The position numbers and the translations under genes are program-made. A stretch of 64,000 nucleotides of DNA from Asticcacaulis aquaticus. Lineage in GTDB: Bacteria > Pseudomonadota > Alphaproteobacteria > Caulobacterales > Caulobacteraceae. The stretch covers positions 62,001-126,000 of the forward strand of contig NZ_JAQQKX010000010.1 of the NCBI RefSeq assembly GCF_028550415.1, read 5' to 3'. Positions within the stretch are counted from its first letter, which is position 1; each line of letters starts with the position of its first letter. The notes under the pieces were generated by a model. The model saw nothing but the letters and a program-made list of their open reading frames with translations. It did no database searches and was not told the DNA's origin. Positions 1-64,000 of this stretch are shown piece by piece.

Positions 1-3000
1 CTGGTCGTGCGGGCTGAAAATCCTGACGGTATCAAGGATTTGCCGTGGGTGCCCGGCGACGATCAGCCCGAAAACGGCTTTGCCGAAGGCTCGCAGCCCC
101 TGGGCATTTTCCGACCCGTGCATGTGATCAGGACCAACAGTTTACGCGTTCGCCCGTTCGGGGCCTATGTCTGGGGCGGGCCGGGGCGGATCGACGCTCG
201 CCGCGCGCAACTGACGGTACGCAGCGAGTTGCAGAACGCGTCGGATCGTCGGCGCGACTTTACCTTGACCAGCGACGTGATCGATGCCGGGGGCAAGGTG
301 GTGGCGACGGTCACCACACCGCATATGCTCGGCGCCGGCGCCGAGGGCCACTTCGAGCAGGCCTTGCCGGAGATCAGAAATCCGCATCTGTGGTCGCCGG
401 AAACGCCCTATCTCTACACCTTGCGCACGCGTTTGAGTGAAAACGGCAAGGTGGTCGATGAGACCGTAACGACGACCGGTCTGCGCACGGTTGAGATCAC
501 CGGGACAAAGGATAGCGCACGACAGTTGCTGATCAACGGCAAGCCGTTTTATGTCCACGGTGTCGCCGAGTACGAGCATCATCTGGGGGCGTCTCAGGCC
601 TTTACCGACGCGCAGGTCGCTGCCCGTGTCAGCATGGTGAAGGCGGGCGGCTTCAACGCCTTTCGCGACGCGCACTATCCGCACAATCTGCGCTATCAGG
701 ACCATTTCGCCCGCGACGGCATTTTGTGGTGGACGCAGTTTTCGGCGCACGTCTGGTTCGACAACGACGCCTTTCGCGCCAATTTCAAGGCGCTGGCCGC
801 TGACTGGGTACGCGAGCGGCGCAACAACCCGGCCCTGTTCCTGTGGGGGCTACAGAACGAGTCGAAACTGCCACCGGATTTTGCGCGTGAGGTGATGAAT
901 ATCATCCGCGAGCACGATCCGATGGCTTCGGTCGAGCGCCTGATCGTGTCGTGCAATGGCGGCGAGGGGACCGACTGGAACGTGCCGCAGAACTGGTCCG
1001 GCACCTATGGCGGCAATCCGGATCGCTATGCCGAGGAACTGAAAAAGCAGGGTCTGGTCGGCGAATACGGCGCGTGGCGCTCGCTCGGCTGGCACGCCGA
1101 GGCTCCGTTCAAGGGGGGCGCGTTCAGCGAAAGCGCCGCGGCGGCGCTGCTGGAGAAAAAGGCGCGGCAGGCCCTGTCTGTCGAGGGTCAGGCGGTCGGC
1201 GATTTCCACTGGCTTTTGACCACGCATGAAAACCCGGGCCGTCTGATGCGCGCCGACGGAACACAGATCTTCGACGGCATCCGCCCGCTGGAGCAGGTCG
1301 GGCCGTCGAACAACAAGGGACTGCTGACCCTGTGGGGCGAGCCGACCGACGCCTTCTATATGTATCGGGCCAAGACAGTGAAAGAACCGATGGTCTATAT
1401 CGTCTCGCCGACCTGGCCGGACCGCTGGATCGAGCCGGGCGTGAAGTCGGGTATCGAGGTCTATTCGAACTGCGATACGGTCGAGCTGTTCAACGATGCG
1501 AACAACACCCTGTCGCTGGGGTGGCGCGCGCGTCCGGCGGACGGTGCGCCCTTCCGCTGGGATGGGGTCGAGGTGCGCTATAACCGGCTGTCCGCCGTGT
1601 GTCGCAATGGCGGCAAGACGGCGGCGCGCGACCTGATCCGCCTGCATTATCTGCCCGACGCGCCGGGGGTGGTTCCGCTTGCCGCCAAAGCCGATACCCG
1701 CGCCTATCTTTACCGGGTCAATGCCGGGGGGCCGGATTATCGCGATGCGGCGGGAAATCTGTGGCTGGGCGACCGGCACTGGGTCGAGGGCGCCCCCAAA
1801 AATGAAAAAAGCTGGGGTTGGCAAAGCTGGGGCGACGATTATCCCGACCTTGATCCGGCGCTGGGCAGCCGTCGTATCGGCTATGACGAAATCGCGGGGA
1901 CGGCGGACGGCGATCTGTACCGTACCTACCGTTTCGGGCGCGACCGGCTGCAATACCGGTTCAGTGTGCCCGATGGGACGTACGAGATCGAACTGCACTT
2001 TGCCGAGCCGTGGTATGGCCGCGCCGGGATCGACGCCAGGGGCTGGCGCGTCTTCGATGTCGCGGTCAATGGCCGGACGGTGGTGAAAAACCTCGACCTC
2101 TATGCCGAGGCCGGGTTCGGCAAGGCGATGACCAAGGTCGTGCGGGCCAAGGCTGAAAACGGCGAACTGCGCATCCACTTCCCGCGCGTCACGGCAGGGC
2201 AGGCGGTCATCGCGGCGATCGCTATCCGTGGCAAGGGGAGCGAGGCGCCGCCCGACGGCACCGACCTGATCGCGGGTCAGGGCCGTGCCTTCCTCGATAA
2301 CGGCGAAACGATCTACGTGACCGGCGATCAGCGCTGGGCCGGACTACCGCCCGCCGTGCTCGACAGCGACTGGGTGCCTCCCGAAAGCGCGTCGGCAACC
2401 GGCAATACGACGGTGCAGGTACGCCTCGACAGCGCGCTCTATCTGGCGCTGCCGGACGGCACGGCGTCCCCTGACGGATGGGCACCGACGGACCTCAAGG
2501 CGCGTGGATTTGCCTTCGTTACCCGTCGCGTCAAGGCGGGTGAAACCGTGAGCGTGCCCGCCGCCTTGCCGCTGCTGGTTCGCCGGGCTCTGCCGTTGCC
2601 GTTTGCGCCGGGGGTGTTCACCTTTGCGCGCAACAAGAATCTTTACGAGGCCGAAACCGCGAAGCTGACCGGGGCCGTCGCGGCCACGAAGCTCAAGGGC
2701 TATGCCGGTCAGGCCTATGCCGCCATTGAAGCGAACGGCAGCGCGGAATGGAGCGTCACGACCGGTGCCGCCAGCCGTCAGGCCTACACCTTCCGCTATC
2801 AGGCCACCGCCCCGTTAACGGCCCGTGTGATCCTCACCGATATGAGCGGCATCGAGGTTGCCGACCTGCCGGTGACCTTCGCGGTCAGCGACGGCTGGGC
2901 CGAGGCGGTCATCGAAACCCCTTCGCTGATCAATGCCGGAACCTACCGGCTGAGCCTGCGCGTCGAGGGGGCTGTGGCCGTCGATTACGTCATCGTCAAA

Positions 3001-3003
3001 TAA
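1..3003 (+). CDS. Glycoside hydrolase family 2 protein with malectin-like and C-terminal carbohydrate-binding domains (5' partial)
   Basis: The reading frame is open to the window edge, and the first codons read LVVRAEN, a typical end of the GH2 jelly-roll domain, so the true start lies upstream; the GTG at 7 is internal. Numbering from that GTG, a GH2 beta-sandwich is followed by a TIM barrel with acid/base Glu near 285 (LWGLQNES) and nucleophile Glu near 353 (VGEYGAW). A malectin-like domain lies near 640-755 (LHFAEPWYG) and a CBM6/CBM35-like module near 880-998. GH2 enzymes are retaining beta-galactosidases, glucuronidases or related exo-enzymes; specificity cannot be read here. The next gene starts 11 bases downstream on the same strand, so they probably form an operon. 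The visible part has no signal peptide because the N-terminus is missing. Confidence 0.88.
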   Translation: MVVRAENPDGIKDLPWVPGDDQPENGFAEGSQPLGIFRPVHVIRTNSLRVRPFGAYVWGGPGRIDARRAQLTVRSELQNASDRRRDFTLTSDVIDAGGKVVATVTTPHMLGAGAEGHFEQALPEIRNPHLWSPETPYLYTLRTRLSENGKVVDETVTTTGLRTVEITGTKDSARQLLINGKPFYVHGVAEYEHHLGASQAFTDAQVAARVSMVKAGGFNAFRDAHYPHNLRYQDHFARDGILWWTQFSAHVWFDNDAFRANFKALAADWVRERRNNPALFLWGLQNESKLPPDFAREVMNIIREHDPMASVERLIVSCNGGEGTDWNVPQNWSGTYGGNPDRYAEELKKQGLVGEYGAWRSLGWHAEAPFKGGAFSESAAAALLEKKARQALSVEGQAVGDFHWLLTTHENPGRLMRADGTQIFDGIRPLEQVGPSNNKGLLTLWGEPTDAFYMYRAKTVKEPMVYIVSPTWPDRWIEPGVKSGIEVYSNCDTVELFNDANNTLSLGWRARPADGAPFRWDGVEVRYNRLSAVCRNGGKTAARDLIRLHYLPDAPGVVPLAAKADTRAYLYRVNAGGPDYRDAAGNLWLGDRHWVEGAPKNEKSWGWQSWGDDYPDLDPALGSRRIGYDEIAGTADGDLYRTYRFGRDRLQYRFSVPDGTYEIELHFAEPWYGRAGIDARGWRVFDVAVNGRTVVKNLDLYAEAGFGKAMTKVVRAKAENGELRIHFPRVTAGQAVIAAIAIRGKGSEAPPDGTDLIAGQGRAFLDNGETIYVTGDQRWAGLPPAVLDSDWVPPESASATGNTTVQVRLDSALYLALPDGTASPDGWAPTDLKARGFAFVTRRVKAGETVSVPAALPLLVRRALPLPFAPGVFTFARNKNLYEAETAKLTGAVAATKLKGYAGQAYAAIEANGSAEWSVTTGAASRQAYTFRYQATAPLTARVILTDMSGIEVADLPVTFAVSDGWAEAVIETPSLINAGTYRLSLRVEGAVAVDYVIVK

Positions 3004-3014
3004 GGAGACACCGC

Positions 3015-5078
3015 ATGAACTGGGTACGTGTAATGGCCGTTTGCACGGTTCTGATCGTGATGCCCCTGACGGTGCTGGCCCAGCGCGTCGAAACGCCCCT
3101 CGACGACGGCTGGCGCTTCGTGCGTCAGGACGTCCCGGCGGCCAAAGACACGGAGTTCGACGACACAGGGTGGCAGGCGGTGACCTTGCCGCACACCTTC
3201 AATGCCGGGGATGCCGGTTCGGGCGGCGATAAGGCGCGCGGTGAAACGGAGGGCAGCTATTACCGCGGGCCGGGCTGGTATCGCAGGATGCTCGACCTGA
3301 CGCCGGAAGCGGGCCGCCGCTATGTGCTCAATTTCGACGGCGCGGCTCTGGTCACCGAACTGTGGGTCAATGGACAGTCCATCGGGCGTCACGACGGCGG
3401 CTATGCCGCCTTTCGCTTCGATATCACACCGGCCTTGAAACCGGGCAAGAACCTCATCGCCGTGCGCGTCGACAATAGGCGTTTTCCCCATATTGCGCCC
3501 CTGACCGGCGACTTCATCGTCTTCGGCGGCCTGTATCGCAAGGTGTCGCTGATCAGCGTGCCGGAGGCGCATATAAGTCTTGGCGACCACGGCGGGCCGG
3601 GGATCTATGTGACGACCAAGGCTATCGCGCCGAAGGCCATGATCGGTGTCAAAACCCTGCTGACCAACGACCGCGCGGCACCTGTCAAGGCCACCGTCTC
3701 GACGCGCATCCTCGATGCTACCGGCAAGGTCGTAGCGATGGGAACCACGCGTCATGATCTTATGGCCGGTCAGACCCTGCCGGTCGAAACCGCTCTGAGG
3801 ATCGCCAGGGCGCGTCTATGGGCCGGACGCGCCGATCCGTACCTCTATCGCGTCGAGGTAAGCGTCACCGCCAACGGCAGGCGCGACACGGTGGCAGCGC
3901 CCTTGGGGATTCGCACGGTCGCCGTCGATAAGACCGGCACGTTCCGCCTCAATGGCAAGCCTTACCGCATCTACGGCACCAATATGCAGCAGCCGGGACG
4001 CTACGGCAAAGGCACTGCCGTTTCCGACGCCGAGATTGCCGAGGACATGCAGATCATGGACGAGATGGGCGTCACCGCCCTGCGTCTGGCTCACATGCAG
4101 CACCCGAAAAAGGTCTATGAAGAGGCGGACCGGCGCGGCATACTGATCACCACCGAGGTGCCGCTGGTCGATGAGATCGATAATTCGGACGCCTTCCGCG
4201 ACACAACGGTCGCGCAGATGCGCGAACTGGTGGCGCAGAACTACAATCACCCGTCGGTCGCGACCTGGGGACTAGGCAACGAACTGCGCGTCTCAAGCCC
4301 GCAGTCGAACGCCGTGCTGGCCGGTCTTCAGGCGACCGCCAAGGGCATGGACCCCTACCGTCCGACCAATTACGCTCACTGTTGCCTTGATGACAACGAC
4401 GCCATCGCCAACCATTCCGACACCATCTCCTATAACCGCTATTTCGGCTGGTACTGGGGTGAACACGCCGACATGGGCAAATGGGCCGATGACCTGCACG
4501 CCAAGTATCCCGACCGTATCCTTGGGGTGTCGGAATACGGAGCCGGGGCGAGTATCAAGCATCAGGAAGACCCGCCGAAACGCACCGTGCCGCAAAGCTA
4601 CTGGCACCCGGAGCAGTATCAGGCGCTCTATCACGAGGCCAACTGGCGCGAACTGAACAAGCGGCCCTATCTGTGGTCGAACTTCATCTGGCTGGCCTTC
4701 GACTTTCCGTCCTTCCGCCGTAACGAGGGCGATCGCCCCGCGATCAACGACAAGGGCCTCGTCACCGAGGACCGCAAGGTGCGCAAGGACGCCTGGTACT
4801 GGTATCAGGCTAACTGGTCCGAAGCGCCGATGGTGCATATCACCAGCCGCCGTGACACGCCGAAACGCGCAAAGTTCGTCACAGTGAAGATCTATACCAA
4901 TCAGCCCGAGGTGAGCCTGACTTTCAACGGCCAGCGGTTGTCGCCCAAAAAGCCCGATGATCACATCGCCACATGGGATATAGAACTGATCGAAGGCGAT
5001 AATACCGTCACGGCGACGGCAGGCGCGGTGACGGATTCGGTGGTCTGGCAATGGACGGCGCGGACGGGCGGCCTATAA
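3015..5078 (+). CDS. Glycoside hydrolase family 2 protein (beta-galactosidase/beta-glucuronidase type), secreted
   Basis: This 687-residue protein begins MNWVRVMAVCTVLIVM and has a Sec signal peptide ending at VLAQ. The ATG at 3015 is chosen because it is preceded by AAGGAG (3002-3007) and gives the signal peptide; the frame extends upstream but overlaps the preceding GH2 gene. The GH2 sugar-binding domain covers about 30-165, the beta-sandwich 170-290 and the TIM barrel 295-590, with acid/base Glu423 (WGLGNEL) and nucleophile Glu507 (GVSEYGAG). A short Ig-like domain closes the protein. It lies 11 bases after another GH2 gene, so the two probably act together on the same beta-linked side chain in the periplasm or outside the cell. 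A strong hairpin terminator follows at 5329-5357. Confidence 0.88.
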   Translation: MNWVRVMAVCTVLIVMPLTVLAQRVETPLDDGWRFVRQDVPAAKDTEFDDTGWQAVTLPHTFNAGDAGSGGDKARGETEGSYYRGPGWYRRMLDLTPEAGRRYVLNFDGAALVTELWVNGQSIGRHDGGYAAFRFDITPALKPGKNLIAVRVDNRRFPHIAPLTGDFIVFGGLYRKVSLISVPEAHISLGDHGGPGIYVTTKAIAPKAMIGVKTLLTNDRAAPVKATVSTRILDATGKVVAMGTTRHDLMAGQTLPVETALRIARARLWAGRADPYLYRVEVSVTANGRRDTVAAPLGIRTVAVDKTGTFRLNGKPYRIYGTNMQQPGRYGKGTAVSDAEIAEDMQIMDEMGVTALRLAHMQHPKKVYEEADRRGILITTEVPLVDEIDNSDAFRDTTVAQMRELVAQNYNHPSVATWGLGNELRVSSPQSNAVLAGLQATAKGMDPYRPTNYAHCCLDDNDAIANHSDTISYNRYFGWYWGEHADMGKWADDLHAKYPDRILGVSEYGAGASIKHQEDPPKRTVPQSYWHPEQYQALYHEANWRELNKRPYLWSNFIWLAFDFPSFRRNEGDRPAINDKGLVTEDRKVRKDAWYWYQANWSEAPMVHITSRRDTPKRAKFVTVKIYTNQPEVSLTFNGQRLSPKKPDDHIATWDIELIEGDNTVTATAGAVTDSVVWQWTARTGGL

Positions 5079-5328
5079 ATCATACAAACATATTACATAT
5101 TATATGTATTGCATGTAATTGAATGTTGTATTATGAATTTATCATCAAGGTGGCAAGTATCGATTCGGTCGTTTCCGGCGCCTCATCCCTCTCCGGAAGG
5201 GAGCGGATCACATACTTGCGACCCCTGTTTCCGGTGTGCGAAATCCTGATTTTGCCGCCGGGAGGTTCAGGGTTGTGGCCCCGTGTCGTGCATCTTCCGG
5301 CCACGGATTGATATGTGATCCTTTCCAT
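5079..5328. other. Intergenic stretch with an A+T-rich patch, no gene recognised
   Basis: About 250 bases separate two convergent genes. The first 65 bases are strikingly A+T rich and contain TATTATATGTATTGC (5098-5112), which matches 12 of 15 positions of the palindromic box found upstream of the dehydratase and GH28 genes, but here no gene start follows. Short reading frames exist in both directions but none has a ribosome-binding site or recognisable product. The patch could be a remnant of a lost promoter region. Confidence 0.4.
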
Positions 5329-5357
5329 CGGAGGGCGGCATCGCCCTCCGTTTTTTT
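5329..5357 (+). terminator. Rho-independent terminator of the GH2 pair
   Basis: A perfect 9-bp stem, CGGAGGGCG (5329-5337) with CGCCCTCCG (5342-5350), has a 4-base loop and is followed by seven T on the plus strand. It overlaps the stop codon of the convergent beta-helix gene by two bases. The T-run is only on the plus side, so it should stop transcription from the GH2 genes. Confidence 0.85.
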
Positions 5358-7353
5358 ATTCGGGCCGGACCCCGGCATTACGGATGACGGCCTGCGCTTC
5401 GGGCGGCCAGTTCTTGTCCGGCAGCAGATAATTGTCGTCGGCGACATTATCGATCTCTTTCAGCCAGCGGCCGCCGGTCTTGATCGAATTGTGCCAGTTG
5501 TGGCGCGCCGTATTGTTCGACGAAATCCGCTTCAGATATTCCTTGCCTGCGGTATTGATGTTCAGCCACATGCCCTGGGTGTCGACGACGTTATTCTCGA
5601 TCAGGAAGTGCTTTGAGCCTTCATCGAGATAGAGGGCGACCTTGTTGTTGATGTCGGCGATATAGTTGTTGCGGATGACCGCGTTCGGATTGGCCGACAG
5701 GTTATAGATCGCACCGCCGTCCATGTACCACTGCTTAACGCCGTGAATGCGGTTGCCTTCGATGACGGTATTTTTCAGCGTCGTCGGGGTATCAAAGACC
5801 GGATTGTGCAGATAGCCCTTCTGCTTCTTGTCGTAGTTCGGATTGCCGCCGGCGTCATTGTAACCCCAGCCCCAACCGACCGCGATGGCGTCATAGGGCG
5901 CGTCGGAAATGTCGTTATGCCGGATCTGAGCGCCGTCGATATAGGTGGTCAGGACGGCGGCATTGTCCTTGTAGTCCTGCGACACCGTGGTGATCCAGTT
6001 GTCCTCGATGACGAGGTTCTGGCTGATCAGGCGCGGATCGTCCGGGTGGTGCGCCGGGGTCTGGATGCCACCGGCCATGATAGCACTGCCCGACAGGACG
6101 GCGAAGCGGTTACGCGTGACGCGGATGTTTTGTGTGGCCAGACCGACGCCTGACAGGTGCGCATTGGCGTCGTTGCCGATGCCGAGCCCGACCTGACCCA
6201 GTTGCGAGAAGGTGTTACGGGCAAAGGTGATGTTACGGGCGGCGGAGACCTGAATTGCGGCGGGAATCTGGTTCCATTTCAGGCGCATGCGCTCGAAGTC
6301 GGCGCAGCCCCAGCCGCACACCTTCCACGCCTCAGAGGGCCGAACCGGCGACACCTCTTTCAGAAACGCGCCGCTTTGCTGGTTGGCGTAGCCCGTCGGC
6401 TGCGACGGCCCCATCCATGAGGTGTAGGAAAAGCGCAGGCCTTCGAAGGTCAGGTTCTCGACCGGTTTGTCCACGGTTCCGGAAATGCTGATCAGTACTT
6501 CAAGCCGCGGCAGGGTGACGGTCAGTTTCGCTACATCGGCGTCGAGCGCGGCGCGCAAGTAAAGCTTGCCCTCTTCGGGGCTGACGAACCACTGATAGGG
6601 GCGCGAGTGCCACTGATTGACCTTGCCGAAGAACTCCGGCGCGTTGACGAGGAACAGGTGCGACTCGTTGGCGAAGAAGGGTTTGGTCAGGGTGTCGTAG
6701 CCCCAGGTGTTGTTGTCCCACGCCGGTTGTTGCATGGTGACCACCTGCCCGTCGATCGACTTTACCGGGGCGTACCGGTCGGTGAAGATGCCGGTCGCCT
6801 CGACCTCCAGCCGCGCCGGGTGTTTGAGGTCGGCGATATAGGCCAGCTTGGGATTTTTGATCGTGAAACCCGTAGCCGAGTATTCGAGATCTTCGGGCTT
6901 GATCTCGATGAAGGGCCGTTCGGCCAGCACGTCATCGACCCAGAGTTGACGCGCGTCGGTGCCCTTGGGCACATTGGCGACGTAGAGGCGCTTATCGGCA
7001 TCGACCAGCGTGAAGCCGGTGACCGTGAACCCGCCGGAAATCAACGGCGTCGCCCCTTCGGCGGCACGCCATGTTACGCTGTGGCCGTTTTTCCCGCCGT
7101 CGGCGGCGGTGAAGACGAGCGGCGCGTTCAGGGCATAGGTGCCGTCGCCCAGCACGACCACGACATCGTCCTTCGCATTGGCCTTACGCACGGCGGTCTG
7201 GGTGCGAGGCAGGGTGCGGAAAGGTTTCTGAGCCGTACCGTCGCCCGTATCGCTGCCGGTGGGCGAGACGTGGATGACGGTCTCGGCCCAGACGGGTAGC
7301 GATATGGGCAACGACAGGAGGCTACACGACAGGAGCAGGGCAGACAGGCGCAT
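5356..7353 (-). CDS. Secreted right-handed parallel beta-helix protein, possible GH141-type glycosidase
   Basis: The 665-residue protein begins MRLSALLLSCSLLSLP with a Sec signal peptide cleaved after VWA. The start at 7353 is preferred over an in-frame ATG at 7383 because it forms a TAATG stop-start junction with the MFS gene and opens directly with the signal peptide. The mature N-terminus has the IHVSPTGSDTGDGT motif common to parallel beta-helix carbohydrate enzymes, followed by a PLISGG segment and, after about residue 300, repeated beta-helix coils (IRVTRNRF, VIEDNWI, IRNNYIAD). The arrangement resembles GH141, whose members include an RG-II alpha-L-fucosidase and a xylanase; polysaccharide lyases and GH120 share the fold. 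The family assignment is tentative, but translational coupling to a sugar transporter supports a role in oligosaccharide breakdown. Confidence 0.7.
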   Translation of the reverse strand: MRLSALLLSCSLLSLPISLPVWAETVIHVSPTGSDTGDGTAQKPFRTLPRTQTAVRKANAKDDVVVVLGDGTYALNAPLVFTAADGGKNGHSVTWRAAEGATPLISGGFTVTGFTLVDADKRLYVANVPKGTDARQLWVDDVLAERPFIEIKPEDLEYSATGFTIKNPKLAYIADLKHPARLEVEATGIFTDRYAPVKSIDGQVVTMQQPAWDNNTWGYDTLTKPFFANESHLFLVNAPEFFGKVNQWHSRPYQWFVSPEEGKLYLRAALDADVAKLTVTLPRLEVLISISGTVDKPVENLTFEGLRFSYTSWMGPSQPTGYANQQSGAFLKEVSPVRPSEAWKVCGWGCADFERMRLKWNQIPAAIQVSAARNITFARNTFSQLGQVGLGIGNDANAHLSGVGLATQNIRVTRNRFAVLSGSAIMAGGIQTPAHHPDDPRLISQNLVIEDNWITTVSQDYKDNAAVLTTYIDGAQIRHNDISDAPYDAIAVGWGWGYNDAGGNPNYDKKQKGYLHNPVFDTPTTLKNTVIEGNRIHGVKQWYMDGGAIYNLSANPNAVIRNNYIADINNKVALYLDEGSKHFLIENNVVDTQGMWLNINTAGKEYLKRISSNNTARHNWHNSIKTGGRWLKEIDNVADDNYLLPDKNWPPEAQAVIRNAGVRPE

Positions 7354-8642
7354 TATTTTACCGAACGGATGGGCAGGACGCACAGCGACGAGCCGAAGAC
7401 GAAGATGATCGCCGCTACGAACAGCACCGCGTAATTATTGCCGGACAGGTTGAGCAGAACTGCGGCCATGACCGGGCTGAGGATCTGCGGGATATTTATG
7501 GCGGTGGTCAGGATGCCGAGGTTCTTGCCTTCGTCACCGGCTTCGGTTTTCGGCAGGACCTGAGTCATGAGGGCCATGTCGATCGACATGAACGACCCGT
7601 AGCCGAGGCCGATCAGGGCGGCATAGATCTGCATGCCGGACATATCGGGCAGGATCAGCGGCACGACCATCGCCACGCCCATGATCAGGCTGGCGACGAA
7701 GACGAAGGGCTTGCGCCGTTGCAGGCGGTCGGACAAAAAACCCGACGCCACGGAAGAGACGACAAGGCAACCGAAGGTGATCAGGGCCAGCTCGGCGATG
7801 GCGGTATTGGCACGCGCGACCCCCAGCCCGATATAGTCCTGAAGGATATAGAGCAGGTAGGTGGCGATGGCCTGATAGCCCATATAGATGGTAAAGCGCC
7901 CGGCGAAGGCCCAGGCGAAATCGGGGTGCTGGCGCGGGTCGATCCAGAAGCTTTTCAAAAAGACGCCCAGACGAAAGGTTTCGGGCGCGGTGCGCGGGAC
8001 CGGGGGCTCGCGGTTGATGACGACGAAGGTGATGCAGCAGGCGGCGATGGCCAGCGCAAACAGGCCATAGGCCATGACGCGCTCCCCGGCCAGATAGCCT
8101 GCCACGACGGTGCCCGCCGTCAATCCGGCCGTCATGCCCGCACCGACGAAGCCGGAGACGACGCCGCGCGTCTGTTCGGGAAAGCGGTCGGCGATGATCG
8201 TGGTCATGGCGGGCTGCATCGAATTATAGGCGACGGCGGCCATGACCCACAGGACCAGAACCGAGGCGAAACTGGTCATCAGCGAGACGCCGAACAGGGC
8301 CAGCGACCCGATCAGCGCACCGGCCAGTATCCACGGCGACCGTCGGCCCCAGCGCGTATGCGTCCGGTCGGACAAGGCCCCGGCGATGGGCGTCGTCAGG
8401 GTCGAAAACACCGAGGTCACGGCGAAGAGCAGCGCCAGATTCCCGGCCTTGTTCGCCGGATCGAACTCGGCGATCTGATTGGGCAGCAAAACCCCCAGTA
8501 CGCCCGAATAGAGCGCCATCAGCACAAAGAAGCTGAGGGTCAGGGAATATTGCAGGCGGATTCGCCGACCGCCTGACACCGGAAGGGCAGGGGCAGGCCT
8601 ATCGGGCAGCGCGCTAAGCGCCTCCGGCACAGTCTCGGTCAT
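7353..8642 (-). CDS. MFS sugar transporter
   Basis: A 429-residue integral membrane protein with about twelve hydrophobic segments. Between segments 2 and 3 is DRTHTRWGRRSP, like the conserved loop of MFS and GPH-type (glycoside-pentoside-hexuronide) cation symporters. It probably carries a mono- or oligosaccharide released by the coupled beta-helix enzyme across the inner membrane. The stop codon overlaps the ATG of that gene by one base (TAATG), so the two form one operon with this gene first. A LacI-type palindrome, TAGCGCTA (8683-8690), lies about 40 bases upstream of the start and suggests sugar-responsive control. The substrate cannot be deduced from sequence. Confidence 0.85.
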   Translation of the reverse strand: MTETVPEALSALPDRPAPALPVSGGRRIRLQYSLTLSFFVLMALYSGVLGVLLPNQIAEFDPANKAGNLALLFAVTSVFSTLTTPIAGALSDRTHTRWGRRSPWILAGALIGSLALFGVSLMTSFASVLVLWVMAAVAYNSMQPAMTTIIADRFPEQTRGVVSGFVGAGMTAGLTAGTVVAGYLAGERVMAYGLFALAIAACCITFVVINREPPVPRTAPETFRLGVFLKSFWIDPRQHPDFAWAFAGRFTIYMGYQAIATYLLYILQDYIGLGVARANTAIAELALITFGCLVVSSVASGFLSDRLQRRKPFVFVASLIMGVAMVVPLILPDMSGMQIYAALIGLGYGSFMSIDMALMTQVLPKTEAGDEGKNLGILTTAINIPQILSPVMAAVLLNLSGNNYAVLFVAAIIFVFGSSLCVLPIRSVK

Positions 8643-8679
8643 GTCGTTTCCTCCGGGTCGTTTTTATCTCTTATGCGCA

Positions 8680-8724
8680 TGGTAGCGCTAAACCCGTCTC
8701 TGACGTTGTCAATTTAGCGTTTAG
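8680..8724. promoter_or_regulatory. Candidate LacI-family operator region upstream of the MFS gene
   Basis: TGGTAGCGCTAAAC (8680-8693) has the perfect central palindrome TAGCGCTA, typical of LacI-family operators with a central CG. Nearby are TGACGTTGTCA (8701-8711, arms TGAC/GTCA) and a degenerate second copy, TTTAGCGTTTAG (8713-8724). The position in the 5' region of the MFS/beta-helix operon suits an operator. No LacI-type regulator is encoded in this window. Confidence 0.5.
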
Positions 8725-8765
8725 TCTTAACCTTTGGTGTCAGTGTCGGTCCTCAGTGTCGGTTC

Positions 8766-9917
8766 TCAGTGTTCCGGCACTAGCCTCAGGCCCGCGCGCG
8801 CCGGCCGGACATGCGGGCCGTTGGGGACCGTCCATTGTCCCGACAGGCGGTTGGCGGCGATGGCGGCTTCGTCCACCGCGATCCCCAGTCCGGGGGCATC
8901 GCCCAGAACGATCCCGCCGTCGATGATCTGCTGATCGACGCTCAGGCCCAGCGGCGCATGGAAATCCTGTAGCTCGATGCTCAGGCAGTTCGGCACGGTG
9001 GCGGCGGCATGGGCGACGGGATTGGTGTCGTAGGCGACCGGCGATACCGGCAGATTATGGGCATGGGCCGCGGTGGCGACACGCAGGAAATGGGTAATGC
9101 CCCACACGCTGCCGGTCTGGACAACATCGACGGCACCGCTGCCCAGCAGGGGCGTGAACTGTTCCAGCCCGCTCAGGTTTTCGCCGGTGGCAACTGCGGT
9201 TTTCACGGCGCGCGCCACCATGGCATGGCCTTCGACGTCCCAGCGGCGCAGGGGCTCCTCGATCCAGGTCAGGTCGATATGGCGCTCGATTTCATGCAGG
9301 TGACGGATGGCCTGCTTGCGGCTCCAGGCTTCGTTGACGTCAAGCATCAGGGCCGGTCGGACGCTGTTGCGGGCCATGACGTCGTGCACCATCAGCAGGC
9401 GCCGGATATCGCGGTCGAGGTCGCGCCCGCCCTTGACCTTGGCCGACGCAAAGCCCCGGTCGGCCCATTGCTCGTAAAGGGTGATGAGGGCGGCATCGTC
9501 GAGGCCGTAGCACAGACCCGACGCATAGCCCGGCACGAATCGGTCGCGCCCGCCCAGCAGCCGCCACAGGGGCTCGTTGGCCATTTTCGCCTTGAGGTCC
9601 CACAGGGCCATGTCGAGGGCGGCGATGGTCCCGAAGGTAGCCCCGGCATGACCGCTTTTGAACACCTGCGCCAGCATCCGGTCGTACAGGGCCGCCACGG
9701 CGCGCGGGTCTTCGTGTTCGATGCAGGGAAACAGGCGGGTGATTTCGGCGTGCGGCCCCAATCCGACGCCTTCCAGCCCGCTATCCGTTTCGAGAATCAG
9801 CAGCGGAACCTCGGTAATGCCCGACTCCACGACGCCGTTGACGTCGCCCACGGCGCGGTTCCAGAGGTGAACGGTGGACAGGCTGCGGTAGCCAGAAATC
9901 TTCATAAGAGTCGCCAT
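8766..9917 (-). CDS. Enolase superfamily dehydratase (mandelate racemase/muconate lactonizing group), likely an acid-sugar dehydratase
   Basis: The 383-residue protein starts at MATLMKISGYRS (9917; MKISGYRS at 9905 is an alternative). An in-frame ATG at 10025 would add 36 residues lacking similarity to the family. It has the N-terminal capping domain and a barrel with the KxK motif (AKVKGG), then metal ligands Asp (MLDVNEAW), Glu (WIEEPLRRW) and Glu (ATGENLSG) at successive strand ends. Family members remove water from aldonic or aldaric acids such as galactonate, rhamnonate or galactarate, giving 2-keto-3-deoxy acids. In a pectin locus a galacturonate- or rhamnose-derived acid is a reasonable guess. 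It is divergent from the FadR-type regulator gene, and a palindromic box at 9921-9935 lies just before its start, suggesting direct control by that regulator. Confidence 0.82.
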   Translation of the reverse strand: MATLMKISGYRSLSTVHLWNRAVGDVNGVVESGITEVPLLILETDSGLEGVGLGPHAEITRLFPCIEHEDPRAVAALYDRMLAQVFKSGHAGATFGTIAALDMALWDLKAKMANEPLWRLLGGRDRFVPGYASGLCYGLDDAALITLYEQWADRGFASAKVKGGRDLDRDIRRLLMVHDVMARNSVRPALMLDVNEAWSRKQAIRHLHEIERHIDLTWIEEPLRRWDVEGHAMVARAVKTAVATGENLSGLEQFTPLLGSGAVDVVQTGSVWGITHFLRVATAAHAHNLPVSPVAYDTNPVAHAAATVPNCLSIELQDFHAPLGLSVDQQIIDGGIVLGDAPGLGIAVDEAAIAANRLSGQWTVPNGPHVRPARAGLRLVPEH

Positions 9918-9920
9918 CAA

Positions 9921-9946
9921 TATAATATGTATGATAACATAACATT
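9921..9946. promoter_or_regulatory. Candidate FadR-type operator in front of the dehydratase gene
   Basis: TATAATATGTATGAT (9921-9935) is an imperfect palindrome. It differs at only two of fifteen positions from 46785-46799 (before the second GH28) and at three from 12472-12486 (before the first GH28). An adjacent ACATAACATT (9937-9946) adds another half-site-like element. It lies a few bases upstream of the dehydratase start and in the divergent region shared with the GntR/FadR gene. Confidence 0.5.
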
Positions 9947-10114
9947 GCGATGCGCGACTGGCAACGGGCGGGCGCATGAAAAGACGCCTGCCGTTTTTTA
10001 ATGGCGATAAAGGTTTGTATGACATAATCTAACGCGGTGGCATGTGCTATTAGCTGTGCTAAGTTATGTGCCATCCCGCGCGAATCGCCCTGACCGGCCC
10101 TGAGGAACAGATTT

Positions 10115-10846
10115 TTGACCGTTAACGATTTTTCTGCCCGTCAGACCCGCCGCCGTCCGCGCCTTGCGGTGGCGGTAGTCGAAGATCTGGTGACCGCCAT
10201 TGTGACGGAGGTCTATCCCGCCGGGTCGGCCCTGCCGCCGGAAAACGTCCTCTGCGACATGTTCGAGGTCAGCCGCACCGTGGTGCGTGAAGCGACGACG
10301 GCCCTTACCGAAAAGGGGCTGGTCGTTTCGCAGCAGGGCCGGGGGACGATCGTGCAGGGCGAGACCTACTGGAACCGGCTCGATCCGATGGTGCTGGGCG
10401 CTCTGTTCCAACGCGAGGACGGCCTCAGCTATCTCGATAACCTGGTTGAAATACGGGTCGCACTCGAAGCCTCGATGGCCGCCAAGGTGGCGCGCAAGGC
10501 GACTGACGCCGAACTGGCCGAGCTTCGGGCGCAGATGGATAAGCTGGCCGGGATGGTCGCCGATCCCGCCGCCTATATCGTCGAGGACGTCGTGCTGCAC
10601 CACATGATCATGCGCATTTCCGGTGACCGGCTGAGCGAGGCGATCATCGACGGGATTCAGGGCCGGGCGCTCAGCAACTTCGCCTATGCCGGCAAACTGA
10701 GCGTCGAACATATCCGCGACACGCACGACGCACACCAGAAGGTCTATGACGCCATTCTGGCGCGCGACCCTGATGGGGCGGCCCGCGCCATGCGTGACCA
10801 TATCGAATCGTCGTGGCGCAAGCGCCGCCCCAAGGTCATCAGCTGA
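10115..10846 (+). CDS. GntR family, FadR subfamily transcriptional regulator
   Basis: A 243-residue regulator starting at TTG (10115), chosen because GAGGAA (10102-10107) sits seven bases upstream. Residues 15-85 form the winged helix with the GntR signature region LPPENVLCDMFEVSRTVVRE. Residues 100-235 are the all-helical FCD ligand domain with the expected Asp/His metal-binding positions (EDVVLHHMI, DTHDAH, MRDHIESS). FadR-subfamily proteins such as UxuR, ExuR and LldR respond to organic or sugar acids. The divergent dehydratase gene suggests a pectin-derived acid as inducer. Related A+T-rich palindromes precede the dehydratase and both GH28 genes, consistent with a small regulon. The 3' end overlaps the convergent GH28 gene by 8 bases. 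Confidence 0.9.
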   Translation: MTVNDFSARQTRRRPRLAVAVVEDLVTAIVTEVYPAGSALPPENVLCDMFEVSRTVVREATTALTEKGLVVSQQGRGTIVQGETYWNRLDPMVLGALFQREDGLSYLDNLVEIRVALEASMAAKVARKATDAELAELRAQMDKLAGMVADPAAYIVEDVVLHHMIMRISGDRLSEAIIDGIQGRALSNFAYAGKLSVEHIRDTHDAHQKVYDAILARDPDGAARAMRDHIESSWRKRRPKVIS

Positions 10847-12440
10847 TCCTTGTCACGCCTTCTACGCTGATGTCGCGGCAATCGCGCAGGACCACGGCCT
10901 CTTTCGGGTCACGCACCGACCGCAGACCCTCGACCACGCCGCCGGTCACCCGGTCGAAGACGATGGCCGGACGCGCATCAGGGGTCTCTGTGTCGAAGGT
11001 CGAGTCGCGCACCGTCACATTGCGGGCAAAGCGCGCGAACAGCCCATAGGCCGGCAGGGGGGCCATATGGTTGACCTCAAGGCTGGCGACGCGTTTTTCC
11101 GCCGGATTGAGCGCGGCCTCTTCGGTCGTGCCGCCGCCGCGGGCGGTGATGTGGAGGTGGCTGAAGCTGACATCCTCTATGATCCCGTCGGGGATGCCTT
11201 CGACGCCGCAGGCGAATTTCGACTGTACGCCTGTCACGGTGATGTCCGAGAAGCGGATGCGACGGATGGCGCCGATGCCGGTGCCTTCGGGGGCGCGCAA
11301 ACGCGCCGCGTGCCGCACGAACAGCGGATGGTTGACGGGGTTGCGCAGGGTTATGTTTGAGATGGTGACGTCTTCCATCAGGCCGCCGTCAACCACCCCG
11401 ATCAGGATGCCGCGCGAATGGTCGCACAGGCAGTCGGTGATCTGGATATTGCGGAAGCCGCCGTTCGACTCGGTGCCGATCTTGATACGCCCCAGCGCGC
11501 CGGGATTATTGTAGGGCTGGCCTTCCGGCAGTTTCGGCAGCGTGCCCTCGAACACCATGCCCATGCCGAAAGCCGAGGTCGTGCAGCCGGAGATCAGGAT
11601 ATTTTCGCAGAAAATCTTGCGGCCCTGCGAATAGCTGGATTTCAGCACGATGGCGTCGTCGCGCGGCGAATTGACCTTGCAATTGACGACCTTCACATTG
11701 CGGCACCCGTCGATATCGATGCCGTCGCGATTGGTGTCGATCAGCAGATTATCGATCGTGACATTGTCGCAGTTATTGGCAAAGACGCTGAAATGCCCGC
11801 CCTGCAGGACCATGAAATCGCGCAGGACGACATTGCGGCAATTCTTGAGGCTGACCGTACGGTGGGCCAAGCCGTCCATCGCGACCTCCGCCGGATTCTG
11901 CCGCCGCGCATCGCGTAACGACAGGCCGAGTTCGGTGGCTGATTTCCAGTCCTTGACGCCTTTCCAGCGGGCGTTCGGGCCTTCGCGGACCAGACCCTTG
12001 CCGTAGAACAGCCCTTGCCCGACGATGGCGATATCGACCGCGCCATCGGCATAGATCAGAGCCGGATGGGCATGGGTAATGCCATAGTCCTGAAACTGTT
12101 CGAGCAGTTCCTGTTCGGCCAGATCGTACTTGCGCCCGTGGACGGCGGTGTCGGCGGCTTCGATAACGCAACCCGGCGACAAAAGGAGGGTCACACGGTC
12201 CTTGAGACGCAGGGAAAAGCACAGATAGCGGCCCGCGGGGACAACGACCGTACCGCCACCTGCCTTATACGCGGCCAGAATGGCTTTGTTGATGGCGTCG
12301 CTGTCGATTGCCTTGCCGTCGCCGCGCGCCCCGAAGGTTTTGACATCGAAAAACGCCGACGTGGCGGCCCGAACCAGCGACGGCGCGACCGCCAGAGTGG
12401 TCACGAGGCTCAGGGCGAGCTGGCGGCGGTCGAGCGTCAT
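10839..12440 (-). CDS. Glycoside hydrolase family 28 protein (polygalacturonase-like), secreted
   Basis: A 533-residue protein with an N-terminal signal (MTLDRRQLALSLVTT, cleaved near VRA) and a right-handed beta-helix. The family motifs are recognisable: NRDGIDI (Asn237-Asp239), SPRDDAIV (Asp261-Asp262) and GRIKIG (318-320). The GHG histidine motif between DD and RIK appears as FGMGMVFEG (about 291-299), with Met where His is expected. GH28 enzymes hydrolyse alpha-1,4-galacturonan or RG-I backbones by inversion; the changed loop suggests a different substrate or altered activity. The perfect palindrome CATAATATATATTATG lies 32-47 bases upstream. It follows the DUF5060 gene by 73 bases on the same strand and could be the tail of the importer operon or have its own promoter. 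Confidence 0.85.
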   Translation of the reverse strand: MTLDRRQLALSLVTTLAVAPSLVRAATSAFFDVKTFGARGDGKAIDSDAINKAILAAYKAGGGTVVVPAGRYLCFSLRLKDRVTLLLSPGCVIEAADTAVHGRKYDLAEQELLEQFQDYGITHAHPALIYADGAVDIAIVGQGLFYGKGLVREGPNARWKGVKDWKSATELGLSLRDARRQNPAEVAMDGLAHRTVSLKNCRNVVLRDFMVLQGGHFSVFANNCDNVTIDNLLIDTNRDGIDIDGCRNVKVVNCKVNSPRDDAIVLKSSYSQGRKIFCENILISGCTTSAFGMGMVFEGTLPKLPEGQPYNNPGALGRIKIGTESNGGFRNIQITDCLCDHSRGILIGVVDGGLMEDVTISNITLRNPVNHPLFVRHAARLRAPEGTGIGAIRRIRFSDITVTGVQSKFACGVEGIPDGIIEDVSFSHLHITARGGGTTEEAALNPAEKRVASLEVNHMAPLPAYGLFARFARNVTVRDSTFDTETPDARPAIVFDRVTGGVVEGLRSVRDPKEAVVLRDCRDISVEGVTRIS

Positions 12441-12471
12441 GAGGATTCCCCGTTTATAATCTTTCCGTCTT

Positions 12472-12487
12472 CATAATATATATTATG
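12472..12487. promoter_or_regulatory. Perfect 16-bp A+T palindrome upstream of the first GH28
   Basis: CATAATATATATTATG reads identically on both strands. It matches the boxes at 9921-9935 and 46785-46799 at 12 of 15 positions. Its place 32 bases before the GH28 start suits an operator for the FadR-type regulator encoded next door. Confidence 0.55.
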
Positions 12488-12513
12488 TTTTTGGATCAAT
12501 CTTTTTCGCAGGC

Positions 12514-14103
12514 CTAAACCCGCGTAATGCGCACGGCCATCCACTTGTTACCGGACAGCTTAATCGTCGGACGGGCCGGGTCGTGGAAATTATAGTTGTC
12601 CTTCTTGGCCATGGTAAAGACGCCCTCGACCGGGGTGACGGTCATGTTCCAGGTATCGAGCACGTCGACCCTGAACTGTTCACCGCCTTTCAGCCCGTTG
12701 CGCGGCAGGTCGACGGCCCATTCTGCGGGGGCCTGATCGCCGAAATAGCGCAGATAATAGCGGCCTTCCTTGCCGCCGACGTGGCGCTCCCACCACTTGT
12801 CGATCGGGTCGATGCCGGGAGCCGGGCCGTCCTCCATGACCTTTTTAAGGAAGGCGAGGCGCGGCGTTGCGGTGCCGAGCATCGTCCCGCCTTTACCCAG
12901 CCACGAGCCGTCGGCACCCGACTTGTCCGGTGTATAGGTCTCCGAATGGCCGACATAGGTCCCGGCGATATGGCCGTGCCAGAAGCGCATGACCATTTCC
13001 TGACCGCTCAGATTGCCCCAGCGCAGCGCGATGTCGCCTTCGTAGCAGACCTCATCGAAAATGACCGGTTTCTTCCACACGCTGCGATAGGTTTCCGCCG
13101 TGCGGTCATCGAGCACCGCCGTCCCGTTCTGCACCGAGGCATGGGTAATCCACGGCTTGTTGTTGTCGTACAGCACCTTGATATTGTGGATCGAGCGCAG
13201 GCGGTGGTGCGGATCTTCGGACTGCAGCAGTTCCAGAATGTGGTCCCAGTCGGCCATCGACTTGGTCTTGATGTCGTCGTATTCGTTCGCCGCCGACCAC
13301 CAGACATTACGGAACGCCGACAGGCGCGCGATCAGGTAGCGCAGATAGCGTTCGTCGTGGACGCGGTTCTGATCCGAGAAGCCGCGCTTTTCGTCATAGG
13401 GATGGAAGATGATGATGTCGGCCTCGACCCCGATATCGAGCAGGCTTTTGACGCGCGATTCGAAGCGACGGAAATAGGCGGGGTTGAAGCGCGTACCGTC
13501 CCAGTCGCGGTCGCCTGTACCCGTTTGCACGAACGGATGGATCGGCTCGGCAGCGACGTTGGGGAAGACGCACATGCGCAGCTTGTTATAGGGCGAACCG
13601 GTCAGGGTTTTGATCGTCTGCGCGCAGCGTTCGTCCGATTGCTGGGCCCAGGCGTAGCAGGTGGTGCCGATCTGACGGAAGGGCGTGCCGTCGGCATAGG
13701 CGAAGTGATAGCCGTCGAGCGTCACCTTTACGGGCCCGTGATTGGTGTTCGACGGGGCGCTGGCTTCGGCCTGACCGGTCTGGCCGTCCAGCGCCGTGAC
13801 GTTGCTTTTGGTCACCCAGCGCCAGGTGCCGGTCTTCGGCGGGCTGAACCGGATGCGGTAATCCCCGTCGCCGTCGTAGAAGCCCGGCACGCGCACGACC
13901 TCGGCACCGTCGGTGAAGTCGGCGCTCAGATCGACGTCGAGGAACGGGTTGCCGGTGTCAGGGCCTTTCAGGCTGATCTCGTACAGACCCCAGCGTTCCA
14001 GCGCAGGTGCGGCGGGTGTCGTCGTCTTTTTGGGCGCGGCAAAGGCGGCGGTCGCATAGAGCCCAACCGGCAGGGTGAAGGCGGCGCGTCGGGTAAAGGA
14101 CAT
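12514..14103 (-). CDS. DUF5060/DUF4038-type (beta/alpha)8 glycosidase, candidate apiosidase (copy 1)
   Basis: A 529-residue exported protein (signal MSFTRRAAFTLPVGLYATAA, twin-arginine-like, cleaved near AFA). Residues 36-110 form the DUF5060 beta-sandwich (RWGLYEISLKGPDTG, VPGFYDGDGDYRIRF). Residues 130-430 are a TIM barrel with clan GH-A style carboxylates: Glu of WWSAANEYDD (putative acid/base) and Glu of IFDEVCYEG (putative nucleophile). A C-terminal DUF5605-like beta domain follows (DVLDTWNMTVTPVEG). Proteins with DUF4038 barrels include GH140, whose founding member removes apiose from RG-II. Here the gene lies 62 bases downstream of the sugar-binding protein of the putative apiose importer, which makes apiose-releasing activity an attractive but unproven guess. 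Two paralogues occur at 42569 and 56680. Confidence 0.75.
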   Translation of the reverse strand: MSFTRRAAFTLPVGLYATAAFAAPKKTTTPAAPALERWGLYEISLKGPDTGNPFLDVDLSADFTDGAEVVRVPGFYDGDGDYRIRFSPPKTGTWRWVTKSNVTALDGQTGQAEASAPSNTNHGPVKVTLDGYHFAYADGTPFRQIGTTCYAWAQQSDERCAQTIKTLTGSPYNKLRMCVFPNVAAEPIHPFVQTGTGDRDWDGTRFNPAYFRRFESRVKSLLDIGVEADIIIFHPYDEKRGFSDQNRVHDERYLRYLIARLSAFRNVWWSAANEYDDIKTKSMADWDHILELLQSEDPHHRLRSIHNIKVLYDNNKPWITHASVQNGTAVLDDRTAETYRSVWKKPVIFDEVCYEGDIALRWGNLSGQEMVMRFWHGHIAGTYVGHSETYTPDKSGADGSWLGKGGTMLGTATPRLAFLKKVMEDGPAPGIDPIDKWWERHVGGKEGRYYLRYFGDQAPAEWAVDLPRNGLKGGEQFRVDVLDTWNMTVTPVEGVFTMAKKDNYNFHDPARPTIKLSGNKWMAVRITRV

Positions 14104-14113
14104 GGTCGTCTCC

Positions 14114-14128
14114 TCATATATGTTATGT
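14114..14128. promoter_or_regulatory. A+T-rich box before the DUF5060 gene
   Basis: TCATATATGTTATGT contains the palindrome CATATATG (14115-14122) and lies directly upstream of the GAGGAGAC ribosome-binding site. It is a weaker relative of the boxes at 12472 and 9921. It may only be A+T-rich leader sequence. Confidence 0.3.
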
Positions 14129-14165
14129 TTTTTTCAGGCGCGGTGAGGCGCAGGGAAGGCGGGGA

Positions 14166-15930
<1,765 letters not shown>

Positions 15931-15934
<4 letters not shown>

Positions 15935-16977
15935 GAACGGGCCCCGGTAATGAATCGTTTCTGAATCTGATCCAGTACCACAGCGGCGACGATCACGCTG
16001 CCCTTAATAACCATCTGCCAGAACTCGGACACGCCCATCATGATCATGCCGTCGGACAGGACGCCGATGACGCAGGCGCCGATCAGCGTGCCGAGGATCG
16101 TGCCGCGTCCGCCTGACAGCGAGGCTCCGCCCAGAACGACGGCGGCGATGGCCGACAGTTCCAAAGTCTCGCCGGTCGCCGGGTGGGCCGAAACCAGTTG
16201 CGACGAGATGATCAGCCCGACCAAGGCCGCGCACAGGCCGGAGATGATATAGACGAGCGTCTTGACCTTATTCACGCGCACCCCGGCCAGAGTCGCGGCG
16301 CGCTCAGAGCCCCCGATGGCATAGACATATCGCCCGAACGCCGTGCGTCCGGCGACGCCCATGGCGACGGCGGCGATGACGATCATCAGCCAGATCGGCA
16401 CGGGGACGCCCAATAACTGACCGGCACCAAGGAACGGAAAGCCGGTATTGCCGTGCGCCGCAGTGCCGACCAGATTGGGGAAGGTCGTGCCGTTCGACGA
16501 CAAAAGCGCCGAGCCGCGCGCCACATAGAGCATCCCCAGCGTGGCGATGAAGGGTGCCACGCCGAAGCGCGTGATCAGCGCCCCGTTGATCAGGCCGACC
16601 AGCGCGCCGACGGCCAGGGTGATGGCGATGACCAGCGGGATCGACGGATAGATGACGATGCCCAAGGGCTCCAGCACGATGCCGTTGAGGATCAGCATCC
16701 CTGCCACCATCCCGGCCAGACCAGCGGTGGAGCCTACCGACAGGTCGATGCCGCCGGTCAGGATGACAAAGCTCATCCCTATGCCCAGAATCGCGATGAT
16801 CGCGATGTGCTGAAGCATGATGGTGAAGCTGGCCACCGACAGGAAGTTCGGCGCGGCGAACGAAAAGAAGGCCAGCACGGCGATCAGCGCGATATAGGTG
16901 CGCAGTTGCAGGATCAGGCTGAGGACGCCGCCCTTGGTGTCGGATGGCGCGGGGGTGGTTTGGGTCGTGGCGCTCAT
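15931..16977 (-). CDS. ABC sugar importer permease (RbsC-like)
   Basis: A 348-residue inner-membrane protein of the BPD_transp_2 family with eight to ten hydrophobic segments. Family landmarks are the GIGMSFVILTGGIDLSVGS stretch and LGGASLSGGRGTILGTLIGA. It forms the channel of the ribose-class importer together with the ATPase upstream and the binding protein downstream. Its ATG overlaps the stop of the ATPase gene by one base (TGATG), and its own stop overlaps the DeoR start by four bases, indicating translational coupling through the operon. Confidence 0.92.
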
Positions 16978-18485
16978 CAGGCGGGGCTCATTTCAGATTC
17001 GGGAACGCCATTGGCGGCGGCGATCAGGGCGGCCTCCGTGGCTTCGGACGGCGACAAATCGGCAGTGATACGGCCGCGCGCCATGACCAGCACGCGATCG
17101 GCGCCGGTCTGGGCTTCGGCCATGTCGGAGGTGGTGAAGACGACGCTCATCCCGCCTTCGGCCAGGGTGCGCATCCGGGCGAAAATGTCGTGACGGGCAC
17201 CGATATCGACGCCGCGACCGGGTTCGTCGATCAGCAGGACGCGCGGTCCCGGCATCAGGCAGCGCCCGATGACGACCTTTTGCTGGTTGCCGCCGGACAG
17301 GGCCCCGATGGACAGATCCGGCGACGCCGTCTTGACGCCCATCAGGCCGATCATGGCGGCGATGGCGCGTCCAGCGGCGGTTTCGGAAATCAGGCCCAGA
17401 CGGCTGAACTTCACCAGGCTGGACAGGCCGAGATTGCCACCGACGCTGAGATTGGGAAACAGGCCCTCGGCCTTGCGGTCTTCGGGGACCAGACACAGGC
17501 CGCGCTCAACCCGTGCTGACACGTTCAGGCCCGCCAGATCCTTGCCATCGAGGCGGACCGTGCCGCGCGCCGGACAAGCACCGACCAGCGATTCCAGAAG
17601 CTCGCTGCGCCCCGCACCGAGCAGGCCGTAGATGCCGACGATTTCCCCGGCCTTGATGTCGAGATCGACGTGATCGAGGCTGTAGCCCCCATCGGGCCGC
17701 GTCAGCCTCAGGTCACGCACGCTCAGCACCGTCGCGGCGGTGGTGTCGCGCGAGGTCGCGACGGCGGCCTGACCGTCGTGGCCCAGCATATGGCGGACGA
17801 TCCACGGCATAGAGACCTCGGCGACGGGGGCCGTGGCTTGCCAGCTACCGTCGCGCAGGATGGTGATGTGGTCGCCGATGCGCAGCAGTTCTTCGAGTCG
17901 GTGCGAGATATAGACGATACCCGTCCCGACGGATTTGAGGTCGCGGATGATGCGGAACAGGACCTCGACCTCGGTCGGGCTGAGCGCGCTGGTCGGCTCG
18001 TCGAGAATCAGGACGCGCGCCTTGTCCGATAAGGCGCGGGCGATTTCAACGATCTGCTGCTGACCGATGCGCAGGTCGCCGACGAGGGTGTCGGGGTCGA
18101 TATCCTGCTCCAGCCGTTTCATCAGGGCCGCGGTCTCCGCGCGTTCGCTGCGGCGGTCGATCAGGCCTGCGTTTTGGCGGCCGAGGAAGATGTTTTCGCT
18201 GACGCTGAGGTTCGGGCACAGGTTCAGTTCCTGATGCACGATGCTGATGCCGTGGGCGGCGGCGTCCTTGACCGAACCGATGCGAACCGCTTTGCCGTCC
18301 AGCAACAGTCGGCCCGAGGTCGGGGTTTCGACCCCGGCCAGAATCTTCATCAGGGTCGACTTGCCCGCCCCGTTCTCGCCGATCAGGACATTGACCGCCC
18401 CGGCGTGAACGTCGAAATCGACGCCTTTCAGGGCTTCGGTCGCGCCGTAGCGTTTGACGATGGTCTCGGCCCGCAGCAGGGTCAT
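16977..18485 (-). CDS. ABC sugar importer ATP-binding protein, duplicated ATPase (RbsA/XylG-like)
   Basis: A 502-residue cytoplasmic protein with two fused nucleotide-binding domains, the usual length for ribose-class importers. The first half has Walker A GENGAGKST, signature RIGQQQIVEIARAL and Walker B VLILDEPTSAL. The second has a degenerate Walker A (GLLGAGRSE), signature LSGGNQQKVVIGR and Walker B VLLIDEPGRGVD. Degeneracy of the second Walker A is normal for this class. It powers import of a sugar, probably D-apiose given the divergent catabolic genes. The start codon overlaps the DUF2291 stop codon by four bases. Confidence 0.93.
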   Translation of the reverse strand: MTLLRAETIVKRYGATEALKGVDFDVHAGAVNVLIGENGAGKSTLMKILAGVETPTSGRLLLDGKAVRIGSVKDAAAHGISIVHQELNLCPNLSVSENIFLGRQNAGLIDRRSERAETAALMKRLEQDIDPDTLVGDLRIGQQQIVEIARALSDKARVLILDEPTSALSPTEVEVLFRIIRDLKSVGTGIVYISHRLEELLRIGDHITILRDGSWQATAPVAEVSMPWIVRHMLGHDGQAAVATSRDTTAATVLSVRDLRLTRPDGGYSLDHVDLDIKAGEIVGIYGLLGAGRSELLESLVGACPARGTVRLDGKDLAGLNVSARVERGLCLVPEDRKAEGLFPNLSVGGNLGLSSLVKFSRLGLISETAAGRAIAAMIGLMGVKTASPDLSIGALSGGNQQKVVIGRCLMPGPRVLLIDEPGRGVDIGARHDIFARMRTLAEGGMSVVFTTSDMAEAQTGADRVLVMARGRITADLSPSEATEAALIAAANGVPESEMSPA

Positions 18486-19141
18486 GACACGACGTCCAGA
18501 CGTACCGGCGTGACGCGGACGGCTGAGTCGGCGGTGTGCGCAAAGACGCCGGTAAAGCGAACCTTTTGTCCTACGCGCAAGGCCCCGATAGCGGCGGCAT
18601 TGGCGCGCAACGCCTTTTCGTTCAACGACTTCGACACGTCGGCATAGACGAGCTGATTGGTGAAGTCGTTGAACGAGATGAAGGCCAGGCTGTCGCGCAA
18701 GGTAGTGCCCGACACATAGGGACCGGTGCGGATCAGTACATCGGTATTCCCGGCCCGCACCGTGGCCACGCCCGCCGGACCTGAGGCATCGACGGCGGTC
18801 ACCGTCCCTTCGCCTTTGAGGGCATAGGTGAAGGGCGAGCCTTCGCCCGCCTGACGACCGAAGTTTTTCTCAGTCGTCGCCGCGTCGGTTTTGAGCGCAG
18901 CCAGAAGCGTGTCGACCGGCTGGGCGCGACCATCGATGGCGGGCACAACCTTCGCTGCCCACACCTGTTCGGCATAGGCCCTGGCGTCGAAGCTGTCGCT
19001 TTGCTGGGCGCGCGCCATGCGATCCTCTTCGATCGACACGACGGTACAGGCCTGCAGTCCAAACGACAGGCACATCATGACGGCCAGCGCCGACGCATGA
19101 CAATATCCGCACCATCGGCGGGTCTTAGGAGTCTGTCGCAT
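18482..19141 (-). CDS. DUF2291 family lipoprotein, first gene of the ABC importer operon
   Basis: About 219 residues. A signal (KTRRWCGYCHASALAVMMCL) ends in the lipobox LQAC, so the protein is probably a lipoprotein facing the periplasm. The start at 19141 is preferred because it puts the charged n-region close to the hydrophobic stretch; an ATG at 19186 would add 15 residues without signal features. The rest is a small DUF2291 domain (residues about 40-215) with no known catalytic motif. DUF2291 genes are repeatedly seen beside ribose-class importers, but a function has not been established as far as I know. Being first in the operon and overlapping the ATPase gene by four bases implies a role in uptake of the same sugar. 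Confidence 0.82.
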   Translation of the reverse strand: MRQTPKTRRWCGYCHASALAVMMCLSFGLQACTVVSIEEDRMARAQQSDSFDARAYAEQVWAAKVVPAIDGRAQPVDTLLAALKTDAATTEKNFGRQAGEGSPFTYALKGEGTVTAVDASGPAGVATVRAGNTDVLIRTGPYVSGTTLRDSLAFISFNDFTNQLVYADVSKSLNEKALRANAAAIGALRVGQKVRFTGVFAHTADSAVRVTPVRLDVVS

Positions 19142-19182
19142 GTCCTGCCTGTTCTTACGTCCACACCACGTGTCGGGTGAAG

Positions 19183-19193
19183 TCATCTTATGT
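19183..19193. promoter_or_regulatory. A+T-rich box near the DUF2291 start
   Basis: TCATCTTATGT (19183-19193), read in coding direction as ACATAAGATGA, resembles TCATAATATGA before the first GH42 (33433-33443); both continue into ACTT. It may be a shared operator half or part of the promoter of the ABC operon. The similarity is short. Confidence 0.3.
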
Positions 19194-19422
19194 TTTTTGA
19201 CAGGCTACATTTTTTGAAATTCTTGTCAATCACGACAAAAAGGAATAAATCGATAAAAAACGAAAGTGAACCTTATTGTCATCCGTCGCGGCTGGGGGTA
19301 GGGTGAGCGTCAAGAGGTGATCAACACCCCGTAGCGCGCACCCACAGATAAGGTGTCGCGGGAGGAATGGGTTATGCCGCTTCCGGGTTCGCCGGGCCAA
19401 GCGGCTTGTTTAAGGATTGAAT
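19194..19422. promoter_or_regulatory. Divergent promoter region between importer and catabolic operons
   Basis: About 230 bases separate the two operons. It contains the inverted repeat TTGTC-N6-GACAA (19223-19238) and, 20 bases on, AAACGAAAGTGAA (19258-19270), a tandem GAAA/GTGAA pattern like DeoR-family sites. TTGTCA (19223-19228) followed after 17 bases by TAAATC (19246-19251) could be a sigma-70 promoter toward the transketolase genes. These are candidate targets of the DeoR protein encoded in the importer operon. Confidence 0.45.
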
Positions 19423-20274
19423 ATGTCTCTCACGGCTGCCGTGCGTGCGCCCGACCGGGATGCCCGCGTTGCCCATATTGCCGAACGTGCGAACTGGATT
19501 CGCCGCCGGTCCCTCAAAATGGTTTTCGACGCGCAGGCCGGTCACCCGGGCGGTGACCTGTCGGCGGCCGATATTCTGGCGACGCTCTATTTCGGCGTCA
19601 TGCGCTATGACGCGAAAAACCCTGCCGATCCGGCGCGCGATCGCTTTATCCTGTCCAAGGGGCACATTACCGGTGCGTTTTATTCGGTGCTGGCGGCGGC
19701 AGGTTATTTCCCGGAAGACGAACTCAACACCTATCTCCAGCCCTTGTCGCGACTAAACGGCCACCCCAATCGCATGTACCTGCCCGGCGTCGAGACCAAT
19801 ACCGGCCCGCTGGGGCACGGGTTTCCGGTCGGGGTTGGCATCGCTATCGCCGGTCAGATCGACAAGGCCGATTACCGCACCTTTGTTCTGACCGGCGACG
19901 GCGAGCTTCAGGAAGGCAGCATGTGGGAAGCGGCCATGACCGCAGGCCACCGTAAGCTCAATCGCCTGACCGTGATCGTCGACCGCAACCGCCTGCAACA
20001 GGGCATGGGGACCGAGGAAACCGTGGCGCTGGAGCCGCTGGCCGACAAGTGGCGGGCGTTCGGTTTCGCGGTCGAAGAGGTCGATGGCCACGACGTGGCG
20101 GCGCTGCTGGCGGTGCTTGAAGCATCGCCGGAAACCCGCGATAAACCTTTGTGCGTGATCGCCCATACCCATAAGGGGCAGGGGGTGTCCTTCATGCAGG
20201 ATAAGGCGTCCTGGCACCACGGCGTGCCGACGGCGGAACAGTTTGCTATGGCGATGAAAGAGCTGGAACTATGA
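19423..20274 (+). CDS. Transketolase N-terminal (TPP-binding) subunit, candidate apulose-4-phosphate transketolase subunit
   Basis: A 283-residue thiamine-diphosphate subunit. The ATG at 19423 is chosen because AAGGA (19412-19416) is well spaced; a TTG two codons earlier is in frame. Motifs: AGHPGGDLSAADILATLYF, SKGHITGAFYSVLA, GPLGHGFPVGVGIAIA, and the TPP/metal motif GDGELQEGSMWEA with IVDRN. It pairs with the C-terminal subunit that overlaps it by four bases. Split transketolases of this kind serve in special sugar pathways. In the non-oxidative D-apiose pathway such a pair moves a two-carbon unit from apulose 4-phosphate to glyceraldehyde 3-phosphate, giving dihydroxyacetone phosphate and xylulose 5-phosphate. 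The kinase, isomerase and importer beside it support that role. Confidence 0.88.
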   Translation: MSLTAAVRAPDRDARVAHIAERANWIRRRSLKMVFDAQAGHPGGDLSAADILATLYFGVMRYDAKNPADPARDRFILSKGHITGAFYSVLAAAGYFPEDELNTYLQPLSRLNGHPNRMYLPGVETNTGPLGHGFPVGVGIAIAGQIDKADYRTFVLTGDGELQEGSMWEAAMTAGHRKLNRLTVIVDRNRLQQGMGTEETVALEPLADKWRAFGFAVEEVDGHDVAALLAVLEASPETRDKPLCVIAHTHKGQGVSFMQDKASWHHGVPTAEQFAMAMKELEL

Positions 20275-21233
20275 GCGCGGCGACCCCTGTGGCGAGCAAC
20301 ATGTTCGATTGCCGCGACGCCTATGTGAAGGCCGTCGAAGAGTTGGCTGTCAACGACGCGCGCATCGTCACGGTGTGCAACGACAGCGTCGGCTCGTCCA
20401 AGCTGAATAAATTCCGCGACCGCTTCCCTGACCGTCTGGTCAATGTCGGCATCGCCGAGCAGAACATGATCGGCGTCAGCGCCGGTCTGGCCAATGGCGG
20501 CAAGATTCCGTTCGTGTCGGGGGCGTCGTGCTTCCTGACGGGGCGGGCGCTGGAGCAGATCAAGGCCGATATCGCCTATAGTCAGGCCAATGTGAAGCTC
20601 TGCGGCATGGCGCCGGGGGTCGGTTACGGCGATCTGGGGCCGACGCACCATTCGATCGAGGATCTGGCGTGGTTGCGGCCTTTGACGCATCTAACCATTC
20701 TCGTGCCGTCCGATCCGTGGGAAACCGCAGAAGCCATCAAGGCTGCCGCTGCGCTCGACGGGCCGGTCTTTATCCGCGTCAGCCGTACGCCGGTCCCGGC
20801 TCTCCCGCGCGAAAACGCAAAATTCGAAATCGGCAAGGCCGAAATCCTGCGTCAGGGCCATGACGCCGCGATCATCGCCAACGGCACCATGGTGCACCGG
20901 GCGCTGTCGGCGGCGGAGGCTCTGACCGACGAAGGGATCTCGGCGCGGGTCGTCAATCTGTCGTCGATATCGCCCCTCGATGAAGCCGCTATCGTCGAGG
21001 CCGGGAAAACCGGTGCCGTCGTCACGGTCGAAGAGCACGTTATCCGCGGAGGCTTAGGCGGCGCGGTCGCCGAGATACTGGCCACGCAACAGCCGTGCCC
21101 GATGCGCATTCTGGGCTTCCCCAACTTCGCCCCGACCGGTTCGGCGGAGTTTCTGTTCGAGCATTTCGGCCTCACCGCCGAGGGCATTGCGCAGAATGTG
21201 CGCGAGCTGCTGAACGCACGGCGGGCGGGATGA
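20271..21233 (+). CDS. Transketolase C-terminal (pyrimidine-binding) subunit, candidate apulose-4-phosphate transketolase subunit
   Basis: A 320-residue protein with the pyrimidine-binding domain (residues 10-175: RFPDRLVNVGIAEQNMIGVS, with the catalytic Glu in IAEQN) and the C-terminal transketolase domain (190-315: GHDAAIIANGTMVHRAL, VVTVEEHVIRGGLGGAV). Together with the N-terminal subunit it makes a complete transketolase of about 600 residues. The ATGA overlap with that gene ensures equal synthesis. The next gene, the FGGY kinase, overlaps its stop by four bases, so all three are translationally coupled. The context fits apulose-4-phosphate as donor, but an ordinary pentose phosphate role cannot be excluded from sequence alone. 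Confidence 0.88.
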   Translation: MSAATPVASNMFDCRDAYVKAVEELAVNDARIVTVCNDSVGSSKLNKFRDRFPDRLVNVGIAEQNMIGVSAGLANGGKIPFVSGASCFLTGRALEQIKADIAYSQANVKLCGMAPGVGYGDLGPTHHSIEDLAWLRPLTHLTILVPSDPWETAEAIKAAAALDGPVFIRVSRTPVPALPRENAKFEIGKAEILRQGHDAAIIANGTMVHRALSAAEALTDEGISARVVNLSSISPLDEAAIVEAGKTGAVVTVEEHVIRGGLGGAVAEILATQQPCPMRILGFPNFAPTGSAEFLFEHFGLTAEGIAQNVRELLNARRAG

Positions 21234-22669
21234 GCGCATCGCCGCTCATACTGGCCATCGATCAGGGGACGACCAATTCCAAGGCGTTCCTGATCGATCC
21301 GCAGGGCGGGATCGTCGCGAAGGCCTCGCGACCGATGACGGTGACGCACCCTCAGCCGGGCTGGGCCGAGCTCGATCCGTGCGGCATCTGGCAGACGGTG
21401 CGCGAGACGATAGACGAGGTCAGCGCGGGACGTGATGTCGCCGCCATCGCCATTTCCAATCAGCGCGAGTCGATCCTGCTATGGGACGCGGCGACGGGTG
21501 AACCGGTCGGGCCGTGTGTTATCTGGCAGTGTCGCCGCTCGTCCGATGCTTGCGCTCTGCTGCGCGAATACGGCCACGAGGCGATGATCGTCGAAAAAAC
21601 CGGCCTTGGTATCGATCCGCTGTTTCCGGCTTTGAAACTGGCGTGGTTGCTCGATAACCTGCCCGACGCCCGGGTGAGGGCTGAACGCGGTGAGTTGCGC
21701 GCCGGGACGGTCGATAGCTGGCTGCTGTGGAACCTGACCGGCGGTAAGGTCCACGCGACCGACGCCTCGAACGCCTCACGCACGCAGTTGATGAATATCG
21801 ACACCGGGCGCTGGGACGCCGATCTGGCCGAGCTGTTCCGGTTGCCGGTGTCGCTGTTGCCGGAGATCAAGGCGTCGGACGCCCTGTTTGGCCATACGGC
21901 GGACGGTGTGCCGATCCACGCCCTGATGGGTGATTCCCACGCGGCCCTGTTCGGGCACGGCATTTCAACCCCAGGCCGAATCAAGGCGACTCTGGGCACC
22001 GGCAGCTCACTGATGGCCGTGACCGGCGCGCGGGCGTATTCGACGCACGGCCTGTCGGGGACGGTGGCGTGGTCGCGCCACGGCGACGTCGTTCACGCGC
22101 TGGAAGGCAATATTTCCGTGTCGGGTCAGGCGGCGGCCTTTGCGACGCGGCTGCTTAATCTGGCCAACGAAGCGGCCCTGACCGAACTGGCGAAAACCTT
22201 GTCCGACAATGGCGGCGTGGTCTTTGTTCCGGCGCTGGCAGGGCTTGGCGCGCCTCACTGGAAGGACCGCGCGCGCGGTCAGATCACCGGCATGACCCTG
22301 GCCACCGAACCCGCCCACGTGGCGCGGGCGGCGCTGGAAGCCATCGCCCTGCAAATCCGCGATGTCTTCGTCGCCATGGAGGCCGATCTGGGCGCGGAGT
22401 TACCCGATATCTCCGTCGATGGCGGTGCCGCGGCCAGCGATGTCCTGATGCAGATCCTCGCCGATCTCCTCAACCGGCCCGTCCGCCGTCCGGCGGTGAC
22501 CGAGGTCACGGCCTGCGGCGTGGCGCGCATGGCGGGCGAAGCGCTCGGCCTGTGGCAGGGCCGGGGAGACACCGAAGACACCGTTTTCACGCCGCGCCTC
22601 AATCAGGCCGCGCGCACGCAAATCTTGTCGCAATGGTACGCGGCCATAGAAAAAGCCAAACAGGAATAG
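21230..22669 (+). CDS. FGGY-family carbohydrate kinase, candidate D-apulose kinase
   Basis: A 479-residue sugar kinase. The ATG at 21230 is chosen because it overlaps the transketolase stop (ATGA) and yields [20 protein letters not shown], the ATPase-fold start of the family; a longer frame upstream lies inside the transketolase gene. FGGY_N spans about 6-240 and FGGY_C about 250-440, with [12 protein letters not shown] and [17 protein letters not shown]. It resembles glycerol, xylulose and erythritol kinases and phosphorylates a polyol or ketose. Between a split transketolase and a TIM-barrel isomerase, the best fit is D-apulose to D-apulose 4-phosphate in apiose catabolism. Substrate choice is inferred from context. 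Confidence 0.87.
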
Positions 22670-22679
22670 GAAGTTACCC

Positions 22680-23672
22680 ATGACCGGACAGCAAAAACCC
22701 GCTCAACGCTATGGCGCAGGCATCTGGCATTTCGCGACCTATGTCGACCGTTACGCCACCGATGGCTACGGCCCGCAGCGCAGCCTGCTGGAGATGATCG
22801 ATCTGGCCGGTCAGGTCGGCGACCTGTCGGTGGTCGATATCAACTATCCCTTCCCCGGCGGCGGGGTGTCGTTCGAAGAGGTCGAGGCGGCGCTGAAGCG
22901 CAACAATCTCAGCGTTATCGGCATCACGCCGGAAATCTATACGCAGGTCTTTTCGAAGGGCTCGTTCACCAACCCCGATCCGGGCGTGCGTCGTCTGGCC
23001 AACGAAATGTGCAACGAAGCCGCCAAGGTTGTGCGTCGTTTCGGTGCTGATTACGTCAAGCTGTGGCCGGGTCAGGACGGCTGGGACTACCCGTTCCAGG
23101 TCGATTATCACGATCTGTGGAAGCTTTCGATGGACGGCGTCGGTGAACTGGCCAGCCAGAACCCCGACCTGAAATTCGTCATCGAATATAAGCCGCGCGA
23201 GCCGCGCAACCATATGAGCTATGATTCGGTGGCGCGGACCCTTCTGGGTATCGAGAAGATCGGCCTGCCCAATATCGGCATCCTGCTCGACTTCGGTCAC
23301 GCGCTCTACGGCGGCGAGTCCCCGGCGGATTCGGCGCAACTTGCTATCGATTACGGTCGCCTGTTTGGCATGGACGTCAACGACAACTTGCGCGGCTGGG
23401 ACGATGACATGATCGCCGGCTCGATCCACCCGATGGAGCTGATGGAATTCTTCTATGTCCTGCGCAAGAACAAGTGGAAAGGCGTCTGGCAGCTCGATCA
23501 GTTCCCGTTCCGCGACGACTGCGTGGGCGCGGCCAAGAGCGCGATTTCGTTCCTCAAACACATCGATCAGGCGCTGGACCGGCTCGACTGGGATGCCATG
23601 AAGGCCGCGCAATCGCGTCAGGATGCCGTCGCCGCGACCAATCTGGCCCGTGCGGCCTTGTTCAATTTCTAA
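22680..23672 (+). CDS. Xylose-isomerase-like TIM-barrel sugar isomerase, candidate D-apiose isomerase
   Basis: A 330-residue AP-endonuclease-2/xylose isomerase-like barrel. It begins with [20 protein letters not shown] and carries likely metal ligands in [13 protein letters not shown] (Glu), [15 protein letters not shown] (Asp, His) and [13 protein letters not shown] (Asp). It belongs to the group often labelled sugar phosphate isomerase/epimerase or rhamnose-isomerase-like; members in apiose loci convert D-apiose to the ketose D-apulose. It follows the kinase by 10 bases with AGGAA before the start, and precedes the transaldolase by 9 bases. Placing it as the first enzyme of apiose catabolism is the most coherent reading of the operon. 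L-rhamnose or another aldose is the main alternative. Confidence 0.83.
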
Positions 23673-23681
23673 GAGACTCTG

Positions 23682-24335
23682 ATGCTTATTTTTGCCGATA
23701 CCGCCGACACCCAGCTTCTGGCCGAACTCAATGAAACCGGCCTGATCGACGGGGTGACGACCAACCCGACCATCATCGCCAAATCGGGGCGCAACATGGC
23801 CGAGGTGATCAGGGAAATCTGCGATATCGTCGATGGCCCGATCTCCGCCGAAGTCGCCGCCACCGAGTTCCGTCAGATGGTTGCCGAGGGTGAAAAACTG
23901 GCTCAGATCGCCGACAATGTCGTGATCAAGGTGCCGCTGACGGTCGATGGCCTGAAGGCCACCAAGGTCTTTTCCGAACAGGGCCTGATGACCAATGTCA
24001 CCCTGTGCTTCTCGGTGACGCAGGCGCTTCTGGCGGCCAAGGCCGGGGCGACCTTCGTGTCACCGTTCGTCGGTCGTCTGGACGACCGTGGCGAGGACGG
24101 CATGCAGCTGATCCGCGACATCCGTCAGGTGTTCAACAACTACGACTTCGAAACGGCCATTCTGGCGGCTTCGCTTCGTAACACCACCCACGTCGCTCAG
24201 GCCGCTATCGCGGGTTCGGACTGCGCCACTCTGCCGCCTGCGGTTATTCAGGCCATGTTCCAGCACGACCTGACCGACAAGGGCTTAGAGACCTTCCTCG
24301 CCGACTGGGCGAAGACCGGTCAGTCTATCCTCTAG
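23682..24335 (+). CDS. Transaldolase (short TAL/FSA-family type)
   Basis: A 217-residue class I aldolase-fold enzyme. The Schiff-base lysine is Lys83 ([11 protein letters not shown]), with [11 protein letters not shown] and TNVTLCFS as family signatures. Two positions separate transaldolases from fructose-6-phosphate aldolases: here there is Glu57 (SAEV) rather than Gln, and Phe129 (SPFVGRLDD) rather than Tyr, both pointing to true transaldolase. It would move dihydroxyacetone units between sugar phosphates and so recycle the xylulose 5-phosphate made by the transketolase pair. It lies 9 bases after the isomerase gene in the same operon. Confidence 0.88.
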
Positions 24336-24368
24336 CTGAATAACAAATATAAACGACAGGAAACGCTC

Positions 24369-25832
24369 ATGACGAAACGGACCTTAACCGGGTGGCTATG
24401 TGCCGGACTGATGCTGACGACCCTGCCCGGCGTGCCGGTGGCCGCTACGCCTGAGGCGACGGCGCAGGCGCCGGAAGCGCGAGACAAAATCCGCCTGTTT
24501 GTCCTGACCGATATCGGCGGCGATCCCGACGACCTTCAGTCGATGGTCCGCCTGATGACCTATGCCAATCAGTTCGACATCGAAGGTCTGGTCGCCACCA
24601 AAAACAGCGCCGGGGTGTTTCCGGAGCAGATCGATCACGTCATCGAAGCCTATGGCAAGGTGCGCGATAATCTGGAGCGTCACGAAAAGGGTTTTCCGAC
24701 CGAGCAGGCCCTGCGCGCCACCATCGCGTCAGGTCCCAATTTCGACGGCATCGAAACGATCGGCAAGGGTAAGGACTCCGCTGGTTCCGAGCTTCTGATC
24801 AAGGCGGTCGATCGCGACGATCCGCGCCCGGTCTGGGTCACGGTCTGGGGCGGCCCCAGCGTCCTTGCGCAGGCCCTGTGGAAGGTCAAGGCGACGCGGT
24901 CAAAGGCCGAGGTGGCGAAATTCGTGTCGAAACTTCGTGTCTATGCGATTTCGGATCAGGACGATGCCGGACCGTGGATCAGGCGCGAGTTTCCGGGTCT
25001 GTTTTACATCGTCAATCCCGGCGGCAATTTCCATATGTCGACCTGGATCGGCATCGGCGGCGATATGTTCCACGGCCGCTTCGGCGGGGCCGACTGGTCG
25101 CTGGTGACCAATGAGTGGCTGGACAAAAATATCCGCACCAAGGGACCGCTGGGCGCGGTCTATCCCGCGTGGAAGTTTCAGATGGAAGGCGATACGCCGT
25201 CCTTCCTCTATCTGGTCGACAATGGCCTGAGCGCGCCGGAGCACCCCAACTGGGGTGGCTGGGGCGGTCGCTACGAACTCTATACCCCGCCGACGCAGAA
25301 ATGGTTCTTCGAACCGGAAACCCGGCCGATCTGGACGACCGCGATGGACGAGGTGCTGGGGCTGGACAACGAATGGCACACGACCATGCACGCGACCGTC
25401 TGGCGCTGGCGCGAGGCCTATCAGAACGATTTTGCCGCGCGGATGGACTGGACGACCAAGCCCTATGACAAGGCCAACCATCCGCCGGTCGTGAAGCTCG
25501 ACATGCCGGCCTATATCAAGGCGAAACCGGGTGAGCGCGTGGATCTGAGTGCCGTCGGCACGACCGATCCGGATGGTGATGCGGTGTCCTACAACTGGTT
25601 CGTCTATGAGGAAGCCGGGACGCGCGGCATGATGAACTCTTTCACCGGGGTCAAGTTGCCAGTGCAGAACTTCGATCAACAAAAGGCGTGGCTGACGGTC
25701 AAGAAGGACCGCGTCAACAAGCCGGGGACCGGGACAATTCATGTCATTGTGGCCGTCACCGACCACGGCACGCCGCGCCTGACACGCTATAAGCGGGTCA
25801 TCATCGACGTGCAGCCAGAACCCAAGCCCTAG
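24369..25832 (+). CDS. Secreted DUF1593 (Sde182-like) protein with nucleoside-hydrolase-like domain
   Basis: A 487-residue exported protein with signal MTKRTLTGWLCAGLMLTTLP. The mature N-terminal domain (about 40-330) looks like a nucleoside hydrolase: FVLTDIGGDPDDLQS parallels the Asp-rich calcium site of inosine-uridine hydrolases, followed by MTYANQFDIEGLVAT and VWVTVWGGPSVLAQAL. The C-terminal 120 residues form an Ig/cadherin-like domain (SAVGTTDPDGDAVSYNWF). The family occurs with polysaccharide degradation genes; one member was first described as cellulose-binding. It lies 33 bases after the transaldolase gene on the same strand, so it is probably co-transcribed with the sugar pathway. 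Because the fold cleaves ribofuranosides, activity on furanosidic pectin sugars such as apiose is conceivable; that is speculation. Confidence 0.78.
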   Translation: MTKRTLTGWLCAGLMLTTLPGVPVAATPEATAQAPEARDKIRLFVLTDIGGDPDDLQSMVRLMTYANQFDIEGLVATKNSAGVFPEQIDHVIEAYGKVRDNLERHEKGFPTEQALRATIASGPNFDGIETIGKGKDSAGSELLIKAVDRDDPRPVWVTVWGGPSVLAQALWKVKATRSKAEVAKFVSKLRVYAISDQDDAGPWIRREFPGLFYIVNPGGNFHMSTWIGIGGDMFHGRFGGADWSLVTNEWLDKNIRTKGPLGAVYPAWKFQMEGDTPSFLYLVDNGLSAPEHPNWGGWGGRYELYTPPTQKWFFEPETRPIWTTAMDEVLGLDNEWHTTMHATVWRWREAYQNDFAARMDWTTKPYDKANHPPVVKLDMPAYIKAKPGERVDLSAVGTTDPDGDAVSYNWFVYEEAGTRGMMNSFTGVKLPVQNFDQQKAWLTVKKDRVNKPGTGTIHVIVAVTDHGTPRLTRYKRVIIDVQPEPKP

Positions 25833-25842
25833 CGGCCAGACC

Positions 25843-25880
25843 CCGGGTGTGTTAGGGTGTGTACATCTGCACACACCCGG
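25843..25880. promoter_or_regulatory. Operator-like repeat array of the toxin-antitoxin operon
   Basis: Two direct copies of GGGTGTGT (25845-25852 and 25855-25862), ten bases apart, face one inverted copy ACACACCC (25871-25878). CCGGGTGTGT and ACACACCCGG make a perfect 10-bp inverted repeat. It ends directly upstream of the antitoxin start, a typical place for an autoregulatory ribbon-helix-helix operator. Confidence 0.7.
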
Positions 25881-25888
25881 AGCCGATC

Positions 25889-26146
25889 ATGCCCAGCACC
25901 ACCATGACCATCCGTGTCAGCACCGACGTCAAGGCGCGCCTTGAGCGTCTGGCCGAAAGCACACAGCGCAGCCAATCGTGGCTGGCGGGTGAAGCGGTGA
26001 GCGCCTATGTCGAGCGTGAACTGGCGATCGTCGAGGGCATCAGGCAAGGCATGGAGGATGCTTGCGCGGGCCGCACCGTCAGTCATGAAGAGGCAATGGC
26101 CGAGTTACAGGCTATTATCGACGCGGCACAATCGGGTCGAGCGTAA
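25889..26146 (+). CDS. Ribbon-helix-helix antitoxin (ParD/CopG type)
   Basis: An 85-residue protein. The start at 25889 is preferred because CGGAG (25878-25882) is well spaced and an upstream ATG (25859) lies inside the operator repeats. The N-terminus, TMTIRVSTDVKARLERLAES, is the classic beta-strand and helix of a ribbon-helix-helix DNA-binding domain; the acidic C-terminal half would wrap and neutralise the toxin. The toxin gene follows after three bases. It probably represses its own operon through the repeats just upstream. Confidence 0.88.
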   Translation: MPSTTMTIRVSTDVKARLERLAESTQRSQSWLAGEAVSAYVERELAIVEGIRQGMEDACAGRTVSHEEAMAELQAIIDAAQSGRA

Positions 26147-26149
26147 GTC

Positions 26150-26449
26150 TTGCCGACGGTTCGCTGGTCGCGGGGTGCGCTTGATGATGTTAAGGCGCAA
26201 ATCACCTATATATCCGCCGATAACCCTCTGGCCGCGCAAAAGGTAATCGACCGATTGAATACGGCTGCTGACGCACTGGGTCGTCGGCTAACCGGCCGTC
26301 CCGGACGGGTCACAGGCAGCTACGAGACGTCGGTGACTGGTGTGCCCTATATCCTCTGTTATGAGGTATGGCCGGATGACACGGTCTATATTCTCCGGGT
26401 CATCCACACCGCTCGCGACTGGCCGGAAGGTGCGTTTCCTAAACCGTAA
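26150..26449 (+). CDS. RelE/ParE family toxin
   Basis: A 99-residue protein reading from a TTG at 26150, three bases after the antitoxin stop. It has the ParE/RelE pattern: VRWSRGALDDVKAQITYIS at the start, LGRRLTGRPGRVTGSYETSV in the middle and VYILRVIHTARDWP at the end. ParE toxins block gyrase and RelE toxins cut mRNA; the HTARDWP ending is closer to ParE-like proteins. The 3' end overlaps the convergent alpha-rhamnosidase gene by 11 bases, suggesting the pair was inserted without much spare sequence. Confidence 0.88.
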   Translation: MPTVRWSRGALDDVKAQITYISADNPLAAQKVIDRLNTAADALGRRLTGRPGRVTGSYETSVTGVPYILCYEVWPDDTVYILRVIHTARDWPEGAFPKP

Positions 26450-29400
26450 ACCGGTAACTGCCTGACCCGACCTCGAAGCGCACCTTGCCACCCTCGCGGC
26501 GGAGGCTGCGGATATCGGCGTGGCCGGTCAGAGCCTTGCCGCCTTCGCGCCAGACGCCGTCGGGCAGGATGACCTCGGCCACGGCATTGGGCGGCACGGT
26601 CAGGTCGTAGGTTTTCAGGCCCGCCGCGTTGCCGGTGACAGCTCCGGCCATCGTCCCCAGACACGAGTCGTAGCGGGCCGTGACCTTGCCGACGTTGGGC
26701 AGGTAGATCGGCTCGACCGTCATTCTGCGGAAGCCGGGTGCTGCGGGTGCCAGACCGGCCAGCCGCCGGTACATGAAGCCGCACACAGCGCCATAGGCGT
26801 AGTGATTATAGCTGTTCATGGCCAGATCGCCGGTGTCGCCGTCCCAGCGCTCCCACATGGTCGTCGCGCCCTTGAGCGGCATATAGCCCCAGGAGGGTTT
26901 CTCGCGCTGCTTGAGCAGGCCCGACACTTCTTCGAGATGGCCGGTGTCGGCCAGCACGTCGAGCAGGTACGGCGTGCCAAGGAAACCGGTCGACAGCTTC
27001 ATGCCGCGACCTCGGATTTCCTTGGCCAGTATCTCACCGGCGGCGGCGCGGCGTTCGGCGGGGACAAGGTTGAAATAGAGGGCGAGGATCTGCGAGGTCT
27101 GGCTGCCGTTACCCGCCTTGCCATCGGTGCCGACGAACTCTTTTGCGAAAGCTGTGCCGATTTTGGCGCGCACGTCGCGGTATTTCGCAGCCTCGGCCTC
27201 GCGCCCCGTGGCGGCGGCCATCTGCGTCATAAGATCGGCGCAGTAGGCCCAGTAGCCGGTCGCGCACAGGATGCGCGGGGTGGTCTCGTCGTCCGGCTTG
27301 ACCGCATCGACCGACAGCCAGTCGCCGAGGTCGAGGCCGCGTTCCTTGCGCCAGACATAGTCGGGATTGTACTTATAGAGGTAATCCATCCATTTGGTCA
27401 TGGCGACCCAGTTCTCATTGATCACCGATGTGTCGCCATAGCGCCGCCACAGGGTCCACGGCAGGATGACGCCCGCTTCCGACCAGCCCGCTGTTGTGAC
27501 TTCCGGGAAGGATTCCGGCTGCGGGCAGACGATAGGGAAGGCCCCTTCGTCGGTCTGCGACGCCCGCACCTCATCGAGATAGCGGCGGATGAACGGGTCG
27601 CACTCCATATTGAAGGTGGCGGCGTCGAGGAAGACCTGAATATCGCCCATCCAGCCCATGCGCTCGTCGCGCTGCGGGCAGTCGGTCGGCACCATGAAGA
27701 AGTTCGAGCGCTGGCTCCACACCGAATTTTGCCAGAATTTCTGGATGATCGGATCGTCGAAGGTCATCTTGCCGGTTTCGCGGCAGTAAGACGTCACGAC
27801 GATACCCTCGATATCGGCGGGCGTCGGCACGCCGGGGAAGTTTTCGACCTGCACGTAGCGGAAGCCGTGATAGGTGAAGCTCGGCTCAAAGGTTTCATCA
27901 CCCGCATCGCCGCGCAGAGTATAGATATCGCGGCACTTGGCCATCCGCAGATTGGCTTGATCGACCTCGCCGTCGGCCTTGAGATATTCGGCAAATTTCA
28001 GCGTTACCGTGTGGCCGGACTTACCCTTGACGTTCAGGCGCGCCCATCCGGCGAAGTTTTGCCCGAAATCGACGACATAGATCCCGGGCTTCGGCTGGGT
28101 GATGGTGCCGCGGCGTTTGGCGACGGGGACGAGGGCCGGGCCGGTCTGGGCGACGATTTTGGTGTTGGGGGCCTGACCCAGTCGCACGGTGGGCCAGCGC
28201 GCGGCGTTAAAGCCGGTCTTGTCCCAGCCGTCGGTCTTCAGGCGCGCGTCAAAGACCTCACCGTCATAGATTTCCGAGGTGACGATCGGCGATTGCCCGA
28301 TGCGCCAGCTATCGTCGGTGACGACCCATTCCGATGTGCCGTCGGCATAGTCGAGACGCAGTTGCGCCATCAGGCGACGCGGCGCGGGGCCGAAGCCGTA
28401 ACGCTCCAGTCGCCACCCAAAGGCGGAAGCGTAGAAGCCGTCGCCCATCACCACGCCGAAAGCATTGTCTCCGGCGCGGATCAGCCTGGTGACATCGTAG
28501 GTCTGGTAATAGATATGGTCTTTGGTTACCGAGATTTCCGGTGCCATCTTCGCCGCCGACACCGGCTGACCGTTCAGGCGCGCCTCATAGGCCCCCAGCG
28601 CCGTGGCGTAGAGGCGGGCATTGACCACCTTCTTAGTGAGCGTAAAGGCCTTGCGCAGCAGCATGGCCGGTTCGGCGGGGCGTGGATCGTTCTGGGCGTC
28701 TGCGCCTGATTTCTGCGCCCTGACCCAGCCGGAGGCGTCGAAATCGGCCTTCGTCCAGGCTTCGGGCGGCAGGGGCCGCACCTTCCAGTTCGTATCGCTG
28801 ACCAGACGTTTGATCGTACCGTCGGACAGGCGCAAACGGATCAGGGCGGCAAAGGCCCCGCCATCGACCGGGAAGAAACCGGTCGTTTCGGCCTGCACCA
28901 GCACACAGACGCTATTTTTGCCGGGTTTCAGCTTCGCCGGGACCGGCACCAGCGTCCCCCAGTTCGGCACCAGTTGGTCGGGTGTGGGTAAGGTCTCGCC
29001 ATTGGCCCATACACCCCTGATCCAGTCCTTGCCCGCGATCAGGACTTCGGACGAGGCAAGATTGGCAGGCACGTCGAAGTCGAGACGAAAGGCATGCAGG
29101 CGGTTGTCGAGCGCCTTTTCCGACCAGATCCATTGCAGGCCCGCCTTGCGGTCGCCCTCAGCCAAAGCGTCTTCGGCGACGATCCATTGCGCTTTCCAGT
29201 CGCCGGGCGCCAGCAGGCCTGTCTCGAACCACGCCGGTGCCGAGGCCGCCTTGCGGCCTTTGGTATCGCGCACCTCGACCGTCCACCAGACGCGCTGCAT
29301 GGCGTTGAGCGGCTTGCCTTTGTAGGGGATGTCGAAACAGGCGTCCGAGACGATATCGCCCGAATCCCACAGGTCCGCCGTGCCCGGTTTCGACCCGGCA

Positions 29401-29615
29401 CGGATACGGTATGCGGCCTGCAGGATCCCGCGCCCCGTCCCGGTCAGCCGCCACGACAGGCGCGGTTCGCGCACCTGCGTCCCCAGAAGGTTTTCGGTCT
29501 GTTCGGCGCGCAGGTCAGTGACGCCGAAGGCTGTTTTCGATTGGCTAAAAGCGGGCGAGGCGGCAGCAGCGAGACCGCTGGCGGCCAGAAAGTGACGGCG
29601 GTTCAGCCGGGGCAT
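26439..29615 (-). CDS. Alpha-L-rhamnosidase, glycoside hydrolase family 78
   Basis: A 1058-residue exported enzyme with a twin-arginine-like signal (MPRLNRRHFLAASGLAAAAS). Domain order is typical of GH78: N-terminal beta domains (about 35-330), a carbohydrate-binding domain, an (alpha/alpha)6 barrel (about 600-950) and a C-terminal beta domain. The general acid is Glu651 in RDERMGWMGD and the likely base is Glu922 in TTMWERWDG. It hydrolyses terminal alpha-L-rhamnose by inversion, here from RG-I or RG-II side chains. It is the last gene of a run GH42-GH29-GH78, 117 bases after the GH29 gene; that gap contains two direct copies of TTTCGCTTT. Confidence 0.93.
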   Translation of the reverse strand: MPRLNRRHFLAASGLAAAASPAFSQSKTAFGVTDLRAEQTENLLGTQVREPRLSWRLTGTGRGILQAAYRIRAGSKPGTADLWDSGDIVSDACFDIPYKGKPLNAMQRVWWTVEVRDTKGRKAASAPAWFETGLLAPGDWKAQWIVAEDALAEGDRKAGLQWIWSEKALDNRLHAFRLDFDVPANLASSEVLIAGKDWIRGVWANGETLPTPDQLVPNWGTLVPVPAKLKPGKNSVCVLVQAETTGFFPVDGGAFAALIRLRLSDGTIKRLVSDTNWKVRPLPPEAWTKADFDASGWVRAQKSGADAQNDPRPAEPAMLLRKAFTLTKKVVNARLYATALGAYEARLNGQPVSAAKMAPEISVTKDHIYYQTYDVTRLIRAGDNAFGVVMGDGFYASAFGWRLERYGFGPAPRRLMAQLRLDYADGTSEWVVTDDSWRIGQSPIVTSEIYDGEVFDARLKTDGWDKTGFNAARWPTVRLGQAPNTKIVAQTGPALVPVAKRRGTITQPKPGIYVVDFGQNFAGWARLNVKGKSGHTVTLKFAEYLKADGEVDQANLRMAKCRDIYTLRGDAGDETFEPSFTYHGFRYVQVENFPGVPTPADIEGIVVTSYCRETGKMTFDDPIIQKFWQNSVWSQRSNFFMVPTDCPQRDERMGWMGDIQVFLDAATFNMECDPFIRRYLDEVRASQTDEGAFPIVCPQPESFPEVTTAGWSEAGVILPWTLWRRYGDTSVINENWVAMTKWMDYLYKYNPDYVWRKERGLDLGDWLSVDAVKPDDETTPRILCATGYWAYCADLMTQMAAATGREAEAAKYRDVRAKIGTAFAKEFVGTDGKAGNGSQTSQILALYFNLVPAERRAAAGEILAKEIRGRGMKLSTGFLGTPYLLDVLADTGHLEEVSGLLKQREKPSWGYMPLKGATTMWERWDGDTGDLAMNSYNHYAYGAVCGFMYRRLAGLAPAAPGFRRMTVEPIYLPNVGKVTARYDSCLGTMAGAVTGNAAGLKTYDLTVPPNAVAEVILPDGVWREGGKALTGHADIRSLRREGGKVRFEVGSGSYRFTV

Positions 29616-29732
29616 AGCGTGTTTCCTTCCTGAATCCTGCGGCCTTATCTGGCCTTTCTATTGACCTATGGGTGCCACAACCGACGCGTCACCGGAAGCG
29701 TTAATTTTCGCTTTCTAACGTTTTCTTTCGCT
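29616..29732. promoter_or_regulatory. Intergenic region with tandem TTTCGCTTT repeats before GH78
   Basis: TTTCGCTTT occurs at 29706-29714 and 29726-29734, twenty bases apart (two helical turns); the second copy runs two bases into the GH29 stop. Read toward GH78 this is AAAGCGAAA, similar to AAACGAAAGTGAA in the importer/transketolase divergent region. Tandem GAAA-type repeats are usual for DeoR-family sites. Confidence 0.4.
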
Positions 29733-31346
29733 TTATAGGCTTAACCGCAAAACATAAGGCATGTCGCTGTCCAATGGTGGCAGATCGATCTCAAGCCCCT
29801 TGTCGGTCTGACGCCATGCCACCGCCTTGCCGGTTTCGACCAGCTCGATCGAGGTGGGCGCTCGGTTCAGATATGGGGTATCTTTGTACAGGGTGCGGAT
29901 AAAGACCTTGCCATCGGCGGGACGGACGAAGCCCATCGCGTAGAGCTTGCCCTTATTGGTGGTGAAGCGGATGTCCTGTGCCGTCCACACCTTGTTCGGG
30001 GTTTCTTTTTTCTCGCCGGTCACGGTGACGGTCGGGCCTTCGCCGAAATATGTCCACGGACGGCTGCCGTAGATCGCCTCGCCATTGACGGTCAGCCATA
30101 CCCCCATGCCGAGCAGCACGGTCTTCGCCTCTTCAGGGAGGGTGCCGTCGGCCTTCGGCCCGACATTGAGCAGCAGGTTGCCGTTTTTCGCCACCACGTC
30201 GATCAGATCGCCGATCAGGGATTTCGCCGTGCGATAGCTGTCGCCGTCGACATAGCCCCAGCTTTTGATCGAGACCGAGGTGTCGGTCTGCCATGGCTCA
30301 AGGCGGAGAGCGTCGAGCTTGCCGCGTTCGATGTCGAACAGGGCCGAGCCTTCGATGAACTGCTCGCCCTTATAGGCGATGGTCGGCGCATAGCCTTTCG
30401 CCCTGCCGTCGCTATAGTAATAGGCGGCGAATTTTCGCATATTGGGTTCGAAGGCCGGGGCGGCGCTCCACCAGTCGAGATAGACCATTTCGGGCCTGTA
30501 TTTATCGACCAGCTCGGTCGTCCGCGCCAGCCAGTCGTCGAGGAACTCTTTATTCGGTGGAAACCAGTTTTCGAGGTGGTTGCCGTCCGGCCAGCCCTTC
30601 GCGTCGTCGCCGTTCAGCCGCATGGGGGCCGCCGGACCATAGAGCCCGGCATATTTCGGGTCGTTGACGTCGGAGTCGTATTTGCGCCCGTCATTGAACC
30701 ACCACCAGTGTTCGGCGCGGTGCGACGACAGGCCGAAATGCATGCCTTTGGCGCGGGCGGCGGTGGCCAGCTCGCCGGTCGTGTCGCGCTTTGGCCCCAT
30801 GGTGGTGGCTTTCCATTCGGTCATCGCCGAATCGTACATAGCGAAGCCGTCGCAGTGTTCGGCCACCGGGATGACGTAGCGCGCCCCGGCCCGCTGGAAG
30901 AGGTCGATCCAGGCATTGGCGTCGAACTTTTCAGCGGTGAACATCGGGATGAAGTCCTTGTAACCGAACTGGTTTTGCGGTCCCCATGTTTCCACGTGAT
31001 GCCGAAAGGCTGAATTGCCCTGCGCGTACATGTTGCGCGTGTACCATTCGTTGGCGAAGGCCGGAACGGAATAGGGCCCCCAGTGGATGAAGATGCCGAA
31101 CTTGGCGTCGCGGAACCAGTCGGGCGTCTCATAGGCTTTCAGCGCTGCCCAGTCAGGCTTGTACGCGCCGCGTTTCAGACGCTGATCGACTTTTTTGAGC
31201 TGGGCTTCGACCGGTCCAGCCTTGTAATCCATCGGATACTGGCCGTCGGCGGTCCGGCCCTGCGCATCGGCGATCGGGTGCGGTTGCGCGTGAGCGGTGG
31301 CGGCGAACAGGGTGCCGGTCAGGAGCAGGGTTTTCAAAACGTGCAT
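29733..31346 (-). CDS. Alpha-L-fucosidase, glycoside hydrolase family 29
   Basis: A 537-residue secreted enzyme starting at MHVLKTLLLTGTLFA (31346), cleaved near AHA; an in-frame start at 31367 lies within the upstream gene. GH29 landmarks run in order: AKFGIFIHWGPYSVPAFANE (80-100), YVIPVAEHCDGFAMYDS (157-173), HFGLSSHRAEHWWW (203-216) and the nucleophile Asp291 in VYLDWW. The C-terminal part is a beta-sandwich. Retaining alpha-L-fucosidases remove L-fucose; RG-II and xyloglucan carry such residues. The start lies 7 bases after the GH42 stop, so the two are co-transcribed. Confidence 0.92.
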   Translation of the reverse strand: MHVLKTLLLTGTLFAATAHAQPHPIADAQGRTADGQYPMDYKAGPVEAQLKKVDQRLKRGAYKPDWAALKAYETPDWFRDAKFGIFIHWGPYSVPAFANEWYTRNMYAQGNSAFRHHVETWGPQNQFGYKDFIPMFTAEKFDANAWIDLFQRAGARYVIPVAEHCDGFAMYDSAMTEWKATTMGPKRDTTGELATAARAKGMHFGLSSHRAEHWWWFNDGRKYDSDVNDPKYAGLYGPAAPMRLNGDDAKGWPDGNHLENWFPPNKEFLDDWLARTTELVDKYRPEMVYLDWWSAAPAFEPNMRKFAAYYYSDGRAKGYAPTIAYKGEQFIEGSALFDIERGKLDALRLEPWQTDTSVSIKSWGYVDGDSYRTAKSLIGDLIDVVAKNGNLLLNVGPKADGTLPEEAKTVLLGMGVWLTVNGEAIYGSRPWTYFGEGPTVTVTGEKKETPNKVWTAQDIRFTTNKGKLYAMGFVRPADGKVFIRTLYKDTPYLNRAPTSIELVETGKAVAWRQTDKGLEIDLPPLDSDMPYVLRLSL

Positions 31347-31353
31347 GGTGGGC

Positions 31354-33405
31354 TCAACTTTGGGCAAGAACGGCGACGCCCAGCGGCGGCAGAGTGACGG
31401 CGGTGGTTGCGCCGCCGTTCAATGCATCGGTCATGACGTCGGGCAGGGTGACTTGGCGCGGTTCGCGGCTGTGGTTGACGAGGATGTGCACCCGGCGCTT
31501 GCCCGCGCGGCGCGTCATCAGTTCGACCTTGTCCGGCACGGCGAATGACCGCGTCACGCCGGATTCGGTCAGCGCGGCGTCGATCAGGCGGTTCGTGGTC
31601 GCGGCATCGAACAACGCACCGAAATAGGTGATCCGGCCTTGGCCCACCATGCGCGTCACGACGGCGGCCTTGCCGTCCAGCCAGCCATTGGCCTTGCCGT
31701 AGCGGAGGCGCACTTCGGTGTCGGCGGCTTTCGGCGTCAGGTCTTCGGCCCAGATGGTCGCCGTGCCGCCCTCGACCGCAATCGTCTCATCGAGGGTGTA
31801 ATACTGCTCGACCTGCGCCCCCAGAAGCCCGGCCAGCGGTCCCGGCTGACGCACCACATGCAGGCGGTTGAATTCGTCCTTCAGGCCCGAACGCGGGCCG
31901 AGGATCAGGTGCCCGCCATTGCGCACATAGGCCGTCAGATGTTGGGCATCGGCCTCGGAAATGACGTTCAGACTGGGCGCGACGACCAGCTTATAGCGGT
32001 CCAGCGGGGCGCGGACCTCGGACATGTCGACCGCGCCCAGCACCGCTTTCAGGGGACGGTAATAGCCCAGAAGCACCTCGATCTGGTCGTAGTCCTTATG
32101 GTGCATCTGGTAGTCGATGGCCCAGCGGCTGTCGTAGGATTGCAGGATCGCCACCTCCGACACCGGCACCGTCCCCGCCAGCGCCTTCGAGGTCTTGGCG
32201 AATTCCGAACCGATCTGTTTGATCTCGTCATAAATCGGCAGGGGCTTGCCGTCCGGCCCGATGATCGAGCCGTGCAGGGTCTCCTGACCGTTGAGGGCGT
32301 TGCGCCACTGCCAGTAGAGAACGGCGTCAGCACCGTGGCCGACCGCTTGCCAGGCCAGCGCCCGCGTCTCGCCCGGATAGAGCATGTTCGACACGCCTGC
32401 CCAATTGACGTAGCCCGGCTGGGTTTCCATGACCCAGAAGTTTTTCCGCTTCCAGCCGCGCACGAGGTCGTGCGTCGCCCCCATCCGGTCGGGCTTGAGG
32501 TGGCCCGAGCCGACATATTCGTCCCACGACGCGAAGTCGAGGTCGCGGTTGATGGCGAAGCGGTCGAATTTGTTGGCCCAGCCGAGGCCCCCCAGATTGG
32601 TGGTGATGAACTGCGACGGCGCAATCAGTTTGCGCAGGGCGTCGACCTGCACCTTCTGGAAATCGACCCACGTCGCGGTGATGAAGCGTTTGGCATCGAG
32701 CAGCAGGCCGGGGTTCTGCTGGCCCGAGGTTTTCAGCGGCACCTGATCCCAGCTTGAATAGGTCTGCGACCAGTAGGCCGTCGTCCATACTTCGTTCAGC
32801 CGCTCAAGCGTGCCGTATTTGGCTTTCAGCCACGCCGCCCATTGTTGCTTGGCGTCGTCGCCGTAGCTTTCGTCGGTATATTCGTTGCCGATCTGCCAGC
32901 CGATGATGTTCGGGTCTTTGCCCAGTGCCTCGGCCATCTTCGTCACGATGGTGCGGCAGAAGTCGCGGTAGCGCGGGCTGGAGATCGAAAACTGGCGGCG
33001 GCCCCCGTGGCCGATCGCACGTCCACTTTCGTCAATGCGCAGGATGTCGGGGTATTTTTGACTCATCCACGCCGGCGGCGTGTCGGTGGGGGTGCCGATG
33101 ACGGTCTTCAGGCCGTATGTCGCCGCCAGCCTTACCGCGCGGACCATCCACGACATGTCGTACTGGCCCTCGGTGGGCTCCATGCGCGACCAGGCGAATT
33201 CGGCGATACGCACGACATTGGCGCCGTGGTCCTGCATCAGTTTGAGGTCCTGTGCCCACTGGTCTTCGGGCCACTGTTCCGGATACCAGGCCGAGCCCAG
33301 CCACAGGCGCTCAGACTGAACCTCAGGGGCAGCGAACGCGACACCGGACGCGCTCAAACCTGCGGCGGCCAAGGTGCTGCCGATAAAAAGACGACGTGTC
33401 GTCAC
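31354..33405 (-). CDS. Beta-galactosidase, glycoside hydrolase family 42 (copy 1)
   Basis: A 683-residue exported enzyme with a twin-arginine-type signal (MTTRRLFIGSTLAAAGLSAS). The GH42 TIM barrel begins LGSAWYPEQWPEDQW and holds acid/base Glu175 (GWQIGNEYTD) and nucleophile Glu327 (FWVMETQPG). A trimerisation domain (about 420-610, VVAPSLNVISEADAQHL) and a C-terminal beta domain follow. It should cleave beta-galactosides from galactan side chains of RG-I. It heads the GH42-GH29-GH78 run and is divergent from the GH106 gene. A paralogue lies at 38554-40617. Confidence 0.92.
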   Translation of the reverse strand: MTTRRLFIGSTLAAAGLSASGVAFAAPEVQSERLWLGSAWYPEQWPEDQWAQDLKLMQDHGANVVRIAEFAWSRMEPTEGQYDMSWMVRAVRLAATYGLKTVIGTPTDTPPAWMSQKYPDILRIDESGRAIGHGGRRQFSISSPRYRDFCRTIVTKMAEALGKDPNIIGWQIGNEYTDESYGDDAKQQWAAWLKAKYGTLERLNEVWTTAYWSQTYSSWDQVPLKTSGQQNPGLLLDAKRFITATWVDFQKVQVDALRKLIAPSQFITTNLGGLGWANKFDRFAINRDLDFASWDEYVGSGHLKPDRMGATHDLVRGWKRKNFWVMETQPGYVNWAGVSNMLYPGETRALAWQAVGHGADAVLYWQWRNALNGQETLHGSIIGPDGKPLPIYDEIKQIGSEFAKTSKALAGTVPVSEVAILQSYDSRWAIDYQMHHKDYDQIEVLLGYYRPLKAVLGAVDMSEVRAPLDRYKLVVAPSLNVISEADAQHLTAYVRNGGHLILGPRSGLKDEFNRLHVVRQPGPLAGLLGAQVEQYYTLDETIAVEGGTATIWAEDLTPKAADTEVRLRYGKANGWLDGKAAVVTRMVGQGRITYFGALFDAATTNRLIDAALTESGVTRSFAVPDKVELMTRRAGKRRVHILVNHSREPRQVTLPDVMTDALNGGATTAVTLPPLGVAVLAQS

Positions 33406-33511
33406 GGGTCGTTTCCCTGTGTGATTGGTAAGTCATATTATGATTTTCTTGCAATCTGACGGATGGAAGGGTAGGGAGTCAACAAAATAACAAATCGACA
33501 GGCAGGGAGGC
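33406..33511. promoter_or_regulatory. Divergent promoter region between GH42 and GH106
   Basis: The 106-base gap carries TCATATTATGA (33433-33443), arms TCATA/TATGA, close to the GH42 start and related to the box at 19183. GGGAGG just before 33512 is the GH106 ribosome-binding site. Both outward operons could be controlled together from here. Confidence 0.35.
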
Positions 33512-36500
33512 ATGATGCGAACGCGGCGCTTGGGACAGGTTCTGGCGGTGGCCCTGCTGGCCACGGCGGCACAGGCCGAAGCGCCGTCACCGGACGCGTT
33601 CAAAACGCCGCCAGCGGACGCCCGACCGGACGCGCTCTATTTCTGGATGAACGGCAATGTAACGCGCGAAGGGCTCGATGCCGATCTGAAAGCCATGAAG
33701 GATATCGGTCTTGGCGGGGTGATGGTCTTCGATGGCTCCGACGATATCCCGAAAGGTCCGGTCGATTATCTTAGCCCGCAGTGGCTCGACCTGATGACCC
33801 ACATGATGACAGAAGGACAGACGCTGGGTCTCAGGGTCGGGATGCACAATGCCCCCGGCTGGTCATCCAGCGGGGGGCCGTGGATCGCGCCGGCGCAATC
33901 GATGCAGCAGATCGTGTGGACCGAAACCACGGTCAGTGGCGGGGGATCAGTGACCGTGGATTTGCTGCAACCCTATACGAAAGAGGGCTATTACCGCGAC
34001 GCGGCGATCATCGCTTTTCCGGCGTCGGACGGTGACGATAGCCGGTTCACGGCGCATATCAAGGAAGCAAGGGTGGGCCCGGTCGCGGTCGATGCGGCGC
34101 GCCTGACCGACCGCGATGCGGCGACGGCCTATGAGCTCGGACCCGATGCGCCGCTGATGTTCGAGATGCGCGAACCCTTTGCCGCTCAGGCCCTGACCGT
34201 CTATGGCGGCGAAGGGCAGGGGTCGTTCACCGTCACGCTCGAAGTCTCCGACGATGGCCGGACGTGGCGCAGTGTCGGCAAGGCCAGTGTCGGGCCGGAG
34301 CGCGGCATCGCGCCGCCGGGGATTGCGAACTTCGCCCCTGTCAGCGCGCGGTTTTTCCGCCTGAGCGCGCGCGCGAAGGTCCGGCTGGCCGATGCCCTGC
34401 TGCACGCGACCCCGCGCATCGCCGATTGGGACATCAAGGGCGAGCACTATTTCCGTATGTGGCCCGGGACCGAGCGCCCCGCCACCGATCCGCTGACGGC
34501 CTATGCCATCGACCCGAAATCGGTGATCGATCTGACGGCCCTGACCGATAAGGGCCGCCTGACATGGCAAGCGCCTAAGGGCCGCTGGACGATCCTGCGC
34601 TTCGGCCATACCTCGACCGGCAAGCGTAATGTCGCGGCGTCGGACTCTGGTCGCGGGCTGGAGGTCGACAAGTTCGATGCCGCCGCCGTCGATCATCAGT
34701 TTCAGTCGAGCGTCGGGCGGGTCATCGCCGCCGCCGGGCCGCTGGCCGGGTCGGTATTCGACAAGATCGAGATCGATTCCTACGAGGCCGGTTTGCAGAA
34801 CTGGACGGCCAAATTGCCGGAAGCGTTCAAAGCCCACGCCGGTTACGACATCCTGCCGTGGCTGCCCGCCCTGACCGGGCGGATCGTCGGGGATACCGAG
34901 GCGTCCGACCGCTTCCTGTTCGACTTCCGCCGCACCCTGTCCGATCTGATGGTCGTCAACTATTACGAACGGATGCAGGGTCATGCCAACCGCGCGGGCC
35001 TGAAATTCTACATGGAAGGCTACGGGCCGGGACCGTTCGACGAGCTGACGGCGTCGGGCCGCGTCGAGGTGCCGATGACCGAGTTCTGGACGCGGACGCC
35101 GTGGACCGACAATCGCACCGTCAAGATGGTCGCCTCCGCCGCCCACATCTACGGCAAGCCGGTGGTCGCCGCCGAAGCCTTTACCGGCGAGTCCCAGACC
35201 AGCCGCTGGATGGACTATCCCTATGCCATGAAGGCGCTGGGCGATGTGATGTTCACCCAGGGCGTCAATGCGCTGTTTTTCCATCGCTATGCCCATCAGC
35301 CGAATCCGAACGCCGCGCCCGGCATGACCATGGGGCCGTGGGGCATCAATCTGGACCGCACCAATACCTGGTTCAGGGACGCAAAGCCGTGGATCGACTA
35401 TCTCAGCCGGACACAGTACCTGCTGCGGCAGGGTCAGCCGTCGGCGGATATCCTCTTCATGGTGGGGGAAAACAGCCCCAGCGGCGCCAGCTATGCCCGT
35501 CCGGACACCAATCCCGACTCCAATCCGCGCATCGGTCAGTACTTCACCCCCGCCATCCCCGAAGGCTACGATTTCGACTACGTCAATGCCGAGGTGCTGT
35601 TGACGCGGACGACCATCGAAGACGGACGGATCGTTCTGCCCGAAGGGACCGCCTACCGGGTTCTGGTCCTGCCCGACACCCTGACGCGCTTGACGCCGGA
35701 GCTGACGGCGCGGTTACGGGTGATGGTGGCGCAGGGCCTGGTCCTGCTGGCCCCGCGTCCTGTTGCGTCGCTGGGGCGGCACGACGCGACGACCGAGGCG
35801 CAGTTCATTGCCGACCGTGACGACCTGTGGGGCGACGGGCAGGCGATGCGCGTTGTGGGCAAGGGCCGCGTCTATCCGTCTGGGCCAATCCGACCGGTGC
35901 TGGAGGATATCGGGCTGGGCGAAGATGTGCGCTGCCGCACCGTAAGTCCGGACGGTCAGGTGCGCTGGACGCACCGCAAGCTGTCGGACGGCGAGCTTTA
36001 TTTTGTCGTCAATCGACAACGCCGGTCGGAAACGGTGGTTTGCGATTTCCGTGTCGCGGGCACGCCGGAATTCTGGGATGCCGAAACGGGGACCGTTACC
36101 CGGCCTGCGGTGTTTACGCATCGCGACGGACGCACTCAGGTAACGATCGACTTCGCTCCGGCGGGTTCGGTCTTTGTGCGCTTTGCAAAGGACGCAACAC
36201 CCGGCGTCGCCTGGGTTGAAAAGGATGGGCAGCGCGTCACGACGACCGATTTGCCGATGATCAAGCGCCCGTCCACGCCGGTAAACAGCTTTACCCTGTC
36301 GCTGTGGGCCAAGCCCGATATCGACCTGCGCGTCATGCCGACGCAGGAAGCGAAAGGTCGCATCAATGAAACGGGCAAGAACTTCCTGATCACGGCGCGG
36401 TCGGGTGCCGACCTGTACGGCGAAGGCCATGCCGTGGCGGGGCTGGCGGTCGGGCGTAACGGCGCTTTCGTCATCGAGCGCGTTTCGGCGAAGGCGGTTC

Positions 36501-37513
36501 CGGCTGTGCTGGTGTCGGACCGGCCCATCGCCGGGTGGACGCATTTTGCGCTGGTTTATCGGGACGGCGTGCCGAGCCTTTATGTCGATGGCAAGCTGAC
36601 GCAAACAGGCGTGAAGACCGGCCACACCGTCCATGCCGGGGGTTCGGACGCCCCGCATCCCAACGGCGTCACCTACTTTTTCGAGGGCGAGGCGACGCCG
36701 CTGGAGACCATCGACCGCGCCTTGTCGGATGCTGAAATCGCGGCCATGGCGGCGAAAGGGATGCCTGTGCCGTCGCTCAACACACCCGCCATAACCCTGA
36801 CGCGCGGCGATGCGGCATTGAAAGCGGTGGTCTGGCAAAGCGGGCGCTATCGTCTGAGCAGCGGGCAGGGGTTCATCACCCAACTGCCCGTGCCGGTCAC
36901 GCTCGACGGGCCGTGGCGGGTAGCGTTCGAAAAGGATCGCGGCGCGCCGGACGCGGTGACACTCGACCGGCTGATCTCGCTTAGCCGTCACGCCGACGAC
37001 AGCGTGCGGTATTTTTCCGGCTCGGCGACCTATAGCCGCCGGTTTAGCGCGCCCCGTCCGAAGTCCGGTCAGCGGGTGTGGCTCGATCTGGGTCGCGTCG
37101 AGGTGGCGGCGCGGATCAGGCTCAATGGCCGCGACCTCGGCACGGTATGGAAGCCGCCCTATCGCGTCGATATCACCGACGCCCTGCGCCCCGGCGACAA
37201 TGAGCTGGAGGTCGCGGTGACCAGCCTGTGGCCCAACCGCATGATCGGCGATGCCGCCAAGCCTGAGCCCTACGATTATGTCGACGGCGACTGGACCATC
37301 GGCGAAATCCCGAAGCCGGGCGGCGGCTATGCGGCGGTCAAGGCGCGCAAGCTAACCCAGCTGCCCGACTGGTATAAACGCGGCGAGGCCGCGCCGAAGG
37401 ATCGCGTGACCTTCTCGACCTGGACGTTTTTCCGCGCGGACGAGCCGTTGCTCGACTCCGGGCTTCTGGGGCCGGTGCGCCTCGTCGTGTCGCAAGAGGT
37501 GACTGTGAAATGA
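33512..37513 (+). CDS. Alpha-L-rhamnosidase, glycoside hydrolase family 106, with inserted LamG-like domain
   Basis: A 1333-residue secreted protein (signal [20 protein letters not shown], cleaved near QAE). The N-terminal half has the GH106 start, [19 protein letters not shown] and [17 protein letters not shown], followed by the barrel with [14 protein letters not shown] and [20 protein letters not shown]. Residues about 930-1090 form a concanavalin-like LamG domain ([25 protein letters not shown]). The C-terminus is a GH2-like jelly roll ([20 protein letters not shown]). GH106 enzymes are calcium-dependent inverting alpha-L-rhamnosidases acting on pectins including RG-II. The following lipoprotein gene starts within its last four bases. 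Confidence 0.9.
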
Positions 37514-38553
37514 TGAACCGCCGCCACCTGATCGCGGGCGTGTCCGCCTGTGTGCTGCCGGGCTGTGCCACAGTGAGCGCCCCAACCGACCCCGTCGCGC
37601 CCTACCGGACGCCGTACAAATATGGCAAGCTGATCCTCGGAGGCACGGGCCGCAAGGGCGATTTCGACGAAAAGGCCGTCGATTGTCCCTTCGTCTTTTC
37701 GCATGAGGGCCGGTTTTACCTGACCTATGTCGGTTTCGACGGCACCGGCTATCAGACAGGTATCTGCGTGTCGTACGACCTGATCCACTGGGAGCGCAAG
37801 GGGCTTATTCTGGCGCGCGATCCTGCCGATCCGGTGACGCGCTTCAATGTCGCCAGCGCCTCGATCCTGCGCGAGAACGGCCTGCAAACGCCGGGCAGGC
37901 TCCTGAAAGTCAACGGCGAATACGTTTGTGCGTGGCACGCCTATCCATCGCCGGGCTACGAAGAAGGCCCGGCGGTGATCGGTCTGGCGTTTTCGAAAGA
38001 CCTGTTCAGCTGGCGACGCGACGTCCCGATCCTGACGGTCGAAGGGGCGGCGGACTGGGAAAAGGGCGGTCTCTATAAGCCTTACCTGATCAAGCACGGC
38101 GACACCTTTATCCTCTATTACAACGCCAAAACCGCCGACAAGCGCTGGAAAGAGCAGACGGGGTTTGCCACCTCGACGGATCTGAAGCACTGGACGCGCT
38201 TTGAGGGCAATCCGATCCTTCGCAACGGCCCGGCGGGGTCGCCCGACGCGCGGTTTGCCTCGGACCCGGTGGTGGTGCAGCATCGCGGCCAGTGGGGCCT
38301 GTTCTATTTCGGGCTGGCGCAGGACGGCAAGGCGCGCGAACTGCTGGCGTTGGGCGATACGCCGACGGCCTTCACCAAGGTGCCGGAGGTGCTGATCGAT
38401 GTCGGGGCGCCGGGGGCGGTGGACGACGCCTATGCGCACAAGCCGGCGGTCATTTACCACAAGGGCGACCTGTACCATTTCTACTGCGCCACCGGCGGCA
38501 AGTGGCCGAACGATGTGCGCGGCATATCGGTGGCCCGGTCGCGCCCGTGGTAG
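37510..38553 (+). CDS. Five-bladed beta-propeller glycosidase-like lipoprotein (GH43/GH130-like)
   Basis: A 347-residue protein with a lipoprotein signal ([14 protein letters not shown], lipobox LPGC near residue 19). Repeated motifs such as [58 protein letters not shown] and [19 protein letters not shown] outline a five-bladed propeller like GH43, GH32 and GH130. Acidic residues of blade openings (Asp of VDCPF, Asp of ASDPVV) sit where catalytic carboxylates do in those families. The exact family is not recognised. Its ATG overlaps the GH106 stop (ATGATG), so it is probably co-produced with the rhamnosidase and may remove the sugar attached to, or exposed by, rhamnose. Confidence 0.75.
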
Positions 38554-40617
38554 CTATTTAATCTGAACCACCGCAACACCATGCGCAGGCAGTTGTCCAT
38601 CGCGGAGGTCGCCGGTCACCGCCGTTGCACCGTCCCGCAAGGGCAGGGGCGTTGCCGTCTTGCCGTGATTGATGACGATCAGCACGCGCTTGCCTGCGCC
38701 GCTGCGTTGCATGACTTCGATATCGGGCGAGAGGCCGGACAAAACGGGTTCGATTTTGGCGTCGGACAACCAACGGTCGGCCAGCCGCCCCATCGTCGCC
38801 TCATCGAGCCATGCGCCGACATAGGTGATGCGGCCCTTACCCACCTTGCGCGTGACCACCGCCGCCTTGCCGTCGAGCCAGCCGTCCGGGTCGGCATAGG
38901 TCGCCACGACCTCGGTCCCCGGTTCCGGCGTTAGCCACTCGGCCCAGATCGACACCTTGCCGTCGCCATAAGCCCCCCTGACGCCGATGGCCTGATCGAG
39001 GGCGAAATATTGCTCGACCTTCGCCTTCAGGACGCCGCGCAGGGGCCCCGGCTGGGCGTCCGGCCACAGGGCATTGGCGTCGTCCTTCATGCCCGAACGC
39101 GGTCCGAGGACCAGATGCCCGCCCGCCTCGACATAGGCTTTCAGGTGATCGGCCTCGGCCTGCGACATCACATTGAGGTTCGGCGCGACCACCAGCGAGT
39201 AGGCCGAGAGGTTGGCGTCGGTGGGAAGTACATGCACACCCTGAGCCTTCACGCGCAACGGTTTGTAAAAGCTGAGGAAGGCCTTGACCGGATCGAAGTC
39301 CTTATGGTGCGGCTGAAGCGCGATGGCCCAGCGGCTGTCGTAGGACCACAGCAGCGCGACCTTAGCCACCGGCACCGTATCGGCTAAGGCTGCCGAGGCG
39401 GCGGTGATCTCCTTGCCGGTTTGTGCGACTTCCGGGAAGAAGACCGTCGGCAGCCCGTCCTGCCCCATCAGCGCGCCGTGATAGGTTTCCTGCCCGTTGC
39501 GCGCCGGACGCCACTGCCAGTAGACGACCGCATCGCCGCCGTGGCCGATGGCCTGCCAGGCCATTTCGCGCATCTGACCGGGGTCGAGGGCGCGATTGAC
39601 CGAGACCCAGTCGACGCGGCCCTGCGTCTCCATCAGCCAGAAGTTCTGCTGCTTGTAGCCATGCACCAGATCGTGGTTGGTCCCGTTGGCCACCCAGTCT
39701 GGCCGACCGTCGGGGATATAGTTGTCCCAGGCGGCGATATCGACGACCTTATGCAGGTCGTAGTGATCGAACCCGGCATTCCAGAACATGGTGTTGGTGG
39801 TGATGAAGGCGCGAGGATCGAGATGCGGCCTCAGGGCATCGACCTGATTTTTGATATAGGCGGTCCAGGTGTCGGTAGCGAAGTGCTTGAAATCGAGCAG
39901 CAGGCCGGGATTCTGCTGACCCGTCATGCGCAGCGGCACCTGATCGAAGCTGTTGTAGAACTGGCTCCAGTACTGCGTCGTCCAGCGCGCGTTCAACGTG
40001 TCGATAGTGCCGTACCGATTTTCTAGAAACCTGTGCCACGCGGTGACCGAGGCCGGATCGAAGGACGGCGGTCCGATCTCGTTGTCGATCTGCCAGCCGA
40101 CAACGTGAGGGTTTTTGCCGTAGCGTCTGGCCATTTCCGAGGCGATCTTTGCCGACAGTTCGCGGTATTTCGGGCTGGCGAAGGAGAAGTGCCGCCGCCC
40201 GCCGTGACCGGCCACCGTGCCGTTTTCGTCGACACGCAGCACCTCAGGGTATTTTTGCGTCAGCCACGCCGGCGGGGCGGCGGTCGGCGTCCCCAGTACG
40301 ACCATCATGCCGTGTTTCACGGCGTGGTCGATGGCGGCATCGAGCCACGCAAAGTCGTAGCGCCCTTCTTCGGGCTCCATCCGCGACCAGGCGAATTCAC
40401 CGATCCGCACGACGTTGAATCCCGCGCGTTTCATCCGCGTCAGGTCGGCATCCCACTCGGCCTCCGGCCATTGTTCCGGGTACCACGCCGTCCCGAAGGC
40501 CAGCGGCGGCTTATCGGCAAAGCGCGTCGCCCGCGCGACGGGGGTGTTCTGCGCGGTCGCGTGACCGGCCATGGCGACGGACAGAAGAACAGCGAGCAGG
40601 ATCGGGCGATACAACAT
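38554..40617 (-). CDS. Beta-galactosidase, glycoside hydrolase family 42 (copy 2)
   Basis: A 687-residue secreted enzyme with a Sec signal (MLYRPILLAVLLSVAMAGHA). It has the same domain plan as the GH42 at 31354: LAFGTAWYPEQWPEAEW at the barrel start, acid/base Glu180 (GWQIDNEIG), nucleophile Glu in FWLMETQGRVDW, the trimerisation domain with VVAPNLNVMSQAEADHL and a C-terminal beta domain. The two copies share much sequence but differ in signal type and in residues after the catalytic motifs (NEIGPPSF against NEYTDESYG), so they may act on different linkages or chain lengths. Its stop codon abuts the convergent lipoprotein gene with no gap. Confidence 0.92.
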   Translation of the reverse strand: MLYRPILLAVLLSVAMAGHATAQNTPVARATRFADKPPLAFGTAWYPEQWPEAEWDADLTRMKRAGFNVVRIGEFAWSRMEPEEGRYDFAWLDAAIDHAVKHGMMVVLGTPTAAPPAWLTQKYPEVLRVDENGTVAGHGGRRHFSFASPKYRELSAKIASEMARRYGKNPHVVGWQIDNEIGPPSFDPASVTAWHRFLENRYGTIDTLNARWTTQYWSQFYNSFDQVPLRMTGQQNPGLLLDFKHFATDTWTAYIKNQVDALRPHLDPRAFITTNTMFWNAGFDHYDLHKVVDIAAWDNYIPDGRPDWVANGTNHDLVHGYKQQNFWLMETQGRVDWVSVNRALDPGQMREMAWQAIGHGGDAVVYWQWRPARNGQETYHGALMGQDGLPTVFFPEVAQTGKEITAASAALADTVPVAKVALLWSYDSRWAIALQPHHKDFDPVKAFLSFYKPLRVKAQGVHVLPTDANLSAYSLVVAPNLNVMSQAEADHLKAYVEAGGHLVLGPRSGMKDDANALWPDAQPGPLRGVLKAKVEQYFALDQAIGVRGAYGDGKVSIWAEWLTPEPGTEVVATYADPDGWLDGKAAVVTRKVGKGRITYVGAWLDEATMGRLADRWLSDAKIEPVLSGLSPDIEVMQRSGAGKRVLIVINHGKTATPLPLRDGATAVTGDLRDGQLPAHGVAVVQIK

Positions 40618-40745
40618 GGAGGTCCCTGTAGATTTTTTTCGTTTATCAGCGAATTTCGCTGCCGTCCGGCAGGCAATATGCTATTCAGAACAGAATACGT
40701 CATACGAATAAGCGGAGCAAGCGACTCCGCACAGAGGAAATCGCC

Positions 40746-42566
40746 ATGCCACATAGCCGACCCTTTGGGGGCGCTGCGACGCGCCGCTGCTTTATCTGCG
40801 GCACGATCGGGGCCGCCGCAGCCGTCACTACGGCGACGCTGAGCGGCCCGACGCTGGCCGCCATTGCGCCGGGTCGCGAAAAGATGCGCGAATTTCCCTA
40901 CGGCGCGGTGCGGCTCACCGACGGACCGATCAAGGATCAGTTCGACCATATCCACGCCCACTATCTGGCGCTCGACAATGACCGGGTGCTTAAGGTCTTC
41001 CGCGAGCACGCCGGACTGCCCGCACCGGGCCGCGACATGGGTGGCTGGTACGACAAGACGGGATTCGTGCCCGGCCTGACGCTGGGGCAATATATCTCCG
41101 GGTTGGCGCGTCTGGGGGCGGCGACGAACGATCCCGCCTGCCACGCCAAGGTCGCCGCTCTGGTCAAGGGCTTCGGCGAGGTGCTGCGCGCCACCGACAA
41201 TCCCTACCCGGGGCCGAACGCCGAAAAGATGTGGCCGGCCTATGTGATGGACAAATATATCGTCGGGCTGGTCGATGCCTACCGCCTGTCGGGTGTCGAG
41301 GAGGCAAAAACCCTGCTGCCGGTGGTGGTGGACAAATGCCTGCCCTTTATCTCTCCGGTGTCTAAGGACCGCATCGGCAAGAAGGAGCCGCCTTATGATG
41401 AGACCTACGTCCTGTCGGAAAACCTGTTCCACGTCGCCGACATCACGGGTGATGCGAAATACCGGGCGCTGGCCGTTCACTACCTGCTGAATAAGGAGTG
41501 GTTCGACCCGCTGGCCGCCGGTCAGGACGTCCTGCCGACGAAACACGCCTACAGCCACACCATCGCCCTGTCGTCGGGCGGGCAGGCCTATCTGCAACTG
41601 GGCGACGACAAGTACAAAAAAGCCCTGATCAATGCGTGGACCTATATGGAACCGCAGCGCTTCGCCTCCGGCGGCTGGGGGCCTGAGGAGCAGTTCGTCG
41701 AGCACGGCAAGGGGGCGCTGGCGGCCAGTCTGCAAAATTCGACCGCGCATTTCGAGACGCCGTGCGGCGCCTTTGCCGACCTCAAGCTGGCGCGCTACCT
41801 GATCCGCCTGACGGGCGAGCCGGTTTATGGCGACGGGCTGGAGCGGACGCTGTACAACACCATGCTGGCGACGCGCCGCCCCGACTCCGACGGCGACTAT
41901 CCCTACTATTCCAACTATGGCGCGCGCGCCGACAAGCAGTATTACAAGAAGAAATGGCCGTGCTGTTCCGGGACGCTGGTGCAGGGCGTGGCCGACTATG
42001 TGCTGAACGTCTATTTCCACGACGATGAGGCGCTGCTGGTCAATATGTTCGTCCCCTCGACGGTCAGCTGGGCGCGCCCCGGTGGCGAGGTGCAGCTTGA
42101 GCAGGTCACCACCTATCCGGCGGGCGATACGACGCGGCTCAGGGTCGTCAGGGCGGGCAATGGCCGCTTTGCGGTAAAACTGCGTATCCCCGCCTGGACG
42201 AAGGGCGCGAAACTCACGGTCAATGGCGTATCCGTGGCCACGACGCCCGGACAACTGGCGACGATTTCGCGCACATGGAAAGCGGGCGATGTGATCGACC
42301 TCAGCCTGCCGCAACCGGTGCGTACCGTGGCCATCGATCCGGAAAACCCGAACCTGCGCGCCGTCATGCGCGGGCCGGTCCTTTATGCGGGGCTCAACCC
42401 GTGGGAGGGGCTGGAGTCCGAAACCTTCGCCCTGCCGCAGGCGCTGAAACCGGTCGCCGGTCAGGCCGATGCCCTGACACTGAACAGCCATGGCCGCGAT
42501 CTGGTCTTCGTGCCCTATTACCGGATCGATACTGAAACCTACCACACCTATTTCCGGACGGCCTGA
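40746..42566 (+). CDS. Glycoside hydrolase family 127-type enzyme (DUF1680; beta-L-arabinofuranosidase-like)
   Basis: A 606-residue exported protein with a twin-arginine-like signal (ATRRCFICGTIGAAAAVTTA). The catalytic (alpha/alpha)6 barrel is followed by beta domains. The zinc and nucleophile residues of GH127 are present: Glu337 and Cys340 in HFETPCG, and the cysteine pair Cys406-Cys407 in KWPCCSG, one of which is the nucleophile in the bifidobacterial prototype. Family activities include beta-L-arabinofuranosidase and an RG-II aceric-acid hydrolase, so the RG-II role is plausible here. The DUF5060 gene follows after two bases in the same operon, and the divergent gene upstream is the second GH42. 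Confidence 0.88.
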   Translation: MPHSRPFGGAATRRCFICGTIGAAAAVTTATLSGPTLAAIAPGREKMREFPYGAVRLTDGPIKDQFDHIHAHYLALDNDRVLKVFREHAGLPAPGRDMGGWYDKTGFVPGLTLGQYISGLARLGAATNDPACHAKVAALVKGFGEVLRATDNPYPGPNAEKMWPAYVMDKYIVGLVDAYRLSGVEEAKTLLPVVVDKCLPFISPVSKDRIGKKEPPYDETYVLSENLFHVADITGDAKYRALAVHYLLNKEWFDPLAAGQDVLPTKHAYSHTIALSSGGQAYLQLGDDKYKKALINAWTYMEPQRFASGGWGPEEQFVEHGKGALAASLQNSTAHFETPCGAFADLKLARYLIRLTGEPVYGDGLERTLYNTMLATRRPDSDGDYPYYSNYGARADKQYYKKKWPCCSGTLVQGVADYVLNVYFHDDEALLVNMFVPSTVSWARPGGEVQLEQVTTYPAGDTTRLRVVRAGNGRFAVKLRIPAWTKGAKLTVNGVSVATTPGQLATISRTWKAGDVIDLSLPQPVRTVAIDPENPNLRAVMRGPVLYAGLNPWEGLESETFALPQALKPVAGQADALTLNSHGRDLVFVPYYRIDTETYHTYFRTA

Positions 42567-42568
42567 GC

Positions 42569-44173
42569 ATGTGGTCACGTCGCACCGTCATGGTTTCCGC
42601 TGCCGCGTCTCTGGCCCTCAGCAACGCTGCCTTTGCCGCGCCTGCGTCGGTCGAACGCTGGGGCGTCTATGAGATCGCACTGAAAGGGCCGCAAACGGGC
42701 AATCCGTTCGATGAGGTGACCCTGTCCGCCGTCTTCGTGTCGGGCGCCAGACGCGTGGTGGTGCCGGGTTTTTACGACGGCGAGGGCGTCTATCGGGTCC
42801 GCTTCAGCCCGCCGGAGACCGGCGGATGGTCGTGGGCGACGCAGAGCAATATCCGGGCGCTGTCGGGGCAAACGGGTCGCTTTGAGGCGACCGCACCCAC
42901 AGGACAAAACCACGGTCCGGTGCGGGTGACCAAGGACGGCTACCACTTCGCCTATGCCGACGGGACGCCGTTCCGTCAGATCGGCACGACCTGCTATGCG
43001 TGGGCCCAGCAATCGGACGCCAAATGCGCCGAGACCCTGACGACGCTTTCGACCTCGCCGTTTAACAAGCTGCGCATGTGCATCTTCCCGAACGTGACCG
43101 CTGAAAGCATCGATCCGTTCGTGCGCACCGGTTCGGGCGACCGAGACTGGGATGCCAAACGCTTCGACCCGGCCTTTTTCCGTCGCTACGAAGACCGCAT
43201 CCGGCGGCTGGGGGCCTTGGGGATCGAGGCCGATATCATCCTGTTTCACCCCTACAACAAGGCGCGTGGCTTTTCGAACATGAGCCGCGCCGACGACGAG
43301 CGCTATATCCGTTACGTCAGCGCGCGGTTTTCGGCCTATCGCAACGTCTGGTGGGCGATGGGCAACGAGTATGACGGCATCAAGACCAAGGTCATGGATG
43401 ACTGGGACCACCTGTTTCAGGTCTTGCAGGCCGCCGATCCGCACGACCGGCTGCGCTCGATTCACAATATCAACGTCTATTACGACCACCGCAAACCATG
43501 GATCACCCACGCCAGTTTCCAGAATGGCTCGGCGGTGCTCGACGACGCCCGCGCCCAGCCCTACCGCAACTTCGCCCAGAAGGCGGTCATCTTCGATGAG
43601 GTCTGCTACGAGGGCAATTCGGTCAAGCGCTGGGGTAATCTGACAGGTGAGCAACTGGTGATGCGTTTCTGGTGGGGGACGATCGCCGGGACCTATGTCG
43701 GCCACAGCGAGGCCTATTCGGAGCCCGGCAGGACCGACGGCTCATGGCTGGGGCAGGGCGGCAAACTAATCGGGACCAGCCCGCCACGGCTGGCGTTTCT
43801 GAAGACTATCCTCGATACCGCGCCGACGCCGGGGATAGAACCGATCGAGACGTGGTACGACAAGCATATGGGCGGCAAGCCGTTCGAATATTATCTGCGC
43901 TATTTCGGTGCGGCGGAACCGACCGAGTGGGTGTTCGAACTGCCCGGGCGCAAGGACGATCCCAAGAACACCTACCGCGTCGATATCATCGATACCTGGA
44001 ACATGACGATCACGCCGGTCGAAGGTGTGTTCACGATGGACATCAAGGACGCCTACAGCTTCCACGATCCGAAGCGACCGGTGGTGACGCTGCCGGGGAA
44101 GAAATGGATCGCGCTGCGCATCACGCGCGTCACCGGCAAGGATGGGGTGTGGACCAATCCGGATCTGGATTGA
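42569..44173 (+). CDS. DUF5060/DUF4038-type (beta/alpha)8 glycosidase (copy 2)
   Basis: A 534-residue exported protein (signal MWSRRTVMVSAAASLALS) closely related along its whole length to the protein at 12514-14103. It has the DUF5060 sandwich (RWGVYEIALKGPQTGNPF, VPGFYDGEGVYRVRF), a TIM barrel with putative acid/base Glu (WWAMGNEYDG) and nucleophile Glu (IFDEVCYEG), and the C-terminal DUF5605-like domain (DIIDTWNMTITPVEG). It starts two bases after the GH127 stop, so it probably acts on a product or neighbour of the GH127 substrate. No characterised activity can be assigned with certainty; a relation to GH140 apiosidases is possible. A foldback repeat follows. Confidence 0.77.
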   Translation: MWSRRTVMVSAAASLALSNAAFAAPASVERWGVYEIALKGPQTGNPFDEVTLSAVFVSGARRVVVPGFYDGEGVYRVRFSPPETGGWSWATQSNIRALSGQTGRFEATAPTGQNHGPVRVTKDGYHFAYADGTPFRQIGTTCYAWAQQSDAKCAETLTTLSTSPFNKLRMCIFPNVTAESIDPFVRTGSGDRDWDAKRFDPAFFRRYEDRIRRLGALGIEADIILFHPYNKARGFSNMSRADDERYIRYVSARFSAYRNVWWAMGNEYDGIKTKVMDDWDHLFQVLQAADPHDRLRSIHNINVYYDHRKPWITHASFQNGSAVLDDARAQPYRNFAQKAVIFDEVCYEGNSVKRWGNLTGEQLVMRFWWGTIAGTYVGHSEAYSEPGRTDGSWLGQGGKLIGTSPPRLAFLKTILDTAPTPGIEPIETWYDKHMGGKPFEYYLRYFGAAEPTEWVFELPGRKDDPKNTYRVDIIDTWNMTITPVEGVFTMDIKDAYSFHDPKRPVVTLPGKKWIALRITRVTGKDGVWTNPDLD

Positions 44174-44193
44174 TTAGCACGTAACGTCTTACG

Positions 44194-44362
44194 CCTCCCT
44201 AGCTTGCTGGGGAGGGGACCGCTTTGCAAAGCAAAGGGGTGGTGGGGTATCTTGCGGAGGATCAACGGCCACTGTCGCAAGAAAGCAAGAACCACCACCA
44301 CCACATCTCGCCATTTCATGGCTCGTGCGGTCCCCCTCCCCATCAAAGATGGGGAGGTATGA
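44194..44362. repeat. Intergenic foldback repeat element, possible bidirectional terminator
   Basis: CCTCCCTAGCTTGCTGGGG (44194-44212) runs into GAGGGGACCGC, and the right end (about 44326-44358) carries the reverse complement, CGGTCCCCCTCCCC with GATGGGGAGG. Inside are the palindrome GCTTTGCAAAGC (44221-44232) and a G-rich GGGGTGGTGGGG facing an ACCACCACCACCAC run. The whole folds back on itself between two convergent genes. Elements of this look are common in Caulobacteraceae-type genomes as dispersed repeats. Confidence 0.65.
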
Positions 44363-44380
44363 GAAAGATTCCCCTAGCAG

Positions 44381-45343
44381 TTACTTCGGAATCCAGCCGG
44401 TGTCGCCCTTGAAGAAGGCCGCCAGTCGCCAAGTTTGCGCCTGTTCGGCGGTCAGCTGGTACGAGAATATCTGCCGCGTGTTCGGCGACGCGCCGGGGCC
44501 GGTGGAATTGTATTCGGCGTAATAGGCGGTGTGGAGGGTCTTTGAGCGATCGGGATACCATTCGCGCCAGCCGGACTTGTCGACCGGCGCGTCTATCTGC
44601 GTATCGAGAAAGATGACCCGGGCATAGGGCCGCCACGCCCGGCCCAGCCAGACATTGCCCTTGGCCCCTTCATAGGCTGTCAGGCGGCAATGGTCGAAGA
44701 CGAAGGCGCTGTCCTCGTCGCGGCTGTTGCGGCTCTGGGCGGTGTACATGATCGTTGGGCGCTCGATGCCGTGGATCTGGCAACGGTCGAAATAGGCCTT
44801 GGCATTGCCGAAGATGAAATCGACATGGCCCTCGATATAGCAGTCGCGGAAATAGTGGCGGACGACCTTCCCCTCGGGATGCGCCAGATAGAGCGTGTCC
44901 TGCGCCCCCAGAATACGCACGCGGATAAACACCGCACGGTCACCGGTCACCGCCAGCGCCACGGCCTGCGAATTGGGCTTGCCGGACCTGGTCCAGTCGT
45001 TGTCGAAGGTCAGGTTTTCGGCATAGAAATCATCGGCGGCCACGTAGGTCGAGGGCGTATTGTAAGTATTGCCCACATTGATCGAACTGTCGCCCCAGAC
45101 CAGCACCACGTCTTCGGGCTTCATACCCTTTCCGATAAAACGCACATGCGGTTTGTCCACCCGCAGCTTTTCACGATAGGTGCCGGGCGCAATGAGCAGG
45201 TCGCCACCCTCGGCGGGCAGGGCGTCGAGCGCCGCCTGAACGGTGGCATAGGCCCCGGCCTCGGTCTTTGAGACGTGTAGTTCGACCGCCCACGCCGGGA
45301 CAGCGCAGGCAATAAGCACAAGGCTGGCGAACAACCGTTTCAT
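44381..45343 (-). CDS. Pectinesterase, carbohydrate esterase family 8
   Basis: A 320-residue secreted beta-helix enzyme (signal MKRLFASLVLIACAVPAWA). All CE8 signatures are visible: YATVQAALDALP, NSQAVAL, the catalytic Asp149 in AQDTLY, Asp175 in VDFIFGN and the arginine of WLGRAW near residue 231. It removes methyl esters from homogalacturonan so that polygalacturonases and pectate lyases can cut it. Its ATG overlaps the GH28 stop by four bases, giving a two-gene operon in which de-esterification and hydrolysis are coupled. Confidence 0.94.
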   Translation of the reverse strand: MKRLFASLVLIACAVPAWAVELHVSKTEAGAYATVQAALDALPAEGGDLLIAPGTYREKLRVDKPHVRFIGKGMKPEDVVLVWGDSSINVGNTYNTPSTYVAADDFYAENLTFDNDWTRSGKPNSQAVALAVTGDRAVFIRVRILGAQDTLYLAHPEGKVVRHYFRDCYIEGHVDFIFGNAKAYFDRCQIHGIERPTIMYTAQSRNSRDEDSAFVFDHCRLTAYEGAKGNVWLGRAWRPYARVIFLDTQIDAPVDKSGWREWYPDRSKTLHTAYYAEYNSTGPGASPNTRQIFSYQLTAEQAQTWRLAAFFKGDTGWIPK

Positions 45344-46743
45344 GCGCCGGTCCAGACCTGACCGTTGATGGTGACCCCGGTCGCCTTGACCTGCGCGTAT
45401 TCAAGCCGGTTACCCTTGGCCACGCCGCGGAAGGTGCAATTGCTGAGCGCGATCGAATCCACCGGCAGGTCGGCATAGCCGCGCACGTCCAGCGCATAGA
45501 GGCTTTTTTCGCACACCACATTGTCCATGACGATGCCGCCGACGCGGCGGGGATAGAACTTGCCGTTCGCCCCTTCGCCATAATAGAGGCTGACCTCCAG
45601 CACGCCCTCGGCCACCTGATCGACCTTCACATCGCGGAAGACGACGTTTTCGATATAGCCGCCGCGGAAGGAATTGGTCTTCAGGCGCAGGGCGCGCAGA
45701 AGCTCCGGCCCGCCCATGTGACAGTCGCGCACATAGACGTTGCGGATGCCGCCCGAGGCCTCGCTGCCCAGCGACACGCCCCCGTGGCCGTCCTTCATCT
45801 GGCAGTTGCGCACGATGATGTTCTCGGAAGGGACATTGACGCGGCGGCCGTCGAAATTGCGCCCGCTCTTGATGGCGATACAGTCGTCGCCGCAGATGAA
45901 TTCGCAGCCTTCGATCAGCACGTCGCGGCACGATTCCGGGTCGCAGCCGTCATTGTTCGGCCCCAGACTGTCGATGCGCAGATTGCGGACGATGACGTTC
46001 TGCGAAAGGACCGGGTGGACGATCCACATCGGTGAACCCTTGATGGCTACGCCCTCGATCAGCACGTTTTTGCAATTATAGGGCTGGATGAAGTTCGGGC
46101 GCAGATAATGGCCGTCGCCGAAGACGCGCTCGGCGACCGGAACGCCTTTTTCGGCCAGGGCGTGCAGACGGTCGATGGCCGCCTTGCGTGGGGTCATGAT
46201 GGCCGTGTCCTTGCGCGTGACCCAGTTCCACCAGGTCTGGTCCGTCGCCTGACCGTCCAGCGTGCCTTCGCCGGTAATGGCGATGTCCGTCTGGCCGTAG
46301 GCATAGACCAGTGGCGAATAATTCATCAGTTCTTCGCCCTCGAACCGCGTCGCGACCGGCGGATAGTCTTTCGGCTCGGTCGAGAATTTCAGGGTCGCGT
46401 CCTTAGAGACGTGCAGATTGACCTTGCTTTTCAGGTGAATGGGACCGGTCGGCCAGACCCCCGCCGGGACCACGACACGCCCGCCGCCCGCCTTGGCGCA
46501 GGCGTCGATGGCCTGTGCGAGCGCCGCCGAGGTTTTTGCCTGATCGCTTTGCGACGCGCCGAAACGGGTGATGTCGAAATCGCGTTTGGGAAATACGGGG
46601 GCCTTGATGCGTTTCAATATGGCCTCGGCGGGCGCCCAGTTATCGGCCGCCTGAGCGGGCAGGCCGAGGCTGACGGTCAGAAAACCAGCGCCCGCGGTGG
46701 CAAGCCATCCGCGGCGTGACAGATAGGAGGCAGGAATAGTCAT
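45340..46743 (-). CDS. Polygalacturonase-like glycoside hydrolase family 28 (copy 2)
   Basis: A 467-residue exported enzyme. The ATG at 46743 is chosen because it begins MTIPASYLSRRGWLATAGAG, a twin-arginine signal; a longer frame to 46827 reads through the promoter region. The four GH28 motifs are intact: GPNNDGCDP, CGDDCIAIKSG, GHGGVSLGSE and LRLKT. This contrasts with the GH28 at 10839, which lacks the histidine. It should release galacturonate from polygalacturonan, probably in exo fashion given its similarity to periplasmic bacterial exo-enzymes. It heads the operon with the CE8 pectinesterase, and a palindromic box (46785-46799) lies 42 bases upstream. Confidence 0.92.
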   Translation of the reverse strand: MTIPASYLSRRGWLATAGAGFLTVSLGLPAQAADNWAPAEAILKRIKAPVFPKRDFDITRFGASQSDQAKTSAALAQAIDACAKAGGGRVVVPAGVWPTGPIHLKSKVNLHVSKDATLKFSTEPKDYPPVATRFEGEELMNYSPLVYAYGQTDIAITGEGTLDGQATDQTWWNWVTRKDTAIMTPRKAAIDRLHALAEKGVPVAERVFGDGHYLRPNFIQPYNCKNVLIEGVAIKGSPMWIVHPVLSQNVIVRNLRIDSLGPNNDGCDPESCRDVLIEGCEFICGDDCIAIKSGRNFDGRRVNVPSENIIVRNCQMKDGHGGVSLGSEASGGIRNVYVRDCHMGGPELLRALRLKTNSFRGGYIENVVFRDVKVDQVAEGVLEVSLYYGEGANGKFYPRRVGGIVMDNVVCEKSLYALDVRGYADLPVDSIALSNCTFRGVAKGNRLEYAQVKATGVTINGQVWTGA

Positions 46744-46784
46744 GGCGAAAGCTCCCGGACGCACAGGCTTCAGGCCTGCATTTT

Positions 46785-46799
46785 TATAAGATGTATTAT
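46785..46799. promoter_or_regulatory. Candidate FadR-type operator before the GH28/CE8 operon
   Basis: TATAAGATGTATTAT matches the box before the dehydratase gene (9921-9935) at 13 of 15 positions and the perfect palindrome at 12472 at 12. Its place about 40 bases before the start suits control of the homogalacturonan operon by the FadR-type regulator. Confidence 0.5.
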
Positions 46800-47192
46800 C
46801 TTTATAGCGGGTCGTCGGGAACGCCAAGCCTGAATGTTGAAAAGGCGTTTTTGAATTTGAAAAAAATCGAAAATTGTTTCTTCTATAAATGTGAAATATT
46901 GCCGCGTCGCAATGAAAATTGAGATGTTAAATCTTAACGATACAAATTTGTATTGCAAAAAAATCGTTCAAAAATAGATATTAAGTGATTTTCAAACTCA
47001 AAAATGCAGGGGTTCGCGCCGCAAAACGATAACGAAAAAATTCGAAAAAAATAGATATTGATGGGTGATGGAAACTGATTTACGATAACGCTACCTGACA
47101 CCGGTGTCATAAACGCCGCGAAGGTCGGAATTAAGACAGGGCCGTCAACGAACGGTCCGAGGAAACGCAATCTGTTATCAGGAGAGGGTATT
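46800..47192. promoter_or_regulatory. A+T-rich promoter region of the first TonB receptor, with LacI-type palindrome
   Basis: This gene-free stretch of almost 400 bases is strongly A+T rich. It contains the perfect 14-bp palindrome TGACACCGGTGTCA (47096-47109), of LacI-family form, 84 bases before the receptor start. AATCGAAAATT (46865-46875) recurs upstream of the second receptor at 56346-56356. A strong ribosome-binding site, AGGAGAGGG, precedes 47193. Confidence 0.55.
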
Positions 47193-50075
47193 ATGGTTGG
47201 TAAGCATCTCGCTTTGAGTCCGTCTTTTCGCGCGCGTCTGAAAGCCGGCATTTCGGCGGGCGTTCTCATGGCCGCCGGTCTGGCCGCCATGGGGGTTCAC
47301 GCACAGGAGGCCAAGCCGGACACCGATGTCACCGAGGTCGTCGTCAAGGGCTATCGCTCCAGTCTGGCCAAGGCGCTGAGCATCAAACGCAATTCGACCG
47401 GTGTGGTCGACTCGATCATCGCCGAGGACATCGCCAAGTTCCCGGACAACAATCTGGCTGAATCGATCCAGCGCGTACCGGGTGTCTCGATTTCGCGCGA
47501 TCAGGGCGAAGGCCGCTCTCTGTCGGTGCGTGGCCTGGGGCCTGACTTCACGCGTGTTCAGATCAACGGCATGGAATCTCAGGCCTCGACCGACGGTCTG
47601 GCGGGCGGCACCAATCGTGGGCGCGGCTTCGACTTCAACGTCTTTGCCTCGGAACTATTCAGCCGCATCGACGTCAACAAGACCGCCTCGGCGCGCCTGC
47701 CCGAAGGATCGCTGGGGGCGACCGTCGATCTCTATACCGGCCATCCGTTCGACTATAAGGGCATGAAGGCCGCCGCCTCGGGCCAGATGAGCTATAACGA
47801 CCAGAGCGGTCGCCGCGGCTACCGCACGGCGCTCCTGTGGTCGAACACCTTCGCCGACGACACGCTGGGCGTGCTCGTTTCCGCCGCCTATTCGACCAAC
47901 CCCATCGATTTTCAGCAGTCCAATTCGGGTAACTGGAATCAGGGCAATGGGGACGGCGGTTTCTGCAAGCCGACGACGGGCACCGGCGGTCTGTGCGATG
48001 TCCCGGCGTCAGAGCTGGCGGCCTATACGGCCCTGTATAACAAGGCGATGTTGCCCACGACCTACAATCCGCGCTTCTATCGTTACGTCCACACCAAGGG
48101 CGATGTCGAGCGTCTGGGCCTGACCGGCAGCCTGCAATGGAAACCGTCCGACGCCACCACCTTCACCGCCGACCTGCTCTATTCGCAGTTCGAGACGCGG
48201 CAGGACAACTATACGATGGAGCCGATCGGCTTCAGCCGCGGCGCCTCGCAGGGCGGCAAGCCGGAAACCCTCGTCCGCGCGCTGGAACTGGATAGCAATA
48301 ATACTGCGGTTTACGGCGTGTTCGACAATGTCGACATGCGCTCCGAGCACAATCTCGACGAATTCACCACGCGCTTTACGCAAGTCACCCTGAGGGCCGA
48401 GCACGATTTCAGCGATCGTCTGCACTTCGACGGGATGATCGGCTGGTCGCTGTCGGATTTCGACAACTATCTCGATCTGGCAACCCAGATCGACCGCTTC
48501 AATGTCGACGGCTATTCCTTCGATATCCGTTCGACCGGGCAGGCGCACCCGTCGATCAATTACGGCTTCGACGTAACCAATCCCGGTAACTGGTATTTCG
48601 GGCCGCGTGTTACGCAGCCGGGCGGTACGGGGTCGACCGGTCCGGAAATCCGTCTGCGCCCGAACTACACCGATAACGAATACAAGCTGGCGCGCGGTGG
48701 CTTCGTCTATAAGCTGGGCGACGAGCTGAATTTCCATTTCGGCGCCGAATGGAAGGAATATTATTTCGAAGCCGTGGCCTATCGTTACGCATCTGGCGAA
48801 GCCGACTGGCCGGCCTATACCGGCAATATGGCCGACATCACCCAGCAATTCTGCGGCCTCGACGACTTCAACCCGCCATCGCCCTCGCCCAAATGCTGGA
48901 CCGTGCCGAACATCGACGCCTATATCTCGAAGTTCGGCATCCTGTCCGGCGCCGGTCGGGCGACCATCTCCGAGACCGTTGCGGCCGCGCGTGGCGATAA
49001 CCGCAGCGTGACCGAACGCGACACCTCGGTCTATGCCATGCTCGACTTCAACGTCGATATCAACGGCATGCGTCTGCGCGGCGATATGGGTGTCCGTCAG
49101 GTCCGCACAGAGCAGAAGTCCAACTTCTACACCAATGTGCCAACGACGGTTAACCCGAGCGGTTTCGTCTATACGACGGTCGAACGGTCCTATGACGATT
49201 TCCTGCCGTCGATGAACTTCATCCTTGAGCCGACGTCCCGGACGGCGGTGCGCTTCAGCGCCGCCCGCGTCATGGTCCGTCCGCCTCTGGTCAATATTGC
49301 GGCGGCGACGTCGGTGTCGGTGGCGGGCGGTTCGCGGACCGTTTCGACCGGTAACCCCAATCTGACGCCGTACCGCGCCAATACGGCGGACCTGTCGTTC
49401 GAATGGTATCCGAATTCCGGCTCGATCCTGTCGGTCGGGTTCTTCTACAAGGATATCAAGACCTATATCCAGAGCGTGACGCGTATCGCGCCCTATTCGT
49501 CGACCGGTCTGCCGGATAGCCTGATCGCCAATACCGGGGTCGCCGCCAGCGACGATTTCGCCATTTCCAATGTTATCAACACGCCGGGTGGGCCGCTGAA
49601 AGGGTTCGAGATCAACTACCAGCAGCCGTTCACCTTCCTGCCGGGTATCCTCAGTAATTTTGGCACCCTGCTGAACTATACCTATGTCGATAGTCAGATC
49701 GACTATTTCACTTCGACGGCGGTCGGGGCGACCACGGTGACGGCGGACCTGCTCAACCTGTCGAAAAAGGCCTACAACGCGACGCTCTACTATGAAAAAG
49801 GTCCGTTCCAGGCCCGCGTCTCGATGAACTATCGTGACCGTTATCTGCGTGCGGTGCCGGGGCCGTTCAATATGGACGTGTCGGGGATCAATGCGGCTAC
49901 CTATTACGACGCCTCGATGAGTTATCAGGTCACCGACCGCGTCTCGGTCAGCCTCGAAGCGCTCAATTTCGGCAACGAACCACACGTCAGCTGGGTCGAT
50001 TCCAAGGCCCAGCGCGTCGAGGATTATCGCGAAGGCGGGCGGCAATTCTATCTGGGCGTTCGGTACAACTACTAA
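47193..50075 (+). CDS. TonB-dependent receptor (Xanthomonas/Caulobacter type), oligosaccharide uptake
   Basis: A 960-residue outer-membrane receptor. The signal peptide ends near MGVHA, followed by a TonB-box-like DVTEVVVKGYR. The plug domain (about 50-170) has FPDNNLAESIQRVPGVSISR and LSVRGLGPDFTRVQING, the pattern of the large carbohydrate receptors of Caulobacter and Xanthomonas. The remainder is a 22-strand barrel ending FYLGVRYNY, with the aromatic C-terminus expected for outer-membrane insertion. It should import a pectin-derived oligosaccharide in a TonB-dependent way. The GH3 gene lies downstream on the same strand, and a LacI-type palindrome lies upstream. Confidence 0.93.
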   Translation: MVGKHLALSPSFRARLKAGISAGVLMAAGLAAMGVHAQEAKPDTDVTEVVVKGYRSSLAKALSIKRNSTGVVDSIIAEDIAKFPDNNLAESIQRVPGVSISRDQGEGRSLSVRGLGPDFTRVQINGMESQASTDGLAGGTNRGRGFDFNVFASELFSRIDVNKTASARLPEGSLGATVDLYTGHPFDYKGMKAAASGQMSYNDQSGRRGYRTALLWSNTFADDTLGVLVSAAYSTNPIDFQQSNSGNWNQGNGDGGFCKPTTGTGGLCDVPASELAAYTALYNKAMLPTTYNPRFYRYVHTKGDVERLGLTGSLQWKPSDATTFTADLLYSQFETRQDNYTMEPIGFSRGASQGGKPETLVRALELDSNNTAVYGVFDNVDMRSEHNLDEFTTRFTQVTLRAEHDFSDRLHFDGMIGWSLSDFDNYLDLATQIDRFNVDGYSFDIRSTGQAHPSINYGFDVTNPGNWYFGPRVTQPGGTGSTGPEIRLRPNYTDNEYKLARGGFVYKLGDELNFHFGAEWKEYYFEAVAYRYASGEADWPAYTGNMADITQQFCGLDDFNPPSPSPKCWTVPNIDAYISKFGILSGAGRATISETVAAARGDNRSVTERDTSVYAMLDFNVDINGMRLRGDMGVRQVRTEQKSNFYTNVPTTVNPSGFVYTTVERSYDDFLPSMNFILEPTSRTAVRFSAARVMVRPPLVNIAAATSVSVAGGSRTVSTGNPNLTPYRANTADLSFEWYPNSGSILSVGFFYKDIKTYIQSVTRIAPYSSTGLPDSLIANTGVAASDDFAISNVINTPGGPLKGFEINYQQPFTFLPGILSNFGTLLNYTYVDSQIDYFTSTAVGATTVTADLLNLSKKAYNATLYYEKGPFQARVSMNYRDRYLRAVPGPFNMDVSGINAATYYDASMSYQVTDRVSVSLEALNFGNEPHVSWVDSKAQRVEDYREGGRQFYLGVRYNY

Positions 50076-50169
50076 GTGCCGGACTCTGTATGCCTTCCGC
50101 ATCGGGTCGCTTCCCTCCCTGATGCGGTTCACGACCCGACTCCCCGTTTGTGACAGTCGGTAAACTTGG

Positions 50170-50210
50170 ACGCCGGTTTCCCATGGTGGGGACCGGCGTT
50201 CCTTTCGTTT
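50170..50210 (+). terminator. Probable terminator after the first TonB receptor
   Basis: ACGCCGG (50170-50176) pairs with CCGGCGT (50193-50199), with an inner CCCA/TGGG pairing and a T-rich tail. It lies between the receptor and GH3 genes, so GH3 expression probably depends on readthrough or its own promoter. Confidence 0.55.
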
Positions 50211-50259
50211 TGACGGGAAGCCGGGCCAATGCCAGATTATTCAAAACAGAGGGAACACC

Positions 50260-52638
50260 ATGACAGGGCAATATCCAACACGCCGGCATGTCATTGCCGG
50301 GGTCAGCACGGCGGCTTTGACCGTGGCCGCCAGCCGTGCGACGGCTGCCGCCCTGCCGTACAAGAATGCGGCGCTACCGGTCGAACAGCGCGTCGCGGAC
50401 CTGCTGGGGTGGATGACGCTTGAGGAAAAGGTCGCTCAGATGCAGTGCGTCTGGCTGCACAAGGATCGCATTCAGACCGCAGGCGGAGATTTCGATGCGT
50501 CGCAAGCGTCTCAGGCCTACCCGAACGGGCTGGGGATGATCGCCCGTCCCTCTGACCGCAAGGGCGTCAAGAACACGAATGCCGGGGCCGATGCGGGCAT
50601 GGCCAACCGCAATGCCTTCGAGACCGCGACCTATACCAATGCCGCGCAAAAATGGGCCGTCGAACAGACGCGGCTTGGTATCCCTCTGTTCCTGCACGAG
50701 GAAAGCCTGCACGGCTACACGGCGCGCGACGCGACCTGCTTCCCACAGGCGATTGCACTGGCCTCCAGCTTCGATCCGGCGCTGGTCGAGCGCGTCTTTT
50801 CGGTCTGTGCGAAGGAAATGCGGGCGAGAGGCGCCAATCTGGCGCTGGCACCGGTGGTCGATGTCTGCCGCGACCCGCGCTGGGGCCGGGTCGAGGAAAC
50901 CTATGGCGAAGACACGCACCTGATGGGCGTAATGGGCAAGGCGGCGGTAACCGGTTTTTCCGGCACCGAGCGTAAGCTGGCCAAAGACAAGGTCTTCGCC
51001 ACGCTCAAGCACATGACCGGTCACGGCCAGCCCGAGCGCGGCATCAATACCGCCCCGGCCCAGATTTCGGAGCGTGTGCTGCGCGAGGTCTTCTTTCCGC
51101 CGTTCGAGAAGATCGTCAAAGAAACGCCGATCGCGGCGGTCATGCCGTCCTATAACGAGATCGACGGCATACCGTCGCACGCCAATAAATGGTTGCTGAC
51201 GACGATCCTGCGCAAGGAATGGGGCTTCAAAGGCGTCACCGTGTCCGACTATTTCGCGCTGAAGGAAATGCAGACGCGGCACCGCCTCGTGCCCGACCTG
51301 ACCGAGGCGGCTTACCGGGCCGTCAAGGCGGGCGTCGATATCGAAACCCCGGACGGCGAGGCTTATCCCAACCTGATCGCCTTGGTGAAGGCGGGCCGGG
51401 TGACCGAAGCCGAAATCGACGCTATCGTGCGGCGAATTCTGGAACTGAAATTCCTCGGTGGACTGTTCGAAGCGCCCTATGTCGATGCGAACGCCGCCGA
51501 TGGTTTGACCGCCACCCCCGACGCCGTGAAGCTGGCGCGCGAGGCGGCGGTACGGTCAGCGGTGCTGCTCAAGAACGACGGCGTCCTGCCGCTCGATGGT
51601 AAAAAGGTCGGCAAGCTGCTGTTGCTCGGGACTCATGCGAAGGATACGCCGATCGGGGGATATTCGGACATCCCGCGGCATGTGGTTTCGATCCATGAGG
51701 GCCTTGAAAAAGAAGCCAAGGCGCAAGGATTCATCCTCGACTACCGCGAGGCCGTGCGCCTGACCAAGGTGCGCGACTGGGCCGAGGACAAGGTCGAATT
51801 CACCGATCCGGCGGTCAATGCGAAGCTCATCGCCGAGGCCGTCGAGGCCGCGAAATCCGCCGATACCATCGTCATGGTGCTGGGCGACAACGAGCAGACC
51901 TCGCGCGAAGCCTGGTGGGAGACGCATCTCGGTGACCGCGACTCGCTCGACCTGATCGGGCAGCAGAACGATCTGGCGGCGGCGATTTTCGCGCTGAACA
52001 AGCCGACGGTGGTGTTCCTGCTCAACGGGCGGCCGCTGTCGATCAACCTGTTGCAGGATAAGGCCAATGCCATCATCGAGGGCTGGTATTTGGGGCAGGA
52101 AACCGGCCACGCCGCCGCCGACCTGCTGTTCGGGCACGCCAATCCGGGCGGTAAGTTGCCGATCTCGATCCCGCGCAGCGTCGGGCAATTGCCGGTCTTC
52201 TACAATGCCAAACCGACGGCCAATCGCAACTATCTGGGCGGCGATAATACCCCGCTCTATCCCTTCGGATTCGGCCTGAGCTATACGAGCTTTGCCCTGT
52301 CTGCGCCGCGCCTGTCGAAGGCGACGATCAAGGCGACCGACAGCGTGACGGTTTCGGTCGAGTTGACCAATACCGGTAAGGTGGCGGGGGACGAGGTGGT
52401 GCAACTCTATATCCGCGACGACGTGTCTTCGGTCACGCGTCCGATCAAAGAGTTGAAAGGCTTCCGGCGCGTGACGCTGACGCCTGGCGCACAGACGATG
52501 GTCGAGCTGACCATCACACCGGCGGATCTGCAATTCTACGACACGGACATGAAACGCGTCGTCGAGCCCGGCACCTTCACGATCATGACGGGCGCAAACA
52601 GCGTCGATCTAAAGACCGTGACCCTGACCGTCGCCTGA
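50260..52638 (+). CDS. Glycoside hydrolase family 3 protein (beta-glucosidase/xylosidase type), exported
   Basis: A 792-residue enzyme with a twin-arginine signal (YPTRRHVIAGVSTAALTVAA). The GH3 N-terminal barrel carries KHMTGHGQPERG and the nucleophile Asp330 in GVTVSDYFAL. The C-terminal alpha/beta sandwich (about 430-640) includes GDNEQTSREAWWE, where the acid/base Glu is likely. A fibronectin-III-like domain (about 690-785) closes the protein (GDEVVQLYIRDDVSSVTRP). GH3 enzymes remove terminal beta-glucose, xylose or arabinose-like units; the substrate is open. GAGGGAA precedes the start. It follows the TonB receptor by 184 bases. Confidence 0.92.
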   Translation: MTGQYPTRRHVIAGVSTAALTVAASRATAAALPYKNAALPVEQRVADLLGWMTLEEKVAQMQCVWLHKDRIQTAGGDFDASQASQAYPNGLGMIARPSDRKGVKNTNAGADAGMANRNAFETATYTNAAQKWAVEQTRLGIPLFLHEESLHGYTARDATCFPQAIALASSFDPALVERVFSVCAKEMRARGANLALAPVVDVCRDPRWGRVEETYGEDTHLMGVMGKAAVTGFSGTERKLAKDKVFATLKHMTGHGQPERGINTAPAQISERVLREVFFPPFEKIVKETPIAAVMPSYNEIDGIPSHANKWLLTTILRKEWGFKGVTVSDYFALKEMQTRHRLVPDLTEAAYRAVKAGVDIETPDGEAYPNLIALVKAGRVTEAEIDAIVRRILELKFLGGLFEAPYVDANAADGLTATPDAVKLAREAAVRSAVLLKNDGVLPLDGKKVGKLLLLGTHAKDTPIGGYSDIPRHVVSIHEGLEKEAKAQGFILDYREAVRLTKVRDWAEDKVEFTDPAVNAKLIAEAVEAAKSADTIVMVLGDNEQTSREAWWETHLGDRDSLDLIGQQNDLAAAIFALNKPTVVFLLNGRPLSINLLQDKANAIIEGWYLGQETGHAAADLLFGHANPGGKLPISIPRSVGQLPVFYNAKPTANRNYLGGDNTPLYPFGFGLSYTSFALSAPRLSKATIKATDSVTVSVELTNTGKVAGDEVVQLYIRDDVSSVTRPIKELKGFRRVTLTPGAQTMVELTITPADLQFYDTDMKRVVEPGTFTIMTGANSVDLKTVTLTVA

Positions 52639-52644
52639 ACCGGC

Positions 52645-52681
52645 AAAAAAAGACGCCGCCGTCTGGGGGGACGGCGGCGTT
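52645..52681 (-). terminator. Rho-independent terminator of the second TonB receptor
   Basis: An 11-bp stem, ACGCCGCCGTC (52653-52663) with GACGGCGGCGT (52670-52680), is flanked on the left by seven A, which read as a T-run on the minus strand. It therefore terminates the receptor gene at 52707-56234. On the plus strand there is no T-run, so GH3 would be stopped less efficiently. Confidence 0.85.
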
Positions 52682-52706
52682 TCAGTTCGGGGATGTAGAG
52701 GGGGCG

Positions 52707-55700
52707 TTAGAAGGTATACCGCAGACCCGTGGTCATGATGACCCCGGCCCCGGCGGAGTATTTCCGCACGACGCTGGGCTCATAGAGCCACTGCACTTCC
52801 GGTTCGTTCATGATGTTCTGGATCGAGAAGTCGCCGCGCAGCTTGTCGCTGAACTTGTAGGACAGTTTCAGGTCGACATATTGCTGCGCTTCGGTGCCCA
52901 GGAAGTCGTTATAGGGTGCGCCGCAGACGCCACCGGCATTGGTCGTGATACCCGGCGAGCAGGTGCCTTCGGCCTGCGGGAAGCGGCTGGCGAAGCGGTC
53001 GCGCCACGAATAGGCGACGCGGCCTTCGAAGCGGCCCTTTTCATAGAAGACGGTGAGGTTGACCGCTTGCGGCGAGGCGAAGGGCCACGGTGCGGCGGCC
53101 CAGCGGCCCGACTGCGTCAGGTAGTTCAGTTCCGACTCCAGCTTGGTGGCGTTCGCCTGTATGCCCAGACCGTTGAACGGTGCGGGCAGGAAGGTGAAGG
53201 TCTGCTGGTATTGCAGTTCGATCCCGTTGATGATGCCGCCGGGGCTGTCGACATAGGTGTTGATGTTCCACACGTTTTCGCCCGTATCCATATAGGCGGC
53301 CTGCACCGGCGTCAGGGTGGTCAAACCGGCCCGGACGGCGCTGTAGGTTTCCGTCGGCAGGAACTCGTTCAGCTTGGCGTAGTAGGATTGCTGGCGCGGG
53401 TAGGAGCCCATATCTTTGTGGAAGAAGGCGACCGACAGCAACATGTCGCGGGTCGGATACCATTCGACGTTCAGGTCGAAATTGGTCGAGCGGAACGGCG
53501 ACAGTTTCGGGTTGCCGATGGTCAGCCGCGGAGCGTTGGCACCGGAATCCGGAGCGGCGTTGAGTGTAATGCCGGTGACACCCGGGGTCAGGTTGCCCAG
53601 CGACGGACGCGCCATGGTCTTGGCTGCGGCGAAGCGGACAAAGACATCCGGGACGACTTCATAGGTCAGGTTCAGCGACGGCAGGACATCGGTATACTGG
53701 TTGCTGCCGGTGAAGCCCGTGCCGCTGAACACACCCGACGTGCCGTTGGAGGCACTTTCGACCTTGGTATTGGCGACCCGCACACCGGTATTGCCGCGCA
53801 GCGGGCGACCAAACAGGTCGATATTGAATGTCCCCTGAATATAGTGGCTGGTATCGGTTTCCTTGACTGTCAGCGCGTCGCCGAGCGAGGTTTGCAGACG
53901 CCAGTCGGCAAACGCATTGACGCAGTTACACTCGTAGCCGAGGATTCGGGACATGGTGTCGCGATCCGGCGACCACCATTTGGTCGGCACACCGGCCGGC
54001 AGATCGAGACCGGCGCCGAACTGAACCACCGAGCCGAGATCGCCCAGCTTCAGGTTCGCGTATTCCGGCTTGTTCTGCTCACGACCGTACTTGTTGAGTT
54101 CGGCGATGGTCGGTAGCACGCTGCGGCCTACCGTGGCGGCGCGCGTCGAGAACTGATAGATACGCTTCGAATAGCCGAAGTCGAGGCGATAACGGTCGTT
54201 GAAGTCGTATTTGAAATCGGCGCGCAGGGTTTCGTAACGGTTGATCGAGGAGCGCACATAGCGGCTGATGCTGGCGTAGCCCTTGACGATATCGCCGTAT
54301 TCGTTGGGGTCGGCGACGTTGAAGCCCGGGTTATAGACCGGCATGCCATCGCCCGTGCTGCGCTGATCATAGACGAAGCCGTTCTTGTCGAGGGCGAAGA
54401 TGTCGGTCCGGCCGCCATCAATCTTCAGTTGCGAATAGGAGGCCCCATAGACGGCCTGCATCACGAACTTGTCGCTGAAGCGGTGGTCGAGCGTCAGGCC
54501 GAACTGGCTGAAATAGGTCTCGTTTTTCGCGTAGGCGTCGTTGGTCTGCCAGTCGACGCGGTCGAGTTTCATATATTCGACCTGATTGGCGCTGTTGATC
54601 GAGACGTCGCGCAGAAGGACGGCTTCCTTGCCGATGATCTGATCGTACATCAGGATGCCGCGACGGTCGGCGGCGGCACCGGCGGCGCTGTAGCCGACCG
54701 AACCGGGGTTGTTGTAGTAGTCGTAGGTGTCGAGGTTGTACGGGTTGGTCGACCAGGTGTTGCCCGCGACGGTCGCCGTGTTCAGGACGGCCGCGACCGG
54801 GACATAGGCCGTGCCGTTCCAGTATTGCGTCGTGGAGAAGACCGCCTTGTTAGCGTCGCCGAGGCTGCCCTGACACAGGTTGGTGACCGCGTTGTAATCG
54901 CAGCGGTTGCCATAGACCCCGCGACGGTCGGCGAAGTAGTTATTGTTCGCCGTCGAATAGGGACGCAGGCCCGTCGTTGTGTTGGTCAGACCGATTTCGG
55001 CGCGGTCGTTGAAGAAGTGGCGGTTCAGGCCGAACGAGCCCAGAATGTGCGACTGGTTGTCGGCGATGAATTCCGAATAGAGCGCATCGAAGGTGATCTT
55101 GGTGCGGTCCGTCGGTTTCCACTGCGTCGTAAAGGTCAGGCCGAGGCGCTCCTGCTTGATGTCCTGCTGCTGCAGGCTGGCCAGGGACGGCATGGTCGTG
55201 ATGAGGTTCTGGTTCAGCTTGGCCCAGGCGACCGGGTCGGAGCCATACATGTACGACGCCGAGGAAATGCCATTGGCCACCGTACCGATGCCGGACGGGG
55301 CGGGCGACACGCTGGTGGGCGTCGGCGAGGCGAAGCCGTAGAAGCAGTTCAGCGGCGAGGTATTGGTCGTCGCATTGACCGTATTGACCGTGGTCGAGCA
55401 GACCGGCGCGACCGGGGAGCCGGTGCCGTTCTGAACCTTGGCGGTGCCGTGGTTCGAACCGCGATAATAGAACTCGAACTGACCGGGGTTACGGTCGTAG
55501 AAGCTCAAACCGGTGTCGCGCTTGGAATAGGCGCCGGAGAACAGGAAGCCCAGCTTGCCACCCATGAGCTTCTTGGCGAACAGGACGGCGTAGCGCGGAT
55601 TGTGCTCGCCGCCATTGTCGTAATAGGTGTCCTGCGCCGAGAACAGGACCTTGTGGGTCTTGCCCTTGTCGTAGCGCATGTCGAGCGGGCGACCGGTGTC

Positions 55701-56234
55701 GATATCGACCGTGGCGCCGAGCGAGCCTTCGTCCTCGTTGGCTTCGGCGGATTTGCGCACCGACAGCGAGCTGAACAGCTCCGAGGCGAAGACGTTATAG
55801 TCGAAACCGCGCGTCCGGTTGACCGCGGTCTGGCCTTCGTTGACGCCCGAGGCCGCCACCGTTTCCAGCCCGTTGAGGCGCGTGCGCACGAAATCGCCGC
55901 CCAGACCGCGCACCGTGATGGTGCGACCTTCGCCGTTTTCGCGCTCGATCGAAATGCCGGGCAGGCGTTGCAGCGCTTCGGCAAGGTTCGATTCGGGGAA
56001 CTTGCCGACATCTTCGGCGGTAATGACGTCGATCAGGGCGTCGGAATTCTTTTTCTGCGTCAGCGACTGTTGCAGCGACTGACGATAGCCGGTGACGACG
56101 ACGGTCGTGGTGTCGTCATTGGCGGCTGTCGTTTCCTGCGCAAGGGCCGGGGCGCCGATAGCCAGACAGATGGCGACGATGGATGCGCCCGTCAGGGCGG
56201 AACGGCGCCGGTGCGGCGGGTTCTGTGTAAGCAT
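52707..56234 (-). CDS. TonB-dependent receptor (Xanthomonas/Caulobacter type), second
   Basis: An 1175-residue outer-membrane receptor, longer than the first through extended barrel loops. After a signal peptide (cleaved near ALAQE) and TTTVVVTGYRQS comes the plug with FPESNLAEALQRLPGISIER and ITVRGLGGDFVRTRLNG. The barrel ends in TTGLRYTF, a Phe-terminated outer-membrane signature. The start at 56234 is supported by GGAGAGGAAAA just upstream. It is convergent with GH3 and divergent from the frameshifted DUF5060 gene and GH43, and probably takes up the oligosaccharide those enzymes process. Confidence 0.93.
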   Translation of the reverse strand: MLTQNPPHRRRSALTGASIVAICLAIGAPALAQETTAANDDTTTVVVTGYRQSLQQSLTQKKNSDALIDVITAEDVGKFPESNLAEALQRLPGISIERENGEGRTITVRGLGGDFVRTRLNGLETVAASGVNEGQTAVNRTRGFDYNVFASELFSSLSVRKSAEANEDEGSLGATVDIDTGRPLDMRYDKGKTHKVLFSAQDTYYDNGGEHNPRYAVLFAKKLMGGKLGFLFSGAYSKRDTGLSFYDRNPGQFEFYYRGSNHGTAKVQNGTGSPVAPVCSTTVNTVNATTNTSPLNCFYGFASPTPTSVSPAPSGIGTVANGISSASYMYGSDPVAWAKLNQNLITTMPSLASLQQQDIKQERLGLTFTTQWKPTDRTKITFDALYSEFIADNQSHILGSFGLNRHFFNDRAEIGLTNTTTGLRPYSTANNNYFADRRGVYGNRCDYNAVTNLCQGSLGDANKAVFSTTQYWNGTAYVPVAAVLNTATVAGNTWSTNPYNLDTYDYYNNPGSVGYSAAGAAADRRGILMYDQIIGKEAVLLRDVSINSANQVEYMKLDRVDWQTNDAYAKNETYFSQFGLTLDHRFSDKFVMQAVYGASYSQLKIDGGRTDIFALDKNGFVYDQRSTGDGMPVYNPGFNVADPNEYGDIVKGYASISRYVRSSINRYETLRADFKYDFNDRYRLDFGYSKRIYQFSTRAATVGRSVLPTIAELNKYGREQNKPEYANLKLGDLGSVVQFGAGLDLPAGVPTKWWSPDRDTMSRILGYECNCVNAFADWRLQTSLGDALTVKETDTSHYIQGTFNIDLFGRPLRGNTGVRVANTKVESASNGTSGVFSGTGFTGSNQYTDVLPSLNLTYEVVPDVFVRFAAAKTMARPSLGNLTPGVTGITLNAAPDSGANAPRLTIGNPKLSPFRSTNFDLNVEWYPTRDMLLSVAFFHKDMGSYPRQQSYYAKLNEFLPTETYSAVRAGLTTLTPVQAAYMDTGENVWNINTYVDSPGGIINGIELQYQQTFTFLPAPFNGLGIQANATKLESELNYLTQSGRWAAAPWPFASPQAVNLTVFYEKGRFEGRVAYSWRDRFASRFPQAEGTCSPGITTNAGGVCGAPYNDFLGTEAQQYVDLKLSYKFSDKLRGDFSIQNIMNEPEVQWLYEPSVVRKYSAGAGVIMTTGLRYTF

Positions 56235-56679
56235 TTTTCCTCTCCTTTGGCCGCCCTTTGTTTTTTTGCATCTCGGGGATGTCAGGCGGCATTGCGCGTT
56301 TGTTGAAACGTCGTTTCATAATAGACGCAATTTGGCCTCATTGAAAATCGAAAATTTTCGCATTTCATAAAATCAAAAAAAATCGAAATTCATGTGTCAA
56401 TATTTCAACAGGCGATGTCTTGCTTTCAGGAGAAAGAGACGGGGTAAATTTGTAGTTTGCTTTCAAGCTTTTAACCCGGGGCGGCCTGTATCACTGCCTT
56501 TCCGTTCAACGAATTTTTCATACAAAAACCCTTATTCATATGGCATTTTTTTCCTGTCTTCGATCGAATTAGGCTCTGGACAAAGCCGGGCGACGGGAGG
56601 AAAAGATCAGTCCTGCGGCGATCACTCAAAAAGCATAAAATTCGATACCGCACTGCACAGGAAAATGAGGACGCAATCC
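56235..56679. promoter_or_regulatory. A+T-rich divergent region before receptor 2 and the broken DUF5060 gene
   Basis: About 445 bases without a recognised gene. It holds the palindrome CGAAAATTTTCG (56349-56360), which includes AATCGAAAATT shared with the first receptor's upstream region. The rest is A+T rich with no clear operator or small RNA. A reading frame through it continues into the DUF5060 gene but lacks start signals. Confidence 0.4.
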
Positions 56680-58270
56680 GTGACAAAGGACCCCAGGCCC
56701 TTCAGCCGCCGTATGATCCTGACCCTGCCGGTTAGTCTGGGCGTGGTGTCGGCGCTTCCCGCTATGGCTAAAAGCGCTCCCCCTCGCGTGGCGATGTGGG
56801 ATAGATTTGAGCTAAGCCTGACGGGGCCGAAAACAGATAATTCTTTTATAAATCATACAATAAAGGCTGTGTTCACCCAGGGCAATCGCGCGGTCACGGT
56901 CGACGGATTCTATGACGGTGACGGGATATACTAAGGTGCGCTGCATGCCCGATGCAGTGGGGCACTGGACTTACCGGACGGTAAGCTCGGTGAAGCGCCT
57001 CGACGGCAAGACCGGAGGATTTGATTGCGCGCCTGCAACAAATGGATCGCATGGACCGGTACAGGTTCGCGGTACGCATTTCACATATAGGGACGGGACG
57101 CCTTATCTGCCGTTCGGTACGACCAGCTATGCCTGGATACATCAGTCCGAGACCTTGCAGCAGGAAACCCTGGCCACGTTGAAAGCCTCAAGCTTCAACA
57201 AGATTCGTATGGCGGTGTTCCCGAAGCACTACGAATATAACCACAACGAGCCGGGGCTTTATCCGTTCGCGCGTAATGCGGAGGGAAAGAGCGATTACGA
57301 CCGGCCCAACCCGGCCTTTTACCGGCATCTGGAAACGCGACTGGCTGATTTGCGGGCCATGGGCATCGAGGCCGACCTGATCCTGTTCCATCCCTACGAC
57401 CGTTGGGGCTATGCCTCGATGACCCCGGCGCAGGACGACGCCTATGTGCGCTACCTCACGGCGCGCCTGTCGAGTTTTTCCAATATCTGGTGGTCGCTGG
57501 CCAACGAATACGACCTGATGAAGGGCAAGACGACGGCGGATTTCGAGCGCCTGCTGGGGTTGGTCGCCAAACACGATCCCTATGAACATCTGCGCTCGGT
57601 TCACTATTCGGTGACGCCGTGGGACTACAGCCAGCCGATCGTCACCCACGCCAGCATGCAGACCCTGCCGTTCAAGCCGCAGCATTTCGAAACGACGCCG
57701 GAGCAGTTGAAACTCTGGAAAAAGCCCGTCCTCAATGACGAGGTGTCGTATGAAGGTAATCTGAACCGTCGCTGGGGCAATATCACCGGTGAAGAACTGA
57801 CCTGGCGCTTCTGGCGGGGCGTGCTGGCGGGGGGCTATGTCTCGCACGGTGAAACCCTGCTCGATGCGGCCGCAGACTATAGCGAGGAGTCGACGCCGAC
57901 CCTGTGGTGGTCGCACGGCGGCAAGCTGAAAGGGACCAGTCCGGCGCGCATCGGTTTCCTGCGCAAGCTGGTCGAAGAAATGAATGCGCGGCCGGGCGTG
58001 ACGCCGGGTCTGGTGCCGCCTGAGAAGGTTTATTACCGCTATGCCTCGACGATGAAGATCGATGGCAAGACGGTCGACGGGCTTCTGTACTTCCTCGATT
58101 TTCACCGCCCGGTCTGGTACGAATTCCCGTTGCCCGAAGGGCGGTTCCGCGCCGAACTAATCGATCCGTGGGAGATGACGATTGCACCGGTTGCCGGCGA
58201 ATTTACGACCAAGGCCAAGCTGATCCTGCCCGGCAAACCGTTTCAGGCCGTGCGCTTCCTGCGTCACTGA
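56680..58270 (+). pseudogene. DUF5060/DUF4038-type glycosidase (copy 3), broken by a one-base frameshift
   Basis: The first part, from a GTG at 56680 with GAGGA upstream, encodes a twin-arginine signal (PFSRRMILTLPVSLGVVSAL) and the DUF5060 start, then stops at 56932-56934 right after FYDGDGIY. The next frame continues without a gap as KVRCMPDAVGHWTYRT through the TIM barrel (putative Glu residues in WWSLANEYDL and LNDEVSYEG) to FQAVRFLRH. Removing one base near 56931-56932 gives 529 residues, exactly the length of copy 1. The break is therefore a single inserted base, either a recent mutation or a sequencing error. The first 200 bases are more A+T rich than neighbouring genes. An ATG at 56665 is an alternative start. 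Confidence 0.8.
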
Positions 58271-58297
58271 CACCCCTATAATGATAAGAGGAAAACC

Positions 58298-59560
58298 GTG
58301 TCACATATGAATATCAACCGCCGTACCATCTTGAGTGGCGGTGCTGCGGCGGCCTTCTGGACCACCAGTAGCGCGGCCTTTGCGCAGTTGGCCCCCGGCA
58401 TTCTGTACCCGACCTATCCCAAGCCGGGGACGCCGAAGCTGGACAATGCCGACAACAGCCGCCGCATCATCCCGGCCCCGGCGAAGGATTACTGGCCCTA
58501 TTCCGGCATCAGCGGCGCGGGCCAGCCGGTGACCAAGGCTACTCAGACCGGTGGCTGGGTCTCCGGCCTGATCGATGTGAGGTATAAGGGGCCCGTGGCG
58601 CGGACATATCCGATCGCCGACTGGGGCACCGCCGACAGCGCCTCGGCGGTCACCAAGGGACTTTTGCCCGCTATCCGCCCGATCTGGGATGTCCATATCC
58701 GCGACACCATCGTGCAGTTAGGCGGCGACGGCTGGTACTATATGTCAGGCTCGACCGGCGACAACTGCTGGGCCGTTACCGACGGGATCGAGCTTTATCG
58801 GTCACGCGACCTGAAGACGTGGGAATATCGCAGCCTGATCTGGAGCATCGAGCGCGACGGGACGTGGGAAAAGAACTGGACGGCGCGGGCGGGGGTGCCT
58901 TTCCGTTCGATCTGGGCGCCGGAATTCCACTATATCGATGGCAATTACTATCTCTGTCACTGCATCAGCGGCGTCGGCATGGGGGTGCTGAAAAGCACGA
59001 CCGGCAAGCCGGAAGGCCCCTATGTCCATGTGATTTCGCAAGAACCCATCAAGGGGGGGATCGACTCGACCCTGTTCCGCGACGACGACGGCAAGGTCTA
59101 TCTGTCGTGGGGCTCGGGTCAGCGTATCCGCGAGATCAAACCGGACTTCAGCGACTTCGCGGGCGAGTGGCAGGACATCGTCTATGATGACACAGGTGTC
59201 GATCCGGCGGCGCAAAAGGACGGCAAACCCGTACGTCGGGCGGGCTTCGAAGGCGTAACGATCTTCAAGCGCGGCAAGACCTATTATCTGGGGGCCTGCA
59301 ACCACCACGAAGGCCGCTATTCCTTCATGTTCGTTACTTCGGACAAGTTGACCGGTCCCTATGGCAACCGCCACGAGGGCCCGGCGGGCGGCGGTGGCGG
59401 CAATGTCTTCCGCGACAAATCCGGCAAGTGGTGGCAGACCTTTTTCGGCAATGACGATCAGATGCCGTTCCGCGAAAAGCCCGGCCTGATCGCTATCGAA
59501 TTCGATGCCAGCGGGCGCGTGGTCGCCTCCGCCGATCAACCCTTTAAGCCTTTTGTCTGA
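58298..59560 (+). CDS. Glycoside hydrolase family 43 protein, exported
   Basis: A 420-residue protein starting at GTG (58298), preferred because AGAGGA (58287-58292) is well placed; an ATG three codons later is possible. The signal is twin-arginine type (NRRTILSGGAAAAFWTTSSA). The five-bladed propeller holds the three GH43-like acidic positions: Asp of IRPIWDVHIRD, Asp of KGGIDSTLF and Glu of GFEGVTIFKRG, with RSIWAPEFHYIDGNYYL in between. GH43 enzymes act on arabinan, arabinofuranosides, xylosides or galactans; here arabinan side chains of RG-I are likely. It lies 27 bases after the broken DUF5060 gene and 8 bases before the next gene, within a four-gene run ending in PL10. Confidence 0.88.
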   Translation: MSHMNINRRTILSGGAAAAFWTTSSAAFAQLAPGILYPTYPKPGTPKLDNADNSRRIIPAPAKDYWPYSGISGAGQPVTKATQTGGWVSGLIDVRYKGPVARTYPIADWGTADSASAVTKGLLPAIRPIWDVHIRDTIVQLGGDGWYYMSGSTGDNCWAVTDGIELYRSRDLKTWEYRSLIWSIERDGTWEKNWTARAGVPFRSIWAPEFHYIDGNYYLCHCISGVGMGVLKSTTGKPEGPYVHVISQEPIKGGIDSTLFRDDDGKVYLSWGSGQRIREIKPDFSDFAGEWQDIVYDDTGVDPAAQKDGKPVRRAGFEGVTIFKRGKTYYLGACNHHEGRYSFMFVTSDKLTGPYGNRHEGPAGGGGGNVFRDKSGKWWQTFFGNDDQMPFREKPGLIAIEFDASGRVVASADQPFKPFV

Positions 59561-59568
59561 GGTGCCTC

Positions 59569-60903
59569 ATGACGGTTTCCAAACGTGATTTTCTGACCGG
59601 TATGGCCGGGGGTACGCTCGCAGCGGGTGCCGCGTCGGCGGCGACCCCAAAGGTGACGGCCTCGCCTGCCGATGCGCGCAAGCTGATCGACTATTTCGCC
59701 GGTAACGCCAAACTGCTGCTGCGTCAGCCGGGCGGCTATCTCAAATATCCCAGCATTTCGCCCAGCCTGCCGAAAAGCCAGTATTCGACCGAACAGTGGG
59801 ACTGGGACACCATGTGGACGGTGCGCGGCCTGTTCCACGTCGCGCGCCTGACGAACGACGCCGCGTTGCGCAAGGGGATCGCCGAACACGCGCGCGGGGC
59901 CCTGGCCAACTTCTTCGACCATCAGTCGAAAGAGGGGCGCATCCCGATGCTCATTACGGTCAAGAACCCCGATCCGCTGCATTGTCTTGAGGGCGAGCGG
60001 CCCAATCCGCGCAATCAGGCCAAGCCGGTTCTGGCGCAACTGGCCCTGATGGCGGCGGACGAAACGGGCGACATCAGTTGGTTCGAGCCGTGGTTCAACC
60101 ATCTGCTGCGCTTTTACGAGTCGTGGACGCAGGACAATCTTAAGGCTTCGGGCCTGCTCGTCTGGGGCAATGACGTCGCCATCGGTAACGACAACGACCC
60201 GACGACCTTCGGGCGGCCGGAGTTTTCTTCGGCCAATCTGCTGCTCAACTGCCTCTATTACAACGATCTGAAGGCCGCCGCCGAGATCGCCAAACGGCTG
60301 GGCAAGGCCGACTGGCAAAAGACCTTCACCGATCGGCTGGAGCCACTGGCCAGGGCGATCCATAAGCATAACTGGGACGCCCGCGACCGGTTCTTCTATA
60401 CGGCAGACGTGCAATGCAGGGACCGCCGGGCCGAGCTGATCCCCAATATTCCGCGCGGCATGGACATGGACTGGCAGACGATTCCGCTGCGTATCCAGAC
60501 CTTTACGGGCTTCCTGCCGCTGTGGTGCGGTCTGGCGACGAAAGATCAGGCCGAGGCCTTGCGTCAGCATTCTCTCGACCCGCGCACCTTCCATTCGAAA
60601 GCGGGCGTGCGCTCACTGTCGGCGGCGGAGTCGATGTACGATCTGCGCGCCAGCACCAACCCGTCGAACTGGCTGGGACCGGTGTGGATCGTGGTCAATT
60701 ACTTCGTCTGGCGCGGCCTGAAAAACTACGGTTTTACCACCGAGGCGGCGGATTTGTCGGCAAAGACGGTGAAGCTGCTTGCCGACGACCTGACGGCCTC
60801 GGGCTCGCTCAACGAATATTATCACCCGGATACCGCCAAGGCCCTCAGCCATAAGGGGTTCATGAACTGGAACCTGCTGGTGCTGGAAATGATTGAGCTG
60901 TAA
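59569..60903 (+). CDS. Trehalase/GH63-like (alpha/alpha)6 glycosidase, clan GH-G type, exported
   Basis: A 444-residue exported protein (signal KRDFLTGMAGGTLAAGAASA). The rest is an (alpha/alpha)6 barrel with motifs of the trehalase/GH63/mannosylglycerate hydrolase group: EQWDWDTMWTVRGLFH near residue 75, PSNWLGPVWIVVNYFVW near 365, and a C-terminal KGFMNWNLLVLE. Two acidic residues of these motifs, in the WDWD and later Glu-containing loops, are where catalytic acids fall in the clan. Substrate is not evident; clan members cleave alpha-glucosides, alpha-mannosides or glycerate-linked sugars. Its place between GH43 and PL10 argues for a pectin or hemicellulose side-chain role. Confidence 0.78.
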   Translation: MTVSKRDFLTGMAGGTLAAGAASAATPKVTASPADARKLIDYFAGNAKLLLRQPGGYLKYPSISPSLPKSQYSTEQWDWDTMWTVRGLFHVARLTNDAALRKGIAEHARGALANFFDHQSKEGRIPMLITVKNPDPLHCLEGERPNPRNQAKPVLAQLALMAADETGDISWFEPWFNHLLRFYESWTQDNLKASGLLVWGNDVAIGNDNDPTTFGRPEFSSANLLLNCLYYNDLKAAAEIAKRLGKADWQKTFTDRLEPLARAIHKHNWDARDRFFYTADVQCRDRRAELIPNIPRGMDMDWQTIPLRIQTFTGFLPLWCGLATKDQAEALRQHSLDPRTFHSKAGVRSLSAAESMYDLRASTNPSNWLGPVWIVVNYFVWRGLKNYGFTTEAADLSAKTVKLLADDLTASGSLNEYYHPDTAKALSHKGFMNWNLLVLEMIEL

Positions 60904-60967
60904 ACACGGAACAACGGGAAGTGTCTCAGCGGCCCGTATAACAACAAATAACTATGGGGAGACCAAC

Positions 60968-62266
60968 ATGTTACGCCGCCATTTTCTTGCGTCGATGACG
61001 CTTCTCGCTGGGTCGGCCGCCTTGCCGTCGTCGCTGTTTGCGGCGCAGGTCGGGGTCAATGAGCCCGCTCACCCGCTGACGCGCGAGCGCATCGCCGCCC
61101 TGCCCGGAGGCGAACAGAAGCCTTGGCTCGATTACCTCGCCAAATCCGACGCGCAACTGGCGGCGGACAAGGCGGCGCTGGTCGCCGAGCGCAAGGGCCT
61201 GCTGGATATTCCGGCGGACCCGAAGGGCGGCACGGCCCCGACCATGCCGCTCAATAAGCCCGCCGACTGGTATGCCGGTCCTGAGGCGCGCGCCATCGCC
61301 GACAATATCGTCAGCTTTCAGACGCCTGCGGGCGGCTGGGGCAAGAACCAGTTGCGCAATACGCCGCCGCGTCTGAAAGGCCAGACCTACGTCCCCGGCG
61401 ACGTGGCGGCGTTCAAGGTCGATCCGGCGGTGCCTCCGAAAGAGATCCGCTGGTCCTATGTCGGGACCATCGACAATGGCGCGGCGACGACCGAACTGAG
61501 CTTTCTGGCGCGCGTCGCCACGGCCCTTCCGGGCAAGGATGGCGATATTTATCGCACCAGCTTCGGCAAGGGGCTGGGCTGGCTGCTTAACGCGCAGTAT
61601 CCGAACGGTGGCTGGCCGCAGATCTGGCCGTTGCAGGGTGAATATCACGACGCGATCACGCTCAATGACGACGCCATGGTGCATGTGCTCAAGGTGTTGG
61701 CGGCGATCGGACGCGGCGAAGAGGCCTTCGCCTTCGTGTCTCCCGCCGACCGTGCCCGTGCCGCGGCAGCGGAGCAGAAGGGCATTGCGTGGCTGCTGGC
61801 GGCGCAGGTGACCGTCAATGGCCGCAAGACCCTGTGGGCGCAGCAGCACGACGTCCTGACGCTGGCGCCCGCCACGGCGCGGGCCTATGAGCCGTCGTCG
61901 CTGTCGGGATCGGAAAGCGCGGGCGTGCTGATCTATCTGATGTCACTGAAAAACCCGTCGCCTCAGATTATCGCCAGCGTCGCGGCGGGCGTCGCTGTGC
62001 TGCGCGAAACGAAACTCGAAGGCGTGGCCTTCGTCAAGGTGAGCGAAGATGAGGGCAAGCGTCTGGTGCCGCAGGCGGGGGCCGGGCCTCTGTGGGCGCG
62101 CTACTACGACGCGAAGACCCTGAAACCGATCTTCGGCAATCGCGACCGCAAGCTTTACGACTCGATCGACGATGTCGAGAAGGAGCGCCGCAACGGCTAT
62201 GCCTGGTTCGGCAACGGACCGCAAAAGGCCATCGATGCCTATGATAAATGGGCGTTCAAGCGCTGA
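60968..62266 (+). CDS. Pectate lyase, polysaccharide lyase family 10
   Basis: A 432-residue secreted enzyme starting at MLRRHFLASMTLLAGSAAL (60968), chosen because GGGGA lies just upstream and the signal follows; the longer frame to 60893 overlaps the previous gene. The (alpha/alpha)3-type catalytic domain shows PL10 hallmarks: TPAGGWGKNQ, TIDNGAATTELSFLARV, QYPNGGWPQIWPL, ITLNDDAMVHVL, and the C-terminal LWARYYDAKTLKPIFGNRD with ERRNGYAWFG. It cleaves alpha-1,4-polygalacturonate by calcium-dependent beta-elimination. It ends a run of four genes (56680-62266) and is followed by a bidirectional terminator. Confidence 0.93.
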   Translation: MLRRHFLASMTLLAGSAALPSSLFAAQVGVNEPAHPLTRERIAALPGGEQKPWLDYLAKSDAQLAADKAALVAERKGLLDIPADPKGGTAPTMPLNKPADWYAGPEARAIADNIVSFQTPAGGWGKNQLRNTPPRLKGQTYVPGDVAAFKVDPAVPPKEIRWSYVGTIDNGAATTELSFLARVATALPGKDGDIYRTSFGKGLGWLLNAQYPNGGWPQIWPLQGEYHDAITLNDDAMVHVLKVLAAIGRGEEAFAFVSPADRARAAAAEQKGIAWLLAAQVTVNGRKTLWAQQHDVLTLAPATARAYEPSSLSGSESAGVLIYLMSLKNPSPQIIASVAAGVAVLRETKLEGVAFVKVSEDEGKRLVPQAGAGPLWARYYDAKTLKPIFGNRDRKLYDSIDDVEKERRNGYAWFGNGPQKAIDAYDKWAFKR

Positions 62267-62288
62267 TCGTTGAAAAGCAGGCAATATG

Positions 62289-62328
62289 AAAAAAGCCGCC
62301 GCCCGGAGTGTCCGGACGGCGGCCTTTT
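62289..62328. terminator. Bidirectional hairpin terminator between PL10 and the third TonB receptor
   Basis: GCCGCCGCCCGGA (62295-62307) pairs with TCCGGACGGCGGC (62311-62323) with one mismatch and a three-base loop. Six A precede and five T follow, so both convergent genes end here. Confidence 0.85.
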
Positions 62329-62345
62329 TGTGCGAAGCCGCGGGT

Positions 62346-63998
62346 TTACTGCATCTTGTAGATCATGCCGACCGTGAAGCGGCGGCCGCCGTACTGGAAG
62401 GTCCACGGCGTTTCCGGCAGGTCCGAGAAACCGCGGTCCTTGGTGCCGATCCGGCGGGCGGTTTCACGCATCAGGTTGCGGCCTTCCCAATAGAGTTCGA
62501 TATTGGGCGTCAGCTTGTGCGTGATCTTGGCGTCCAGATAGGCGTTTTCGGCCTGATAGAAGCCTTCGCCGGGATTGTAGGGCAGGCCCACCACCTTCAG
62601 CGGGTTGGCGTTCGGGAAGGAATAGACCGTATTGTCGTTGCGGGTGCACGACGATACGCATTCCAGCACCTCCGCTTTCTTCTGATAGCTGATGCGGGCA
62701 TTGGTCTTGCCGTCATCGTACCACAGCGACAGGTTGGCGGTGTAGTCGGGCCGGTTGGCCGTGCCGAGGTTCATGCCGGTCAGCGGATCGATAAAGCCGC
62801 CCTGACCGCCGACCGACTTGTTGGTCGAGTAGTTGAAGTCGAAGCCGGTGTAGCGGAATCTCCACGGCAGGAAGCTCAGGGCCGTCTTGGTGGCGAATTC
62901 CCAGCCGGCCTGAACGTAGCCGGGGCCATTGATCGTGGTGCCGTAGCTGAACTTGAAGTCCGACAGCTTGCGACCGGTGGCCGGGTCGATTTCCTCGCTG
63001 CCCTCGAACAGCGGGTAGTTGAGCAGGGTCTGGCTGACCGGTGCGCCGACCTTGACCTTCTGACGGTAATAGGCCAGCGAGATCATGGTGTCCTTGTTGA
63101 CGTACCATTCGACCGAGGTGTTGTTGCGGTTGGCCGCATAGGGTTTGAGGTCCGGATTGCCGAAGCCCGAGCAGCCCTGCATCAGGTCGGTTTCACCGTC
63201 GTCGAACCGGTCTTCGATCCGTTCATCGACCGTACAGGAACCGGCGGGGAAGATGGCGCTCAGCGGCGGCGGGGCCACGGCCTTGGTCCACGAATAGCGC
63301 AGGACGAGCTTGTCCGGCACGGCCCACAGATAGGCGTTGTAGCTCGGCAGCCAGTAGCGGTATTCGCGCTCGATGGCGACCGGCTTGACGATGGTGGTCG
63401 TCGTGACGCGGGTATTGCCTTCGTTGGCATTCCAGTCGTTGTTCGGATTACCGTCATCGGTGAAGTTCTTGCGGATCGAGTTGACCGACACGAAGCCCGT
63501 CCCGGCGACCTTGGATTCGACCGCACGGACACCGAAATTGCCGCCGAATTCCATGCCGAACGGCAGTTCCTGCTCGAATTCCACCATGTAGTAGGCGGCG
63601 GTGAACTGTTCGCCCGAAAGGCGCGAGATCATCGGATAGACATTACCGTCGCTGGCCGTACAGGACTTCAGGCAGTTGAAGTTGTAGTTCTTGGCCGCCT
63701 CGACCTGAGCATAGAACTTGTCGAGATCGATCGAGTTCCACAGCCGCATGCTTTCGGCACCCTCGATGTCCGGCAGGAACTGGCCCGTGTTCGGCAGGAC
63801 GCTTGAGCCGATGATTTCGGTCAGCTGCGCCACGGTCACGGTCTGGACGCCGTGGTTGAAATTGACCGTGGTGCTGGCGTTGGGCACATAACCGTAAACG
63901 CAGGCATTGGCCGCCGTCGTCGTCGCCTGATTCTGACAGGCGCGCAGCTGGCTGCGCAGGTTGAGCGTCGGCACATAGACGCCCGGTTTCGGGATATA
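62346..63998 (-). CDS. TonB-dependent receptor, third (5' partial, C-terminal barrel only)
   Basis: About 550 codons are visible; the frame stays open to the window edge (YIPKPGVYVPTLNLRSQL), so the N-terminal signal, plug and first strands lie beyond 64000. What is present is outer-membrane beta-barrel sequence with the pattern seen in the two other receptors: ELPFGMEFGGNFGVRAVES, VLRYSWTKAVAPPPLSAIF, SVEWYVNKDTMISLAYYRQ and LSLWYDDGKTNARISYQK. The protein ends RFTVGMIYKMQ, without the usual terminal aromatic residue. It is convergent with PL10 and probably takes up oligogalacturonides or other products of the neighbouring enzymes. Confidence 0.88.
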   Translation of the reverse strand, partial: YIPKPGVYVPTLNLRSQLRACQNQATTTAANACVYGYVPNASTTVNFNHGVQTVTVAQLTEIIGSSVLPNTGQFLPDIEGAESMRLWNSIDLDKFYAQVEAAKNYNFNCLKSCTASDGNVYPMISRLSGEQFTAAYYMVEFEQELPFGMEFGGNFGVRAVESKVAGTGFVSVNSIRKNFTDDGNPNNDWNANEGNTRVTTTTIVKPVAIEREYRYWLPSYNAYLWAVPDKLVLRYSWTKAVAPPPLSAIFPAGSCTVDERIEDRFDDGETDLMQGCSGFGNPDLKPYAANRNNTSVEWYVNKDTMISLAYYRQKVKVGAPVSQTLLNYPLFEGSEEIDPATGRKLSDFKFSYGTTINGPGYVQAGWEFATKTALSFLPWRFRYTGFDFNYSTNKSVGGQGGFIDPLTGMNLGTANRPDYTANLSLWYDDGKTNARISYQKKAEVLECVSSCTRNDNTVYSFPNANPLKVVGLPYNPGEGFYQAENAYLDAKITHKLTPNIELYWEGRNLMRETARRIGTKDRGFSDLPETPWTFQYGGRRFTVGMIYKMQ

Positions 63999-64000
63999 GC

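Follow-up and report, generated by a model that had tools for sequence, protein, structure and literature searches.

Sde_0182 of Saccharophagus degradans, whose structure has been solved (2YHG), carries a nucleoside hydrolase (NH)-like PF07632 domain and a PF21027 domain and, according to an excerpt of PMC2386152, has a CBM2 and linkers; the relevant passage of a review (PMC8910321) describes its NH-like domain as inactive on nucleosides and as a possible furanose-interacting module. The 487-aa protein analysed here shares both domains with it and matches it in sequence with an E-value of 1.5e-86. Despite the solved structure, our literature searches found no activity reported for PF07632, which we take to be the former DUF1593; searches for DUF1593 papers, for nucleoside hydrolases combined with polysaccharide utilization loci and for NH-fold glycosidases likewise came back empty. 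As general context, apiose occurs in RG-II and apiogalacturonan, and GH140, to our knowledge the only apiosidase family that can be named, is thought to handle the substituted apiose of RG-II. A route for apiose through ApsI, a kinase and a transketolase was reportedly described by Carter et al. in 2018. One abstract puts the number of plant metabolites containing apiose above 1,200 (PMC10602602), and passages of PMC13001218 describe an apsI-bearing apiose cluster from Pectobacterium.

In the window, by which we mean the whole analysed stretch of 64,000 nucleotides from Asticcacaulis aquaticus, the Sde182-like gene occupies 24369..25832 on the forward strand, beginning with an ATG that has a ribosome-binding-like AGGAAA stretch just 5' of it. 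The initial annotation had placed here a DUF1593 protein, 33 bases behind a transaldolase gene and with an Asp cluster TDIGGDPDD, and each of these points is borne out: the 487-aa reading frame is present, the ATG at 24369 comes exactly 33 nt after the transaldolase gene, whose stop ends at 24335, and the cluster is found at residues 47-55 (24507..24533). The only Pfam matches at E 0.001 were PF07632 (Sde182_NH-like; residues 42-302, 24492..25274; E 2.4e-105; 352.4 bits against a curated cut-off of 26.8) and PF21027 (Sde0182_C; residues 391-481, 25539..25811; E 3.1e-23; 82.6 bits against a curated cut-off of 27), the latter a PKD-like β-sandwich. The N-terminus, MTKRTLTGWLCAGLMLTTLPGVPVAATPEATAQA, resembles a Sec signal peptide when the translation is read by eye (approximately residues 1-27, 24369..24449), and the protein is predicted to be exported. 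Unlike Sde_0182, in which the Asp cluster reads TDMGADPDD, the 487-aa protein is devoid of a CBM2 and is encoded in an apiose operon.

That operon is recognised by homology and lies, on the same strand, directly upstream. It consists of an AptA-like N-terminal transketolase half (19417..20274; PF00456), an AptB-like C-terminal half (20271..21233; PF02779, PF02780), an FGGY kinase (21227..22669; PF00370, PF02782) that is probably apulose kinase-like judging by its operon, an ApsI-like TIM-barrel isomerase (22680..23672; PF01261) and a transaldolase/fructose-6-phosphate-aldolase (FSA) type gene (23682..24335; TIGR00875 above its cut-off, PF00923); isomerase, kinase and both transketolase halves thus share a single operon. 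Divergent from it, on the reverse strand at 14166..19186, are genes for a sugar-binding protein, a DeoR regulator, an ABC permease, an ABC ATPase and a DUF2291 lipoprotein, the permease and ATPase being named from their sequence rather than from a domain scan. The best solved relative of the isomerase is 3KTC (E 7e-140) and those of the sugar-binding protein are 5IBQ and 4RY0 (E approximately 1e-122); we take 3KTC and 5IBQ to be apiose-linked structures. A close relative by genome is Asticcacaulis sp. YBE204, with an ApsI identity of 98%, and the same apiose gene set is present in most of the 80 ApsI loci described below, the best 80 of 342 relatives. As a minor point, the AptA-like frame was called from a TTG at 19417, and the ATG at 19423 (19417-19425) is the likelier start. 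The transaldolase/FSA gene at 23682-24335 had no tblastn match at the cut-offs applied in these 80 loci, nor in the YBE204 region, and looks like a local addition to the apiose operon.

An AlphaFold2 model of the protein (m1b7e1b69dcf1), computed from an alignment of 90 non-redundant homologues (127 PF07632 matches, 113 of them full length and 103 distinct, reduced to 90 by an 88% identity filter), reached a pLDDT of 93.7 and a pTM of 0.93. Its top Foldseek match was 2YHG (E 8.4e-45), and VIA-align superimposed the two with a Z-score of 46.2 (396 residues, 41% identity); as in 2YHG, an NH-like domain is followed by a β-sandwich domain. The same method returned 40 nucleoside hydrolase or NH-like effector entries with Z-scores of 15.8-19.9 over approximately 240 residues, and PKD domains matched residues 343-456 of the mature model with a Z-score of approximately 10. 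The model shows a nucleoside hydrolase fold capped by a PKD-like domain; it shares this fold with the inosine-uridine nucleoside hydrolases of PF01156 (3G5I, 5TSQ, 1YOE), from which the protein differs in its extra PKD-like domain, its signal-like N-terminus and a motif longer by two residues.

This fold, together with the Asp cluster, would fit an ordinary secreted nucleoside hydrolase salvaging ribose. We find that reading scarcely credible and set it aside, as the protein has no PF01156 match at E 0.001 in the Pfam scan, the genome holds two separate PF01156 matches elsewhere, and the solved homologue is inactive on nucleosides according to the passage cited above (PMC8910321). Membership in GH140 was likewise set aside on the Pfam scan, in which PF13204 was unmatched; that family would cut the same bond as the one proposed here, and differs in family and fold.

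Among the 90 homologues, D48, D54, Y95 and G274 are invariant, and nearly so are D55 (89/90), D275, Q197 and D198 (88/90 each), E273 (86/90) and H105 (85/90); the E273-G274-D275 triplet is encoded at 25185..25193. Homologues retaining the Asp cluster reach down to 27% identity with the 487-aa protein, which has N at residue 79 where 78 of the 90 have Ser. The Asp residues expected of a calcium site, whose absence the initial annotation would have counted against a furanosidase, are by this alignment present and almost invariant. By analogy with nucleoside hydrolases, D48, D54 and D55 are likely the calcium-site Asp residues, D275 is a likely further metal ligand and E273 is proposed as general acid. 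The mapping of the Asp residues onto the NH Ca2+ site rests on a weak profile alignment (E approximately 0.01) and on intermediates: the N-terminal Asp motif of PF01156 hydrolases, DCDPGQDD, aligns without gap, but weakly (E 0.014), to the TADPELDD cluster of branch-II PF07632 proteins, and a GD(S/T/N)P motif in the short NH-like proteins described below was matched by eye to EGDTP. The NH sequences compared were a set of 20 less L219 and L223; we regard the motif mappings from the Sde182-like protein to nucleoside hydrolases as suggestive.

β-D-Apiofuranose carries a 2,3-cis-diol like that of ribose. Tentatively, and at a little under an even chance, we read the Sde182-like protein as a putative exported, Ca2+-dependent apiofuranosidase of NH fold, which would free D-apiose from plant apiofuranosides outside the cytoplasm, whereupon the sugar would be taken up by the ABC transporter and passed to the ApsI, kinase and transketolase enzymes of the same locus. 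In such an enzyme, D48, D54, D55 and D275 would hold Ca2+, which would grip the cis-diol of the apiosyl group much as nucleoside hydrolases grip ribose and would position the attacking water, E273 would donate the proton needed by an O-glycoside leaving group, and the PKD-like domain would cover the surface through which nucleoside hydrolases oligomerise. The substrate would probably be a terminal apiosyl group that bears no substituents, whether on apiogalacturonan, an oligosaccharide or a small apioside, and not the substituted apiose found in RG-II. In favour of this reading are the NH fold, the conserved Asp cluster, the place in the operon, the repeated nearness of PF07632 to ApsI and, as described below, tight ApsI-Sde182 pairs, the Novosphingobium loci L350-L352 and a second, short NH-like family near ApsI. 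Against this reading count the weakness of the NH sequence alignment (E 0.01), the PF07632 copies found away from apiose genes, the ApsI loci with no PF07632 gene nearby, the reported inactivity of the solved homologue on nucleosides (the same excerpt of PMC8910321), and three GH140 genes in the window (PF13204, Apiosidase; 12514..14103 on the reverse strand, 42569-44173 and 56912-58270 on the forward strand) that could already release apiose. Fold and family are known already and only the proposed activity is new; if true, it would give the PF07632 family a function through a specific substrate, and would found a glycoside hydrolase family whose fold is otherwise associated with N-ribosides.

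The place of PF07632 relative to apiose genes was followed in species genomes scanned with an ApsI alignment, which gave 342 relatives, of which the best 80 were kept, a choice that leans towards relatives of the query. Of these best 80 loci, 12, spread over three phyla, carry PF07632 no more than 10 kb from ApsI (Asticcacaulis, Caulobacter, four Novosphingobium, Sphingomonas gellani, an Alteromonadaceae bacterium, a proteobacterial MAG, a Bacteroidia MAG, Ruania and Arachnia), and in the other 68 it was not detected within that distance. Proximity to the apiose isomerase in other genera, and indeed other phyla, therefore agrees with the expectation of the initial annotation. A genome-wide PF07632 match below 1e-30 was present in 29 of the 80 genomes, and 17 of the 29 have a copy on the same contig as ApsI and no more than 17 kb from it, against 0.44 expected under random placement and a maximum of 5 in 200,000 simulations. 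As a control, a strong GH10 (xylanase) match (E below 1e-15) occurred in 33 of these 80 genomes, in none of them within 17 kb of ApsI; GH10 overlapped none of the 80 loci, and the nearest copy seen on an ApsI contig was approximately 46 kb away (G628), with 13 of the 69 listed GH10 copies having no locus and being judged by contig and coordinates alone.

When the bacterial family was sampled (249 genomes drawn), PF07632 was present in 31 genomes. Seven had an ApsI orthologue (at least 79% identity); all seven also carry PF07632, and in six, G208 being the exception, the two genes lie within 17 kb of each other. Among 349 genomes of the phylum, PF07632 occurred in seven, three with E below 1e-30, and among 326 Bacteroidota in 28; one Bacteroidota genome has two PF07632 copies just before ApsI (G906) and another a copy beside AptA/AptB in a region where ApsI was not detected (G845). 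PF07632 goes with ABC-type apiose loci, being present in 9 of the 22 loci that have the binding protein vs. 3 of the 58 that do not (Fisher p 0.0003, shared ancestry uncontrolled). The idea that Sde182 proteins replace GH140 in apiose loci was not borne out: by its own profile, GH140 was counted in 1 of the 12 loci with PF07632 and in 20 of the 68 without (Fisher p 0.17; best 80 of 342). The link to apiose drawn for this protein by the initial annotation stands as regards co-occurrence with ApsI and abutting gene pairs, and does not extend to PF07632 as a whole: an apiose-only PF07632 family was set aside, given that 24 of the 31 genomes that carry PF07632 within the bacterial family have no ApsI orthologue.

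The tight pairs comprise ApsI followed after 16 nt by Sde182 in Asticcacaulis sp. YBE204, after 12 nt in Novosphingobium sp. MW5 (58% identical to the 487-aa protein) and after 88 nt, counted to the likely ATG, in G193 (47%), and the three Sde182 proteins fall in different clades of a 90-row tree. In that tree 23 of the 90 rows are apiose-proximal, with 13 label changes, at least nine of them forced by well-supported branches; shuffling the label gave a mean of 20.6 changes and in none of 500 trials as few as 13. The six-row clade of the 487-aa protein stems entirely from ApsI-bearing genomes, which the tree over-samples. Because the protein has an NH-like build, lies in an apiose operon and has relatives beside apiose genes, it may be a new kind of apiose-freeing enzyme.

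The same neighbourhoods also bear on the possibility that the protein is an exported NH-fold furanosidase or glycosidase for another furanoside or wall substituent, its place in the operon reflecting co-regulation with pectin use. The window as a whole is a pectin locus (GH28, pectinesterase, pectate lyase, GH78, GH106, GH127 and GH29, besides GH42 and GH3), 24 family genomes keep PF07632 without ApsI, and PF07632 paralogues in Asticcacaulis lie in a GH43/GH5/GH39/esterase/GH31 cluster. Against such a role stands the tight pairing with ApsI, which recurs in separate branches of the tree and has no counterpart for GH10, and we consider the role rather unlikely. Other Asticcacaulis paralogues are flanked by housekeeping genes, one dapD-like and one ilvC-like, and the neighbours of non-apiose PF07632 copies had no common theme among the 88 of 256 candidate genes scanned, both of which tell against an apiofuranosidase; for apiose copies 58 of 160 candidates were scanned, both sets being random draws trimmed by hand, in the apiose set chiefly of apiose-operon genes.

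Apiose loci with PF07632 in Caulobacter (L107, with L108 and L109), Sphingomonas (L348, L354) and Novosphingobium (L349-L353) mostly have a carboxylesterase and a TonB receptor, and three (L108, L353, L354) a GH3 relative. The Novosphingobium loci L350-L352 each hold a TonB receptor and a carboxylesterase, two of them a beta-lactamase-type protein, L350 an extra esterase and an MFS transporter, and L352 Band-7 and CHAT proteins. By rough gene calls, the PF07632 protein is the only glycosidase-like protein in L350-L352 and no recognised glycoside hydrolase was found there; two frames, of 429 and 157 aa, went unmatched in Pfam, in frame lists of which some entries are antisense to the apiose genes. 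We infer that these loci would fit the use of small, perhaps acylated, apiosides. As separate observations, a 6.5-kb contig (L119, genome G018) has a PF07632 gene after a DeoR/ABC/binding-protein cluster resembling the one in the window, although AptA and ApsI orthologues were not found in that genome, and the transporter there may be for a different pentose or a different path of apiose use; Alteromonadaceae bacterium Bs31 (L359, L358) has five PF07632 copies on one 53-kb contig, near a GH140 relative, a GH78 relative and apiose genes.

Since Pfam labels the PF07632 family as cellulose-binding, and the NH-like domain of Sde_0182 is, in the review passage, inactive on nucleosides and possibly furanose-interacting (PMC8910321), the protein could also be non-catalytic, binding furanoses or cell wall and feeding apiose or apiosides to the transporters. 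The near-invariance of the Asp cluster, E273, Q197, D198 and H105 is more than binding alone would need, although binding can also conserve a site, and we judge this role distinctly unlikely.

In 9 of the best 80 of 342 ApsI loci (L175, L181, L182, L185, L188, L192, L197, L198 and L201), from Actinomycetota and Rhizobiales, a search with an NH profile and then an iterated profile detected short NH-like proteins at most 10 kb from ApsI. They share superfamily and operon neighbourhood with the 487-aa protein but measure approximately 290-310 aa in eight of nine as scanned, lack the PKD-like domain, carry the motif NTDAKNEADDQ or DNDFSGDPDGL, and have no signal peptide visible by eye. All nine match PF01156 (E 6e-12 to 1e-22) and seven match PF07632 weakly, so that by sequence they appear intermediate between the two families. 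Counting either kind of gene, 19 of the best 80 loci have one within 10 kb (12 + 9 - 2). The nine cannot all be independent events, since several are closely related and PF01156 genes occur widely (in 31 of the 61 relatives of the window genome).

Two of the short genes immediately follow ApsI in the same orientation, in Devosia rhodophyticola (L201:11015-11911, +; approximately 39 nt) and in a Rhizobiales genome (L192:11009-11905, +; approximately 36 nt). Such placement of proteins without a visible signal peptide, behind an enzyme whose substrate is free apiose, would suit a cofactor-free apiose converter, e.g. a mutarotase speeding apiose ring forms towards the isomerase. We know of no NH-fold mutarotase, and the 487-aa protein looks exported, away from ApsI, which makes this function highly improbable for it. 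Extending the apiofuranosidase reading to the short proteins, it is possible, though less likely than not, that Ca2+-dependent apiofuranosidases have been recruited from the NH superfamily more than once, in two exported PF07632 branches and in a short one resembling PF01156. They would form a class of glycoside hydrolases separate from GH140, opening apiosylated pectin and small plant apiosides in Pseudomonadota, Bacteroidota and Actinomycetota.

Beyond the Sde182-like gene, and before a GH78 gene, a toxin-antitoxin-like pair of CopG and ParE type (PF01402, PF05016) occupies 25889-26449. Between the Sde182-like gene and the antitoxin-like frame, at 25843-25880, a 10-base inverted repeat, CCGGGTGTGT ... 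ACACACCCGG, was noticed by eye and could be an operator or a terminator.
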